From Bacteroidota bacterium (GTDB lineage: Bacteria > Bacteroidota > Bacteroidia > B-17B0 > Aurantibacillaceae): a stretch of 64,000 bases of DNA. A model generated the notes under the pieces. The model ran no database searches. It was not told the origin of the DNA and saw nothing but the letters and a program-made list of their open reading frames with translations. A program made the translations under genes and the position numbers. Below, piece by piece: positions 1-64,000 of the stretch. Location of the stretch: the NCBI GenBank assembly GCA_021155905.1, contig JAJNBG010000014.1, positions 1-64,000 on the forward strand, given 5' to 3'. Numbering within the stretch: the first letter of the stretch is position 1; each line of letters starts with the position of its first letter.

Positions 1-74
1 ACTTTGTGAGAGTTTTGAGCAGTTGCAGCTAAAGCAGCAAATGCGGCAAAACCGAAAAGTAATTGTTTTTTCAT
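1..74 (-). CDS. 5' end of a secreted/outer-membrane protein cut by the window edge (MKKQLLFGFAAFAALAATAQNSHKV...)
   Basis: Minus-strand ATG at 74 followed by an uninterrupted frame encoding a typical Sec signal peptide to the window edge. Confidence 0.6.
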   Translation of the reverse strand, partial: MKKQLLFGFAAFAALAATAQNSHK

Positions 75-160
75 GATTTTTTGGTTTTTTAATTAAACAA
101 CATTGAGACAAACTTAGCGATTAATAAATTGATTAACGAATAATTTAACAAAAAAAATTG

Positions 161-1480
161 CTACAAACATTCTACAATTTTCTCTAATTGCATTCCCCTC
201 GAACCCTTTATTAATATAGTAGAATCAACCATCTCCATGTCGCTCAAATATTTCTTTAATTCGTCGGTATTTAAAAAAAACTGATAATTTGGGAACTGAT
301 TTTTTAATAAAGAAAATTGAATTCCTACTAAAATTATCTTTTCGATGCCGGTTTTACTTAGGTTATCCAAAACAGTATGATGCTCAAGAGAACTGTATTC
401 TCCCAGTTCAAACATGTCCCCGAGTATAATTACTTTCCGTTTTAAAGACTGTTTACTGAAATTTTCAATAGCCAGATTCATACTGCTTGGATTAGCGTTA
501 TAAGCATCAAGAATAACTGAATTAGTTTTCGTTTTTAGCACCTGAGAACGATTCATTTCAGGCGTATAATTTCCCAGAGCCGAATTGATATCTTTTTTCT
601 CTACTCCAAAATAATGGCCAATACATGCGGCACATAACAAATTAATAAAATTATAGTGACCGAACATTTTCGTTCTTACTATTGGTTCCCCGTCCAGTTC
701 CTGGTTCTTTAAATTCCATTTAAACTCAACGAACTCAGTAGCAGAACATAATTGTCCATAAACATCAAATTCATTGTTTTCTCCATAATAAATCTTATCA
801 AGTCCATCACTCAGTTCTGTCAAAACAGGATCGTTTCCGTTAATGAATATTTTGCCATTTTTTTTCTTTAAATAGCGATACAATTCGGTTTTTCCTTTCT
901 TCACTCCCTCTTCACTGCCAAAGCCCTCCAAATGAGCTTTACCGATATTAGTAATTAAGCCAAAGTCCGGATCTGATAACCTTGATAGCATATCAATTTC
1001 TCCCTGGTGATTGGCTCCCATTTCAACGATAGCGATTTCATGCTCCCGTTTTATAGACAGTAGAGTAAGCGGAACTCCAATGTGATTATTCAGATTGCCT
1101 TTTGTAGCGTAAGTATTGTATTTTTTTGAAAGCACAGCATGGATCAATTCTTTATTGGTTGTTTTACCATTACTTCCCGTAATGCTGATAACGGGAATCC
1201 TCAATTGCTGTCGGTGATATTTTGCCAACTCCTGTAATGCCTCCAGAACATCTTTCACTAACAAGGTCTTGGTATTGCTGCAAACATCGATGTTATCTAC
1301 AACAGCATAAGCGCAACCAGCATCAATTGCTTTTTGTGCAAACTGGTTAGCGTCAAAATTAGTTCCTTTTAAAGCAAAAAAAATCGCTCCTTCTTCCAGT
1401 TTTCTTGTATCCGTTGTTATTCTTTGATTACAGGCAATAAACAATCTATGCAATTCCTCAGTACTGATGTATTTCTCCAT
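161..1480 (-). CDS. murF: UDP-N-acetylmuramoyl-tripeptide--D-alanyl-D-alanine ligase (MurF)
   Basis: 439 aa; Mur ligase P-loop VISITGSNGKTTNKE, DTRKLEEGAIFFALKG N-domain, DAYNANPSSM motif. Confidence 0.95.
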   Translation of the reverse strand: MEKYISTEELHRLFIACNQRITTDTRKLEEGAIFFALKGTNFDANQFAQKAIDAGCAYAVVDNIDVCSNTKTLLVKDVLEALQELAKYHRQQLRIPVISITGSNGKTTNKELIHAVLSKKYNTYATKGNLNNHIGVPLTLLSIKREHEIAIVEMGANHQGEIDMLSRLSDPDFGLITNIGKAHLEGFGSEEGVKKGKTELYRYLKKKNGKIFINGNDPVLTELSDGLDKIYYGENNEFDVYGQLCSATEFVEFKWNLKNQELDGEPIVRTKMFGHYNFINLLCAACIGHYFGVEKKDINSALGNYTPEMNRSQVLKTKTNSVILDAYNANPSSMNLAIENFSKQSLKRKVIILGDMFELGEYSSLEHHTVLDNLSKTGIEKIILVGIQFSLLKNQFPNYQFFLNTDELKKYLSDMEMVDSTILIKGSRGMQLEKIVECL

Positions 1481-1495
1481 GCCTTAAAATTAAAA

Positions 1496-1521
1496 AGCCC
1501 CTTATCGTTTGATAAGGGGCT
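1496..1521 (-). terminator. Rho-independent terminator downstream of the gldJ-like gene
   Basis: agccccttatc-gttt-gataaggggct perfect stem, T-run on the minus strand. Confidence 0.8.
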
Positions 1522-1543
1522 CTTCATATAGTTTTCAACAAAT

Positions 1544-3190
1544 TTATTTTCCTAATCCAACCGGACTACCAACTCTTACCATTGCACATCTGAATCCAAT
1601 GTATGCAGTAGCCTGTCTTTGATCTAAATAACGGCGTGTACCAGGATTTAACCAATAAGCTCTGTCTCTCCAGCTACCGCCTTTATAAACACGTGCTTTA
1701 TCATTAATCAGTGACGTTTTTGCGTATTCATACATTAAGCTATTTGCTCTTTCTCCATACGCTTCTTCCCCTTCAGTGTAATATAAACTGGAATTAACAT
1801 CGCCATCTAAATAACTGATATAATCTGATGTTTTGTAGTTTCTTCTCTCATCCAGGTTATCAGAAGAAATAGCTGATGTAACTTCTCTCCATTTTACACG
1901 ACCCGGGATATCAGATTTTCCATCTGAAGGGGCGTTTTTATATTCCTGAGCATCCTGAGTTAAAACAGTCAATACGCTGTCTGTCACTTCAGTAGTTTCC
2001 TGACTCACACCATGTGCAGAAGGAGCATTTACTTTATGTTTGAATTTCTGGAAAACAGGACCGTCAATGTTTGTAGAAATAGATCCGTCCGTACTATCCT
2101 TTACCTGCGTAACAAAAACGTTACCACGGAAAGGCCTGAATTCATCAGCATCCTGAGCGGTACTTGCTCTGTAAACATCCATAACCCATTCAGATACGTT
2201 ACCTGCCATGTTGTACAAGCCATAATCATTTGGCCAGTAAGAATAAACCGGAGCAGTAACGTCAGCATTATCATTCAGGAAACCTGCAGTTCCCATCATA
2301 TCACCATTACCACGCACAAAGTTTGCAGCAATCTGACCAATGTATTTTTCATCAGAGTTACGAACACCATGTCCGTTCCATGGGTAAATTCTACGATCGG
2401 TGATACGCTCACCAATTGTATTGCCAATTAAACCGTAAGCGGCGTATTCCCACTCAGCTTCTGTCGGTAAACGGTATTTCGGTAAAAAGATACCATCTTC
2501 CATTTTCACATCTCTCTCAGGATTTTGCTCATCAAAAGAAGGTAATTTTTGTTTTAACTGCCCTTGCCATTTACCTGATAAATAGGCTTCTGTACTGAAG
2601 TAATCCTGATCAGAAGGATTTGGAACATGATCCAATAAACCTTCACGGATTAAAATGAATTCGTTCACACGGTCTGTTCTCCATGCACAAAATTCATTGG
2701 CCTGTAACCAGTTGATACCTACTACAGGATAATCCCTGTAAGATGGGTGACGTAAATAATATTCTACATATGGCTCATTATAAGCTAATTTCTCTCTCCA
2801 TACCAAAGTATCCGGCAATGCTTTATAATAAATATCCGGGAAAGTAGGGCCAAACACGCGGTTTGTCCACCATAAATATTCTAAATAAGAAAAATTACTT
2901 ACCTCAGTCTCATCCATGTAAAATGAAGAAACTGTTACCCTACGCGGAACATTGTTCCATTCATAAGTAACATCCGTCTCATTACGTCCCATAGAAAAAG
3001 AACCACCCTCGATTAAAACTAATCCGGGTCCGGTTTCCTGTTCTTCATAAGGCATTTTTTCGAAGCCTCCATTATCAGGATCATTATATGACCAACCGGT
3101 CACCGGAGAACGTTCCATACCACAGGAGACAGCAAAAACCGATAAGATAATTGCGAGTGATTTTCGACTTTTAATGAAATTGAACTTCAT
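1544..3190 (-). CDS. gldJ: Gliding motility lipoprotein GldJ-like (FGE-sulfatase/SUMF1 domain)
   Basis: 548 aa; lipobox VSCG, FGE/SUMF1 motifs (GGSFSMG, YRLPTEAEWEYAA, YNMAGNVSEWV, YKGGSWRDRA, IGFRCAM); next to porU/porV. Confidence 0.85.
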   Translation of the reverse strand: MKFNFIKSRKSLAIILSVFAVSCGMERSPVTGWSYNDPDNGGFEKMPYEEQETGPGLVLIEGGSFSMGRNETDVTYEWNNVPRRVTVSSFYMDETEVSNFSYLEYLWWTNRVFGPTFPDIYYKALPDTLVWREKLAYNEPYVEYYLRHPSYRDYPVVGINWLQANEFCAWRTDRVNEFILIREGLLDHVPNPSDQDYFSTEAYLSGKWQGQLKQKLPSFDEQNPERDVKMEDGIFLPKYRLPTEAEWEYAAYGLIGNTIGERITDRRIYPWNGHGVRNSDEKYIGQIAANFVRGNGDMMGTAGFLNDNADVTAPVYSYWPNDYGLYNMAGNVSEWVMDVYRASTAQDADEFRPFRGNVFVTQVKDSTDGSISTNIDGPVFQKFKHKVNAPSAHGVSQETTEVTDSVLTVLTQDAQEYKNAPSDGKSDIPGRVKWREVTSAISSDNLDERRNYKTSDYISYLDGDVNSSLYYTEGEEAYGERANSLMYEYAKTSLINDKARVYKGGSWRDRAYWLNPGTRRYLDQRQATAYIGFRCAMVRVGSPVGLGK

Positions 3191-3252
3191 GTTTTGATAT
3201 TTAATTTAAGGCTATAACGGTTAATTAACAAAAAGGTTACAAAAATATATTT

Positions 3253-4206
3253 TTAGAATGATGGGCAACTGATGGTTCTGTATTTTTTCTTTTTAGGACG
3301 GCATTCAAATTGGATTTGAAGAGACACTTCATGAGAACCGGCAGTATTACTTGACAATTTGGATACAGTTACATCATAACTATACCCTACTTTTAAATGA
3401 TCTGATTGAAGACCAATCAAAACGATAAATGCATCTGAGTTTCTGTACCATAACCCCCCTACAAAACTTCCTTTTACAAAGTATAAACCTAAGTTTAACT
3501 GTGTAAAGTTTTGTTGCTGCTGAAATAATACGTTTGGAGAAATAAAAGATTCATTCCCTTTTTCCAAAGGAATAATGGCACCGGCATGCCCGGTAATTTT
3601 CATTGGTAATTTAGAAGGTCCCTGCAAACCTTCGTCAGGCTGAGTAATATGATGGGCTGCAAAGCCAACAAAATAACGTTTGCTGTAACCTAAAAGGCCG
3701 GCTGAGAAATCAAGGTTTGTTTTATTCTGAGCAGGAATAATTTCGTTGGTGTTCCAGACAAATCCTCTTCTTGCATCAATCATATCACCAAAATTAAGTT
3801 TTGTGCGATCCAACGATTTCTGAAAAAAACCAGCCTGTAATCCTGCTTTAATAGAAAATTCACGGGTTACAGGTAAAAGGTAGGAATACATTAAACTTGC
3901 GTTTGTTGATTTTAAAGTTCCATGAGCCTGGTCGTCCTGAGTAACAATTAATCCTAAACCACCACTTATTGCATCAATATGCTGATCGTAAGATGCGCTA
4001 TATGTAACATACGTTCCTGATAAATTTGGCCACTGATTTCTGTAATTCATGCAAATTCGGGGACATCTCGCGGTTCCAGCAAAAGCAGGGTTTAGATATA
4101 ACGGATTTGCATAAAACTGTGTAAATTGAGGGTCCTGAGCCTGCAAGTCTTGCCAAATGCCGGTAATACAAACAATTGAGAGTAATAATATCAGTTTTTT
4201 CGCCAT
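3253..4206 (-). CDS. PorP/SprF family type IX secretion system membrane protein
   Basis: 317 aa; DPQFTQFYANPLYLNPAFAGT N-terminal motif and CRPKKKKYRTISCPSF tail typical of PorP/SprF. Confidence 0.9.
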   Translation of the reverse strand: MAKKLILLLSIVCITGIWQDLQAQDPQFTQFYANPLYLNPAFAGTARCPRICMNYRNQWPNLSGTYVTYSASYDQHIDAISGGLGLIVTQDDQAHGTLKSTNASLMYSYLLPVTREFSIKAGLQAGFFQKSLDRTKLNFGDMIDARRGFVWNTNEIIPAQNKTNLDFSAGLLGYSKRYFVGFAAHHITQPDEGLQGPSKLPMKITGHAGAIIPLEKGNESFISPNVLFQQQQNFTQLNLGLYFVKGSFVGGLWYRNSDAFIVLIGLQSDHLKVGYSYDVTVSKLSSNTAGSHEVSLQIQFECRPKKKKYRTISCPSF

Positions 4207-4263
4207 GTAAAGTTATTTTACTTAATCTATTCCTAATCACAAATATAACTTCTAATTTCAAAA

Positions 4264-7200
4264 ATAAAAACTTTTACAATATTTTCTTGCTGCTCGTTAG
4301 GTTATTCTCAGATAACCAAACAAACTTTTGAAAAAAACACTCCTAACAAAAATTCAGAGCCCAAATCTTCAATTGAAAAACCTTTTTTTTTAAATAAAAC
4401 TCATCGTGATTACAGTCGTAATAATTTACCCTATTTCCTGGAACACCAAATTATTCAAAACACATCTGTTCCTTCTTTCAAACTTGAAAATATTGTTACC
4501 CGGGAACTAAACCCAAAGGAAGTGGAATTTGTTTCTGAATTTAAGCATCTCATTACCCCAAATTTTGAGATATCAGCATCGTTAGGTAAATCGGGGCAGG
4601 AAAATTTAGTTTACGCTAAAATAATTCCTATCAGGCTTAATCCGAGCACTAATAAATTTGAATTTTTAGAATCCTATACTCCCTTTTGGGATAAACAAAA
4701 TAACAACACAAACCTCTCGCCAAACCAATTCAAGAAAAATAAAAAAACCACTGTCACCACTTCTGTTTTAGCAACGGGGAACTGGTATAAAATTGGCGTT
4801 ACACAAGAAGGGGTATATAAAATTAATAGAAGTTTCCTGGCCAGTTTAGGGTTGGATGTTTCAGCTATAAACCCGCAGAATATAAGAATTTATGGTAATG
4901 GCGGAAAATTAATGCCTGAAAAAAACGCTGATTTTAGGCACGATGATTTACAGGAAAATGCCATTTCAGTTATCGGAGAAAATGACGGCGTATTTGATGC
5001 CAATGACTATATTCTGTTTTATGGCCAAAGCACAGATGACTGGAGAAAAATACCGGGTTCAAAAATGCCATTTGATCATCAGCTACATTATTTCAGCGAC
5101 ACATCATTTTATTTTATTACAACCGATCTTGGGCCCGGAAAAAGAGTACTTTCTCAAGGTTCATTACCAAATACACCAAACGTAACAACCAGCACACAAG
5201 ATTATTTTGGTTTTCATGAATTAAATAACACCAATGTTGTAAAAAGTGGAAGGGAATTTTTTGGTGAAAAATTTGACGTTGCTACTACCTTTTCCTTTCC
5301 TTTTTCAATTCCGAATGCAGTTGTGGGCGATAGTGTATATGTAAGGGCCGGTGTTTTGTCCAGAAGTAACCAGGTATCCGGTTATTCTGTGAATTTTAAC
5401 AGCGGAGCATTTACATTTACCTGTTTGGCTACAAACATTTCATCTTATTTAGCGGATGTGGGTTACTATGGAGAAGGCACAAAAGGTGGAGTGCTAGTTT
5501 CTTCCGTTTTATCTGTTTCTGTTTCTAAAACAACACCACAGGCAACAGGCTGGCTTGACAAAGTTGTTTTTAACTGCAGAAGAAACTTAGTCTTTAATCA
5601 ATCACAATTTAATTTCAGGGATCGCAGAACAGTAGTTGGCGGAAACTCTTATGCGAAATATTTAATGACTAACAACAATGTAGAAGCACCTTTAATCTGG
5701 GATGTTACTGACCCAATGAATATAAAGGAACAGATGTATAATACGAATTCAAACACGCTTGATTTTACATCAACTTCTGATTCCTTAAGAGAATTTTGTG
5801 TTTTTCTCAATACCCAGGCTTATTCACCTAAAGCATACGGTTCCATTCCAAATCAAAATTTACATTCCATTATGCAAGCTGATTTTGTAATAGTAACCCA
5901 TCCATTATTTTTAGCCGAAGCTCAGAAGATAGCGAGTATTCATCAAACTTACGATACACTAACTTATGCTATTGCGACGACGCAGCAAGTTTACAACGAG
6001 TTTTCATCCGGCACCCCTGATATCGGAGGAATAAGGGATTTTGTAAAGATGCTTTACAAACGACCTTCTGACCCGAATTTAGCAACTAAGTATTTATTAT
6101 TACTGGGAGACGGATCTTACAAAAACAAAGATATTAATGGCAGCGGTAATACAGCCCTGGTACCTACTTACGAAACACCAAACTCCTCTTCTTTTATCAG
6201 CTCTTTTGTTACGGATGACTATTTTGGTTTGATGGATGATGATGAAGGAGACTTGCAGTCAAATGGTATTGACCTTGTAGATATTGGTGTCGGACGCTTT
6301 CCCGTGAAAAATAAAGCGGAGGCAGTAGCCGTTACAAATAAAGTAGAACATTATTATAAACGTAACTTTAATTTTGACGTGAATGCTATTGAAACTTCAT
6401 GTACAACAGCTGAAAATGATTATCCTCAGGGCGATTGGAGGAACTGGGTATGTTTTGTAGGAGATGATGAAGATAATAATGAGCATGTTAACCAGGCTAA
6501 CTCCCTGGCGAATAAAGTATATGTTAGTGACAAAAATTATAACGTTGACAAAATATTTTTGGATTCATATGTGCAAACTTCTACGCCAGGTGGCGACCGC
6601 TACCTTGACGCTAATAATGACTTGAATAGAAGGGTTGAAAAAGGTGCGCTAATTGTTAACTATACGGGACATGGCGGTGAATTAGGCTTAGCAGAGGAAA
6701 GAATTGTAGAAGTGTCCCAGATTTTAAACTGGAAAAATAAAAATAACTTACCTCTAATGGTTACCGCCACTTGCGAGTTTAGCAGGTTTGACGATCCGGA
6801 CAGAACATCTGCAGGAGAATATTGTTTATTAAATGAGCAGGGCGGCGCGATTGCATTAATGACCACGGTGCGATTAGCCTTTTCCGGCCTTAATTTTATA
6901 TTAAATAGTGCATTTTATGATTACGCATTAAGCCCATTGCCAAATGGAAAAATGCCACATATTGGCGATATCTATAAATTAACGAAACGTGATGTTGGTA
7001 CAAATGAACAATACAGAAACTTTGTGATACTTGGTGATCCGGCCTTACGATTGTCGTATCCCGAACAAAAGGTATATACGTCTACAATTAATTCGCAGAC
7101 ATTAACTACAAGCTCAAGTGATACCCTAAAAGCATTATCGCTGGTGAGTGTTACCGGATATGTTGGTGATAAAAACGGAAATAAATTAACGAATTTCAAC

Positions 7201-8148
7201 GGTGTTGCATATCCTACAGTTTTTGATAAGGAAGCTACAATATATACATTGGGAAATGATGCCGGATCAAATGTTATTTCTTTTCCTTTACAAAAAAATA
7301 TTATTTATAAAGGTAAATCTGAAGTAATTAATGGAGAATTTTCTTTTTCATTTTTAGTCCCTAAAGACATTACTTATAATTTCGGCAAGGGTAAAATAAG
7401 CTACTATGCACACAATGGAATTAATGATGCAAACGGATATTATGATAAGGTTGTGATTGGCGGATCAAATACAAATGCAATAGCAGATAATCAAGGGCCG
7501 AATGTTAGCTTATACATGAATGATAAAAAATTTGTATCAGGAGGAACGACCAATGAAAATCCGAAAATATATGCGGAAATAACAGATGTGAGCGGTATTA
7601 ATACGATTGGAACCGGTATCGGGCATGATGTGGTAGCTGTTTTGGATGAAAATTCCAGTAAACCAATTATATTGAATGACTATTATGTTTCCGACCTTAA
7701 CACCTATCAATCGGGAAAAATCAGGTACCCCTTAAATGAACTGCCTGAAGGGAATCATACCTTAAGTCTGAAAGTATGGGACGTGCAAAATAATTCTACT
7801 TCTTCAGTTACTGATTTTGTTGTGTCCAGTCAGGCTGATTTAGCGTTGACACACATTTTAAATTACCCAAACCCATTTACATCAAAAACAAAATTCTTCA
7901 TAGAGCATAATCAGTGTTGTGTTTCTTTAAAAGTTTTAATTCAGATTTATACAATATCAGGAAAGGTTGTAAAATCCATAAACAAAACAATAATTAATGA
8001 AGGCTTCCGTTTTGATGGTATAGAATGGGATGGCAAGGATGAATACGGTGATAAATTAGCAAGAGGTGTTTATATATATAGAGTTTCAGTTACAGATGGC
8101 GCAAAGAAAAAAGCTGATAAAATTGAAAAGTTAGTAATTCTAAATTAA
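4264..8148 (+). CDS. porU: Type IX secretion system sortase PorU (C25 peptidase); N-terminus extended upstream of the ORF-track start, exact start codon uncertain
   Basis: C25 motifs NYTGHGGE (His) and VTATCEFSRFDDP (Cys), C-terminal type A-like sorting domain (NYPNPFTSKTKF...GVYIYRVSV). Frame 1 is open from 4249 and encodes family-like sequence well before the GTG at 4522. Confidence 0.85.
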   Translation: MKTFTIFSCCSLGYSQITKQTFEKNTPNKNSEPKSSIEKPFFLNKTHRDYSRNNLPYFLEHQIIQNTSVPSFKLENIVTRELNPKEVEFVSEFKHLITPNFEISASLGKSGQENLVYAKIIPIRLNPSTNKFEFLESYTPFWDKQNNNTNLSPNQFKKNKKTTVTTSVLATGNWYKIGVTQEGVYKINRSFLASLGLDVSAINPQNIRIYGNGGKLMPEKNADFRHDDLQENAISVIGENDGVFDANDYILFYGQSTDDWRKIPGSKMPFDHQLHYFSDTSFYFITTDLGPGKRVLSQGSLPNTPNVTTSTQDYFGFHELNNTNVVKSGREFFGEKFDVATTFSFPFSIPNAVVGDSVYVRAGVLSRSNQVSGYSVNFNSGAFTFTCLATNISSYLADVGYYGEGTKGGVLVSSVLSVSVSKTTPQATGWLDKVVFNCRRNLVFNQSQFNFRDRRTVVGGNSYAKYLMTNNNVEAPLIWDVTDPMNIKEQMYNTNSNTLDFTSTSDSLREFCVFLNTQAYSPKAYGSIPNQNLHSIMQADFVIVTHPLFLAEAQKIASIHQTYDTLTYAIATTQQVYNEFSSGTPDIGGIRDFVKMLYKRPSDPNLATKYLLLLGDGSYKNKDINGSGNTALVPTYETPNSSSFISSFVTDDYFGLMDDDEGDLQSNGIDLVDIGVGRFPVKNKAEAVAVTNKVEHYYKRNFNFDVNAIETSCTTAENDYPQGDWRNWVCFVGDDEDNNEHVNQANSLANKVYVSDKNYNVDKIFLDSYVQTSTPGGDRYLDANNDLNRRVEKGALIVNYTGHGGELGLAEERIVEVSQILNWKNKNNLPLMVTATCEFSRFDDPDRTSAGEYCLLNEQGGAIALMTTVRLAFSGLNFILNSAFYDYALSPLPNGKMPHIGDIYKLTKRDVGTNEQYRNFVILGDPALRLSYPEQKVYTSTINSQTLTTSSSDTLKALSLVSVTGYVGDKNGNKLTNFNGVAYPTVFDKEATIYTLGNDAGSNVISFPLQKNIIYKGKSEVINGEFSFSFLVPKDITYNFGKGKISYYAHNGINDANGYYDKVVIGGSNTNAIADNQGPNVSLYMNDKKFVSGGTTNENPKIYAEITDVSGINTIGTGIGHDVVAVLDENSSKPIILNDYYVSDLNTYQSGKIRYPLNELPEGNHTLSLKVWDVQNNSTSSVTDFVVSSQADLALTHILNYPNPFTSKTKFFIEHNQCCVSLKVLIQIYTISGKVVKSINKTIINEGFRFDGIEWDGKDEYGDKLARGVYIYRVSVTDGAKKKADKIEKLVILN

Positions 8149-8151
8149 TTA

Positions 8152-8159
8152 TATCTTTG
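8152..8159 (+). promoter_or_regulatory. Candidate Bacteroidota -7 element TATCTTTG upstream of porV
   Basis: Matches TAnnTTTG consensus just after the porU stop and 30 bp before the porV ATG; -33 element not clear. Confidence 0.4.
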
Positions 8160-8188
8160 GTGCTCTCTTTAAAAAAAAAGACAAGACA

Positions 8189-9457
8189 ATGCAAAAACGA
8201 ATTATAGGAACGGTTGGAACAGGAGTTATTTTGTCTTCACAGGCATTGGCTCAGAATGGCGCATCATCGAAGGCGCTCACAACACAGGAATTAAGTGGAA
8301 GAGTAAATACAATTACTACGGCAGTACCATTTTTAATGATATGCCCTGATTCTAAACAGGGTGGCATGGGTGAAGTGGGAGCAGCAACTCCAGCGGACGG
8401 CAACAGCATTCATTGGAATGTAGCCAAAATGATCTTTGCTGAAAAAAAAGGCGGTGCTGCTATTTCAGTTACACCATGGTTGAAACAACTGGTACCCGAT
8501 ATTTATCTTTATTACATTTCGGGTTATGGTAAGATAAGTAAAACCCAGGCGATTGGAGCATCCCTTCGTTATTTTTCTCTTGGTAACATCACCTTCACCG
8601 ATATCGTTGGTAATACAACCGGGCAGTTCAGGCCAAATGAATTTGCCCTTGATCTTGCGTATTCTCAAAAACTTTCCAAAACTTTTTCTGCAGGTTTAGC
8701 AGCAAGATACGTTCGTTCTAATCTTACCGGTAACTATACGTTGAGTAACGGTCAGCCCACTAAGCCTGGAACATCCACTGCTGTAGATGTAGGTTTATAT
8801 TATCAGTCACAGAAAATAAAAATAAATGATAAAGATGCAATTGCCAGTTTAGGTTTGGTGATAAGCAATATCGGCTCAAAGCTTTCTTATTCTGTGAAAA
8901 AGGATTTCATTCCTATCAACATGCGTTTGGGCGGTGGACTTAAATTTGAAGTGGATGAAACCAACACCTTTGGAATTTATGGAGACATTAATAAATTATT
9001 AGTTCCAACTCAACCCGTGTATCAAAAAGCCCTGGACTCTTTAGGAAACGAAACTCCTTATGATGCTATTGATCCGGCAACAGGTGAAAAAGTGATAGCT
9101 GCAGGTAAAGATCCCAATGTTGGAGTGGCTAAAGGAATGCTACAATCCTTTAGTGATGCGCCGGGCGGAGGAAAAGAAGAATTAAATGAAATCAATTATA
9201 GTATCGGTTTCGAATATTGGTATGCCAAAACCTTTGCCGTAAGGGCAGGGTATTTTAATGAAGCCAAAACAAAAGGTAACCGTAAATTTTTCACTGCCGG
9301 TATCGGTTTAAGATACAATGTATTTGGTCTGGATATGGCTTACCTGATTCCGGTTACTCAACGTAATCCGTTACAAAACACATTACGTTTTACTTTAACG
9401 TTTGACTTTGATGCATTCAAGGAACAAAATAAGGAAGCACCGAAGCCAACTGAATAA
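8189..9457 (+). CDS. porV: Type IX secretion system outer membrane protein PorV (LptO)
   Basis: 422 aa; TTAVPFLMICPDSKQGGMGEVGAATPADGNSIHWNVAKM motif, beta-barrel ending, directly downstream of porU. Confidence 0.9.
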   Translation: MQKRIIGTVGTGVILSSQALAQNGASSKALTTQELSGRVNTITTAVPFLMICPDSKQGGMGEVGAATPADGNSIHWNVAKMIFAEKKGGAAISVTPWLKQLVPDIYLYYISGYGKISKTQAIGASLRYFSLGNITFTDIVGNTTGQFRPNEFALDLAYSQKLSKTFSAGLAARYVRSNLTGNYTLSNGQPTKPGTSTAVDVGLYYQSQKIKINDKDAIASLGLVISNIGSKLSYSVKKDFIPINMRLGGGLKFEVDETNTFGIYGDINKLLVPTQPVYQKALDSLGNETPYDAIDPATGEKVIAAGKDPNVGVAKGMLQSFSDAPGGGKEELNEINYSIGFEYWYAKTFAVRAGYFNEAKTKGNRKFFTAGIGLRYNVFGLDMAYLIPVTQRNPLQNTLRFTLTFDFDAFKEQNKEAPKPTE

Positions 9458-9480
9458 GTTTTATATAAAACACTTAATAA

Positions 9481-9507
9481 AAAAATCCCGAATTAATCGG
9501 GATTTTT
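9481..9507. terminator. Bidirectional terminator between convergent porV and proline dehydrogenase genes
   Basis: aaaaatcccg-aattaat-cgggattttt perfect inverted repeat. Confidence 0.8.
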
Positions 9508-10665
9508 TTATTTACGTCTTCTTTGCTTTTCTTTAATGATCAGGCTTAATTCCCTACCCGTTTGTCCTTTTACAGACGTATTCTCCTGAGCCCTTCTTAT
9601 CAGGTATGGCAGCACTTCTTTAACCGGCCCGTAAGGAACATACTTGGCCACATTATAATTTGCGAGCGCCAGGTTGTAACTGATGTGATCGCTCATTCCT
9701 AATAACTGCGAAAAGAAAATACGTTTGTCCGAATCTTTAATTGCATACTTGTTCATTAATTCAACAAGGAATAAACTACTCCTTTCATTATGTGTACCCG
9801 CACATAAACCAATTATATCGATGTTTTTAATACACTCTTCAAGAGCCGCATTGTAATCTATGTCAGATTTTTCTTTGGAATCCTGGATTGGAGAAGGATA
9901 TTTTTTTTCAATAGCGCGCGCTCTTTCTTTTTCCATGTATGCTCCGCGTACCAGTTTAGCGCCAATATGAAAGCCGTTGGCTTTTCCTTTTGCGATTGTT
10001 TCTTTTAAAAACCCGAGCCGGTCTTTCCTGTACAATTGAAAGGTATTATAAACAATTGCCTTTTCTTTGTTGTATAAGGCCATATTTTCATCTGCCAACG
10101 CATCAATAGCCGGCTGAATCCAACTTTCCTCTGCATCAATAAATATTGGTTGATTTGCCGTATGAGCTTCTTTGCAGATTTTGTGAACACGCTGCTTTAC
10201 TTTATCGTATTCTTTTAGTTCAGCCTCCGTTAAATTCGTATTGAAACTCACTTTTTCCAAAAGATCAAACCTGGCTAAGCCGGTTACTTTAAATACACAA
10301 AATGGAATGTATTTATCATCTTTCGCTTTATGTATAGTTTCAATGGTTTCTTTGCAACAGGCATCAAAATCAGTCTCGCTCTCTTTTCCTTCCACACTAT
10401 AATCCAATATAGTTCCAATATTGTATTTTCCCAACTCAGCAATCGTTCGATCACATTCCGAAATGGTTTCTCCTCCAACAAACTGTTTAAAAATAGTAGC
10501 CTTAATTAATCCTTTAAATCCAATAGCTAAACCAATTGGCGCCATTTTTGCACTGAACTTAACCAGGGCAGGATTTCCAACCATTTTAAACAACCAATAA
10601 GAACGATTTAAATCGCGGTTGGATTTTGCTTTAAAAGCATTTTCAGTATTATCAAAAGAAACCAT
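9508..10665 (-). CDS. Proline dehydrogenase family protein
   Basis: 385 aa; LDYSVEGKE, VFKVTG, DAEESWIQPAID, GAKLVRGAYMEKER, GTHNERSS, FSQLLGMSDHI, YVPYGPVKEVLPYLIRRAQENTSV motifs of ProDH. Confidence 0.93.
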   Translation of the reverse strand: MVSFDNTENAFKAKSNRDLNRSYWLFKMVGNPALVKFSAKMAPIGLAIGFKGLIKATIFKQFVGGETISECDRTIAELGKYNIGTILDYSVEGKESETDFDACCKETIETIHKAKDDKYIPFCVFKVTGLARFDLLEKVSFNTNLTEAELKEYDKVKQRVHKICKEAHTANQPIFIDAEESWIQPAIDALADENMALYNKEKAIVYNTFQLYRKDRLGFLKETIAKGKANGFHIGAKLVRGAYMEKERARAIEKKYPSPIQDSKEKSDIDYNAALEECIKNIDIIGLCAGTHNERSSLFLVELMNKYAIKDSDKRIFFSQLLGMSDHISYNLALANYNVAKYVPYGPVKEVLPYLIRRAQENTSVKGQTGRELSLIIKEKQRRRK

Positions 10666-10769
10666 AAGAAATTTGGCTCAAATATAAAGGTTTTTACAAT
10701 AAAAATTTACTAATAATCGCAATCAAATCACTACTTTATCATCATTATTTTGAATTATAAATCGTACTT

Positions 10770-11438
10770 TTGTGTATGCTAGTTGCCGACCTTATAACAG
10801 ACGAAATTCCACCGTTAAAACATACCGACACCGTTGAGATGGCCTTGGACTGGATGGAACAATTTAAAGTATCTCATTTAGCTGTTGTTAAGGATAGAGA
10901 ATTGATTGGATTGGTTTCCGAACATGACCTTATGGATTACAACCATCCCGAAGAAAAAATCGAAGAACTAAAAACACCTTTATTAAAACCCATCATTCAT
11001 AATTATCAGCACACATATGATCTTTTAAAACTGATGATGTCTTTTAATTTAACACTGATAGCAGTGTTGGATGATAAAGAACTGTATAAGGGTTGTATTA
11101 CCCTGAAAGGATTACTGCAAAATATTTCGTCCATGGCTTCGGTGCAGAACCTTGGTGGTGTCATTGTTTTAGAAGTTAACCAGGCAGATTATTCCTTAAC
11201 TCAGATTTCGAGCATTATTGAAGGTAACGATGCTAAAATTCTTAGCGCCCACGTTTCTTCCATTCCGGATAGCACCAAAGTAGAAGTCACCCTAAAGATT
11301 AATAAAGAAGACCTTTCCCGCATTTTGCAAACCTTTTACAGGTACAATTACGTTGTGAAAGCGTCATTTCAAAACAGTGATTTTGAAAGCGGAATGAAAA
11401 ATAAATTAGATGAGTTTTTACACTTCCTAAACATCTAG
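10770..11438 (+). CDS. CBS-domain protein
   Basis: 222 aa; two CBS-like repeats (VEMALDWMEQFKVSHLAVVKDRELIGLVSEHDLMDY; ACT-like C-terminal part); precedes nadK. Confidence 0.8.
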   Translation: MCMLVADLITDEIPPLKHTDTVEMALDWMEQFKVSHLAVVKDRELIGLVSEHDLMDYNHPEEKIEELKTPLLKPIIHNYQHTYDLLKLMMSFNLTLIAVLDDKELYKGCITLKGLLQNISSMASVQNLGGVIVLEVNQADYSLTQISSIIEGNDAKILSAHVSSIPDSTKVEVTLKINKEDLSRILQTFYRYNYVVKASFQNSDFESGMKNKLDEFLHFLNI

Positions 11439-11453
11439 TTTTAAAATACACTT

Positions 11454-13711
<2,258 letters not shown>

Positions 13712-13724
13712 AATCAAAGAGAAC

Positions 13725-13755
13725 AAAAATCCTGCTAATAAATAGCGGGATTTTT
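13725..13755 (+). terminator. Rho-independent terminator after eno
   Basis: aaaaatcctgct-aataaat-agcgggattttt, one wobble pair, T-run. Confidence 0.7.
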
Positions 13756-13799
13756 TATTTAAGGTCAACAAAGTAAACATCAGCAAAAAAATAAACACA

Positions 13800-14171
13800 A
13801 TGGAAAAACAATTTAATTATGTCACTAAACTTGACATCAAATTTGATCATCTCCAAAAAATAGATGTGACTCAAATGGTGAGTGAATGTAAAGATAAATG
13901 GTTCAACCAGACACTTACTCAGGTTAACGATAGCGTTGTCAGATTAGGCATCGTTGAAGGTGAATACCATTGGCACAAGCACGATAACGACGATGAGTTC
14001 TTCTTTGTTTTAGAAGGACAGCTATTGATTGATCTGGAAGATCAGACTATTGAATTAAACCCTAATCAAGGAGTCACCATTACAAAAGGTGTGATGCACA
14101 GGCCACGGGCGCCAAAAAGGACCGTGATGCTGATGGTGGAGACCAGCACTATCGAACCGACCGGAAACTGA
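13800..14171 (+). CDS. Cupin-domain protein
   Basis: 123 aa; cupin motif EYHWHKHDNDDEFFFVLEGQLLIDL ... GVMHRPRAP. Confidence 0.9.
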   Translation: MEKQFNYVTKLDIKFDHLQKIDVTQMVSECKDKWFNQTLTQVNDSVVRLGIVEGEYHWHKHDNDDEFFFVLEGQLLIDLEDQTIELNPNQGVTITKGVMHRPRAPKRTVMLMVETSTIEPTGN

Positions 14172-14177
14172 TTTAGA

Positions 14178-14220
14178 ATATAAAAAAACACCCGCTGAAT
14201 GAGCGGGTGTTTTTTTATAT
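14178..14220. terminator. Strong bidirectional terminator between convergent genes
   Basis: Perfect 19-bp inverted repeat atataaaaaaacacccgct / agcgggtgtttttttatat. Confidence 0.85.
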
Positions 14221-14230
14221 TTTTCTTTAA

Positions 14231-15145
14231 TTAGAACTTAGCCCTGATCTTACGAACTTTGCCTCTGCGACGGTGATTAAAGAAATGACCGTAACGTCCT
14301 CTGTAAAAACTTGATTTACCTCTTAATACATAACTGTAGCTTAAACTCATGGTCATGTATCCGTCTTTGTGTGAAACGTCTCCACGTTTCTCTCCCCAAT
14401 CATGAGAGTAGTATAAACCTTTATCTTCAAAATCAGAAGCATCACCTAATTCATCAATTCTCCTGGATAAGCTTGGATCACCGGAAAGACTCGGATCTTC
14501 AGGATAAACATCGCTGATATCATCCAGATAGTCAGTAAAAGTTGTCCTGTAATTTAACTCATAACCAATACGGTGTTTTTTATGAACAGTGAAATAAAAT
14601 CCAATCCCTGCAGGAATATTAATTCCAATAGCAGAATAGTTTTTGCCTTCTGTATGCAAAGGACGCAGCTTTACCCACTCACCATCCTTATTAGCTTTTG
14701 GATTTGAATAAAACCCTCCTACTCCGGCAAAAAAGTAAGCTCTGAATCCGTTTTTATAACGGTACGTATTTCCTAAATCATTATCCTCATAAAAGAAAAC
14801 CTGTCCCGTAACAGCGAGGTCAAACATATCATTTCTGAAATTTAAGTTCCGGGCATTACGAGCAGGATTGGAAGACAACTTGTCATCTCCTTCAATACGT
14901 AAATAATCCAAAGCTAATTTAACCGACACTTTCTGATGTACTTTGTAACGCGCAAATCCTCCAAGATTCCAGCGCGTTTTAGCCATTTTCATGTCCGCCA
15001 CAAAATCTCTTCGGGTCTTTTCCTTTCCTCCTATATCACCCAGGTAATTAGAAACACCCAATGAAAAACCATAATCCCAAAGCCATTGTGCTTTTGAAAC
15101 TGTGGTGGTAAATAAAATTAAAATAATAATAAATATATTTTTCAT
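14231..15145 (-). CDS. DUF6089-like outer membrane beta-barrel protein
   Basis: Track ORF starts at 15226, but the signal peptide MKNIFIIILILFTTTVSKAQ begins at 15145; barrel-like sequence WDYGFSLGVSNYLGDIGG. Confidence 0.75.
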   Translation of the reverse strand: MKNIFIIILILFTTTVSKAQWLWDYGFSLGVSNYLGDIGGKEKTRRDFVADMKMAKTRWNLGGFARYKVHQKVSVKLALDYLRIEGDDKLSSNPARNARNLNFRNDMFDLAVTGQVFFYEDNDLGNTYRYKNGFRAYFFAGVGGFYSNPKANKDGEWVKLRPLHTEGKNYSAIGINIPAGIGFYFTVHKKHRIGYELNYRTTFTDYLDDISDVYPEDPSLSGDPSLSRRIDELGDASDFEDKGLYYSHDWGEKRGDVSHKDGYMTMSLSYSYVLRGKSSFYRGRYGHFFNHRRRGKVRKIRAKF

Positions 15146-15216
15146 CGAAACTAAATACGGATTAAAGTATACAAAAATAATAAAATCTTTAACTTTACAC
15201 CAAAAATAATACCATA

Positions 15217-16161
15217 ATGGATACAATTCAGCGATTATTTAACATAAAGTACCCCATTATTCAGGCCGGAATGATCTGGTGCAGTGGATGGGAACTTGCC
15301 TCAGCTGTATCCAATGCGGGCGGACTTGGATTAATCGGTTCCGGCTCGATGTATCCTGAAATATTAAGAGAGCATATTCAAAAATGCAAACAGGCAACCA
15401 GCAAGCCTTTTGGTGTCAATGTTCCTTTGTTATACCCCAATATTGAAGAACACATTAAAATCATCATAGAAGAAAATGTTAAAATTGTATTCACCTCCGC
15501 AGGGAATCCTAAAACCTGGACGAATCATCTGAAACAACATGGCATTACAGTCGTTCATGTGGTTTCAAATGTAAAATTTGCCATTAAATGCCAGGAAGCC
15601 GGAGTTGACGCTATTGTCGCTGAGGGCTTTGAAGCCGGTGGGCATAATGGAAGAGAAGAAACAACAACTTTAGTATTAATTCCGCAGGTAAAAAAAGCCA
15701 TTACAGTTCCCCTGATTGCAGCAGGAGGCATCAGCACCGGGAAAGCCATCGCAGCTGTATTTGCCTTAGGTGCCCAGGGAGCACAAATCGGAAGCCGTTT
15801 TGTGACAACTATAGAATCTTCCGCTCACATTAATTTTAAAAACGCCGTAGTTAATGCCAAAGAAGGCGATACCCAGGTATCCCTGAAACAATTGACTCCG
15901 GTTCGTTTATTAAAAAATTCATTTTACCAGAAAGTTGATGAGCTTGAGAAAAAAGGAGCAGCTATTGAAGAATTGTCAAATCTGTTAGGAAGAGGTCGTG
16001 CAAAAAAAGGCATGTTCGAAGGAAACCTTGAAGACGGGGAGCTCGAAATCGGACAAGTATCAGGAGGTATTGATAAAATTCAAACGGTTCAGGAAGTAAT
16101 GGATGAATTAATCCTTGAATACAATTCCGTGATCAAAAACATGAGCAATGGTTTTTTATAA
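15217..16161 (+). CDS. Nitronate monooxygenase / FabK-like FMN-dependent protein
   Basis: 314 aa; YPIIQAGMIWCSGWELASAVSNAGGLGLIGSG, VAEGFEAGGHNGREETTT, PLIAAGGISTGKAIAAVFALGAQGAQIGSRFV. Confidence 0.9.
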   Translation: MDTIQRLFNIKYPIIQAGMIWCSGWELASAVSNAGGLGLIGSGSMYPEILREHIQKCKQATSKPFGVNVPLLYPNIEEHIKIIIEENVKIVFTSAGNPKTWTNHLKQHGITVVHVVSNVKFAIKCQEAGVDAIVAEGFEAGGHNGREETTTLVLIPQVKKAITVPLIAAGGISTGKAIAAVFALGAQGAQIGSRFVTTIESSAHINFKNAVVNAKEGDTQVSLKQLTPVRLLKNSFYQKVDELEKKGAAIEELSNLLGRGRAKKGMFEGNLEDGELEIGQVSGGIDKIQTVQEVMDELILEYNSVIKNMSNGFL

Positions 16162-16162
16162 G

Positions 16163-17596
16163 CTATTTGATTAATCTGATCAGGTAAAAGTTTTCGAGTT
16201 CGGTCGTGTCTCCTTTCAAAACATTAATTCCTTTTATTTTAGGATATAATTCACTGATTTTTTCCTTGGGCGATAAAAAATAGTTTGCTTTCGAAAATAC
16301 ATCGTTGTAGTTTTTGTCACTCAAAAAATAACTGTGCCTGTCACCCAATAAATTAATTATGAAGGGCTTGCCAAAAGCAATACTTTCATTCAATCCAACT
16401 TTCTCTTTTATTTTTTCAAAATCATCAAGCACAGTCTCATGATAAGGTCCGATACTCCGGTCGCGATGATGAACTGCCAGCCATATGGTTTTTGAATTAC
16501 TAAACAACACAATGCATAAGCACATCACCACTATCATTTCCTTCTTTAACCCAATTTTGGTTAATACAACAAAAACACCCTCTATCATGAAATACATTAC
16601 CAATGGCAAAATAGGAACCAGGTATTTTATGGTATCGCCATTATAAGGGTATAAAAACAGGAAAATAAAATAAAAGATCAATGACAGATGCATGATGCTT
16701 ACTTTTCTTTTTATGGATGCCAGGAAGCCGATGCCAAAAGAAATCATCGTTAAACACTTGATGATCGTATTCATCCAGAAAAGAATTTCCTGCTCAAAAA
16801 ACAGCGTCAGGTAACGGAAATAAATGCTAACATTATCTAGAAACACATGAAAGCCATAATCCCTGAGCACTAAATTACCGTAAAGGCTCACTTCACGATT
16901 TTGAACGGTACTAAGGAAAACGGTATTTATAAATGCAATCACAGCTAAAAAAATCAGAATACATGTGAATGCACTTTTGATTTTTTTCTTTAACGTCTGG
17001 CCCTTTTCCATCCATAAGAAGATCAGGTAACTTATAAATAACGAAAATCCGATAAACCTCACAGAAAACAGGCATCCCAATAATACAGGGATCACAAAAT
17101 TGACCCATTTACTTTTATTAAAAACTAAGTATAAGACGCCATAAAAAAGAGCTATGAAAAAAAACTCAGGAACGACCTCTGACTTTAATCTTAAAAACAA
17201 AAAATTATAAAACGCGCACAAGGTTGCAACTAAACTAACAGGCAGGGAGAAATGATTGGAGAGAAATAAAAAAAAACTGATTCCTGCTAAAATGTAACAC
17301 AACGAAATCAGGTTGATATATTGTTCAATTTGCAGGGTTGGAGGAATGAAACTCAGGACTAAAGAAAAAGCCACGCTCCTTTTTGGACTACTGTATTCTG
17401 CCACGTTTAAAACCTGTTTGTATTCTTCTGAAGGAGAATGAATCTGTTGGCCCTGGTATACATATTGAGCGAAATCATCACCCCAATCAGGATAGGTTTT
17501 CGTGTGTATGAAATAAGTGGGTACTAATAGAAGAACAAGCGCCAACGCATACACTGTTTTTTTTAACGCGCTATTTTCAGATCGTAGATTCACCAC
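16163..17596 (-). CDS. Polytopic membrane protein, glycosyltransferase family 39-like (ArnT/PMT-like)
   Basis: 477 aa; many hydrophobic helices, first loop DWGDDFAQYVYQGQQI with acidic residues as in GT-C enzymes. Confidence 0.6.
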   Translation of the reverse strand: MVNLRSENSALKKTVYALALVLLLVPTYFIHTKTYPDWGDDFAQYVYQGQQIHSPSEEYKQVLNVAEYSSPKRSVAFSLVLSFIPPTLQIEQYINLISLCYILAGISFFLFLSNHFSLPVSLVATLCAFYNFLFLRLKSEVVPEFFFIALFYGVLYLVFNKSKWVNFVIPVLLGCLFSVRFIGFSLFISYLIFLWMEKGQTLKKKIKSAFTCILIFLAVIAFINTVFLSTVQNREVSLYGNLVLRDYGFHVFLDNVSIYFRYLTLFFEQEILFWMNTIIKCLTMISFGIGFLASIKRKVSIMHLSLIFYFIFLFLYPYNGDTIKYLVPILPLVMYFMIEGVFVVLTKIGLKKEMIVVMCLCIVLFSNSKTIWLAVHHRDRSIGPYHETVLDDFEKIKEKVGLNESIAFGKPFIINLLGDRHSYFLSDKNYNDVFSKANYFLSPKEKISELYPKIKGINVLKGDTTELENFYLIRLIK

Positions 17597-18132
17597 TGCT
17601 GTTTGAATTTAAGTTTCGCTATATCTTTCAAAATGTTCCTGGCCCTCGCTTTGATTCCCGCACTCTCATCAACAGTGATTAAATGAGATAAAACAACAGA
17701 TAATTCAAGCAATAATTCGGGATAAGGTGTGGAAATATTATAAATAACTGTCATAGCAAAAGCTCTCACCGCAATTGGCTCTGAAGGGTTTTGAGCATAT
17801 TCAAAGCATTTATCCAGCACAAAGGACTCCCACTTTTTAGGCACCGGTTGCTTTTGAAAAATATGTAAAATGCTTCTCACCACACCACTGTGAATTTCTT
17901 TATCCTTTAGATGGGTGATAAGCTTTGTATGAAAAGGTTTGATACGTTCCGGATCAATACTAGCGCAATGAGTAACCACCCACATTGCCCGGTTACTCAC
18001 TAATTGGTCTTTATCGAAAGCAAAAGCCATTAATTCATTCACAAGATCATTATCCAATATGGTTTTTGCCAATACGGGTGCTTTAAAATTTCTATTGTTA
18101 AAATCAAGAATAATTTCAGGTTTCTTTGACAT
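17590..18132 (-). CDS. HEAT-repeat-like conserved hypothetical protein
   Basis: 180 aa helical; overlaps the next gene by 7 nt (17590-17596). Confidence 0.6.
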   Translation of the reverse strand: MSKKPEIILDFNNRNFKAPVLAKTILDNDLVNELMAFAFDKDQLVSNRAMWVVTHCASIDPERIKPFHTKLITHLKDKEIHSGVVRSILHIFQKQPVPKKWESFVLDKCFEYAQNPSEPIAVRAFAMTVIYNISTPYPELLLELSVVLSHLITVDESAGIKARARNILKDIAKLKFKQQW

Positions 18133-18233
18133 TTTTCAATTAATGGTCGATTAAAAATAAATATAAGTAAATTTTAAAATCGCTTTGCGTTTAATCAAAT
18201 TATATGTAAACTCGTGTAAATTTAACGAAATTA

Positions 18234-19535
18234 ATGAGTGCCTCATTGCCTGAAATAGAAACCCGACCTTTATCTGAAATCCAAAAATACCAGGAAAAAA
18301 AATTACATGACCTTTTATCTTATGTAAGCATTCATTCTGATTTTTATAGAGCACGATTTAAGCAACACGGAATTCATATTTCTGAAATCAAGACGCTTCA
18401 TGACCTTGAAAAAATTCCGGTAACCTCAAAAGATGATCTTTACCATCATAACCAGGAATTCATTTGTGTTCCCTCAGAAAAAATAATTGATTACGTAACA
18501 ACAAGCGGAACATTGGGAGATCCCCTGACATTTGTTTTAACGGATAAAGATCTTGACCGCCTTGCTTATAATGAACATATTTCTTTAGCCTGTGCGGGCG
18601 GAAGTAAAAATGACATCTACCAATTAATGACAACCATTGACCGGAGATTTATGGCAGGTATGGCCTATTTTTTGGGATTAAAACAAATGGGTGCCGGCGT
18701 TGTGAGAGTTGGAAACGGAATGCCGGAATTTCAGTGGGATACAATCAAACGTTTAAAACCAACCATTGCCATTGCGGTTCCTTCTTTTTTATTAAAACTT
18801 ATTGAGTTTGCAGAACAAAATAATATTGACTACAAAAACTGCAGCATCAAAAAAGTAGTTTGTATTGGTGAGGCCATTAGAAATGAGGACTTCACATACA
18901 ATACGTTAGGGAAGAGAATTACTGATAAATGGCCGTTACAATTATTCAGCACCTACGCTTCTACTGAAATGGGCGCCGCTTTTACCGAATGCTTAGCCGG
19001 CAAAGGGGGGCATCACCATCCTGAATTATTAATTGCAGAATTTTTAGATGATAATAACCTACCGGTACCGCATGGTGAGGCCGGAGAACTAACGGTTACC
19101 ACATTAGGCGTTGAAGGCATGCCATTGATCCGGTTCAAAACAGGTGACATTTGCAAAGCCTATGATGAACAATGTTCATGCGGACGAACAACGATGCGTA
19201 TCAGTCCTATTCTTGGGCGTAAACAACAAATGATCAAATTTAAAGGGACGAGTTTATACCCGCCGGCTTTGTATGATATTTTAAATACCGTTCCCTATAT
19301 TAAAAACTATATAGTGGAAGTATACACCAATGATATTGGCACCGACGAAATTGTTATTAATATTGGAGCCGTCAATCCACCTGAAAATTTTGATAAAGAT
19401 CTGAAAGATCATTTTAGAGCAAAATTAAGGGTGGCGCCCGCAATAATATTAGAAACTCCTGAAAATATTAGTAAACGTCAGTTGCCTGAAATGAGCAGAA
19501 AACCAATCACATTTATAGACCGAAGAAGCAAATAA
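18234..19535 (+). CDS. Phenylacetate--CoA ligase-like AMP-dependent synthetase
   Basis: 433 aa; DYVTTSGTLGDPLTFVLTDKD, YASTEMGAAFTEC, RFKTGDICKAY, SPILGRKQQMIKFKGTSLYPPALYDIL as in PaaK. Confidence 0.85.
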   Translation: MSASLPEIETRPLSEIQKYQEKKLHDLLSYVSIHSDFYRARFKQHGIHISEIKTLHDLEKIPVTSKDDLYHHNQEFICVPSEKIIDYVTTSGTLGDPLTFVLTDKDLDRLAYNEHISLACAGGSKNDIYQLMTTIDRRFMAGMAYFLGLKQMGAGVVRVGNGMPEFQWDTIKRLKPTIAIAVPSFLLKLIEFAEQNNIDYKNCSIKKVVCIGEAIRNEDFTYNTLGKRITDKWPLQLFSTYASTEMGAAFTECLAGKGGHHHPELLIAEFLDDNNLPVPHGEAGELTVTTLGVEGMPLIRFKTGDICKAYDEQCSCGRTTMRISPILGRKQQMIKFKGTSLYPPALYDILNTVPYIKNYIVEVYTNDIGTDEIVINIGAVNPPENFDKDLKDHFRAKLRVAPAIILETPENISKRQLPEMSRKPITFIDRRSK

Positions 19536-20710
19536 TGAAACTATATATATCACAAGCCCCAAAACAAATCAGCAATTTTGCAAAAGAGTTTAATTTCGAA
19601 ACTTTAAGGCCTTATTACGATAGTGAATCAAAAGAAGTGATGAACCGTCTTGCTTATTATGAGACGTATTACAAAGCCATGGCTTTTTTATGGCCCGAGA
19701 TGACGAAGGAGCAAATGATTGAAAAAGCCCTGAACACAAAATCACCTTATGAGTTTCAAACCGGCTACATGAGGGACGCCATTTGGAAAATAGTGAACTC
19801 AACATCAACAGGATTAACCTGGAGCGGACTTGAAAACCTGGATAGAAATAAAGCCTATTTGTACATCGCCAATCATCGTGATATCTTATTAGACAGTGCG
19901 ATCCTTCAAATCATTTTAGATAAGGAAGAATTTGAAACTTCAGAAATCACGTTCGGTTCTAATTTGATGGAAGAAGGTTTTATCACCGATTTCGGAAGAA
20001 TGAACCGCATGTTCACGGTTAAAAGAGAAGGAAATGTCAAAGAATTATATGATATTTCCAGGCAGTTAAGCGCTTACATCCGTCATGTGATCCTTGACAA
20101 GAACACCAGTGTTTGGATTGCACAACGTAACGGACGAACGAAGGACGGCAGCGATATCACTCAAACCGGTTTATTAAAAATGTTAAACCTGAGCGGAGAT
20201 GCTGATTTTAAAAAAAGTTTTTCTGAATTAAATATCGTTCCCCTAACCATCAGCTTTGAGTATGAGCCCTGCGACAACCTGAAAGTGCAGGAATTGTACT
20301 TGTCGTCTTTACACACTAAATATGTGAAAGCACCCGGAGAAGATCTTAACAGTATTTTAACCGGAATTAAACAACCTAAGGGAAAGATTCACGTTGCTTT
20401 TGGGAAACCCATAAAAGAAGAACTTGCTGAGATAGATAAAGTAACAAATGAAAATGAAAAAATAAAATTACTGGCAGCTCAGATTGACAAATGTATTTAT
20501 CAGAACTATAAGCTAAATCCGGTTAATTACATTGCCTATGATCTTCTGAACCAAACGAATATTTTTGAAAACAATTATACTCAAACCGAAAAAGAATCTT
20601 TCCTAAACTATATCAGTCAGAAGATAAAAGCCATGACCGGAGAAGCTGAAGTCCTGAAAAATCTCTTTTTAACGATGTACGCGAATCCGGTGGTCAACAA
20701 ATTAAAATAG
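19535..20710 (+). CDS. 1-acyl-sn-glycerol-3-phosphate acyltransferase-like (PlsC domain)
   Basis: 391 aa; YIANHRDILLDSAIL (HX4D variant), translationally coupled to the upstream ligase (TAATG overlap). Confidence 0.8.
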   Translation: MKLYISQAPKQISNFAKEFNFETLRPYYDSESKEVMNRLAYYETYYKAMAFLWPEMTKEQMIEKALNTKSPYEFQTGYMRDAIWKIVNSTSTGLTWSGLENLDRNKAYLYIANHRDILLDSAILQIILDKEEFETSEITFGSNLMEEGFITDFGRMNRMFTVKREGNVKELYDISRQLSAYIRHVILDKNTSVWIAQRNGRTKDGSDITQTGLLKMLNLSGDADFKKSFSELNIVPLTISFEYEPCDNLKVQELYLSSLHTKYVKAPGEDLNSILTGIKQPKGKIHVAFGKPIKEELAEIDKVTNENEKIKLLAAQIDKCIYQNYKLNPVNYIAYDLLNQTNIFENNYTQTEKESFLNYISQKIKAMTGEAEVLKNLFLTMYANPVVNKLK

Positions 20711-20727
20711 CGTGGCTTTTGTCAGTT

Positions 20728-22788
20728 TTATTTGGTGATCCCGGTTTTCAATTCGTGAAACAAATTGCAGATTTTAGCCTCCGCTTCATTTTTTGAGGGC
20801 GTACCATCTAATAGTATTTGATTGATGAATACTTCCCTGTTTTCTTTCAAATCATATATGACACTATAAAAAATGTATTGTTTCTTTTTACCCGCTATCA
20901 CAACAAAGCCGGTTTTTAAAACATGAGATGTACCATAGGTATCTATTATATTTCTTATCTCATCCGCGCTAAAAACAGGAACTCTGGATTTTTCATTATC
21001 CCGGCCATCCATTCTCTCATATAACCAATCATTGACCACAGAAAAGTCATTCATTTTATTTACCTCGTCACTTCTAATTAATCCAGGATCCAATACGACA
21101 AGACGAAAGTTTTGCTTTTCCGCACATGACCTGATTGCACTAACCACATTTTGCTGTTGGATATCCGCTTCAATATAATTGCTTTGCTTACCATCCTCGT
21201 TGAAAATAATATAAAAAGGGTCCAACGACATAACACTGCTAATATTACCAACTACCCGCATTTTTTTTGTAAACTTATTAATTTTATAACTTTTTGGGGT
21301 ATAAGGAGCTACTACTTCATGACCTACTGTTCTTGGAAATTTTACGGCAAATTCCTTATCCGTTGAAAATAAATCAGCGAAAACATTTTTGTAATAAGAA
21401 GTTGAGTCTTTATAAGGACTTACGTTTGTTATTTTTATATTATCATCAAACGTTTCCAAATCACAATTAGTGTAATACATCAGGTTAATGAGACTATCAG
21501 ATATCGCATTTAAGACGCGATCTTCCGGGTATTTTTTATGTTTTCGGAAAGTAAAATTTAAAGCCAAAATATTCCATTCATTATCAGGCATTTTATTTAT
21601 TAAATGATACAATTGTTGGGGATAACTTTCTACCTCAAGATAATGAATGGGCCCGTCCAAATAAGAATCCTTATTATATCTTAAAAAACCGATTCTGTTC
21701 AGGGAAATAGCATACACACATTTAGCAATTGTTTGTGCCAGGAAAATATTGTCAGGGTATTTTTGTGTCAAAATATAAGCTGAATATAAAGCGCTGTTAT
21801 AATCCCGATTTTTCAAAAACAGCCTGCATACTTCAAACCGGCAAATATCCCGTATGTAGTCAAATCTGCTTTCACCAATAATATTTGTTAGCTTACCAGT
21901 ACTGTTATTTTCATTTATTAGTTGCTCAACAGCAGCTTTTCGTTTAGCTGTGTTTGGATGAGTATGCTCAGAATCATCTTCATTGGCGTTATACCTTATA
22001 GGAGCTACATCTTTTAAAAAATACCTTTCCGGGATTTTATAATTATCAGATTCAAAAAAAGATTTTTTAAATTCGACTAATTCAAAAGGCAAAGATGCGC
22101 CCTGAAGAACTTCAAAAAGGTCTTTGGCCTGAACAAGATCATATTTTGTCGTCTCCAGGAGTTTAAAACCTTCTATATCAGCTTCGCCCTCATGTTCCTT
22201 TGAATATTGGCACTTCTCGAGTAAAAGGGTCTCTTGTGTTTTTCCTTCCGCGCTGCTTTCCAGCTTTTCATTATGTATGTACCCAAGTATATTATGTTGT
22301 TTTACATAATGTGTTATTTCATGGCATAAAACATACGCTAGCTGCGCTTCGTTTTTCGTATGAGCAATCAGCCCGACATCAACAAACAAATACCCCTTAT
22401 CATAACAATATGCATTAACAACAGAAGACTTCAAGGCGTAAATGTTGATTTTTTTTCTTAATTCGGGCTGGTCTTTTAAAATGATATCTACTATTTCATT
22501 AATATAAATGGTAACCTCATCATTGATCAGTGCATTTCCACTCTTTATTTTTTTTTCAATCTCATAGTTTGCTGCTGTCAAGTATGTTGATTTAAGACTC
22601 TTATTAAGATCTTCGGTTTTACTTAATTCTGTGATTTCCTGAGCGACCGTTTCTTTTATGTCTTTTGTGAAGATCTCCGGCAAAGCTCCCTGTGACTTTA
22701 ATGGCTTGTAATCCAATTTAAGGTTTTGCTGTGAAAACAAACACAGTTTAATGCCAAATAGAAAAATTAATAAAAATATATTTCTCAT
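20728..22788 (-). CDS. M48 family metallopeptidase, secreted
   Basis: 686 aa; signal peptide, HEITHYVKQH (HExxH) and EGEADIEGFKLL. Confidence 0.85.
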   Translation of the reverse strand: MRNIFLLIFLFGIKLCLFSQQNLKLDYKPLKSQGALPEIFTKDIKETVAQEITELSKTEDLNKSLKSTYLTAANYEIEKKIKSGNALINDEVTIYINEIVDIILKDQPELRKKINIYALKSSVVNAYCYDKGYLFVDVGLIAHTKNEAQLAYVLCHEITHYVKQHNILGYIHNEKLESSAEGKTQETLLLEKCQYSKEHEGEADIEGFKLLETTKYDLVQAKDLFEVLQGASLPFELVEFKKSFFESDNYKIPERYFLKDVAPIRYNANEDDSEHTHPNTAKRKAAVEQLINENNSTGKLTNIIGESRFDYIRDICRFEVCRLFLKNRDYNSALYSAYILTQKYPDNIFLAQTIAKCVYAISLNRIGFLRYNKDSYLDGPIHYLEVESYPQQLYHLINKMPDNEWNILALNFTFRKHKKYPEDRVLNAISDSLINLMYYTNCDLETFDDNIKITNVSPYKDSTSYYKNVFADLFSTDKEFAVKFPRTVGHEVVAPYTPKSYKINKFTKKMRVVGNISSVMSLDPFYIIFNEDGKQSNYIEADIQQQNVVSAIRSCAEKQNFRLVVLDPGLIRSDEVNKMNDFSVVNDWLYERMDGRDNEKSRVPVFSADEIRNIIDTYGTSHVLKTGFVVIAGKKKQYIFYSVIYDLKENREVFINQILLDGTPSKNEAEAKICNLFHELKTGITK

Positions 22789-22909
22789 AACAGATGTAAA
22801 GCTAAGAAAAAAGAAGGCTTGGTTTTTCCTAAAATGCCCTCAACCAAAAATAAGTTCTCAAATAGAGTATATTTTTATATTTTTACCGAAACCTATATAT
22901 AATTCCCCT

Positions 22910-24526
22910 ATGAAAAAGAAACTATTAAGTATTATTTTCGTCCTTGTTTGCGGGTGCCTTTTAGCACAAAAAAATTATGAAAAAAGCGAAGCATTTGACG
23001 AGTTCGATGGCTGGACAAAGTTACTACAGCTTAGAAATAATAATACCGGATTAATGGAAATCAGTAAAAAAGAGGGTGTAAATTTTACGCTGTTTAATGC
23101 TCAAAAAAAGAAAATTTCATCTGGAAAACTCCCTTTAACAAAATTGGGAGAAAAACTTAATTTGGTTCAAATTGAAGGCGTTTATGATATCTCTGGTGAT
23201 TATGTAGCTTTCATTATTGGAACAGCAGAAGACAATAAAAAGAAACCGGTATTTTACCGATTAATCATTGATGGGAACAACGGCAAATTAAAAAGCGAAG
23301 AAGTTATCGGTGAGCTTGATGAAATGACGATGGGCGCTGCTTACGGAATGGTTTTCGGAGATACCGATGTGCCAACTTTTGTCATCGAAAAGGATCCTGA
23401 TTCAGATTATTATGCCATCATTAAATATAATACCATAGCCGCTGAAACTAAAGACCGTATTGAAGTATCGCATTTTGGTCCGGATCACAAGATGATTAAC
23501 AAGGCCAATTATAATACGCCTACCGATAAATATAAATTCACTAAATTTCTATCTGCTTATGTTCATGGCAGTGATTATGTGTTAATAGGAACAAGCGCCT
23601 TTAATACAAAAAAATCTGGTGGCGAAGAAGTAAGGTATTATGTGGCTCAACTAAATAAAGGTAAAACGCTGTTCGTTCAAAAAGAACTGCAATATACAGA
23701 GTACACAAAATCTGCTAAATCTTATTTTATTTATAATAAGCCAAAAAATATGGTAACCATGATGCTTTTACTTCCAGTTGCGAAGTCTAATCGGTGGTCA
23801 CAATTAAATCAAAATATTAACCCTACATCAATGGCATTAGACAAGCCTTACCAGGCCGATTATTCCAAAATAGAATCTATCTATAAAACGAAGATGGAAA
23901 GGAAAGATGAGTTTGGAGGAATGATTCAGGGCTCTTTTGTTGATAAAGCCGGTAATTTAACTTTTTTAATCCAACAGACGATAAAGAAATTAGGATCTGG
24001 GGGAATGGGAATGCCGGCTCCGGTTGAGGCAACTATTTTCGGCGATGTAGCATTGATAACTATGTCGCCTGAGGGGAAAGAGGTTTCTTCTGCTTTGTTT
24101 CCTTATAGCGTATACAGAAAAGGTGATCATGACCCTTTTTGTTACAACAGTGCGCGCAAGGGCCGCAGAGTAAACAGTGGTTTTTCGCCTGTGTCTGATA
24201 ACGACTGGTATTATGGAATAGATTTCATTTCTACGGATAATGCCAGCTATTTGTTCTTTAATAATACTATCGATAATATGGAAAAACCGGAAAATAAGGA
24301 AGCCGGTATGATTAGAGGTATTTCAGGAACAAATGGTGTAATGTATACTTACAAAGGAGGTACCCTTAAAAAAGAATTTATGTTTGGCCAGCCAGCCGAT
24401 AAAAAAGAAGCAAAATTCATTAATCCTGGATCATCCGATTATAATGCAACAACAAAAACTTATTGCACGGTTTTAACAGATCCCAAATTAAAAAAATCCA
24501 CCGTTGTGTGGACAAAACTAGATTAA
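22910..24526 (+). CDS. Hypothetical secreted protein, possibly beta-propeller-like
   Basis: Track ORF starts at 22751; signal peptide MKKKLLSIIFVLVCGCLLAQ begins at 22910. Confidence 0.6.
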   Translation: MKKKLLSIIFVLVCGCLLAQKNYEKSEAFDEFDGWTKLLQLRNNNTGLMEISKKEGVNFTLFNAQKKKISSGKLPLTKLGEKLNLVQIEGVYDISGDYVAFIIGTAEDNKKKPVFYRLIIDGNNGKLKSEEVIGELDEMTMGAAYGMVFGDTDVPTFVIEKDPDSDYYAIIKYNTIAAETKDRIEVSHFGPDHKMINKANYNTPTDKYKFTKFLSAYVHGSDYVLIGTSAFNTKKSGGEEVRYYVAQLNKGKTLFVQKELQYTEYTKSAKSYFIYNKPKNMVTMMLLLPVAKSNRWSQLNQNINPTSMALDKPYQADYSKIESIYKTKMERKDEFGGMIQGSFVDKAGNLTFLIQQTIKKLGSGGMGMPAPVEATIFGDVALITMSPEGKEVSSALFPYSVYRKGDHDPFCYNSARKGRRVNSGFSPVSDNDWYYGIDFISTDNASYLFFNNTIDNMEKPENKEAGMIRGISGTNGVMYTYKGGTLKKEFMFGQPADKKEAKFINPGSSDYNATTKTYCTVLTDPKLKKSTVVWTKLD

Positions 24527-24545
24527 CATAGTAATTTTGAATCTT

Positions 24546-24580
24546 AAACAACTTTACTTTTCCAGTAAAGTTGTTTTTTT
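24546..24580 (+). terminator. Rho-independent terminator
   Basis: aaacaactttact-tttcc-agtaaagttgttt followed by T-run. Confidence 0.8.
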
Positions 24581-24680
24581 TAGAAGACAATCGGTTTTAT
24601 GATTTCAAAATACCCTGCTGTGGGTACTAACCTTTATTTTGTACTTTTTAACTTTGACAATAAAATACCAAAATCCAACT

Positions 24681-26462
24681 ATGAAAAAATTAATTTTACT
24701 TTCAACCGCTTGCATTTTTAGTTTCCAATCAATCAAAGCGCAGGTTCCAATTCTTGAAAAAACCTATGAAGTATCCAGGAAAGCGAAAAACGGATACCTG
24801 GGAAATATTGAAATGAACAAGGAAAAAGAAACAATCGATATGATCTATGTTTTACCTTCATTACTTCCCAGAAAAGTAAAAACTGAGATCTACACCTATG
24901 ACAAAGACCTTAATTTATTAAATACCGTAAGAGAAGAAGAATGGGCGGAAAAACTGAAGACACGCTGGAAATGGTTCAACTATAAAGGTGATGTTTATTC
25001 CACTATTAATCTTGCTGCGTCTGTCGATTTGACTGGAGGCGTTGTTTTCAGGCAAAAACAAATAACCTATTACTATAACTGGTATTACGGTCGATATACG
25101 AAAAAAGTAAAACAACTGGAAAAAATTAAAGCAAAAACAGAAACCGATTCAAAGTATGCGTACAGAGCATCTTATGAGGTGGAAGCTGATAGTAATTTAC
25201 TTGTAATAGCAGGGAGAACAGAAAAGAAAACACATAAAGCCTATACACATTTTGACATCCTAAGTTGTGACAACAAAGTGAATATTAAACCAATTGGCAC
25301 TCTTGAATTTAAATATCCAAATGGAGTGTATTTTTCCGCTCCTTTAAAAGATGATAATGAGGCATTGAGTAATGATGATTTCCCTCGTGACTGGATTCTG
25401 ATTTTTGCCCCAATTGGCATGTTTAAAGACGATAAAGATCCTAAACCAACTAACTATACCTACGTGCGCCTATCTCCACAAGGACAGGTAGTAGAGCGTT
25501 TCAATTTCGATTCACCTTCCAACGGATGGCGTGTATTAGGCGCCTATGAAAAAGATGGTTCTGTGTTCCTTTATGGATCAGCCATAACCAAAGATCCTAC
25601 TGAAAAATACATAGATAAATTGTATAATAATTTACAGATGGCCCCAACCACTTCAGCTTCCCAGGAGGAGAAAGATTTAGCCGCTGCTGCACCTAACGGC
25701 AATCCATTTGGGGGTTTTGCTGCCATGAGCTCCACAGATTATGGCGCTACACAAGAAGCTCTGGATGTTCCATTGGATGAATTAAAATATACAAACTTCC
25801 AGATAGGAAAGATAACCAATAGTAAATTTGATTTCATTAGTTCACCAAATATCGAAGAGTTTGAGAAAAAGAAGGCAAAACCTGCTGACCAAAAGAAATT
25901 CGTGGCGTTTGACGGGAAAAAATTTGTAGTAAACGGAATATCTTTTACCAGTTCAGGAGATGTATTTATTAGTGGTCAGGATTTTGTCAAGAAAGATAAT
26001 AAAAAGATTTACAAAGGGGTTTATATGTTTCAATTTGAACCAAACGGCACATTGAAAAAGAATTATGGTGTCTTTATCGATCAAAGCAAAAAGAAAGGTT
26101 TCATGAGCAACAAACTATTGACGTCTGATATGATCATGGCTGATAACTCTATTTTTGAATCAGGAGATGGCAAGAGCTTATATTGGTTAATGAGATCAGC
26201 AAAAACCGTCGTGTGCAATACAGAAACGTCGGGAGGATATAAAACAGAGACCTGCACGCCCTTATTTGGTTTTGATTACGGAAGCATTAATATAACAAAT
26301 GGTGAACTTTCAGAATTCAAATCCTTCGGTGATGAGGAAAAAAGAGAATACTACCTCTTTGCCAATACATCAAGCTATAAAATGGGAACCAACCTGTTTT
26401 TCTTCAGTGAAACAAAAAAAGGCGACAAAATCCTATTAACCAGAATGGATCTTACAAAATAA
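24681..26462 (+). CDS. Hypothetical secreted protein, possibly beta-propeller-like
   Basis: Signal peptide MKKLILLSTACIFSFQSIKAQ at 24681 (track start 24639); about 590 aa, size and organisation resemble the upstream gene. Confidence 0.6.
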   Translation: MKKLILLSTACIFSFQSIKAQVPILEKTYEVSRKAKNGYLGNIEMNKEKETIDMIYVLPSLLPRKVKTEIYTYDKDLNLLNTVREEEWAEKLKTRWKWFNYKGDVYSTINLAASVDLTGGVVFRQKQITYYYNWYYGRYTKKVKQLEKIKAKTETDSKYAYRASYEVEADSNLLVIAGRTEKKTHKAYTHFDILSCDNKVNIKPIGTLEFKYPNGVYFSAPLKDDNEALSNDDFPRDWILIFAPIGMFKDDKDPKPTNYTYVRLSPQGQVVERFNFDSPSNGWRVLGAYEKDGSVFLYGSAITKDPTEKYIDKLYNNLQMAPTTSASQEEKDLAAAAPNGNPFGGFAAMSSTDYGATQEALDVPLDELKYTNFQIGKITNSKFDFISSPNIEEFEKKKAKPADQKKFVAFDGKKFVVNGISFTSSGDVFISGQDFVKKDNKKIYKGVYMFQFEPNGTLKKNYGVFIDQSKKKGFMSNKLLTSDMIMADNSIFESGDGKSLYWLMRSAKTVVCNTETSGGYKTETCTPLFGFDYGSINITNGELSEFKSFGDEEKREYYLFANTSSYKMGTNLFFFSETKKGDKILLTRMDLTK

Positions 26463-26477
26463 GAAACACAACAGATT

Positions 26478-26517
26478 AAATTGCCTCAAATTATAAATAG
26501 TTTGGGGCAATTTTTTT
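26478..26517 (+). terminator. Rho-independent terminator
   Basis: aaattgcctcaaa / tttggggcaattt, one mismatch, T-run. Confidence 0.7.
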
Positions 26518-26529
26518 AAATACGAATTT

Positions 26530-28056
26530 ATGCAAATGAAAATAATTGTATCCGGCTTACTTATTATGAGTAGCTTTTTAGCTAAAGCGCAGGACGCGTA
26601 TGCACCGATCAACCTTGGTCCGGCAATAAACTCAAAAAACGGTGAAGGACAATCGGTAGTCTCCGCTGATGGAAAAGAAATATATTTCTGGAGAGAGCTT
26701 TACAGGCAATCCATTGGAGAGACTGTTCAAAGTGCCTGGTATTCAAAACAAGACAGTAGCGGCAAATGGATTCCGGCCAAATATATGAGTAAACCTTTTA
26801 ATACAGGTTTAGTAAGTTCAGGTATATATAACGTTTCTCCGGATAACAACAGCATTTTACTCAGAGGTTATTTTAAAAACAGTGAACGTCTTAAGGGAGG
26901 TTTTTCCATGGTAACCCGTGGAGCAAGAGGATGGAATGATCCAATTGGATTAGAAGTTCCTGATTACAACGAAATGTCACAGGGAAGGTTTTCAGGAGGT
27001 TTTTTAATGCCGGATGGAAAAGGATTGATCATCTATTTAAGCGAAACCGCGGGCAGTACTATTTGTGATTTATATGTTTCCTTTAAAAAAGAAGACGGTA
27101 CTTTTACGAGACCAGCTTATATTACCGGCTTAAATACAGCAAATACGGAATCCACTCCGTTTATCGCTTCCGATAATAAAACATTATATTTTTCAAGCGA
27201 TAGGCCCGGTGGTTTAGGGAATAATGACATATGGAAAGCAACGCGCTTAGATGACACATGGATGAATTGGTCAACCCCTCAGAATCTTGGTCCAACCATT
27301 AACTCAGCAGACTGGGATGCTTATTTTTCGTTAGACGCAAAAGGCGAATATGCCTACATGACAAGTTCGCAAAATAGTTTGGGTAGCAGCGATATTGTAA
27401 AAATAAAACTAGCAGTAGAGAATAAACCTGAGCCTGTTGTATTGATAAAAGGAAAGGTTCTAAATAAAAATACGAATCAACCGGTTGAAGCAAAGATCAG
27501 TTACGAAAATCTGGCAACAGGATTAAATCAGGGCGTTGCTATTAGTAATCCTATGACAGGCGAATATCAGATAGCTTTGCCGTATGGTATCAACTACGGA
27601 TTCAGTGCATCCGCGCCTGCTTATGTTTCAATTTCCGACAACATAGATCTCACAGCCATTTCAGAATATAAAGAAATGACCCGCGACCTTTTCCTTGCTC
27701 CATTGGAAACAGGACAAGTTGTAAGGATCAACAATATTTTCTTCGAATTTGCGAAAGCAGATCTTAAAACTGAATCTTTTTCCGAATTGAACCGACTTGT
27801 AAAATTAATGGAACAAAATCCAACGATGGAAATCGCCTTAGGCGGACACACTGACAATGTCGGCTCGGAAGAATCCAATTTAAAATTATCAACTGACCGC
27901 GCCAAAGCTGTTTTAAACTACCTGGTTTCAAAGGGAATTACACAATCAAGAATAAGCTCAAATGGTTATGGAAAATCAAAGCCTGTTGTTGAAAATGATA
28001 CCGAAGAAAACAGGGCACTTAACAGGCGTGTTGAATTTACGATCATTAAAATTTAA
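26530..28056 (+). CDS. OmpA-family protein with N-terminal PD40/WD40-like repeats
   Basis: 508 aa; TLYFSSDRPGGLGNNDIWKA PD40 motif; OmpA C-domain NNIFFEFAKADLKTESFSEL...IALGGHTDNVGSEESNLKLSTDRAKAVLNYL. Confidence 0.9.
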   Translation: MQMKIIVSGLLIMSSFLAKAQDAYAPINLGPAINSKNGEGQSVVSADGKEIYFWRELYRQSIGETVQSAWYSKQDSSGKWIPAKYMSKPFNTGLVSSGIYNVSPDNNSILLRGYFKNSERLKGGFSMVTRGARGWNDPIGLEVPDYNEMSQGRFSGGFLMPDGKGLIIYLSETAGSTICDLYVSFKKEDGTFTRPAYITGLNTANTESTPFIASDNKTLYFSSDRPGGLGNNDIWKATRLDDTWMNWSTPQNLGPTINSADWDAYFSLDAKGEYAYMTSSQNSLGSSDIVKIKLAVENKPEPVVLIKGKVLNKNTNQPVEAKISYENLATGLNQGVAISNPMTGEYQIALPYGINYGFSASAPAYVSISDNIDLTAISEYKEMTRDLFLAPLETGQVVRINNIFFEFAKADLKTESFSELNRLVKLMEQNPTMEIALGGHTDNVGSEESNLKLSTDRAKAVLNYLVSKGITQSRISSNGYGKSKPVVENDTEENRALNRRVEFTIIKI

Positions 28057-28072
28057 TTCTAATTCATCAAAT

Positions 28073-28098
28073 AAAAAAGGAGCTGATGCTCCTTTTTT
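28073..28098. terminator. Bidirectional terminator
   Basis: aaaaaaggagc-tgat-gctcctttttt perfect inverted repeat between convergent genes. Confidence 0.8.
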
Positions 28099-28128
28099 TG
28101 TTTTCAAAATATCGAAACCAAACGGGTA

Positions 28129-29175
28129 TTAATAAGGGATCAAAGCTACTGAAAACATACTGCTGTTCTGAATTTTCTGCGAAGCCAAAACTTTTAATAC
28201 AGATTTTTTAAGCTTTGCTCTGGCTGTATACAATCGAACCATTTCTGGTCCCGTAATTCCGGCACGAATGGTTCGACGATATTCAGGCTGAAGAACTCCA
28301 CTCAACTGGCTAGTCCCATCAAAACCTCTAGAACTAGCTCTGGCTTCGACAATAGCTACTTTTGTGATGCCTCCCATTAATGAGCGGGATAAAATTTGCC
28401 CTGTTTCGCTGTCTACTAATAAAAAAGCTTGTTGCGCACCGCCTGCACCGGCTTTGAAAACATCGAGTTTAAGATAAACAGTACCTTTATCCCTGCTGTT
28501 TTTGGATGCTGCAATATCGGCTGCACTTACTAATTTAAAAGGAAATTCATAAGCATCTTTGATTTCTTCGTTAGTCATTTCAGTAGCGTCTTTATCGATC
28601 AATAATGTTTTTTTTGCCAGTTTCGCATCCAGGGTTTTAAGATCGAATTGTTTGTCCAGATCATAATACACCCTGATTTTATGCACCAACAATAATAGAT
28701 CTGCCGGTGAAGGCACATCGTTTTCACAGGAAAACTTAAAAGATTTATGATACAAATCAAAATTTGTTTTCCCTTTTTTGTTGGTTTCACTGTAACCTAA
28801 ACATACCTCATACTTTAAAAATTCCACCCCTTCAATAGAGGCTGCCTCGTGTGTAATTACTGTGAGTTTAGATAAGTCATCGAGCGTGTATGACAAAATC
28901 TTACTTTCCTGGATAAATTCTACAGGGGTTTCCTTCCAAAATTCAGCAAAAGTAGCCTTTGTTATTTCATTATCTTTTTTGATATTCTCCAGGTACACTG
29001 GGATCTCACTGTCTTTGCCTTTACTTTTCAATTCACTTATCGTTTCGGGATTTTCATCCAAAAGGACAACAACTAATTTTCTCTTCTTTATTTCAGCCTT
29101 CGCTGAAAAATCATCTCCTGCATAACAGTTAATAATAGCGGACATCAATAATAACGCAAGGCTTAGTTTCTTCAT
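28129..29175 (-). CDS. Hypothetical secreted protein
   Basis: 348 aa with signal peptide MKKLSLALLLMSAIINCYAGDD. Confidence 0.6.
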   Translation of the reverse strand: MKKLSLALLLMSAIINCYAGDDFSAKAEIKKRKLVVVLLDENPETISELKSKGKDSEIPVYLENIKKDNEITKATFAEFWKETPVEFIQESKILSYTLDDLSKLTVITHEAASIEGVEFLKYEVCLGYSETNKKGKTNFDLYHKSFKFSCENDVPSPADLLLLVHKIRVYYDLDKQFDLKTLDAKLAKKTLLIDKDATEMTNEEIKDAYEFPFKLVSAADIAASKNSRDKGTVYLKLDVFKAGAGGAQQAFLLVDSETGQILSRSLMGGITKVAIVEARASSRGFDGTSQLSGVLQPEYRRTIRAGITGPEMVRLYTARAKLKKSVLKVLASQKIQNSSMFSVALIPY

Positions 29176-29355
29176 AATATAAGTTTTAGAATTTAATTTT
29201 ATAAATATAACATTTAAGTGCTTTCAATACTATGGCCATTTTATTTCCAGGATAGAATGGCCCTCACAACTTTTGACAGGCAGATGATCTTATTTTTTCT
29301 GAGATGGTAAAATGGGTTGGACGCACTTTAGCTTGAATAATAGCTTCGAATAGCC

Positions 29356-29382
29356 TTTCCTGGTTTTAATAAAATCAGGAAA
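29356..29382 (-). terminator. Possible terminator/hairpin abutting the methyltransferase stop codon
   Basis: tttcctggttttaataaaatcaggaaa near-perfect inverted repeat. Confidence 0.4.
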
Positions 29383-29383
29383 T

Positions 29384-30145
29384 TTACTTTCTGCACATAT
29401 AAAGCAGTTCGCCTTTGGGAAGTCGGTAACGTTCGACTAATTCCGCCGGAATCTCCTTAGTATAGTCTTCCACGGTAACGTTAAAGCCGGCTGCTTGTAA
29501 TTTATCTTTATAGTCTAATCCAAACAAACGAACATGGTCTTTTTGCCAGAAATGTATTTCGCGCTCTTTTTCGCTGGTAATGCTTTTATCCTCGTATGTT
29601 TTATTGCGATTCACATCCTGAGGAATCTGGAAAATTCCAAATCCACCCGGTTTCATCATCCGGTATAATTCACGCATGCATTGGTCCGCATCTTCAACAT
29701 GCTCCAATACATGATGGCAGAAAATGACATCAAAGGAATTATCTGCAAAAGGAGCCTTATGTAAATCGAAATGATGATCTGCAATCGGTGAATTATAATC
29801 ACCTGTCACATATTCTAAATTAGGCATCGCCTTAAACAATTTATAAAAGCATTGCTCAGGAGCAATATGCAATAATTTATGCTTTGCAGTGAAAAAGTCA
29901 GTCTTATTTTTTAAATACAACCACAACAAGCGATGCCTTTCTAACGACAAACTCCCGGGGCATAATACATTTTCTCTTTTAGCCCTTCCACTGTAACCAT
30001 AGGGTAAGAATTTACGATAGGTTTTGCCGCTTATTGGATCCTCATAAGTATTACCGTAATAAACGATTGGAGCAATTTTACTGAAAATTAAACTGAATTT
30101 AATTAAAATCGGCCTGGGTATTGTGCGAAGAAGAAAATGAAACAT
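29384..30145 (-). CDS. Class I SAM-dependent methyltransferase
   Basis: 253 aa; Methyltransf_11-like FDVIFCHHVLEHVEDADQCMRELYRMMKPGGFGIFQIP. Confidence 0.88.
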   Translation of the reverse strand: MFHFLLRTIPRPILIKFSLIFSKIAPIVYYGNTYEDPISGKTYRKFLPYGYSGRAKRENVLCPGSLSLERHRLLWLYLKNKTDFFTAKHKLLHIAPEQCFYKLFKAMPNLEYVTGDYNSPIADHHFDLHKAPFADNSFDVIFCHHVLEHVEDADQCMRELYRMMKPGGFGIFQIPQDVNRNKTYEDKSITSEKEREIHFWQKDHVRLFGLDYKDKLQAAGFNVTVEDYTKEIPAELVERYRLPKGELLYMCRK

Positions 30146-31684
30146 TTAATTTTTATTTATTTCTATAATGATTGGTACTATGCTTTTCTCGGAAACGTTC
30201 GCATCAAAACTAATTTTAGAATCTGTATTAAAACGGATATCTGAAATAACGTCCTGGGCAATAATTTCGTTGATTCGTTTCTGAAAATCCTTTGTCTTTT
30301 CGGCATTAAATTTATCATTTAATGTTTTAAAGTCAAGGGCTTTTTTTGAAACCAACACGCAAATATAATCTTTAGTTCCGATTTCGTCCGGTGTCATACT
30401 TTTATCCCTGGGGAATACCCTCGTGCCAGTAACACCACAATAAGCACTATGCTTTGGCGTATAGGGAAACAATTGGTAAGAACCGTTGTCTGTTTCTTTT
30501 CCGAAAATATATACATAACATTCAATATTATTTTTAAGCTCAACTTTGAACTTCGTTCCAATCTTCATGGGAGCAACAGTGGAATAGACATTATTACCTT
30601 TGTCTGACAACGGAATGGTACTCCTCGTTTCCTTTTCAATTAAAGCAATGGTACAGCTTAATTTACTCTGATCAGTTCTGTTTGGCATTGGATAGATTCC
30701 GTAAGCTTCATTCACGAAATAAACGAAGTCCTTATAGTTAATCCACGCTCTGCCATTATTTCCCCATTTCGGTCCCCAGGAATTTTGTATTAAAAAAGAA
30801 CCTTCGTCCTTATAATCGTCATATCCCAAAACACACATGCAATGTCCTCCAAACCCATTCCGGTCATAATCATGATTGGAAGGAATCCAGGTATCTTTCC
30901 CTTCCATGTCTTTCATAAATGTTCCGCCCACACTCATCCCAATAACGACCGGGGCGTTATGCGCCAAATTCTCACGAATCGCGTTCACGTCCACCGTATA
31001 ATCATCTCCGCTGATGGATAATCGGTTAGCACCTTTCATTCTAAACTGTGATGCCTCTTTCAAAACATAATTATCCGGTTGTTTGGAACATGAATTTTCA
31101 TCATAAGGAAATTTCTCATAAGGAACGGACCCTTCAGAAGTCATAAGATCCATGGCCCGGTCGATATAAGTTCCCTGGCAGTCTTCCATTCCAATCTGGT
31201 TATAGGTGAAAGCAGGGCTAAAGGCCACCTGATTCGGATTTTTTCCGGTGTTTACAGCCTCAAGAATGGTTCTGGCTGCGTATGTACTTCCCCACCCTAC
31301 ACATGAACCTTGCTGTCCCTGATCCTGCGCATCCGGAGCAAAACGTTCCAAAGAGACTCTCTCAGGCAATTGTTCATCCGGACTTAATGCCGCATATACA
31401 TCGGTACTATCGTATACTCTAGGATCAAGGGTTGCCCCTGTGCCATAGGAGCTGCTTGCCTCATTGGCGGCGCCACCGGAACAACCACCTCTGAAGAAAT
31501 AAAAAGCTCCACCAATTAGTAATACCGGAATAATGAGTTTAGGATAGCGAAACAGGAAAGGCAAAATCATCATAATGATATTACCGCCGCCTCGTCCGCC
31601 ACCTCCTGGCGTATGCCGTCCTTGATTACCGCTATATCCTTTCCCGGCATCGTTGTCATCTGTCATTCTAATTGGCATAGTCAA
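30146..31684 (-). CDS. Membrane-anchored C1 (papain-like) cysteine peptidase with C-terminal DUF4384-like region
   Basis: 512 aa; Gly-rich N-term, one TM helix, QGQQGSCVGWGSTYAAR (Cys), GFGGHCMCVLGYDD (His), LIQNSWGPKWG (Asn); tail FKVELKNNIECYVYIFGKETDNGSYQLFPYT. Confidence 0.85.
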   Translation of the reverse strand: MTMPIRMTDDNDAGKGYSGNQGRHTPGGGGRGGGNIIMMILPFLFRYPKLIIPVLLIGGAFYFFRGGCSGGAANEASSSYGTGATLDPRVYDSTDVYAALSPDEQLPERVSLERFAPDAQDQGQQGSCVGWGSTYAARTILEAVNTGKNPNQVAFSPAFTYNQIGMEDCQGTYIDRAMDLMTSEGSVPYEKFPYDENSCSKQPDNYVLKEASQFRMKGANRLSISGDDYTVDVNAIRENLAHNAPVVIGMSVGGTFMKDMEGKDTWIPSNHDYDRNGFGGHCMCVLGYDDYKDEGSFLIQNSWGPKWGNNGRAWINYKDFVYFVNEAYGIYPMPNRTDQSKLSCTIALIEKETRSTIPLSDKGNNVYSTVAPMKIGTKFKVELKNNIECYVYIFGKETDNGSYQLFPYTPKHSAYCGVTGTRVFPRDKSMTPDEIGTKDYICVLVSKKALDFKTLNDKFNAEKTKDFQKRINEIIAQDVISDIRFNTDSKISFDANVSEKSIVPIIIEINKN

Positions 31685-31784
31685 AAATATTAGTGTGCGT
31701 CATAAAAATAAGTAAAAATGACCCCGTTATAATGTGAGGCTGGCTTATTTTATTTGCTAATTTTGCAGATTCAGTTACATAATT

Positions 31785-33503
31785 ATGGCAAAATCAAATA
31801 CTTCAAAAACTGCTGCAGTCCATTCTTCCGGAAACAGAACTTTATTTGATAAAATTGAAGCCTGGGGAAGTAAGAACGATCAAAAAATACTTTTTCTATT
31901 TCTGGCCTTGTCGCTTTTATTTTCCTTTATGCTATTCAACGCCCGAATCAGTGAGGCGCATGATGATGCGCTTTATTTAGAAGGGGGCTGGAGATATGTA
32001 CATGAATTTCCAAATTATTTTTATACTCAGAATGCGCCGTTGTATGTACTATTTTTAGGCTTATTGACTAAAATCTTCGGTTTTAAGCTCCTGTTATTTA
32101 AGCTCTTTAATGTCGTTTTTAACTTTTTTGCTGTTTTCTTTTTTTATAAGTCATTTAACAAGCGTATTCCTTATTTGGTGCTGATTCCGGTGATGGTATT
32201 TGTTAGCTGTAATCACCTCATACAGTATTACGCGAGTATGACTTTTACGGAGGCCTTTTACTTGTTCCTTCAATCTCTATTTTTCTTTTGGTTCTTTAAA
32301 TTATATGACGCGTTGCAAATAGAACCTAACGGTCAAAAGCACTGGAAGTTATTTTTAATGCTGGGCCTATTTACTTTTTTAATAGCAACCTGCAAAAGTG
32401 GTGCGATTGTGGCCGTACCTGTAGTTATTTTATTTTTCGTAATGGAAAAACAATGGAAAAATGCTGGCTTCGCATTTGCCGGGTATTTAGCCATTAAAAT
32501 TCCTTATGAAATTATCGTTAAATTAATTTGGGGTGCACAAAACCAATTCAGCGGACAGGGAAAAATTTTATTACAAAAAGATCCCTATGACAAATCTTTG
32601 GGCAATGAAGACCTTTCAGGTTTCATAACACGGTTTTTTGAGAATTGTAGTCTGTATTTAGGCAAACGGTTTTATGAATTACTGGGCCTACGTGATGAGC
32701 TGACAAGATCGTTAGAATCACAAGCCCAGGCGGACAAATTAACCAAAGAGTACAAGTATCTGGCTTTCTTTTTAGTGATTATTTTATTAATCGCGTTGTT
32801 TAAAGTATTTAAACAAAAAAATAAACCCATGATATTTTTCGGTTTATTTACCGGCGCTCAGCTATTTTTATCCTTTGTGATATTGCAGGTTCGCTGGGAT
32901 CAGCCACGTATCGTATTGATATGTATGCCAGTTATGCTGATCTTAATGTATTTGCTGTTCTATGATACAGTAAAAAAATCAGGTATGGGACAAAATCTTT
33001 ACCTGGTCATCGCTTTAATTATCAGTGGATCGGTTTTTACCTCCGCTTTTAAAAGAGGCGTTGTGAATGTGCCCATTGTTAAGAAAAATTTGGCCGGAAA
33101 TATTTACTATGGATACACCCCCGACTGGCAAAACTTTCTGAAATGTAGTGAATGGTGTGCAGATAGTTTGCCTCCTAATACCCTGGTAGCGAGCAGAAAG
33201 GCTCCGATGAGCTTTGTATATGGAAAAGGGAAAAAATTCTTCCCGATATATAGTGTGATCACCAAAGATACATTGACCCAGCAATCGCAACCGGACAGTG
33301 CGCTTGCCTTTTTTGCGTCCAAGGGCGTAACTCATATCATGGTGGGCAGTTTGCGAATCAACCCGAAAGAAAATTCAGGGCAGGTGATCAATACGGTTCA
33401 CAACATTGTTCAACCAATTATGGAGAAATATCCTGACAAATTAAAATTAATTCATACGGAAGGATTATCTGAACAGTCCTATTTATTTGAAATTACTAAG
33501 TAA
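31785..33503 (+). CDS. Polytopic membrane protein, glycosyltransferase family 39-like
   Basis: 572 aa; RISEAHDDALYLEGGWRYVHEFPNYFYTQNAPLYVLFLGLLTKIFG first loop and multiple TMs typical of GT-C. Confidence 0.7.
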   Translation: MAKSNTSKTAAVHSSGNRTLFDKIEAWGSKNDQKILFLFLALSLLFSFMLFNARISEAHDDALYLEGGWRYVHEFPNYFYTQNAPLYVLFLGLLTKIFGFKLLLFKLFNVVFNFFAVFFFYKSFNKRIPYLVLIPVMVFVSCNHLIQYYASMTFTEAFYLFLQSLFFFWFFKLYDALQIEPNGQKHWKLFLMLGLFTFLIATCKSGAIVAVPVVILFFVMEKQWKNAGFAFAGYLAIKIPYEIIVKLIWGAQNQFSGQGKILLQKDPYDKSLGNEDLSGFITRFFENCSLYLGKRFYELLGLRDELTRSLESQAQADKLTKEYKYLAFFLVIILLIALFKVFKQKNKPMIFFGLFTGAQLFLSFVILQVRWDQPRIVLICMPVMLILMYLLFYDTVKKSGMGQNLYLVIALIISGSVFTSAFKRGVVNVPIVKKNLAGNIYYGYTPDWQNFLKCSEWCADSLPPNTLVASRKAPMSFVYGKGKKFFPIYSVITKDTLTQQSQPDSALAFFASKGVTHIMVGSLRINPKENSGQVINTVHNIVQPIMEKYPDKLKLIHTEGLSEQSYLFEITK

Positions 33504-33516
33504 TAAACTATTTAAA

Positions 33517-34263
33517 ATGGCGTCTTCATTCAGTATATCCTTAGGTAATTTTTTATACAAAAATTGTTTTCCGCTATATAAAATTACTTACAAAGCTTTC
33601 AAAGAAAAGCAGGATGCCTTTGAAATTTCTTTAATGAAGAAGTACATTAAAAAAGGCGATACGGTGCTGGATATTGGAGCAAATATTGGATTTTACGCTG
33701 AAATTTTATCGGAAATAGTGGGCGAGAAAGGTCAGGTGCATTGCTTTGAACCGGATGCGACCAATTTTAAACACCTTCAAAACAGGTGTAAAAAATTATC
33801 CAATGTTACAGCAAATAATAAAGCGGTTTCTGAGAAAACAGAAACAATCAAAATATACACATCCAAACAATTGAATGTCGATCACCGTACTTATAAACCG
33901 GATGAATATGACCAGGAAATAGAAATTGAAGCCATCGCGGTTGATGAATACTTGAAATCATCTTCGCTGGTTAATTTTATTAAAATGGATATCCAGGGTT
34001 TTGAAATGAGCGCTGTGAAAGGAATGACGAAGACCCTGGCATCCCAGGACCTGAAAATGCTTTCCGAATTCTGGCCTTACGGAATGAGAAAGGCAGGAAC
34101 TAGTGTTTTAGAATATTTTAAATTCTTAGCCCAATATGGCTTCTATATTTATTTAATCGAGAGCCATCAATTGACTGAACTTACGGAAGACAAAGTGAAA
34201 ACTTTTATGGAACTTCCCGAAACTACTTATATGAACATTTTTGCCAGCAAAACCCGTGTTTAA
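33517..34263 (+). CDS. FkbM family methyltransferase
   Basis: KKGDTVLDIGANIGFYAEILSEIVGEKGQVHCFEPD, VNFIKMDIQGFEMSAVKGM; likely ATG at 33517 (track start 33487 overlaps upstream gene). Confidence 0.88.
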   Translation: MASSFSISLGNFLYKNCFPLYKITYKAFKEKQDAFEISLMKKYIKKGDTVLDIGANIGFYAEILSEIVGEKGQVHCFEPDATNFKHLQNRCKKLSNVTANNKAVSEKTETIKIYTSKQLNVDHRTYKPDEYDQEIEIEAIAVDEYLKSSSLVNFIKMDIQGFEMSAVKGMTKTLASQDLKMLSEFWPYGMRKAGTSVLEYFKFLAQYGFYIYLIESHQLTELTEDKVKTFMELPETTYMNIFASKTRV

Positions 34264-35008
34264 AAAATATATCATACCATTTCATTTAGATGATCCAAAG
34301 GCGACGTTAGCTCACCGCGATATCATTTTGCAAAAACCGTTCTTAAAACAACTGTACAAAGACTGGTATACTGTTTTTATTCAAAAAAGTAAAGAGGTTG
34401 GAAAAGGGATTTATCTGGAAATTGGCTCCGGGGGCGGCTTTTTAAAAGAGGTATTTCCCGAAGTAGTGACCTCAGATATTTTAGATTTACCGAATGTTGA
34501 CAAAGTATTCAGTGCTGAGGAAATGCCTTTTAAAGAAAATGAATTAGGCTGCATCATGATGCTGAATGTTTTCCATCATATTCCCCGCCCCTATTTATTT
34601 TTAAAAGAAGCAGAACGAACATTATTACCGGGAGGGAAAATTATCATGATAGAACCTGCTAATTCTAATTTGGGTCGTTTCATCTACAAGCGCTTTCACC
34701 ATGAACCATTTGAAGAAAAAGGGCCGCGTGAAATAAAGCCTGGTAATCCTTTAAGCAATTCCAATCAAGCCCTACCACATATTTATTTTGAGAGAGACCT
34801 GGAGCTATTTTCCAAAGATTTTCCAAAACTAAAAATTAAAAAAATCACTTATCATACACCGTTCATGTATGTGATAAGTGGCGGCGTTTCAAGAAGCGCG
34901 ATGCTGCCTTTTTTTATGTATCCGATTGCTAAAAGCATGGAATGGTTGTCCAGGCCACTGAGCAAACAATTAGGGTTATTTTGCACTGTTGAGATCGAGA
35001 AAATCTAA
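34241..35008 (+). CDS. Class I SAM-dependent methyltransferase (non-ATG start: TTG 34241 or GTG 34256)
   Basis: YLEIGSGGGFLKEVFPEVVTSDI, MLNVFHHIPRPYLFLKEAERTLLPGGKIIMIEP; no upstream ATG, overlaps the FkbM gene. Confidence 0.85.
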   Translation: MPAKPVFKKYIIPFHLDDPKATLAHRDIILQKPFLKQLYKDWYTVFIQKSKEVGKGIYLEIGSGGGFLKEVFPEVVTSDILDLPNVDKVFSAEEMPFKENELGCIMMLNVFHHIPRPYLFLKEAERTLLPGGKIIMIEPANSNLGRFIYKRFHHEPFEEKGPREIKPGNPLSNSNQALPHIYFERDLELFSKDFPKLKIKKITYHTPFMYVISGGVSRSAMLPFFMYPIAKSMEWLSRPLSKQLGLFCTVEIEKI

Positions 35009-36489
35009 CTCGCTTTTATTTTTCTTACCAGCATCAGTCCTAACACCGTTATACCGGCATTAATGATAATCAATTCATTACCAATTTCATAAGTCGTCAT
35101 CGTTTTAACCACGTAGTTGGCCAGAATATAAGTTACAACCGGGGCAATTACACATATCACCGGAACCAGCTTATCATTCAAATGCAGCTTGGTAAACAAA
35201 CCAATGGCAAATAATCCCAATAAAGGGCCATATGTATAACCCGCCAACATGAGGATCGTATCAATAATCGCCCGTTCATTTAAAATATCAAAAACAATAA
35301 TCACTAACCAAAGTATCACAGCAAATCCAATGTGAATGAATGTCCGGCGTTTTGCTTTTTGTTTCTCGGAAAGAATCATATTCCGGTCATATTCCAGCAT
35401 ATCAACGTAAGTAGAAGTAGTTAATGTGGTTAAAACACTGTCGGCACTACTAAATGTTGCAGCCGTTAATCCAATAATAAATATCAATCCGGCAAACACA
35501 CCCAAATAATTTAAAGCCAGGTTCGGAAAAACTTTATCTGTGATGATCTTTCCCGTTTCCGCATTCATGGGCAGATCAATGGCGGCATGAGCGTAGTACT
35601 GATACAGTAAAACACCCAGTGACAAAAAGAAAATATTCACAATCACCATTACGATACTGAACCAGAAAATATTTTTTTGAGCATCGGCCAACGATTTACA
35701 ACTTAAATTTTTCTGCATCATGTTTTGATCAAGTCCTGTCATTGCCACGGCAATAAAAACCCCTCCGATAAATTCCTTTACAAAAAAGTTCGACTTATGC
35801 CAGTCCCAGAAAAACGTTTTGGAGTATTCAGAGGAGGCAATGTTTGAAATAGCCTGGCCAAAACCGATATCCATTTTATGAATGATAATAGCGATGGACA
35901 CAACGACTCCCAATACTAAAAACAATGACTGAAATGTGTCCGTCCATACCAGAGTTTTAATTCCACCTTTATAAGTGTACAATAGCATCAAAGCCAGAAT
36001 AACCGAAACACTTAACCAAAACGGAACATGCACGCTCTCAATCCTGTCGAAAACAAAAAACTGAATAACTCCTGCAGCCAGGTATAAACGCCCCGATGCA
36101 CCTAAAATACGGGATAAGATGAAAAAGAAGGCCCCCGTTTTCTGGGTATGTCTTCCAAATCGTGTTTCCAGGTAGGTGTAGATGGAAATCAAATTCATTT
36201 TATAATAAATGGGCAGAAGCACTTTGGAAATGATAAAATAGCCTACAAAATAACCCAGCACCAATTGCAGATATGAAAAATTTGCCCCCCCTACTTTACC
36301 CGGAACAGAAATATAGGTTACTCCACTCAGGGAATCTCCTATCATACCAAAAGCCACCGCGTACCAAGGCGAAGCATGATTCCCGGAAAAATAACTCTCT
36401 GCCGTTGAATTTTTTGAAGTCAGGTAAGCAATGAGTAATAAACCACCGAAATATAAAGCGATGCAGATAATGATAAGTGTAGGCGACAT
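35005..36489 (-). CDS. Sodium:solute symporter family protein
   Basis: 494 aa, about 13 TMs; AVAFGMIGDSLSGVTYISVPG, TGLDQNMMQKNLSCKSLADAQKN typical of SSS family. Confidence 0.92.
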   Translation of the reverse strand: MSPTLIIICIALYFGGLLLIAYLTSKNSTAESYFSGNHASPWYAVAFGMIGDSLSGVTYISVPGKVGGANFSYLQLVLGYFVGYFIISKVLLPIYYKMNLISIYTYLETRFGRHTQKTGAFFFILSRILGASGRLYLAAGVIQFFVFDRIESVHVPFWLSVSVILALMLLYTYKGGIKTLVWTDTFQSLFLVLGVVVSIAIIIHKMDIGFGQAISNIASSEYSKTFFWDWHKSNFFVKEFIGGVFIAVAMTGLDQNMMQKNLSCKSLADAQKNIFWFSIVMVIVNIFFLSLGVLLYQYYAHAAIDLPMNAETGKIITDKVFPNLALNYLGVFAGLIFIIGLTAATFSSADSVLTTLTTSTYVDMLEYDRNMILSEKQKAKRRTFIHIGFAVILWLVIIVFDILNERAIIDTILMLAGYTYGPLLGLFAIGLFTKLHLNDKLVPVICVIAPVVTYILANYVVKTMTTYEIGNELIIINAGITVLGLMLVRKIKAS

Positions 36490-36639
36490 GATTTAAAGGT
36501 ATAGGAAATTCAGGCCTAATTTTTCACTTAAAAAACCTTATTTTAAATACCGGAACGTTAATATCTTTTAACACCCAAAACCTTTCCTAAATCGTTATTA
36601 ATAGGCATTTTTTATTACCTTGTAGCCATAAAATTATTT

Positions 36640-37581
36640 ATGCAAGACATCATAGAAAAAATACCTCGTGAAGCACTTTTAAACGAGTTAACTAAGGATC
36701 GCTACATACGTAAAACAAATAACGGGGATAATGAGATTTATATCATCACCTATCATAATTCCCCAAATACCATGAAAGAGATTGGCAGGCTGAGGGAAGT
36801 TTCTTTTCGCCACGCCGGCGGTGGAACAGGACTTGCCTGTGATTTGGATGAATTTGATACTGGCCCGCATCCTTACCAGCAATTGTTGGTTTGGAATCCG
36901 ATAGATCAGGAAATAGTTGGCGCCTACCGATTTATTTTATGCCGGGATGCAGAATATGAGAATGGCAAGGTTTTATTAGCGACTACCGAATTATTTGATT
37001 TTTCTCCGGAGTTTTACAGAGATTACTTGCCCTATACGATAGAATTAGGGCGTTCCTTCATTCAACCGCAATATCAGCCATCCGAACAATTCAGAAAAGG
37101 CCTTTTCAGTCTGGATAATTTATGGGATGGTTTAGGGGCGATTGTCGTAGATAACCCCGACATGAAATATTACTATGGTAAAGTAACCATGTACACCGAT
37201 TTCAATATAGAGGCCCGCGATTATATTCTATCATTCCTGAAATACTACTTCCCGGACCCGAAAAAATTAGTGACACCCATTCATGCTGTTGAAATTAAAA
37301 CAGATGTTTCCGAATTTTTAAAAGAAATCGAAGGTAAAGATTACAAAACGGGTCATGCGATTTTAAATAAACACGTGCGAGCATTAGGTGAAAATATTCC
37401 TCCAATGGTAAATGCATATAGCAACTTATCAAGCACGATGCTGTCGTTTGGTACTGCCATTAATCCAACCTTTGGTGGGGTTGAAGAAACAGGTATATTG
37501 GTAACCATTGCCGATATCTATAAAAGCAAATCCGACAGGCACATTGAAACGTATTACAAAGAAATAAGAGAAAGAAGTTAG
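36640..37581 (+). CDS. GNAT/hemolysin-like N-acyltransferase (OlsB/GlsB-like)
   Basis: 313 aa; IGRLREVSFRHAGGGTGLACDLDEFD, LPYTIELGRSFIQPQYQ, LWDGLGAIV. Confidence 0.8.
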   Translation: MQDIIEKIPREALLNELTKDRYIRKTNNGDNEIYIITYHNSPNTMKEIGRLREVSFRHAGGGTGLACDLDEFDTGPHPYQQLLVWNPIDQEIVGAYRFILCRDAEYENGKVLLATTELFDFSPEFYRDYLPYTIELGRSFIQPQYQPSEQFRKGLFSLDNLWDGLGAIVVDNPDMKYYYGKVTMYTDFNIEARDYILSFLKYYFPDPKKLVTPIHAVEIKTDVSEFLKEIEGKDYKTGHAILNKHVRALGENIPPMVNAYSNLSSTMLSFGTAINPTFGGVEETGILVTIADIYKSKSDRHIETYYKEIRERS

Positions 37582-37630
37582 AGTATTGTCCGTCGAGCGA
37601 AGTCAGAAACAACTCTCATTCTTCTTTCTA

Positions 37631-37657
37631 TGGTGACTTCGAGAACCTCAGTCACCA
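37631..37657. repeat. Hairpin, REP-like
   Basis: tggtgact-tc-gag-aac-ctc-agtcacca: 8-bp outer plus 3-bp inner stem; gtcgagcgaagtc motif lies about 40 bp upstream. Confidence 0.45.
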
Positions 37658-37673
37658 AAATAAAAATAAAAAA

Positions 37674-38345
37674 ATGGAAATAAAAAACGCAAAGTTTTTA
37701 AAAAGCAGTTCTAACAATAAACATTGTCCCCCACCCGACAAGCCGGAGTTTGCGTTTATTGGACGGAGTAACGTAGGTAAATCTTCATTGATCAATATGT
37801 TGTGCAATGAGAAGAATCTCGCGAAAACTTCCTCAAAGCCGGGTAAAACACAATTGATCAACCACTTTATAATCGATGATAAATGGTACCTGGTAGATTT
37901 ACCGGGATATGGCTATGCCAAAACCAGCAAAACAAATCTTGATAAATTTGAAGAGCTCATCAGTAACTACATTACAAAACGTAAAAACCTGATCTGTGTG
38001 ATTATCCTGATTGATAGCCGTCTGGAATTACAACCTATCGATGGGCAGTTTATGGATTGGTGCACGGAACATGAAATTCCATTTTGTTTAGCTTTTACTA
38101 AAATTGACAAACTGGGTAAAAACCAATGGGCCAGCAATTTTGCTAAATACAAAAAGCGCTTAATGGATTATTGGGGTGAATTACCTATGATCTTTGAAAC
38201 CAGTGCTGAAAAAAGACAAGGCAAAGAGGCGATCCTTGCTTATATAGAAGACAATTTACAATATTTTATTCCACCTCCTAAAGGATCCAAATTTGACGAT
38301 GATGAAGAAGATGAAATGGATATGGATTTTGAAAATGATAAATAA
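37674..38345 (+). CDS. engB: Ribosome biogenesis GTP-binding protein YihA/YsxC (EngB)
   Basis: 223 aa; FIGRSNVGKSSLINML, SSKPGKTQLINHF, VDLPGYGYAK, TKIDK. Confidence 0.96.
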   Translation: MEIKNAKFLKSSSNNKHCPPPDKPEFAFIGRSNVGKSSLINMLCNEKNLAKTSSKPGKTQLINHFIIDDKWYLVDLPGYGYAKTSKTNLDKFEELISNYITKRKNLICVIILIDSRLELQPIDGQFMDWCTEHEIPFCLAFTKIDKLGKNQWASNFAKYKKRLMDYWGELPMIFETSAEKRQGKEAILAYIEDNLQYFIPPPKGSKFDDDEEDEMDMDFENDK

Positions 38346-38350
38346 TTACG

Positions 38351-38695
38351 ATGATATCTGAGTGGCAACAATTACAGGATAAATTAAAAGAACGTTTTGG
38401 CTCAGAAATGGATCATGATGCCATTTTATTTATGATCGGTTTACAGGAACTCGACAAACCTTATAAGACCTACAAAAAAGATGAAAAACTGGAGGTAATG
38501 CATATCGGTGTTTGCACCGTTCTGGCGCCTTATGGATTTTATGAATACAAAGGACGGGATGATGATGATTGGCCACACTGGGAACTAAAAGAAGCGCTTC
38601 CTCACTTAGATGCCAAACATCAAAACAAACTAATGAATGATGCTCTTGTTGATTATTTCAAAAGAACCGGTTTTTTAGACGCTAATGAGACATAA
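38351..38695 (+). CDS. Conserved hypothetical protein
   Basis: 114 aa ORF 6 nt after engB, same strand. Confidence 0.7.
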   Translation: MISEWQQLQDKLKERFGSEMDHDAILFMIGLQELDKPYKTYKKDEKLEVMHIGVCTVLAPYGFYEYKGRDDDDWPHWELKEALPHLDAKHQNKLMNDALVDYFKRTGFLDANET

Positions 38696-38755
38696 AGCTG
38701 TATTGCCACTTATACTTTTTTAATAAAATAAAACCTGAACAAATTATATATTTAG

Positions 38756-41650
38756 ATGATTAAACTAAATCTTATGAAGCATAAATCTTTATTATCAGTA
38801 CTTGCGATTACGTCATTAAGTATGACCGCACAGGTGAATAAACAACCGATAAAACCTGCATCCGTAAAAAGCACCGCTAATTCAACAGGCACAATGCCTA
38901 AACTAGTGGAAACAGTAACTAAAGTTGGGAAAGAAATTGTTATTTCTTATAAAAAATATGTATTAGCAAATGGGTTAACTATTGTCGTTCATGAAGATCA
39001 CTCGGACCCAATCGCCTATGTGGATGTTACCTACCACGTCGGATCGAACCGTGAGCAGCAGGGCCGTTCGGGTTTTGCTCATTTTTTTGAACACATGATG
39101 TTCCAGGGTTCTAAAAATGTAGCGGACGAACAACATTTTAAAATCATTACAGAAGCAGGTGGAACATTGAACGGTTCTACCAATTCCGACAGAACCAATT
39201 ATTTCGAAACTGTTCCTTCCAACCAGTTGGAAAAAATGTTATGGTTGGAAGCCGACCGTATGGGGTTTTTATTGGACTCCGTTACTCAAAAGAAATTTGA
39301 AGTGCAGCGCGCGACTGTAAAAAACGAACGGGGACAAAATTACGACAACCGTCCTTATGGTTTGGTTAGTGAAAAAACCGGCGAGGCTTTGTTTCCTAAA
39401 GGACATCCGTATTCGTGGACAACCATCGGTTACATCGAGGATTTGAATCGTGTAGATGTTGGAGATTTGAAGCGTTTTTACATGCGCTGGTATGGTCCAA
39501 ATAATGCAGTACTAACTGTTTCTGGTGATGTGAATACTGCAGAAGTGGTAAAACTGGCTGACAAATATTTTGGTTCTATTCCCCGTGGACCGGAAGTGAA
39601 AAATATGGAAAAGCAAGCCGCTGTATTAACGGAGAACCGGTACATTTCCTATGAGGACAATGTCAAATTCCCGATGTACAAGATTACTTACCCGACCGTT
39701 CCATCTATGGATAAAGACGAGGCTGCATTAACAGTTTTAGGAGAAATATTATCTTCATCAAAAAGCTCCCCGCTGTATAATACGTTTATCAAATCTCAGA
39801 AAGCGGTTTCAGCAAATGCATATAACTATGGACGTGAATTGGCGGGCCAGTTTGAAATTTTAATCCGTGCCAATGCCGGTGCAAAATTATCTGACATTGA
39901 AGCTATGTTAAATCAGTCATTAGCAGATTGGGAAAAAACAGGCGCAACGGATGATGACATGAAAAAATACAAAGCTAATTATGAAAGCAGTTTATATGAA
40001 GGGTTAACTACCGTTCAGGGTAAAGGTCGTCAATTAGCCGCTTACCAAACCTATGCCAATAATCCAAACTACTTAAAAATTGAAATGGCAAACAATTTAA
40101 AAGTTACCAAAGCCGACGTGATGCGTGTTTATAATACATACATTAAAGGAAAATTCGGAGTGGTATTAAGCTGTGTTCCAAAAGGAAAATCAGATCTTGC
40201 AGCCAAAACAGACACCTGGAAAATGTATGAGAGAACGATTGAACAGGAAAGTGCCGAGTACAAAAACTTATCCTATACAGAACCTAAAGATAATTTCGTT
40301 AGAAAAAATGTTCCGGTTGCTCATGCTTCCAAACTTGTTCCATTACCTGATTACTGGACTGCTTCACTAACTAATGGTATTAGAGCAATCGGCATTAATA
40401 ATAATGATATTCCAAAAGTTAATATATTATTCAGCATGCCAATAGGTCATCGTTACGAACCAAAGGCTGGCTTAGCCGTTTTGTTGGCTTCCCTAATGGA
40501 AGAGTCGACACAAAAACATACAGCCGAAGAAATCAGCAATATGCTTGACAGACTTGGGAGTAGCGTTTCTTTTTCAGCAGGAGACAATGAAATTATGATG
40601 AATGTTTCTTCTCTGAAACAAAACCTTGACTCCACTTTAAAAATTGCGGAAGAAATGTTATTGACACCAAAATTTGACCAGGCCGATTTTGACCTTGTGA
40701 AAAAAGAGCAGCTCGATGGTATCACAAATGCGTTAACACAAGCAACAACTATTGCCAACAACGTATACTCAAAATTATTATATGGCGAAGGCTCTAATTT
40801 ATCGATCGCAACAAACGGTAATATGGAGACAGTTGAGTCAATCACTTTAGATGACGTAAAAAATTATTATAGGAATTTCTCAGGGTTCAATTCAGTATTA
40901 GCCATCAGCGGCGATATTGATCAGGCATCTGCTTTAAAGAAATTAAATTTCTTAACTAAATTACAATCGACCAGCACTTTGGCACTGACTAAATCAAAGT
41001 TGCCTGAAATTGATAAAACACGTCTTTACTTCGTGGATAAGAAAGGAGCCCCTCAATCGGAGATCCGTATTGGGAATTTGTCGCTACCCTATGATGCCAC
41101 TGATGAATTTTTCAAATCCACGATCATGAATTATTCTTTTGCCGGAGCATTCAACAGCCGTATCAATACGATTTTACGTGAAACCAAAGGTTATACTTAT
41201 GGTGCCCGTGGAAACTTTGGCGGCAACAAATTTGTTGGGCCATACACTTTAAGCGCGGGTGTGAGAGCCAATTCAACAGACAGTTCTGTTGTAATCTTCA
41301 TGGAAGAATTAAAAAAATACAACGAAGGCGGTATCAATGGTGATGAATTGGAATTCACAAGAAATGCTATGGCGCAATCAGATGCATTAAAGTATGAATC
41401 GCCTCAACAGAAATTAGGATTTGTAAAACGTATCATTGATTTTAACCTGGATAAAACATACGTAGCTAAACAGGGGGAAATTTTGAAAACAATTACGAAA
41501 GCAGATATTGATACTTTGGCAAAAAAGAATTTACCTTATAATAACATGGTGATTCTTGTTGTTGGTGATAAAGCTTCTAATTATGACAAACTATCCAAGC
41601 TTGGTTACGAAATGATCGAACTGGATGTGAATGGGAAAAAGATTAATTAG
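38756..41650 (+). CDS. M16 family zinc peptidase (pitrilysin-like, double domain)
   Basis: 964 aa; HFFEHMMFQGS (HxxEH), second inactive-like domain at C-term, signal-like N-term. Confidence 0.95.
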   Translation: MIKLNLMKHKSLLSVLAITSLSMTAQVNKQPIKPASVKSTANSTGTMPKLVETVTKVGKEIVISYKKYVLANGLTIVVHEDHSDPIAYVDVTYHVGSNREQQGRSGFAHFFEHMMFQGSKNVADEQHFKIITEAGGTLNGSTNSDRTNYFETVPSNQLEKMLWLEADRMGFLLDSVTQKKFEVQRATVKNERGQNYDNRPYGLVSEKTGEALFPKGHPYSWTTIGYIEDLNRVDVGDLKRFYMRWYGPNNAVLTVSGDVNTAEVVKLADKYFGSIPRGPEVKNMEKQAAVLTENRYISYEDNVKFPMYKITYPTVPSMDKDEAALTVLGEILSSSKSSPLYNTFIKSQKAVSANAYNYGRELAGQFEILIRANAGAKLSDIEAMLNQSLADWEKTGATDDDMKKYKANYESSLYEGLTTVQGKGRQLAAYQTYANNPNYLKIEMANNLKVTKADVMRVYNTYIKGKFGVVLSCVPKGKSDLAAKTDTWKMYERTIEQESAEYKNLSYTEPKDNFVRKNVPVAHASKLVPLPDYWTASLTNGIRAIGINNNDIPKVNILFSMPIGHRYEPKAGLAVLLASLMEESTQKHTAEEISNMLDRLGSSVSFSAGDNEIMMNVSSLKQNLDSTLKIAEEMLLTPKFDQADFDLVKKEQLDGITNALTQATTIANNVYSKLLYGEGSNLSIATNGNMETVESITLDDVKNYYRNFSGFNSVLAISGDIDQASALKKLNFLTKLQSTSTLALTKSKLPEIDKTRLYFVDKKGAPQSEIRIGNLSLPYDATDEFFKSTIMNYSFAGAFNSRINTILRETKGYTYGARGNFGGNKFVGPYTLSAGVRANSTDSSVVIFMEELKKYNEGGINGDELEFTRNAMAQSDALKYESPQQKLGFVKRIIDFNLDKTYVAKQGEILKTITKADIDTLAKKNLPYNNMVILVVGDKASNYDKLSKLGYEMIELDVNGKKIN

Positions 41651-41663
41651 ACATATGTCAATG

Positions 41664-41707
41664 AGACAATTTGAAAATGAATTTATTAATAGTCAAATTG
41701 TCTTTTT
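41664..41707 (+). terminator. Terminator-like hairpin downstream of M16 peptidase
   Basis: agacaatttga / tcaaattgtct 11-bp stem followed by tttt. Confidence 0.55.
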
Positions 41708-41735
41708 CATTAACTAATTGACTCATTAACTAATT
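41707..41735. repeat. Two direct copies of tcattaactaatt separated by gac
   Basis: 13-bp unit repeated exactly at 41707-41719 and 41723-41735. Confidence 0.7.
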
Positions 41736-41749
41736 ATCGAATTGAAAAA

Positions 41750-42880
41750 ATGAAAATAGGAATAGTTTGTTACCCGACTTTTGGTGGTAGTGGCGTTGTA
41801 GCAACAGAATTAGGTATTGCGCTTGCTGATAAAGGCCATAAGGTACATTTTATAACATATTCTCAGCCTTTCAGGTTAAACCAGTTTAATGAGAATTTAT
41901 TTTACCATGAGGTAAATGTCAATGATTACCCTTTATTTGATTACCAGCCATACGAAAGCGTACTGGCCAGTAAAATTGTAGATGTTGCCATTTACGAGCG
42001 TTTGGACATATTACATGTACATTACGCCATTCCTCATGCTTCGGTAGCTTATCTGGCCCAACAAATTTTAAAGTCCCGTAAGATCAAATTACCATACATT
42101 ACAACTCTGCATGGTACTGATATTACACTGGTTGGACAGGATCCGTCCTTTGAACCTGTGATTTTTTTCTCGCTGAATAATAGCAATGCCATTACTTCTG
42201 TTTCAGAAAGTTTAAGAAAGGATACGTTAAAGACATTTAAGATCGCCAACGATATAAAAGTGATCCCTAATTTTATTAAGATCTCTGATTACGAAAGTAA
42301 CAGCGGATCCTGCCACAGGGAAAACTTTGCTAAACCCAGCGAAAAAATACTAATACACATTTCCAATTTCAGGAAAGTGAAACGTGTGGAAGATGTTTTA
42401 AGAGTGTTTGACGTCGTAAGAAAAACGATTCCATGTAAATTGATTCTCGTAGGTGATGGTCCTGAACGACCCGCTATCGACAAGCTTTGCCGGGAACTGA
42501 ATACCTGCAGCGACATTATCTCAGTTGGAAAAATTGCTAATCCCAAAGAAGTGCTGGCCATAGCGGATATATTTATTTTACCTTCCGAAACAGAAAGCTT
42601 TGGTTTATCGGCCCTGGAAGCCATGGCAATGAAAGTTCCGGTAATCTCAACCAATACCGGCGGTATACCTGAACTAAATATTCACGGAAAAACCGGCTAC
42701 ATGAGCAAGGTTGGCGATTACGAAGACATGGCAAAAAATACCCTGGAATTATTAGCGGATGAAAAAAAATTCCAGCAATTCAGAGCCAATGCATTTGAAC
42801 AGGCTAAAAATTTTGATATAGACACTGTTTTGCCGATGTATGAGCAATTGTACAAAGAAGTAATTGAGAAGGGAATCTAA
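41750..42880 (+). CDS. bshA: N-acetyl-alpha-D-glucosaminyl L-malate synthase BshA (GT4, bacillithiol pathway)
   Basis: 376 aa; MKIGIVCYPTFGGSGVVATELGIALADKGHKVHFI, LPYITTLHGTDITLVGQDPSF, LPSETESFGLSALEAMA. Confidence 0.93.
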   Translation: MKIGIVCYPTFGGSGVVATELGIALADKGHKVHFITYSQPFRLNQFNENLFYHEVNVNDYPLFDYQPYESVLASKIVDVAIYERLDILHVHYAIPHASVAYLAQQILKSRKIKLPYITTLHGTDITLVGQDPSFEPVIFFSLNNSNAITSVSESLRKDTLKTFKIANDIKVIPNFIKISDYESNSGSCHRENFAKPSEKILIHISNFRKVKRVEDVLRVFDVVRKTIPCKLILVGDGPERPAIDKLCRELNTCSDIISVGKIANPKEVLAIADIFILPSETESFGLSALEAMAMKVPVISTNTGGIPELNIHGKTGYMSKVGDYEDMAKNTLELLADEKKFQQFRANAFEQAKNFDIDTVLPMYEQLYKEVIEKGI

Positions 42881-43029
42881 ACTTTTTGGTTTGCCTCCTG
42901 CATCATTTTATCAGAACGCTTCTGCATTTCTTCCCAGCTAAGGTCTTCAATGTGTGTGGAAATTACCCATACGTGTCCAAACGGATCTACCAAATTACCC
43001 GATCGGTCACCGTAAAACTGATCTTTCAC
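42877..43029 (-). pseudogene. C-terminal remnant of a VOC/PhnB-like (glyoxalase superfamily) gene
   Basis: Minus-strand translation VKDQFYGDRSGNLVDPFGHVWVISTHIEDLSWEEMQKRSDKMMQEANQKV* not in ORF track; matches the C-terminal pattern of PhnB-like VOC proteins; the upstream part is absent. Confidence 0.8.
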
Positions 43030-43676
43030 GGGCTAATTTTAGCTAATAATGCTTTTTCATTAAACGGTTTTCGTTTACGAAGGATGTCAATAACAAAAAA
43101 GGCGACGGCAGTGCTCGCACAAGCTGTGCTAACGATTATTCCTTGCTTTTTAAGATCCACTTGTTTTTTTATCAAGGATTCATAATTAGCTTTCTCAAGA
43201 TAATATTCTGTACTCGCATTAGCATAACCATAACCTTTGTCATAATCTTGTTTTATAACAAGTGCGCGGGAATAAGATCCATCAATTTCCTTATTCATAT
43301 TATTATAAGCGCCATAATAATTAACACCGCATAATATAGAAGCAATTCCAGGCAAAATATAGGTCAATTTAAACGCATTTTGTTTTCTACGATAAGCTTT
43401 ATATGATTCATTATATTTTAATTTTTTAGTATAAAACTTATTTTCTTTCTCCAAAACTACAAAAGAATCCTCCAATAACTCATAGCGAGGAGCCCAAGCT
43501 TTTATTTTATATTTACCAACCGCGACATTTTTTAACTTATTTTGAGATTCTATTTTTTCGCCATTTAGATAAATCACAACGTTCTTTTCTTTAAAATAGA
43601 CAAGCGCTTTTGAAGAATCAATTTGACACAAAATTACTTTTGTAAAAAAAAGCAAGACTAATACAATTATTTTCAT
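43026..43676 (-). CDS. Hypothetical membrane/secreted protein with PEGA-like N-terminal region
   Basis: 216 aa; signal peptide then ALVYFKEKNVVIYLNGEKIESQNKLKNVAVGKYKIKAWAPRYELLEDSF and two TM segments. Confidence 0.6.
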   Translation of the reverse strand: MKIIVLVLLFFTKVILCQIDSSKALVYFKEKNVVIYLNGEKIESQNKLKNVAVGKYKIKAWAPRYELLEDSFVVLEKENKFYTKKLKYNESYKAYRRKQNAFKLTYILPGIASILCGVNYYGAYNNMNKEIDGSYSRALVIKQDYDKGYGYANASTEYYLEKANYESLIKKQVDLKKQGIIVSTACASTAVAFFVIDILRKRKPFNEKALLAKISP

Positions 43677-43731
43677 TTTAAAACTAAATTTGATCTTTTA
43701 CCTAATACACCAGTTAACTAATTCCCTAAAA

Positions 43732-44700
43732 TTATTGCACAACAATTTTTCGTGTGGTGCTTTTTTCACCTCTGAAAAGCTTCACATAGTAAACTCCTTT
43801 CGGGTAATGAGAAAGGTCCAGCGTATAATTCATCTGCCTGTTGTCAGGAGTAAAATATACTTTACTGCCCAATACATTATATACTTCAAGATGCTGTCCT
43901 TCGTTGCTCTCTGTTGAACGAACAGAGAAAACACCAGTTGATGGATTGGGAAAGATCTCAATTTCCTGCTCAGTATCCATCAATTCATTAATGCCGGTTG
44001 GAAGTGTTACACTGACATCATCGATCCATAATATACTACCTGACTTTGGATTCTTATCCAATGAAGATGAGCTCATCAATACCCACAAAGTATCTGGTGT
44101 TGCTGAACTCACATAAGTTAAATTAATGGTTGCTTGCTGCCAGCCGGAAGCTCCGGTTGAGACATTGGTTTTAAACGCCCCGCCTGCAATTGGATTTCTT
44201 TGTTTAACCAATAATACACGACACACAGCCGTATCATTTCCGGTAGGTTTGTATTGATAATAAAATTTAAATTGGGTTATTTTTTGTGTGTAAGGAATTC
44301 CCGGCACATAGGTTTGGTTAGTTACATTCGCATTACCATTGAATAAAATACCCAGTGTATCGTTATAAGGATGGCCGATAAATGGGATTCCCCAGTTACT
44401 ATAAATACCCCAGGACGTTGGTGTATATACCCTGGTTTGAAGTCGAACCGAATAACTTCCGGAATGAACAGTATCCGTACATCTCGTTACTGATATAGGG
44501 CTGCTTCCCAAGGTAGAATGATTGAAATAATTAAAGTCGAGCCAGCCAGTCGTTGCGTTTCCACTGTTGGGATTCATGGCAGATGGTACCAAAATATCAT
44601 TGCTCCAGGTTTCAAAACCCGGGTTGATAAGCTGTGCATTTGTTTTATAAGTTGCTAACACTAAGGTCAAAGCAGAAAAAAGTTGTAGAATTTTATTCAT
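43732..44700 (-). CDS. Secreted protein with T9SS type A C-terminal sorting domain
   Basis: 322 aa; signal peptide; EIFPNPSTGVFSVRS...LEVYNVLGSKVYF...LDLSHYPKGVYYVKLFRGEKSTTRKIVVQ. Confidence 0.9.
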   Translation of the reverse strand: MNKILQLFSALTLVLATYKTNAQLINPGFETWSNDILVPSAMNPNSGNATTGWLDFNYFNHSTLGSSPISVTRCTDTVHSGSYSVRLQTRVYTPTSWGIYSNWGIPFIGHPYNDTLGILFNGNANVTNQTYVPGIPYTQKITQFKFYYQYKPTGNDTAVCRVLLVKQRNPIAGGAFKTNVSTGASGWQQATINLTYVSSATPDTLWVLMSSSSLDKNPKSGSILWIDDVSVTLPTGINELMDTEQEIEIFPNPSTGVFSVRSTESNEGQHLEVYNVLGSKVYFTPDNRQMNYTLDLSHYPKGVYYVKLFRGEKSTTRKIVVQ

Positions 44701-44776
44701 AAAATTGGATTTTTTTGATTGTGTATCAAAGATAAAATAATTTCAGATATAGCAAAGACGATTGACCATTTGGAAA

Positions 44777-45019
44777 TTAAAGCGGTGATAAATTTTTTCG
44801 TGCAGGCTTCTCACACTCCTCAAAAACAGTGCCTCCTAAATAAGGTAGCAACCTATTAAAATCAGTGGTTTTAATATAATAGTTTCCTAAAGCCGTATAC
44901 AACTTAGTTTGATCGGTGGTGCTTTCTTTTGCATAATAAGTCTTGATATCATCCACCAAAACCATCGTTAAAAGCTCATCAAGCTTCCTTTTACTTTTAT
45001 ACCATTTAAGTGCTTCCAT
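44777..45019 (-). CDS. Small hypothetical protein
   Basis: 80 aa, starts directly after the stop of the C45-like gene (TAG ATG). Confidence 0.45.
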   Translation of the reverse strand: MEALKWYKSKRKLDELLTMVLVDDIKTYYAKESTTDQTKLYTALGNYYIKTTDFNRLLPYLGGTVFEECEKPARKNLSPL

Positions 45020-46774
45020 CTATTTAGTTGGTTTTATTTTTTGACATTCCATCAGACTCTCCCGAATCTGCTTCTCTTCTTTTAAGGTTGCAATTTCTTT
45101 GGTGAGCGCCAGTTCATAATACCTGGAAGCTTTTTTCGTATTCTTTCTTGACAAAAAATAATCTCCAAGGATTTGGTACATATAGTAGCTTTCCGGATTA
45201 GTTGTAACAAAAGCGTTTTCTAAATTTTCAGGTAGAACAATCTTATTGGATTTTTTGGTAATGAATTGGATATAACTTTTGAGTTGTTTAAACAAAATAA
45301 AATTTTTATAATCTTTTGTCTCCAGGAAAGGATCCCTGGGAATCGTGTATTTAGAAACATTCATCGGTTCATTCTCCTCCAGGTCCTTTGCCTTTGCAAA
45401 CACAGAGTCTAAATTATAACAAATGAATTCCCCGCACTGAAACGGGTTCGCGCTCACCCACATCAGTTTATCCTGTGGTTTGAAAATAACCGCATGATGA
45501 GCCAGTAACTGGTTCAAGCTTTTTTCATTGGTTAAGCCGATATTTTTACTATTTAATCCTTTCTGATCCCTAAGAATGGTGGCCGCACCAAGATAGTTTA
45601 AAGTATCAGTATTTTCAAGCAATTGTCTTAAGCGGATACTCCTATATAAAGATGAACTCTCGATTTGATTATTCAGATTACTAAGGTCGTTTGTATATGC
45701 TTTCCCCTGGTAATGATTCGGACATATGATCTGGCTCGTATTCTGAACTTCATACACATCCATTTTTTCAGGAGATTTTTCAATACTGATAGTTCTGTTG
45801 TCAGGGGCGCTTCCTATCAAAATACTCTCCGACACAAACACTTTTCGTTTCTCCGCAATGGCAATGGCTTCTTCAATATTCTTTGCGTACTGTAAAATCT
45901 CTCGTGCCAATAAAGCAATGGGCGTTGCCACATCTGTTGGAATGGAACTCTTGGCAGCGTTGATGGTTACCGTAATTCCTTTTTCATTCATCCCACTACA
46001 GGCACCAATAAAACCGCTCCAGGTAACCGTGGCAAATTTATAGCCTTTGGCAGGATTCGTAAACTGAACGATTTTATTTTTTGCAAAATCATCGCCGCTG
46101 TAAAAGTCGAAATTACGCCCAACAAGCAACTTGCCATCCGCGCTTTTTTTATCCCACACGGAAAAAGACGTACAGCCGACAGTCATGTTCTTATCCTGTA
46201 GGGCGTGACCAATATCATGCGCGCCGTGATAATTTAAAATCCGGTGGTATTTAGGGGCAATAAAATCATACTTGTCGCTGGCAAATTTTGAAATCCCAAG
46301 AATCTCTTCTTTGTATTCTTCTGTAATATGATCCGGCAGATGACGGTTGAAATAACCTACAAAAAATTTTAAATAATTTAAATAAGTCAAATTTGGAACA
46401 AGAATTCTAATCTGATTAATAAAGGCGTCTTCCTGGAACTCGTGTAACTCTTTGGTGAGCATGCCATTAGCCACGCCGCGTTCATAAGCCTCACCTTCCA
46501 CGTACAATTCCCATAAACCGCTTTTGCTGTGCTTTAACCAGTTTTGGTTGACCTTGTAAAATTCTTTACTTATCGTTTTCCGCTTCCAGGTTAAGGTCGT
46601 GTCATTTTTAATTTCAGGCACATCGATCCATATAGCAAAAGCAAAATAGACTCCAAGCACAGCTAGAAGAATGGCGAACACCAACAAAGTTCTTAGGGTT
46701 ATTTTACGGATTTTACGAAGCATTTTACGAGTAGCAAAGTTACGCAAAATCCACCAATGGAATGCAGGGCACAA
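45020..46774 (-). CDS. C45-like (acyl-CoA:6-APA acyltransferase / choloylglycine-type Ntn hydrolase) family protein
   Basis: 584 aa; VGCTSFSVWDKKSADGKLLVGRNFDF, SGMNEKGITVTINAAKS, IEKSPEKMDVYEV; N-terminal TM. Confidence 0.8.
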   Translation of the reverse strand: MCPAFHWWILRNFATRKMLRKIRKITLRTLLVFAILLAVLGVYFAFAIWIDVPEIKNDTTLTWKRKTISKEFYKVNQNWLKHSKSGLWELYVEGEAYERGVANGMLTKELHEFQEDAFINQIRILVPNLTYLNYLKFFVGYFNRHLPDHITEEYKEEILGISKFASDKYDFIAPKYHRILNYHGAHDIGHALQDKNMTVGCTSFSVWDKKSADGKLLVGRNFDFYSGDDFAKNKIVQFTNPAKGYKFATVTWSGFIGACSGMNEKGITVTINAAKSSIPTDVATPIALLAREILQYAKNIEEAIAIAEKRKVFVSESILIGSAPDNRTISIEKSPEKMDVYEVQNTSQIICPNHYQGKAYTNDLSNLNNQIESSSLYRSIRLRQLLENTDTLNYLGAATILRDQKGLNSKNIGLTNEKSLNQLLAHHAVIFKPQDKLMWVSANPFQCGEFICYNLDSVFAKAKDLEENEPMNVSKYTIPRDPFLETKDYKNFILFKQLKSYIQFITKKSNKIVLPENLENAFVTTNPESYYMYQILGDYFLSRKNTKKASRYYELALTKEIATLKEEKQIRESLMECQKIKPTK

Positions 46775-46861
46775 TGATGTTTATGAATCGTTATGATTTA
46801 AGTCACTGCCTGGTTAAACCACATAGAACATAGAAAAAACAGGCAGCATTCTATAAATAAA

Positions 46862-46890
46862 AAAGCCCTTCGATCTTATCGAAGGGCTTT
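46862..46890 (-). terminator. Rho-independent terminator
   Basis: aaagcccttcgat-ctt-atcgaagggcttt perfect stem, downstream of 46912 gene. Confidence 0.8.
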
Positions 46891-46911
46891 CATTAAAATT
46901 TTTCAAACTAA

Positions 46912-47763
46912 TTACTTCATTAATGACGCTCTTAAAGCATAGATCTTTTCAGAGATTTTTTTGAAATCCGCATCTTTCAAATCCTTAGGATCTTTGATGG
47001 CATCAATATCCGCGTGAATTTTTTTCAATTCATCGTTCAGAGCTACACATTCTTTCTTGTCTTTATAATCATTTAAAAGGTCAGTTAGGTTTTTTAAGTA
47101 AAAACGCTGATCCCATAAATGCTTATACGCTTTTTCTTTGGTAGCAGGGTCTTTAACACCTTCAGCAATTTTACAGGTTAAATATAAACTCTCTACCCAT
47201 GAACCTGCAAATACAGCAGACGCTGTATACACGCGCTCATTGGTTCTTAGATAAGAATCGCTTTTTATAAAAATCTCATCTAAAATTGTCAATAAAGAAT
47301 CTTTATTTCCTAAGTTTTTCTCCGCACGCTTTCCAACCATTTGATCCACCGCGTTTTTCAAACCTAACTCGTCAGATGTTTTTACAACGGTTTTCATATA
47401 TTTCAATACGTCTTCACCCTTGTTATTAACCATGGCATAAGACATATCAATATTATAAATTCCTAAAGCCACGGCCTTTGAGAACTCGCTGTTTGTAGCC
47501 AACTGTTTTTTTGAATCTACTAATAAGGCATTATTATAATCTACTCCCCAACCAGACAACTCGTTGATACTTCCTACCGGAGAAGGAATATTAGCAATAG
47601 CAAAGTCAAACTTGAATTTGGTTTCTTCGTTAACAGTGATTGGTGTTGTATCTTTTGGTGTTTCTGTAGTAACATTTTCAGCGATCTCTTCCGATGGCTT
47701 ATCTCCACAGGAAACTGACAATAATGATAAAGAAATACCTGCGGCAAAGAATAATTTGTTCAT
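46912..47763 (-). CDS. Lipoprotein of unknown function
   Basis: MNKLFFAAGISLSLLSVSCGDKPSEE lipobox; start at 47763 rather than track start 47853. Confidence 0.75.
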   Translation of the reverse strand: MNKLFFAAGISLSLLSVSCGDKPSEEIAENVTTETPKDTTPITVNEETKFKFDFAIANIPSPVGSINELSGWGVDYNNALLVDSKKQLATNSEFSKAVALGIYNIDMSYAMVNNKGEDVLKYMKTVVKTSDELGLKNAVDQMVGKRAEKNLGNKDSLLTILDEIFIKSDSYLRTNERVYTASAVFAGSWVESLYLTCKIAEGVKDPATKEKAYKHLWDQRFYLKNLTDLLNDYKDKKECVALNDELKKIHADIDAIKDPKDLKDADFKKISEKIYALRASLMK

Positions 47764-47862
47764 TTTAATGATTTTTAAAAATTTACACAAAAATAAGAGA
47801 GTTCTCGTAATAAACAAGAAACTATTCCAAAGGCAGGTGCCAGTATAAGACATTTTATCAAC

Positions 47863-47891
47863 AAAAAAGGATAGCTTTCGCTATCCTTTTT
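47863..47891 (-). terminator. Rho-independent terminator of the efflux operon
   Basis: aaaaaggatagc-tttc-gctatccttttt. Confidence 0.8.
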
Positions 47892-47899
47892 AAAACATA

Positions 47900-50800
47900 T
47901 TATCTGTCAAGGTTTCCATAATCCAGTTTTTTCTTTTGTATCCATAAAATCAACTGACAAACTGCCACAAAGAAAGGAACATACATAACTACTTTTGGCA
48001 AATCATAATGTGCCAGGATAACCTCAGCCTTACGTTTTAAACGCTCTGCAATTAAATACATGGCAGGAACCAATAACAGTGTAAGGAAGGTGGCGAAACC
48101 CAGACCGAAAATCATTGTCCAGCTTAACGGACCCCAGAAAACCACATTGTCTCCACCAAAGTGAATGTGTGGTGCGCCGTGCGCAAGTAATCCTTCAAAA
48201 TCAATATTCAATCCAACAGCTAAAGGAATTAAACCCAATATCGCCGCTGTGGCTGTTAACACAACAGGTGTCATACGGGTTCTTCCTGCATCAACGATGG
48301 CTTCGTATAATGAAACGCCTCGCAAACGTTCTTCCTCTGCAAACTCTACCAATAGGATACCATTCCGGACCACGATACCTGCCAGGGCAACAATACCGAT
48401 ACCGGTCATAACAATACTCATATCCATCTTAAAAATAGCCGTTCCCAATAATACACCAATTACACTCAATACAATTTCTGATAAGATAATGATCGGCTTT
48501 CCGATTGAGTTGAACTGAATAACCAACACCAACAAAATAATCCCGATCGAAGTCATCATAGCACTTCCCAAAAAAGCACCTGTCTCTGCCTGCTCTTCCT
48601 GCTGGCCGGTAAACTTCACTTCTACCGCGCCGGTAGGACGATAACCTTTTGCAGCATCTTCCAGTTGAGCAACAACATTGTTTGGATTGAATCCTTCCAA
48701 AACATCCGATGACAAAGTGATTACACGTTTATTCTGTTTACGTTTAATACCGCCATAGGTGTTTTCGTACCGTACGTCACAAAAAGAAGATAACGGAACG
48801 GAACGGATCATTCCCATCATGTTCATATCACGGAAAGTGATCTTCAGATTTTTAATCTGCTCAATATTTGTTCTTTGATCATAATTGTAACGCAGCTGGA
48901 TTGGATACTCATCATTCGCATCCCTGAACTTACTTGGATTATCAATCCCAAAAACTGCTTTACGAATTTCCATTGCCAGTTGGGCAGATGAAATACCTTC
49001 CCTGTTTGCACGCTCCCTGTCAACATCAAATACAATCTCTGGTTTATTATCCACGAAATCTGTTTTCAGTTCTGCAACACCCGGCACATCAGACTCCTGT
49101 AAATAACGCTTTAGTTTTTGTGCATTATCCACTAGTTCTTCAAATTTATCTCCCGTTATTTCAATGTTAATAGGTTTGCCAACAGGTGGGCCCGCTTGTT
49201 CTTTATTTGCTGTGATTTCAGCGCCGGCTATGTTCCATTTAGTCGCTTGAATTTCTTTCAGATATTTCATAGTGCTCTCACCATTTCGCTCACTGAACTC
49301 TACAAAATTTATGGCGATTTTTCCCCGGTTAGCATAAGAACTCTGATCCTCATCCTGAGGGTCCGTCACACCAATCGTAACGTTCGTGATCATAGAAGAA
49401 ACAATTGGATTATTTTCACCGATAATGGCGTTCACTTTTTTCTCCACAATTTTCATAACCTCATTGGTTTTTGCAGGATCTGTTCCTTCAGGCAATTTTA
49501 CATATACAAATACATTGTTCGGATCACCCTGTGGGAAAAATACCACATTGGGTGAACGCACTTTCATTAAAAATATTGAGAACGCAAACAAGACCAATGT
49601 ATACACTAACAACATATATGGACGTTTTAATCCCCACACCAATAAGTTCGTATAACCACGCTGAAATGAAGGCCAGGCCTTGGTCTGAAAATTTTCAATC
49701 ACTTTATAAAGAAACAAGCGATGAACAACCATAAACAAGGCAAAGAAAATCATCAGGTTTCCAAAAGCAACATGTCCTGCTACATAGCATATTACAGCAA
49801 TCAGTGCGTATACTAGCAATCGCAACCATGCTTTGCGAGTGATTTTACCGTACTGCTTAAACTCCTCATGATGCGGTTTCATAAAGTCAACCGCAAATAC
49901 AGGATTGATAATATAAGCCACAAACAAAGAAGCCAATAAGGTAATAATTAACGTGATGGGTAAAAAGAACATGAACTTACCAATGATCCCGGGCCAGAAA
50001 GCCAATGGAATAAAAGGCGCCAACGTTGTGATTGTACCACTTAATACAGGCAGGAATACTTCCCCCGCTGCTTTTTTTGCGGCAGTTTTAATATCCACTT
50101 TTCCATTATCAAATATCCTGTGAGTATTTTCAATAACAACAATGGCGTCATCTACTACTATACCGAGTGCCAGTAAAAAGGCAAACAGAACGATCATGTT
50201 CATGGAAAAACCAATGCTTGGCATGAAAATAAAAGCAATAAACATGGATAAAGGAACGGATAGAGCAACGAATAAAGCGTTCGTCACTCCCATAAAAAAC
50301 ATCAGAATCAATGTCACCAATATAAAACCAATAATGATGGTGTTAATCAGGTCATGCAGAGTGAGCTTGGTCTTATCAGATTGATCAGCGGTGATCTTCA
50401 CATCAATGTTAGAAGGGAACTCCGTTTTTTTTAGTTCCTCGATCGTTTCTTTTATTTTATCAGATGCAGAAATTAAGTTTTCACCGGCACGCTTGATAAC
50501 ATTTAAGGTAATAACATTCTTTCCAGCTAGACGAGCATAACTCTCCGTTTCTTTTACAGTATCTACAACCTGTGCAAAATCCTTCAGATACATTTTTGCG
50601 CCTGACTGGGACGAAATCACTAATTCCTTTAATTCGTCAACCGTTTTAAATTCATTTTTAATACTGATGGTGCGTTTAGTACCATCCATTGGAATTTGTC
50701 CCCCGCTGATGGTAACATTTTCATAACCGATTGAACGCTCCAGGTCACCCATGGTTAATTGCATGGCCTGCATCTTATACATGTCGAGGTTCACCTGAAT

Positions 50801-51361
50801 CTCTCTGTCCGGCGCGCCAACCATTTTCACTTCTGTAATTTCCTTCAAGCCTTCTATCCGGTCTTTTAAATCATCAGCATATTCCTTTAATTTTTGAAGA
50901 TCCATGTCACCGGCAATGTTAATATACATGATCGGCAATTCAGAAAATGCCAGTTCCTTTACAAATGGTTGACGTGTAAGGCCTGCCGGCAAATCAGATT
51001 TAGCTTCGTCTACTTTATCTTTAACCGACTGACGGGCTTTATCAATTGTGATATTCGTATTAAATTCAACCGTAATCAGGGACACATCCTGCATCGAATT
51101 ACTGGTCAGTTTTTTAACTCCTGGAATGGATTTTAATTTTTTCTCCAAAGGCTTTGTAATGGTATTCTCAATATTACTTGGAGAGTTACCCGCATACACA
51201 GTACTAACGAAAAATTTCGGAACTACAATATCCGGAAAGCTCTCCTTGGGTAATTTGTTGTATGACATAATACCCCAAATCGAAATGATAATAGTCACGA
51301 TATAGATCGCTGTTTTATTATCAATGGACCAACTGCTTGGTTTAAATTGTTTAAAATTCAT
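47900..51361 (-). CDS. Efflux RND transporter permease subunit (AcrB/HAE1-like)
   Basis: 1153 aa; PKESFPDIVVPKFFVSTVYAGNSPSNIENTITKPLE, ALGIVVDDAIVVIENTHRIF, GIVALAGIVVRNGILLVEF. Confidence 0.96.
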   Translation of the reverse strand: MNFKQFKPSSWSIDNKTAIYIVTIIISIWGIMSYNKLPKESFPDIVVPKFFVSTVYAGNSPSNIENTITKPLEKKLKSIPGVKKLTSNSMQDVSLITVEFNTNITIDKARQSVKDKVDEAKSDLPAGLTRQPFVKELAFSELPIMYINIAGDMDLQKLKEYADDLKDRIEGLKEITEVKMVGAPDREIQVNLDMYKMQAMQLTMGDLERSIGYENVTISGGQIPMDGTKRTISIKNEFKTVDELKELVISSQSGAKMYLKDFAQVVDTVKETESYARLAGKNVITLNVIKRAGENLISASDKIKETIEELKKTEFPSNIDVKITADQSDKTKLTLHDLINTIIIGFILVTLILMFFMGVTNALFVALSVPLSMFIAFIFMPSIGFSMNMIVLFAFLLALGIVVDDAIVVIENTHRIFDNGKVDIKTAAKKAAGEVFLPVLSGTITTLAPFIPLAFWPGIIGKFMFFLPITLIITLLASLFVAYIINPVFAVDFMKPHHEEFKQYGKITRKAWLRLLVYALIAVICYVAGHVAFGNLMIFFALFMVVHRLFLYKVIENFQTKAWPSFQRGYTNLLVWGLKRPYMLLVYTLVLFAFSIFLMKVRSPNVVFFPQGDPNNVFVYVKLPEGTDPAKTNEVMKIVEKKVNAIIGENNPIVSSMITNVTIGVTDPQDEDQSSYANRGKIAINFVEFSERNGESTMKYLKEIQATKWNIAGAEITANKEQAGPPVGKPINIEITGDKFEELVDNAQKLKRYLQESDVPGVAELKTDFVDNKPEIVFDVDRERANREGISSAQLAMEIRKAVFGIDNPSKFRDANDEYPIQLRYNYDQRTNIEQIKNLKITFRDMNMMGMIRSVPLSSFCDVRYENTYGGIKRKQNKRVITLSSDVLEGFNPNNVVAQLEDAAKGYRPTGAVEVKFTGQQEEQAETGAFLGSAMMTSIGIILLVLVIQFNSIGKPIIILSEIVLSVIGVLLGTAIFKMDMSIVMTGIGIVALAGIVVRNGILLVEFAEEERLRGVSLYEAIVDAGRTRMTPVVLTATAAILGLIPLAVGLNIDFEGLLAHGAPHIHFGGDNVVFWGPLSWTMIFGLGFATFLTLLLVPAMYLIAERLKRKAEVILAHYDLPKVVMYVPFFVAVCQLILWIQKKKLDYGNLDR

Positions 51362-51431
51362 AATGCTGTTTTTTTACTTTCGAGATTCTGAGAAACAGAA
51401 TTTCTTTAAGTATTTATCTATAAATAAAATA

Positions 51432-52568
51432 TTATTTCTTAATCTCTATTGCGTCGCCTTCATTTAAGCCGTCATAACCTGATGTAATTAATAAGTCAGT
51501 TTCTGAAAGCCCGTTTAAGATTTCAACCTTTCCACCGTATTCTTTACCGAGCATTACTTGTCGTTTTGCAGCTTTTTTATTATCAGCCACTAATACATAG
51601 CGACTGCCTTTTAAATCCTTCTGAACAAAATTTAACGGAATGGCAATTACCGGCTTAGGCGAACTGTAGTCATTAATATTTAAAATAGCAATCTGATTTG
51701 GATGAAATTCTTTTTTATTATCCAATGCAATCTCAACTCCAAACGTTCTGTTCAAAGTATTAATTGCCCTTGAAGAATAGCTTATGCGAGAAATCAAAGT
51801 ATCTGATGAATCGGGGAATTTTACTATCACCTCATCACCTTTATGAACTTTGGATGCATAACTTTCTGACAGATCTGCTTTTAATTTTAGATTACTGAAA
51901 TTAATCACACGTATGGCCGGCATACCGGGAGCTGTCAATTGGCCCAGTTTGATATCTACTGCATCGACGGTTCCATTGATAGGAGAGATAATTTTCGTCA
52001 TTCGAACCTGTTCCTGCAATGTCATTAACTTTTTTTCCATGCTTTCCTTTTGTGTTTTAGCCTGAAGGAACTGTACCTCTGTACCTATTTTCTGATCCCA
52101 CAATGCTTTTTGCTTAGTATACATTTGGTTTACCAGTTCAGCATTTGTCTGAAGATCAGAAATACTTTGCTGCAAAGCACGCGCATCTGTTTCAGCTAAT
52201 ACCTGTCCTTTACTCACTTCGTCTCCTGCTTTTACATTGATCTTTGTAATGGTTCCCGGCATCTCTGATGAGAGTGACACGTTCTCATCGGCATCCACTC
52301 GTCCCTGAACGTTAATGTAGGTCTTGAAGATTTCCGGTTTAACAGGCATTGCTTCAACTAAAACAAACTTCTTACCTGAATCACCTTCCAGCTTCGAAAT
52401 TTTAGTGCTTATCTCTGATAATTGCGTTTTCAATTCTGCCTGCTTTGCCTTCAGGTCAGAAAGACTTTCTTCCTGCTTTCCACCGCAGGATGATAATGCA
52501 AAAGAAACAGCCAAAGCGGGAATTAAAATAGTTTTAAAATTGAAATTTTGTTTTTGAATAGTAGACAT
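51432..52568 (-). CDS. Efflux RND transporter periplasmic adaptor (MFP) lipoprotein
   Basis: 378 aa; lipobox LSSCGG, GRVDADENVSLSSEMPGTITKINVKAGDEVSKGQVLAE, IISPINGTVDAVDIKLGQL. Confidence 0.94.
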   Translation of the reverse strand: MSTIQKQNFNFKTILIPALAVSFALSSCGGKQEESLSDLKAKQAELKTQLSEISTKISKLEGDSGKKFVLVEAMPVKPEIFKTYINVQGRVDADENVSLSSEMPGTITKINVKAGDEVSKGQVLAETDARALQQSISDLQTNAELVNQMYTKQKALWDQKIGTEVQFLQAKTQKESMEKKLMTLQEQVRMTKIISPINGTVDAVDIKLGQLTAPGMPAIRVINFSNLKLKADLSESYASKVHKGDEVIVKFPDSSDTLISRISYSSRAINTLNRTFGVEIALDNKKEFHPNQIAILNINDYSSPKPVIAIPLNFVQKDLKGSRYVLVADNKKAAKRQVMLGKEYGGKVEILNGLSETDLLITSGYDGLNEGDAIEIKK

Positions 52569-52596
52569 AAGTATTTATTTAATAAGGTTGTTGAAT

Positions 52597-54012
52597 TTAT
52601 TTCACTAAAGTTCCAATTGCTTTTGAATAATCGATTTTATAAATCAACATATCATAAACCGCATTGAAATAATTTGTTTCTGATTCCTTCAGTGAAGTCT
52701 GGGCGTTGATCACTTCTAAATTTGATCCTACCCCTTGCTCATATTTTTTTTGTGACACGTTATAGATGTTTTGAGCAAGATCCAGATTTCTTTTTTGTGT
52801 CTGCAAGGAAGCTACCGCATTATTGTAATTGAAGGCAGCTGATGCACCTTCCAGCTCAATCGCTAATTGAAGATTCTTCATACTGTTCTCTCCTTTTTTG
52901 AAATCCAGTTTTGCCTGCTGGATTTTATAGTGGCGCTGCATACCATCGAATACGCTTAAAGAAAGTGTTGCTCCAATCAATTGCGTTTGATAATATTTAT
53001 TGACATAACCAACATAGGTCAAATCATTTCCCATTCCACTTGCTGAAACACTACCGTATGCTACTAATGTTGGAAGGTAGCCAAATTTCAAACGCTTTAC
53101 GTTAATATTATATAGTCTTTGCTGTGTTTCCAGCATCTGATATTCCGCCCTCTTGGCAACGTCAATTTTCGAAGCATCAATCTCTGTATTATCTTTGATT
53201 ATCAGAGAATCGGTTAATACCAAACTCTCTTTACCAGTATAACCCATCTGGAACTTAAGAACATTTTCACTTAAGATAATTAAACGTTCTATCTTTTGTT
53301 TTTCCGTGGAAAGATTATTAAAGGCAACTTCCAATCGATCCACATCTATCTGTTCCACAAATCCCTGTTTATTAAAAGCCCTGGTATCATTCAGCAACTT
53401 TTCCAGTTTAGTCATGTTTGCTTCCAGCAATTTAATACGCTCTCTATTGACCAATACTCCATAATAAGCTTTCGATACAGCACTTACTGTTTCTGATTTG
53501 GTTCTGGATACTCCAATGTTCATTAGCCCTATCATTTCCTTCGTAGCTTTTAATCCCACTAAATAATCAGCGCTAAACACCAATAAAGAAGCATTTAAAC
53601 CTGCGGTTGTTTGGTATCTTGTTCCAAACTGAGCTTCCAATACCGGATAATTACCCGGATCAAGTTTTGGATCATCCGGTGAAGGTTGAATTGGAGGATT
53701 TTGAGATGCCAATACTCCCTGGTAAATCGCTGGAGCAATAAAATTTGGAATCACTTGTGTGGGCACAACAATGAAATTTTTCATATCCACACTTCCGGTA
53801 ATTTGTGGCATAGCCATCCCAATCACTTCTTTCCGCTTGTATTTCGCCATCAGAACATCATTCTGAGCATTTAGATAATTCGGACTGTTTTTGTAAGCGT
53901 AGTCAATGGACTGTTGTAAGCTAAAAGAGTTTGAATTTACTTCCTGCGCCTTACCATGCAAAAACATGACTGAAAAAGCAGATAGCAATGTGAAAGTATT
54001 TAATTTGATCAT
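52597..54012 (-). CDS. TolC family outer membrane efflux protein
   Basis: 471 aa; SLQQSIDYAYKNSPNYLNAQNDV, YEQGVGSNLEVINAQTSLKESETNYFNAVYDMLIYKIDYSKAIG. Confidence 0.94.
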   Translation of the reverse strand: MIKLNTFTLLSAFSVMFLHGKAQEVNSNSFSLQQSIDYAYKNSPNYLNAQNDVLMAKYKRKEVIGMAMPQITGSVDMKNFIVVPTQVIPNFIAPAIYQGVLASQNPPIQPSPDDPKLDPGNYPVLEAQFGTRYQTTAGLNASLLVFSADYLVGLKATKEMIGLMNIGVSRTKSETVSAVSKAYYGVLVNRERIKLLEANMTKLEKLLNDTRAFNKQGFVEQIDVDRLEVAFNNLSTEKQKIERLIILSENVLKFQMGYTGKESLVLTDSLIIKDNTEIDASKIDVAKRAEYQMLETQQRLYNINVKRLKFGYLPTLVAYGSVSASGMGNDLTYVGYVNKYYQTQLIGATLSLSVFDGMQRHYKIQQAKLDFKKGENSMKNLQLAIELEGASAAFNYNNAVASLQTQKRNLDLAQNIYNVSQKKYEQGVGSNLEVINAQTSLKESETNYFNAVYDMLIYKIDYSKAIGTLVK

Positions 54013-54023
54013 ATAATTATATT

Positions 54024-54647
54024 TTACTCTTGTTCTGAAATTTTTTTATATTCATTAATTAAGCGGTGCCCTTTAAGTGTACAAATACCATATACAAACA
54101 TGTCAAGCACTAATTCGTGCGACTTTGAAAAACTTAGCTTATCAAATGAAAAGTAATTGCCAAACATTAGCATATCAATTTGTGCCAAACGATACCTGGC
54201 AGCAAACTCTTCATCAATGTCTGATTTGTAGTAACCTTCTTCTTTTCCTTTCTTAATGTTTCTTAAAATATCCTGAAAAGCACAGTTTTCTTTAAAAGCC
54301 TGAAACTGAATGAAAGCTGTTGGATGGAACTTCTGTAAATCCAAAAAGAAAATAGGATTGATATGCTGCATCATCTCTTTCATGTTTTCCGAGATCAGCA
54401 TTATCTCATGGATCGGATCATTCGATTGCGAAAAAACATCTTCAAACTTCTTTTTGTGCTTCTCCATTTCTACTTCACACAATTGATTCACGATATCATC
54501 TTTTTCCTTATAATACTGGTAAATCGTTTTCTTTGACATGCCTAATTCCTTGGCAATATCATCCATCGTGACTCTTTTAATGCCATACTTAAAGAAAAGC
54601 TCTAAGGATATTTTTAATATTTTATCTTGTGGTTCCATTTCGGGCAC
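54024..54647 (-). CDS. TetR/AcrR family transcriptional regulator
   Basis: 207 aa; ISLELFFKYGIKRVTMDDIAKELGMSKKTIYQYYKEKDDIV HTH; heads the efflux operon. Confidence 0.95.
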   Translation of the reverse strand: MPEMEPQDKILKISLELFFKYGIKRVTMDDIAKELGMSKKTIYQYYKEKDDIVNQLCEVEMEKHKKKFEDVFSQSNDPIHEIMLISENMKEMMQHINPIFFLDLQKFHPTAFIQFQAFKENCAFQDILRNIKKGKEEGYYKSDIDEEFAARYRLAQIDMLMFGNYFSFDKLSFSKSHELVLDMFVYGICTLKGHRLINEYKKISEQE

Positions 54648-54787
54648 AAAACTAAAGAAACTATTTTTGTTCTACAAGTTTCCCCGATTGTTATTATCAC
54701 TTATTTTACCTAAGTAATTGGAATTCAATGCTAAAAAACTAAAAAAGTGGATTGTACAAAAAAGAGATCAGTGAAAAATTAGAAGAA

Positions 54788-55723
54788 TTAACGGATTTCC
54801 CATTCTTTCCAGTCCATTTCCTCGCCATTTAAGATGCCAAGGTAGCTCTGGTAACGTTCCGACGAAATATCACCGGTTTCCACGGCTTTTAAAATGGCAC
54901 AACCCGGCTCATTGACATGAATGCAATTATTGAATTTGCAATCAGTCATACGCGAGGCCATTTCAGGGAAATAATGTGCCACTTCCTCTTTTTTCATTTC
55001 CACCAAACCCAGTTCTTTAATACCGGGTGAATCAATGATGTTTCCTCCAAAAGATAAGGGAAATAGCTCAGCAAAAGTAGTAGTATGCATGCCTTTTAAA
55101 TGGGCAGCTGAAATATCTCCTGTCTTTAAATCAAGGTTCGTATCAATGGCATTCACCAATGTAGACTTCCCTACTCCGCTATGACCAGCGATCAGTGTAG
55201 TTTGATCTTTCAAAAGTGTTTTAATAAATTCAATATCAGCTATATCAAAAGATGAAACGGCATAACATTCATACCCGATATCAGTGTATAATTTCATCAT
55301 GTCGTTTTGCAGTTCCTGCATGTCTGCATCCAATAGATCTTTTTTATTAAAGATAATTTTAGCAGGGATGCCATACGCCTCAGCAGTAACCAGAAAACGG
55401 TCAATAAATCCCAGGGAGGTTCTTGGCGCTACCAAAGTTGCGACAAGAATGGCCTGATCTAAATTGCTGGCAAGAATATGAGCCTGCTTGGAAAGATTAA
55501 TCGATTTTCGGATGATATAATTCTTGCGTGCGTGAATGTTGGTAATCTGATTACTACCGTCCTTGTCTCTGTCTATATCCACGATATCTCCAACAGCTAC
55601 CGGATTCGTAGTTTTACGATCATCGAGGCGAATCTTACCTTTTAAACGGCATTCAATTACCTCTCCGTTCGCAATGCGAACGGCGTACCAGCTACCGGTA
55701 GATTTCACAACTAATCCTGTCAT
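54788..55723 (-). CDS. rsgA: Ribosome small subunit-dependent GTPase A
   Basis: Circularly permuted GTPase: NKKDLLD, AGHSGVGKSTLVNAI, DSPGIKELGL; Cys-rich C-term CKFNNCIHVNEPGC; start MTGLVVKSTGSWY at 55723. Confidence 0.96.
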   Translation of the reverse strand: MTGLVVKSTGSWYAVRIANGEVIECRLKGKIRLDDRKTTNPVAVGDIVDIDRDKDGSNQITNIHARKNYIIRKSINLSKQAHILASNLDQAILVATLVAPRTSLGFIDRFLVTAEAYGIPAKIIFNKKDLLDADMQELQNDMMKLYTDIGYECYAVSSFDIADIEFIKTLLKDQTTLIAGHSGVGKSTLVNAIDTNLDLKTGDISAAHLKGMHTTTFAELFPLSFGGNIIDSPGIKELGLVEMKKEEVAHYFPEMASRMTDCKFNNCIHVNEPGCAILKAVETGDISSERYQSYLGILNGEEMDWKEWEIR

Positions 55724-55817
55724 TGGCGCTAAGGTAAATATTTTAATCTGATTTTTCAGGGCTGATTTTCGAGGGGTTTTCAAAAAAACCAAATGTAATT
55801 TTTAAAATTAAAATCAG

Positions 55818-55825
55818 TATTTTTG
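55818..55825 (+). promoter_or_regulatory. Candidate -7 element TATTTTTG upstream of gldA-like gene
   Basis: TAnnTTTG match about 20 bp before the ATG; coordinates approximate to a base or two; -33 element not identified. Confidence 0.35.
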
Positions 55826-55842
55826 AAATACAAATTACCACT

Positions 55843-56748
55843 ATGTCCATCAAAGTAAATAATATCACCAAATTATACGGTACTCAAAAAGCGTTAAACA
55901 ATATTTCTTTTGAAATCGGAACCAATGAAATTGTGGGATTTTTAGGTCCAAATGGTGCAGGTAAAAGTACCATGATGAAAATCCTGACTTGCTACATTCC
56001 TCCATCGGAAGGCTCTGCGACGGTTTGTGGATTTAATACCAATGATCAAAGCATAGAAGTAAGAAAACAAATAGGTTATCTTCCGGAACACAATCCTTTA
56101 TACCTCGATATGTATGTAAAGGAATTTCTTGAATTTATTGGTGGTTTGTATCAAATCAAAAACACGAAGGAACGTGTGAAAGAAATGATTGAAGCAACCG
56201 GTTTACAGGTCGAACAAAATAAAAAAATTGGAGCTCTCTCCAAAGGATATCGTCAGCGGGTTGGTTTGGCTCAGGCCATGATTCATGATCCAAAAGTCCT
56301 GATTATGGATGAACCAACAACAGGTTTGGATCCGAACCAACTGGAAGAAATACGAGGCCTTATTAAAAAATTAGGGAAACAAAAAACAGTGATGTTGAGC
56401 ACACATATTATGCAGGAAGTAGAAGCAGTTTGTGACCGCGTGATCATTATCAATAAAGGAGAAATTGTGGCTAATGATACCACTCAGACGTTACAACAAA
56501 ACACAACGAAGCAAATCATCACCGTCGAATTTGATAAAGAAATTTCGGTTAAATCGCTCAAATCCATACAAGGCATTGAAGACGCTGTCTTAATTGAAGG
56601 GAATACCTGGAAAATAATTTCTGATGTAGATAAAGACGTTCGAAAGGAATTATTTAACTATGCAGTTAAACATAACCTGAGTGTGCTGACGATGAATAAA
56701 GAGGAACAAAAACTGGAAGATGTGTTTAAAGCACTGACAAAAAAATAA
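55843..56748 (+). CDS. gldA: Gliding motility-associated ABC transporter ATP-binding protein GldA-like
   Basis: 301 aa; LGPNGAGKSTMMKILTCY, LSKGYRQRVGLAQAMIHDPKVLIMDEPTTGLDPNQ, YLPEHNPLYLDMYVKEFLEFI. Confidence 0.82.
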   Translation: MSIKVNNITKLYGTQKALNNISFEIGTNEIVGFLGPNGAGKSTMMKILTCYIPPSEGSATVCGFNTNDQSIEVRKQIGYLPEHNPLYLDMYVKEFLEFIGGLYQIKNTKERVKEMIEATGLQVEQNKKIGALSKGYRQRVGLAQAMIHDPKVLIMDEPTTGLDPNQLEEIRGLIKKLGKQKTVMLSTHIMQEVEAVCDRVIIINKGEIVANDTTQTLQQNTTKQIITVEFDKEISVKSLKSIQGIEDAVLIEGNTWKIISDVDKDVRKELFNYAVKHNLSVLTMNKEEQKLEDVFKALTKK

Positions 56749-58167
56749 ATGCGAAGCAACGATTATAAAATCTATTCTGCCGGTCATTTTATTTCTACTT
56801 CTAAAATACTTGAAGTCAAAAATCCTTTCGATGGATCTATCGTTGCAATTACTTATTTGGCAGATGCCCCTATTTTAAACGGTGCAATTGAAAAAGCTTT
56901 ATCTCTGAAAGAAGAATTAAAGGACCTGTCATCATTAAAGAAATACAGCATATTAAAACAGATTTCAGAAACAATCACTGCTAACAGGGATCATTTAGCG
57001 AACGTATTATGCCTGGAGTCAGGCAAGCCTTTAAAATATGCTTCAGCGGAGATCGATCGTTCCGCCCAAACCTTTCTGATTGCCGCGGAAGAAAGTAAAC
57101 GGATTCCGAAAGAATATTTATCACTGGATTGGACGTCAACGGGTGAAAAAAAAGAAGGCATTGTCAATTATTTCCCGATTGGATTGGTTGCAGGCATAGC
57201 ACCATTTAACTTTCCCATGAATCTCGCGGTTCACAAAATTGCACCGGCCATTGCCAGTGGCTGTCCCATTATTTTAAAGCCTTCGAGTACCACTCCGCTT
57301 TCCTGTTTAGAGTTAGCTAAAATCATTGACCAAACCGAATTACCTAAAGGAGCTGTTTCCATTTTGCCAATGACCCGTGAAACAGGAAATTTACTGGTAA
57401 CCGATGAACGTTTCAACTTATTAAGTTTTACAGGCTCGCCGGATGTGGGATGGAAAATGAAACGTGAGTGCGGAAAGAAAAAAGTAGTTTTAGAATTGGG
57501 AGGCAACGCTGCCACCATCGTATCGTCAAGTGCAGATTTAAAAGATGCATTACCAAAATGCCTGATGGGCGCTTTTACATATAGCGGCCAAATTTGTATT
57601 CATGCTCAGCGTTTTATCGTACATAACTCTGTTTATCAAAAATTCACAGAGGAGTTAAAAACATCTGCGCTTCAATTGAAAAAAGGTGATCCCTTAAATA
57701 CCTCAACAGATGTTTCGAATATGATCGATGAAGCAAATGCAAAACGTATTGAAGAATGGGTGAATGAAGCCATACAACAAGGCGCACATTTATTGTGTGG
57801 TGGAAAAAGAACCGGAAGTTATTATGAACCAACGATACTGGCAAACTGTAATCATACTATGAAAGTATACGCTGAAGAAGTTTTCGGCCCGGTGATCTGC
57901 ATTAATTCATTCGAAACAATAGAAGAAGCTATCGAACAGGCAAACGATACCCGATTCGGTTTACAAAGTGGCGTTTTCACCAATGATATCTCTGAATTGG
58001 ATATATGTTTTAAGCATTTAGAAGTTGGTGGAGTTATTCATAATCATGTGCCAACTTTACGTTTCGATCACATGCCATACGGAGGCATTAAAGACAGTGG
58101 CCTTGGAAGAGAAGGTGTAAAATACGCCATGCTGGATATGCTCGAACCAAAAGTTCTGGTGAAGTAA
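56749..58167 (+). CDS. Aldehyde dehydrogenase family protein
   Basis: 472 aa; GIAPFNFPMNLAVHKIAPAIASG, LELGGNAATIV, GQICIHAQR catalytic Cys, EEVFGPVICI. Confidence 0.95.
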   Translation: MRSNDYKIYSAGHFISTSKILEVKNPFDGSIVAITYLADAPILNGAIEKALSLKEELKDLSSLKKYSILKQISETITANRDHLANVLCLESGKPLKYASAEIDRSAQTFLIAAEESKRIPKEYLSLDWTSTGEKKEGIVNYFPIGLVAGIAPFNFPMNLAVHKIAPAIASGCPIILKPSSTTPLSCLELAKIIDQTELPKGAVSILPMTRETGNLLVTDERFNLLSFTGSPDVGWKMKRECGKKKVVLELGGNAATIVSSSADLKDALPKCLMGAFTYSGQICIHAQRFIVHNSVYQKFTEELKTSALQLKKGDPLNTSTDVSNMIDEANAKRIEEWVNEAIQQGAHLLCGGKRTGSYYEPTILANCNHTMKVYAEEVFGPVICINSFETIEEAIEQANDTRFGLQSGVFTNDISELDICFKHLEVGGVIHNHVPTLRFDHMPYGGIKDSGLGREGVKYAMLDMLEPKVLVK

Positions 58168-58177
58168 TTAGTATTTA

Positions 58178-58204
58178 TCCCCCTTTGGAGGGGGCAGGGG
58201 GAGG
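58178..58204. repeat. Left 27-bp inverted repeat flanking the DUF559 gene
   Basis: TCCCCCTTTGGAGGGGGCAGGGGGAGG; reverse complement of the right copy matches 25/27. Confidence 0.85.
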
Positions 58205-58231
58205 AAGAATGTAAACATAAATGAAATCTTT

Positions 58232-58669
58232 ATGTCATCCGAACAAAATAATTTCTATAATAAACGATTAAAATCGTTCGCTCACGAAAAGCGCTACGAA
58301 TTGACAAAAGCGGAAGCTTGCCTGTGGAAGTTTGTCCTTTCTTCTAAAAAAACTGGTTATACCTTCAACAGACAAAGACCAGTTCTCAATTTTATCGCAG
58401 ATTTTATGTGTAAAGAATTAAAGCTAATTATTGAGATTGATGGTTATTCTCATTTTCTAGATGAAGTCATTACTAAGGATAATAAAAAACAAAAAGCTTT
58501 GGAAGAACTTGGATTCGCTGTTATTCGATTTACAGATTCGGAAGTTTTAAATCAAATTGAAAGAGTGCGGATTGCTATCATGAATTGCGTCGAGCAGATT
58601 GAAAATAAAAATATCCTCCCCCTACCCCCTCCAGAGGGGGACATTCAAAACCATCAGAAAAAATCTTAA
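58232..58669 (+). CDS. DUF559 domain (Vsr-like / restriction endonuclease-like fold) protein
   Basis: 145 aa; LTKAEACLWKFVLSSKKTGYTFNRQRPVLNFIADFMCKELKLIIEIDGYSH, ALEELGFAVIRFTDSEVL. Confidence 0.92.
   Translation: MSSEQNNFYNKRLKSFAHEKRYELTKAEACLWKFVLSSKKTGYTFNRQRPVLNFIADFMCKELKLIIEIDGYSHFLDEVITKDNKKQKALEELGFAVIRFTDSEVLNQIERVRIAIMNCVEQIENKNILPLPPPEGDIQNHQKKS
58615..58641. repeat. Right 27-bp inverted repeat, inside the 3' end of the DUF559 coding sequence
   Basis: CCTCCCCCTACCCCCTCCAGAGGGGGA, encodes the ...ILPLPPPEGD tail. Confidence 0.85.
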
Positions 58670-58673
58670 AGTT

Positions 58674-59273
58674 CTACGGCTTAGGAGTCGTAGTTTTAGC
58701 AGTATCCTTTTTGTCTTTCTTATTTCCTACACCATATCCAACTCCGGAACCAACAGCGCCACCAATAATTCCACCTAAAACCGCTCCCGCGCCGCGATTA
58801 TTTTTATTTAAAATAGCTCCGGCTGCGGCACCTGCTGCGGCACCTGTGGCAGCACCAATAACAGCGCCTTTGGTTTTATTGCTCATCGTTTTCTTTTCCG
58901 TTACCGTAGATGTAGTTGTGGTAGTCGTCTCCGTAGGTGTAGACTGCGTTACCACAGGCGCACTCGAAGTTTGTGTAGTTGTCGAGGTCACCGGTTGAGT
59001 TGGAGATTGCGGCTTAGTACCACCCTTAGTTGGCTTAACCGGCGCGACGGACGTAGCCGCTTCCTGTACAGTCATCACAGTCATGGTGTTTGTTTCTATA
59101 CCGGCGTCAGTTGAATTTGTTAAACGGTTTACAGAATCAACGGCGCGGTTTACAGCATTAACAGCGTTAACAGAATCCATAAAATGTTGCTTTTCTAATT
59201 CCGCTTCTTTTTTAGAATCGTTGCATGCAACAAATGCTAAAGACAATGCTAATATTGAGATTGTAGTTTTCAT
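58674..59273 (-). CDS. Lipoprotein with Thr/Pro-rich linker and glycine-zipper domain
   Basis: 199 aa; lipobox FVAC, GAVIGAATGAAAGAAAGAILNKNNRGAGAVLGGIIGGAVGSGVGYGVG. Confidence 0.8.
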   Translation of the reverse strand: MKTTISILALSLAFVACNDSKKEAELEKQHFMDSVNAVNAVNRAVDSVNRLTNSTDAGIETNTMTVMTVQEAATSVAPVKPTKGGTKPQSPTQPVTSTTTQTSSAPVVTQSTPTETTTTTTSTVTEKKTMSNKTKGAVIGAATGAAAGAAAGAILNKNNRGAGAVLGGIIGGAVGSGVGYGVGNKKDKKDTAKTTTPKP

Positions 59274-59444
59274 AGGGGTATTTTTTTAGTAACTGAGTTA
59301 AAATATAATTTATTTGCCAAAATTAACACATGCTTAGACCAGATTAAAACTAATCTGTGGAACTTGTAAGTAAAAAAATACATTTGTAAATAATAAAGGA
59401 TTTAGATTATAAATAATACTTTTAATGTGCTAATTATATAAGTT

Positions 59445-60431
59445 ATGGAATACAGAAGACTCGGAAAATCAGGTTTACAGCTTAGCGTCCTATCATTTGG
59501 ATCATGGATCACCTTTGGAAAACAAATTGAAAATAATACGGCGGATGAATTACTAAGTATTGCTTATGATCATGGTGTGAATTTTTTTGACAATGCCGAA
59601 ATATACGCCGCCGGAAAATCAGAGGAAGTGATGGGGTCCATATTAAAGAAAAAAAACTGGACCCGTAGTTCTTATTGTGTGAGCAGCAAAGTTTACTTTG
59701 GCTATGAAGACAAAAAACCCAACCAGACAGGACTTTCAAGAAAACATATCATCGAAGGCTGTCATGCGGCCCTTAAACGGCTACAGGTAGATTATATCGA
59801 TCTCTTCTTTTGTCACCGCCCCGATAAACAAACGCCAATTGAGGAAACAGTTTGGGCCATGAACACACTTATACAACAAGGCAAAATACTGTATTGGGGA
59901 ACCAGTGAATGGGCGAATGATGAAATCATGGCTGCCTTTGTATTTGCGGAAAGAAACCGCTTGATCGGACCAACCATGGAACAACCTCAATATAACATGT
60001 TCGAAAGAACAAAAATGGAAAAAGACTTTTTACTGCTCTTCCGGGATTTTGGTTTGGGAACTACCATCTGGAGCCCGTTAGCATCAGGCCTGCTGTCCGG
60101 GAAATATAATAATGGCATTCCGAAAGATAACCGGTTTCATATTGAAGGCATGGATTGGCTGAAAGAACGGGCGCTTGGCGAAACAAAAAAAATTGAACAA
60201 ACCAAAGAATTAACAGTTTTAGCAAATGAACTGGGAACAAGCATGTCTAAACTGGCCATCGCCTGGACGGTTAAAACCCCCCATGTGAGTACCACTATTT
60301 TAGGCGCTTCGAAAAAAGAACAATTGATTGAAAATTTAACGGCTCTGGATGTTGTGCCATTATTGACGAATGACATTATGGATAAAATAGAGATCATATT
60401 AAATAATAAACCAATTCCTGCTCCGTTTTAA
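59445..60431 (+). CDS. Aldo/keto reductase (voltage-gated K+ channel beta-subunit-like)
   Basis: 328 aa; MEYRRLGKSGLQLSVLSFGSW, FDNAEIYAAGKSEEVMG, VDYIDLFFCHRPD, YWGTSEWANDEI. Confidence 0.93.
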   Translation: MEYRRLGKSGLQLSVLSFGSWITFGKQIENNTADELLSIAYDHGVNFFDNAEIYAAGKSEEVMGSILKKKNWTRSSYCVSSKVYFGYEDKKPNQTGLSRKHIIEGCHAALKRLQVDYIDLFFCHRPDKQTPIEETVWAMNTLIQQGKILYWGTSEWANDEIMAAFVFAERNRLIGPTMEQPQYNMFERTKMEKDFLLLFRDFGLGTTIWSPLASGLLSGKYNNGIPKDNRFHIEGMDWLKERALGETKKIEQTKELTVLANELGTSMSKLAIAWTVKTPHVSTTILGASKKEQLIENLTALDVVPLLTNDIMDKIEIILNNKPIPAPF

Positions 60432-60448
60432 TAAGCGGAAACAAACCA

Positions 60449-61519
60449 ATGAATAAACCATTTTCAGATTTAATCGTCATTGAACTGGCTGGTGTACTGG
60501 CTGGTCCATCAGCCGGCTTATTTTTTGCCGAACTAGGCGCCAGGGTTATTAAGGTAGAAAATCCGAAAACAGGGGGCGATGTGACCCGCAGCTGGAAGCT
60601 TCATGCGGAAAATACCAATGATAAAGAAAGTGCTTATTACTGGAGTATTAATGCTGGAAAAGAAGTTGTGTTTTTAGATCTCACTGAAGAAAACGATCGG
60701 CAACAATTTTGTAGTCTCGTTTCAACAGCAGATATTTTAATTTCCAATTACAAATTAGGAGATGATGTGAAATTAAAAGTGGATTATCCTACTTTAAGAA
60801 AACTAAATCCACGTTTAATTTATGCTTCTATTAATGGTTTCGGTAAAACGAATCCTCGCACCGCTTACGATTTGATTCTACAGGCTGAGAGCGGATTCAT
60901 GTTTATGAACGGTGAGAAAAACGCGGCGCCTTTAAAAATGCCGGTGGCGCTGATAGATATCCTGGCAGGACATCAATTAAAAGAAGGCATTTTAATTGCG
61001 TTACTGGAAAGATATAAAACCCAGAAGGGCTCTGAAATTTCAGTGTCACTTTATGACACAGCTGTTGCGTCGTTAGCTAACCAGGCAACCAACTGGCTCA
61101 TTGCTCATCACCTGCCAACTGCACAGGGTTCTTTGCATCCGAACATTGCACCTTACGGGGAAATATTTACTACCATGGATGAGCAATCCATCACATTTGC
61201 CATTGGAAGTAATAAACAATTTAAAGCCTTGTGCGACATTCTGGATTTGAAATTGTACACGCTGTCGGATTACCTGGACAATCAACAACGAGTGGCCCAT
61301 CGAGACATTTTATATATTAAACTGAAAAATGCAATCCGGAACTTAAATTTTGAAGAACTATTTGAAAAGTGTTTGAAACAGGATGTTCCAATCGGAAAAA
61401 TCAGAAATTTAAAAGACGTGTTCCTGTTACCGGAAGCAAAAGCCATGATAAATTCATTTGCATTTCATGGAAAAAACATTCAAACCGTCCGATCCACAAG
61501 CTTCAAATTTGAAGATTAA
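60449..61519 (+). CDS. CaiB/BaiF family CoA transferase
   Basis: 356 aa; LIVIELAGVLAGPSAGLFFAELGARVIKVENPKTGGDVTRSW; class III CoA-transferase pattern. Confidence 0.92.
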   Translation: MNKPFSDLIVIELAGVLAGPSAGLFFAELGARVIKVENPKTGGDVTRSWKLHAENTNDKESAYYWSINAGKEVVFLDLTEENDRQQFCSLVSTADILISNYKLGDDVKLKVDYPTLRKLNPRLIYASINGFGKTNPRTAYDLILQAESGFMFMNGEKNAAPLKMPVALIDILAGHQLKEGILIALLERYKTQKGSEISVSLYDTAVASLANQATNWLIAHHLPTAQGSLHPNIAPYGEIFTTMDEQSITFAIGSNKQFKALCDILDLKLYTLSDYLDNQQRVAHRDILYIKLKNAIRNLNFEELFEKCLKQDVPIGKIRNLKDVFLLPEAKAMINSFAFHGKNIQTVRSTSFKFED

Positions 61520-61612
61520 TTAGCCGGATCGGGGATAAAAACGTCCAAATGTCAATACTATTTGGTAGTTTATATTTGGTATTATTTGTAAACTTGTTAC
61601 ATAAATTTTCTT

Positions 61613-62254
61613 ATGATGTGCAGGTTCCTGATTCTATTTTCTTTTCTTTTTTTTGCATGGGTCTCACAGGCTCAAAATAAAGACACCATCTTATTAATGA
61701 ACGGAAATTATGTGGTGGAAAAAGTACTGGATACATTAATCGGAGCGGTGACCATCGTGAATCCTGCCAACGTTGCTGAAAAATTACATTATGAATACGA
61801 TGAAATTTACTGTGTGAAGTACGCTACCGGCTTCACAGACTATTACTATACACAGGATACATTAAACGGAAATTATTTTACACGGGAAGAGATGCAATAC
61901 TACATCTATGGAGAGCGCGATGCCCGTAAAGGGTTTAAAGCTCATGGTTCCCTGATTGGAGCCGGCGTTGTTGGCCTTGCCAGCGGCGGTCTGGGATTAT
62001 TTTTTGCCCCTATCTTTCCTTACGGTTACATGGCTTTAAGCGGAATAACGAAAGTGAGAATCAAACATAAAACAATTTCGAACCCCAATTACATAGACCA
62101 TGATGCTTATATTTTAGGCTATGAAAGGGTCTCCAGGACCAAACGGCGCATTCGTGCACTTATTGGTGGAACGATAGGACTGGCAGCAGGATACGGACTC
62201 TATTTTGGCATCTTAAAAGACCAATTACCAAGCACTATTAAATTCAGATTTTAA
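61613..62254 (+). CDS. Hypothetical secreted/membrane protein
   Basis: 213 aa; signal peptide MMCRFLILFSFLFFAWVSQAQN and two C-terminal hydrophobic segments. Confidence 0.6.
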   Translation: MMCRFLILFSFLFFAWVSQAQNKDTILLMNGNYVVEKVLDTLIGAVTIVNPANVAEKLHYEYDEIYCVKYATGFTDYYYTQDTLNGNYFTREEMQYYIYGERDARKGFKAHGSLIGAGVVGLASGGLGLFFAPIFPYGYMALSGITKVRIKHKTISNPNYIDHDAYILGYERVSRTKRRIRALIGGTIGLAAGYGLYFGILKDQLPSTIKFRF

Positions 62255-62257
62255 ATC

Positions 62258-63430
62258 ATGACACGTCAAAAAGTATTGTTACTCGGATCAGGAGAATTAG
62301 GAAAAGAAGTAGCCATAGCATTGCAACGTTTAGGGCAATATGTGATTGCCGTTGACTCATATCCGAATGCACCAGCTATGCAGGTGGCACATGAATTTGA
62401 GGTCATCAACATGCTGGATGGAGATGCTTTGGATGCTATTGTTGCCAAACATCAACCTGATTTAATTGTTCCGGAAATTGAAGCCATTCGGACCGAGCGC
62501 TTTTATGATTATGAAAAACAAGGCATAACCGTAGTGCCGAGTGCCAAGGCCGCCAATTTCACCATGAACCGTAAAGCGATTCGTGATCTGGCATCTAAAG
62601 AATTAAAATTAAGAACCGCGAATTATTTATACGCTACCACGCTCGACGATTTCAAAAAGGCTGTTTCTGAAGTCGGAATTCCCTGCGTGGTGAAACCACT
62701 AATGAGCAGCAGCGGCAAAGGGCAAAGCGTTATTAAAACCGAAGCCGATATTGAAAAATCCTGGAACTATGCCATGGAAGGCTCCCGTGGAGATTACAAA
62801 GAAGTGATCGTGGAAGAATTTATTAAGTTCAATTCAGAGATCACGCTATTAACAGTTACTCAAAAAAACGGAAACACTTTATTTTGTCCCCCAATTGGTC
62901 ACCGGCAAGAGCGCGGTGATTACCAGGAAAGCTGGCAGCCTTGCGCGATCAGTGATACCGATTTGAAAGAGGCCCAGGAAATGGCTGCTAAAGTCACAAA
63001 AGCATTAAGCGGCGCAGGCATTTGGGGTGTTGAATTTTTCTTAACCGATAGAGGCATTTATTTTTCTGAATTATCCCCTCGCCCGCATGATACCGGCATG
63101 GTAACTTTAGCCAATACACAAAATTTAAGCGAATTCGAATTGCATGCGCGTGCTATTTTAGGATTCCCCATCCCGCAAATTCACTTGCAGCAACATGGAG
63201 CGTCAGCCGTATTGTTAGCCGGGGCGGAAGGCACGTCCTATGAGTTTACAGGCGTTAATCAAGTTTTAGAGAACAGCAATACCGATGTGCGCCTGTTTGG
63301 CAAACCAACAACCCGACCATACCGGAGAATGGGTGTTGTATTAACATACGACAACCTGCAATCGGATATTAATACAGTGAAACAAAGAGCCATCGATCTT
63401 TCCAAACAAATAAATATAGTCAACCAATAA
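62258..63430 (+). CDS. purT: Formate-dependent phosphoribosylglycinamide formyltransferase
   Basis: 390 aa ATP-grasp; [72 protein letters not shown]. Confidence 0.97.
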
Positions 63431-63978
63431 TGAGATCTGCCCTACTCTTTTGTTTTTTAATAATTCTTTTCTCTCAAGGGAAAATCCAGGCCTTTAATTT
63501 CCCTCCACATTTTAGTAAAACAGAAATTGCAAAACTCAAACAGGGAGATTCTCTAACTTATTATCAGTGTCATGTAGATAGTGCTTTCACAGAAATGACT
63601 TTATCAAATGGACAAAAAGTAAAAACAAAGAAAAAAAGAATTACGCTTACCGAAAAATACGTGATTAATTTAAAGGATAGTATTTATACGGTGAAGTATT
63701 ACATTGCCGGGTTCAACAGCTATCCCAATAAAAAATTTCCTTATCTCACTTTAACGGAAACAGATACCTGGTATTTCGACCTAAAAAAAACAACGACCTT
63801 AAGCATACAGGAGGTTTTATTGTTTGCAGCACTGGAAACCAAAACGCATTCCATTGTTCATTTTGAATTGAACATCAATAAAACCTGCCCTAATGAAGTC
63901 ATTATTAAAGGTAAAAATGTCAACGAACAATTTATAGTAGAAGGCAATTATTTATTAAGTAGAAGCTTAGGATTTTAA
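63430..63978 (+). CDS. Hypothetical secreted protein
   Basis: 182 aa with signal peptide; start overlaps purT stop (TAATG). Confidence 0.6.
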   Translation: MRSALLFCFLIILFSQGKIQAFNFPPHFSKTEIAKLKQGDSLTYYQCHVDSAFTEMTLSNGQKVKTKKKRITLTEKYVINLKDSIYTVKYYIAGFNSYPNKKFPYLTLTETDTWYFDLKKTTTLSIQEVLLFAALETKTHSIVHFELNINKTCPNEVIIKGKNVNEQFIVEGNYLLSRSLGF

Positions 63979-64000
63979 AAATCACTTTCAATACCATTTT

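Follow-up and report, generated by a model that had tools for sequence, protein, structure and literature searches.

The window, a 64,000-nucleotide stretch of Bacteroidota DNA, carries a small gene of the DUF559 family enclosed by a pair of inverted palindromic repeats. The question raised by this locus is whether one nuclease gene and two short repeats can together form an element that moves. An earlier note on this DNA described a unit of roughly 460 bp and considered a mobile or homing-type nature. Comparison with related genomes lends good support to this idea; the element is not confined to one lone locus and is instead a member of a widespread class. The window unit is probably old but still intact, a copy of a minimal selfish mobile element composed of a DUF559 gene and two inverted cognate repeats.

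The nuclease gene and its flanking repeats

The two repeats lie, as first described, at 58178-58204 and 58615-58641, and match in inverted orientation at 25 of 27 positions. In 100 dinucleotide shuffles of the window, there were zero matches at up to three mismatches. The left repeat (+ strand) is of the T-type, a family found beside many of the 79 DUF559 loci considered below. It consists of the hairpin CCCCCT-TTGG-AGGGGG (58179-58194, +) and a tail, GGGGGAGG (58197-58204, +), which is the mirror of the hairpin arm GGAGGGGG (58187-58194). The right repeat, also T-type, lies on the − strand and overlaps the 3′ end of the coding sequence, with the same tail, GGGGGAGG, read on the − strand at 58615-58622. 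The whole unit more likely runs from TA at 58176 to CA at 58643 (TRTCCCCC...GGGGGAYA, 468 bp, + strand), because the homology borders of four related units (L048, L054, L060 and L073) define shared 5′-TRTCCCCC...GGGGGACA-3′ termini. Upstream is an aldehyde dehydrogenase-like (ALDH) gene (56749-58167, +), at whose 3′ end congeners were compared for the insertion. Downstream is a gene for a YMGG-like glycine-zipper protein (58674-59273, −), which in the closest relatives, where the unit is lacking, comes immediately after ALDH.

The single ORF between the repeats does encode a DUF559 protein, of 145 amino acids (58232-58669, +). It matches the PF04480 profile with 97 bits against a curated cut-off of 20.6 (E 7.6e-28), and its AlphaFold2 model (pLDDT 85.7) was matched by Foldseek to NGO0050 (3hrl), the homing endonuclease I-Bth0305I (3r3p) and Vsr (1vsr). 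Profile and predicted fold thus place the protein among the DUF559 / PD-(D/E)XK Vsr-like nucleases, with a Vsr/EDxHD-homing-endonuclease-like fold. E28, D57, E68, D70, H74 and D83 are invariant across 28 sequences and are candidate catalytic residues. A Caulobacter DUF559 protein, a distant member of the family, acts on DNA in living cells and is responsible for an SOS response there (PMC12907096).

The right repeat is indeed translated as ILPLPPPEGD, but the emphasis once laid on a repeat built into the C-terminus was misplaced. Homologues translate the repeat in three different reading frames, so the C-terminal peptide appears incidental, and a role as a functional tail was rejected. Assignment to a defence system was rejected as well, as PADLOC gave weak matches only, HEase among them. 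A phage or plasmid origin was likewise set aside: W-type relatives were absent from the phage, plasmid and IMG/VR collections, which held only distant homologues, at most 41% identical.

Partnership of DUF559 genes and palindromes across genomes

Comparison between genomes reveals a partnership of nuclease and repeat that is specific to the nuclease clade. A scan of GTDB contigs provided 79 loci encoding homologues, in which the two flanks of each gene were searched without bias for inverted repeats of any kind, the other ORFs of the same loci serving as controls. Homologues elsewhere do have flanking repeats: at a score of at least 12, these were found at 37 of the 79 DUF559 loci and at 7 of 454 control ORFs (MWU P 1.7e-15). 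Hairpins like those of the window were 34-fold denser within 400 bp of DUF559 genes (164 in 93 kb) than elsewhere in the loci (32 in 619 kb). They occur as two subtypes, the T-type, CCCCCT-YTGG-AGGGGG nn GGGGGAGG, and the G-type, CCCCCGCTGGCGGGGG nn(n) GGGGGTGG. Often the subtypes stand at opposite ends of one unit or take turns along an array, an example being Pedobacter polaris (L099); such arrays are comparable to the Y and Z REPs in BIMEs. At two loci (L078 and L061), palindrome-bounded segments around DUF559 are amplified in tandem.

The association also holds at the level of whole genomes. The exact hairpin is present in 24 of 295 Bacteroidia genomes, 19 of which encode an A1-type DUF559, compared with 93 of the 271 genomes without the hairpin (Fisher 2.8e-5). 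A very close DUF559 is encoded by 13 genomes, and the hairpin occurs in 10 of these against 14 of the other 282 (4e-10). Some genomes speak against the pairing: one (G290) carries repeats but no W-type nuclease, and two (G286 and G287) have the nuclease without full T-type pairs.

Other DUF559 clades are accompanied by other palindromes, for example CCCCTCTTGAGAGGGG nn AGGGGTGTGT or CCCTTCTCCYTTGGAGAAGGG nn GGGGATGAGGC. On a tree of 136 DUF559 domains, the palindrome types W, B and C require two changes among the labelled rows, which is the minimum. When the unlabelled rows (“none”) are treated as a fourth state, 18 changes are needed compared with 59.6 in shuffled labels, and 0 of 200 shuffles was as low. 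The agreement of palindrome type with DUF559 clade is strongly supported without being conclusive, since the tree is based on few columns and the labels derive from our own patterns.

The window's own genome (G000, 4.06 Mb) offers a second view of this pairing. The earlier note proposed a search for the 27-mer, and at up to three mismatches it occurs only twice, both times in the window unit. The window's repeat type is therefore confined there to this unit, and no solo copies of it were found in the genome. Another DUF559-linked palindrome type, ATTCCTCCTTTGAAGGAGGTGTCCGCAGGACGGAGGATGT, is nonetheless dispersed in 15 places on C30, C28, C1, C21, C22 and C27 (L154, L316-L330). They take the form of two units (C30:23766/24200 and 25607/26056), of solos and of doublets that lack the gene. 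This type carries a small second hairpin whose stems vary between copies (GTCC/GGAC, GGCT/AGCC, GGCC/GGCC, GCCC/GGGC and GCCT/AGGC) yet stay paired, which argues for selection on the folded strand.

It could be argued that the palindromes belong to an independent REP-like family, mobilised by RAYT/Y1 proteins or by replication slippage, with DUF559 as a captured hitch-hiker. The movement of REPs elsewhere is attributed to Y1 RAYTs (PMC3733652), Y1 proteins were present in 8 of 9 genomes tested, and the genome with repeats but no W-type nuclease fits such independence. Yet no match to the Y1/RAYT transposase profile (PF01797) was found in the window's genome, which is 94% complete, despite the 15 dispersed copies of one type; RAYTs are thus not needed for dispersal there. 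The tracking of DUF559 clade by palindrome type, at the minimum number of changes, and the far more frequent bordering of DUF559 genes than of other genes also speak against a hitch-hiker, which we regard as an unlikely account.

Spread of related units and history of the window copy

Homology bounded by the repeats extends between phyla. Units from Planctomycetota (L048 and L073) and from deltaproteobacteria (L054 and L060) are 80-91% identical in DNA, and the homology common to all of them runs from T[AG]TCCCCC of the left repeat to GGGGGACA of the right repeat. The two planctomycete units alone share approximately 45 bp more on the right. Because the inter-phylum pairs come from MAG contigs of 4-8 kb, they may reflect misbinning, although L098 and L110 sit on longer planctomycete contigs of 94 and 46 kb. 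W-type units were found at many unrelated loci with unrelated flanks. A pair from Fulvivirga (L090 and L091, 93% over 553 bp) was rejected as a case of repeat-bounded movement, as its homology continues approximately 56 bp past the left repeat; it shows a duplication.

Presence and absence at conserved sites can be followed in leucyl-tRNA synthetase (LeuRS), where units of another DUF559 clade stand in frame at two sites (sites A and B, L201-L230), before FTTRPDTIFG and before TMPGWAGSSWYF. The sites are filled in some genomes of a family and empty in others, with filled and empty alleles of 86.6% DNA identity (L209 and L215) and 85% (L205 and L203). Both sites are filled in L220. Gene-less palindrome relics occur among the alleles, and the inserts are neither introns nor inteins. 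The LeuRS of L010 and L220 also contains a short in-frame insert, NVTLSEVEGS, apparently of a different palindromic repeat family. Other hosts of DUF559 units are, by sequence reading, HutU and a restriction enzyme. At L025, a unit lies in frame inside a urocanate hydratase-like protein.

Dispersed solos are seen in an Ignavibacteria genome (G266), which has a W nuclease and 24 repeats: one W unit and approximately 22 further copies. One solo repeat lies in frame in ispG (gcpE; L123, 604-2541). In two congeners, nuclease and repeats are both missing and IspG carries no insert. In five proteins of the same genome (L128, L129, L134, L136 and L138), solo repeats share one position, just upstream of the V-x-LKVFD segment in sorting-like C-terminal domains.

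The history of the window copy was traced at the ALDH locus, where the distribution of the unit proved patchy. Among 14 genomes of the genus with ALDH, its own included, the unit stands at the ALDH 3′ end only in G000 and G069. In G071 and G078, ALDH is directly followed by the YMGG-like gene without the unit. Judged by the neighbouring AKR gene, these two are the closest congeners (95.5% and 94% identity to G000) and lack the unit, while the more distant G069 (89.7%) keeps it at the same spot. Two hairpin relics without a nuclease gene were found 3′ of ALDH in G068 (L150), in the intergenic position that the window's unit occupies.

Both parts of the unit have been conserved. Between G000 and G069, the repeats are identical at 53 of 54 positions, compared with 297 of 410 in the stretch between them and 66 of 127 third codon positions. 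At the third-position rate, the chance of such repeat conservation is 2e-14; part of it could stem from one arm converting the other. The numbers of identical first, second and third codon positions (101, 118 and 66 of 127) indicate purifying selection on the DUF559 protein. G069 has the unit at this very position, and L034, which shares the AKR side, probably does too, so the unit has not recently moved. The window copy is thus long-standing and maintained, not a fresh insertion. Neither a target-site duplication nor a base-exact empty site was found; the intergenic flanks have diverged and the closest empty sites are too distant.

Repeat architecture, known systems and a proposed mode of spread

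In each window repeat, the hairpin is followed by a 3′ tail whose sequence exactly mirrors the 3′ arm. In nearly every repeat type, the tail is likewise a mirror rather than an inverted copy of this arm. For the 67 distinct arms without mirror symmetry of their own, a set that includes palindromes counted in the wrong orientation, for which no match is expected, there were 24 full mirror matches, 5 direct matches and 0.69 in shuffles. When the register was fixed by G positions only, 215 hairpins fitted in the mirror sense and 60 in the direct sense. In counts over related sequences, the tail has A or T under an arm A in 293 of 315 cells and T under an arm C in 61 of 69; by subtype, the tail base is T in 48 of 48 G-type and A in 22 of 23 T-type cases. 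A third strand in an antiparallel purine-motif triplex forms the triads G.GC, A.AT, T.AT and T.CG. The tail bases are what such a strand would require, and the mirror tail would fit an intramolecular triplex of this kind. The hairpin itself (DNA fold −6.4 kcal/mol) is no more stable than shuffles, as is expected for any C5/G5-rich sequence. An alternative hairpin of 5′ arm and tail forms 7 bp in the T-type but fails in the G-type, and was rejected as not general.

A role as functional RNA or transcription elements, such as a terminator, an autoregulatory hairpin or a small RNA, was weighed against mobile-element ends and is quite improbable. Both repeats match the Rfam family whalefall-1 (RF01762) at full length (58175-58206, +; 58613-58644, −), although at 23.2 and 21.9 bits these matches are below the 37-bit gathering threshold. 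At both ends of its model, whalefall-1 has a hairpin, a UUGG-like loop and then a AGGGUGAGGA tail, as the window repeats do, and its 24-nt middle resembles DUF559-linked types with a second hairpin. The right repeat also lies between convergent genes, and a terminator scan gave one weak match (58638-58618, − strand) where 0.9 is expected by chance. Against such a role, copies are found within coding sequences, those of IspG and LeuRS for example, gene-less solos and doublets exist, most repeats have no T-run, and the inverted arrangement of the arms allows only one of them to function in any one transcript sense. Whalefall-1 is annotated as ncRNA, but this candidate may itself be a DNA repeat of the DUF559 class.

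The least probable alternative, and a very doubtful one, is a strict freestanding homing endonuclease gene whose product cuts an empty allele so that homologous repair inserts a copy, with the repeats of secondary importance: I-Bth0305I is among the closest folds, PADLOC gave its weak HEase match and related units recur patchily at two LeuRS sites, but W-type units occupy many unrelated loci rather than a single conserved target, solo repeats also disperse on their own, and the concordance of clade and palindrome would stay unexplained. The EDxHD/Vsr-like homing endonucleases share the fold and the insertion into conserved genes seen in the window's relatives, where LeuRS has empty alleles, while the window copy is intergenic. 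They differ from DUF559 units, which have no intron or intein, carry terminal palindromes and have only a putative target site.

The best reading, by analogy, is a REP/RAYT-like selfish unit with an unrelated Vsr-like nuclease. As in REP/RAYT systems, REPtrons and REPINs, a single-copy gene of a nuclease family is bounded by inverted short palindromes of a type that co-segregates with the enzyme clade. Solos, inverted doublets and alternating arrays occur in both, and the repeats are often non-coding and sometimes within genes. Dispersed solos and doublets were found in the Ignavibacteria genome and for the second type of the window's genome, not for the window's own type. The REP/RAYT enzyme is an HUH Y1 transposase (PF01797), whereas the window class has a PD-(D/E)XK/Vsr-like DUF559 protein. 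A GTAG or CGTC tag at the palindrome foot is absent in both window repeats, which instead have a mirror-image purine tail, and the DUF559 class has whole units in frame inside essential proteins. Formal membership fails, while REP/RAYT stands as a working analogy.

Other systems share single features. Rickettsia palindromic elements are palindromes tolerated in frame in protein genes; their sequences differ from the DUF559 repeats, and we know of no linked nuclease gene. MITEs and insertion sequences likewise have a short unit bounded by inverted repeats and gene-less derivatives, but the window unit has no transposase and no target-site duplication was detected. The CGTC-tagged REPs are palindromic families, some in Bacteroidetes, apparently without a dedicated transposase (PMC3733652); the window class differs in its evident dedicated partner gene and its sequence tag. 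No paper linking DUF559 with palindromes was found in open-access PMC, although a description elsewhere is possible. The DUF559 units seem to form a family of minimal mobile DNA that is as yet undescribed, and the mirror-tail rule of their repeats is new in this analysis.

For such a REP/RAYT-like unit, we infer recognition and nicking of the repeats by DUF559, followed by copying. Once single-stranded or extruded, the repeat would fold into a hairpin with the mirror tail laid along it. The nuclease would recognise this folded repeat and nick at its border, after which repair or template switching could copy a whole unit, a single repeat or a doublet to a new place. The triplex form is put forward less firmly than these three steps. 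The fullest version of the proposal, a new class of mobile DNA in which DUF559 reads a hairpin with an antiparallel third strand and which spreads as units, doublets and solos, even into LeuRS, with whalefall-1 perhaps one of its repeats, is tentative, a possibility more than an expectation.

If true, this would give a role to the large domain family DUF559, a dedicated nuclease to palindromic repeats without an assigned mobiliser, and an independent non-HUH counterpart to REP/RAYT. In-frame nuclease inserts in LeuRS, with neither intron nor intein, also pose the puzzle of how an enzyme that the cell cannot do without accommodates them. The mirror-tail rule amounts to a simple code in the sequence, open to testing, and predicts both nuclease-repeat pairing and an unusual DNA structure in living cells.
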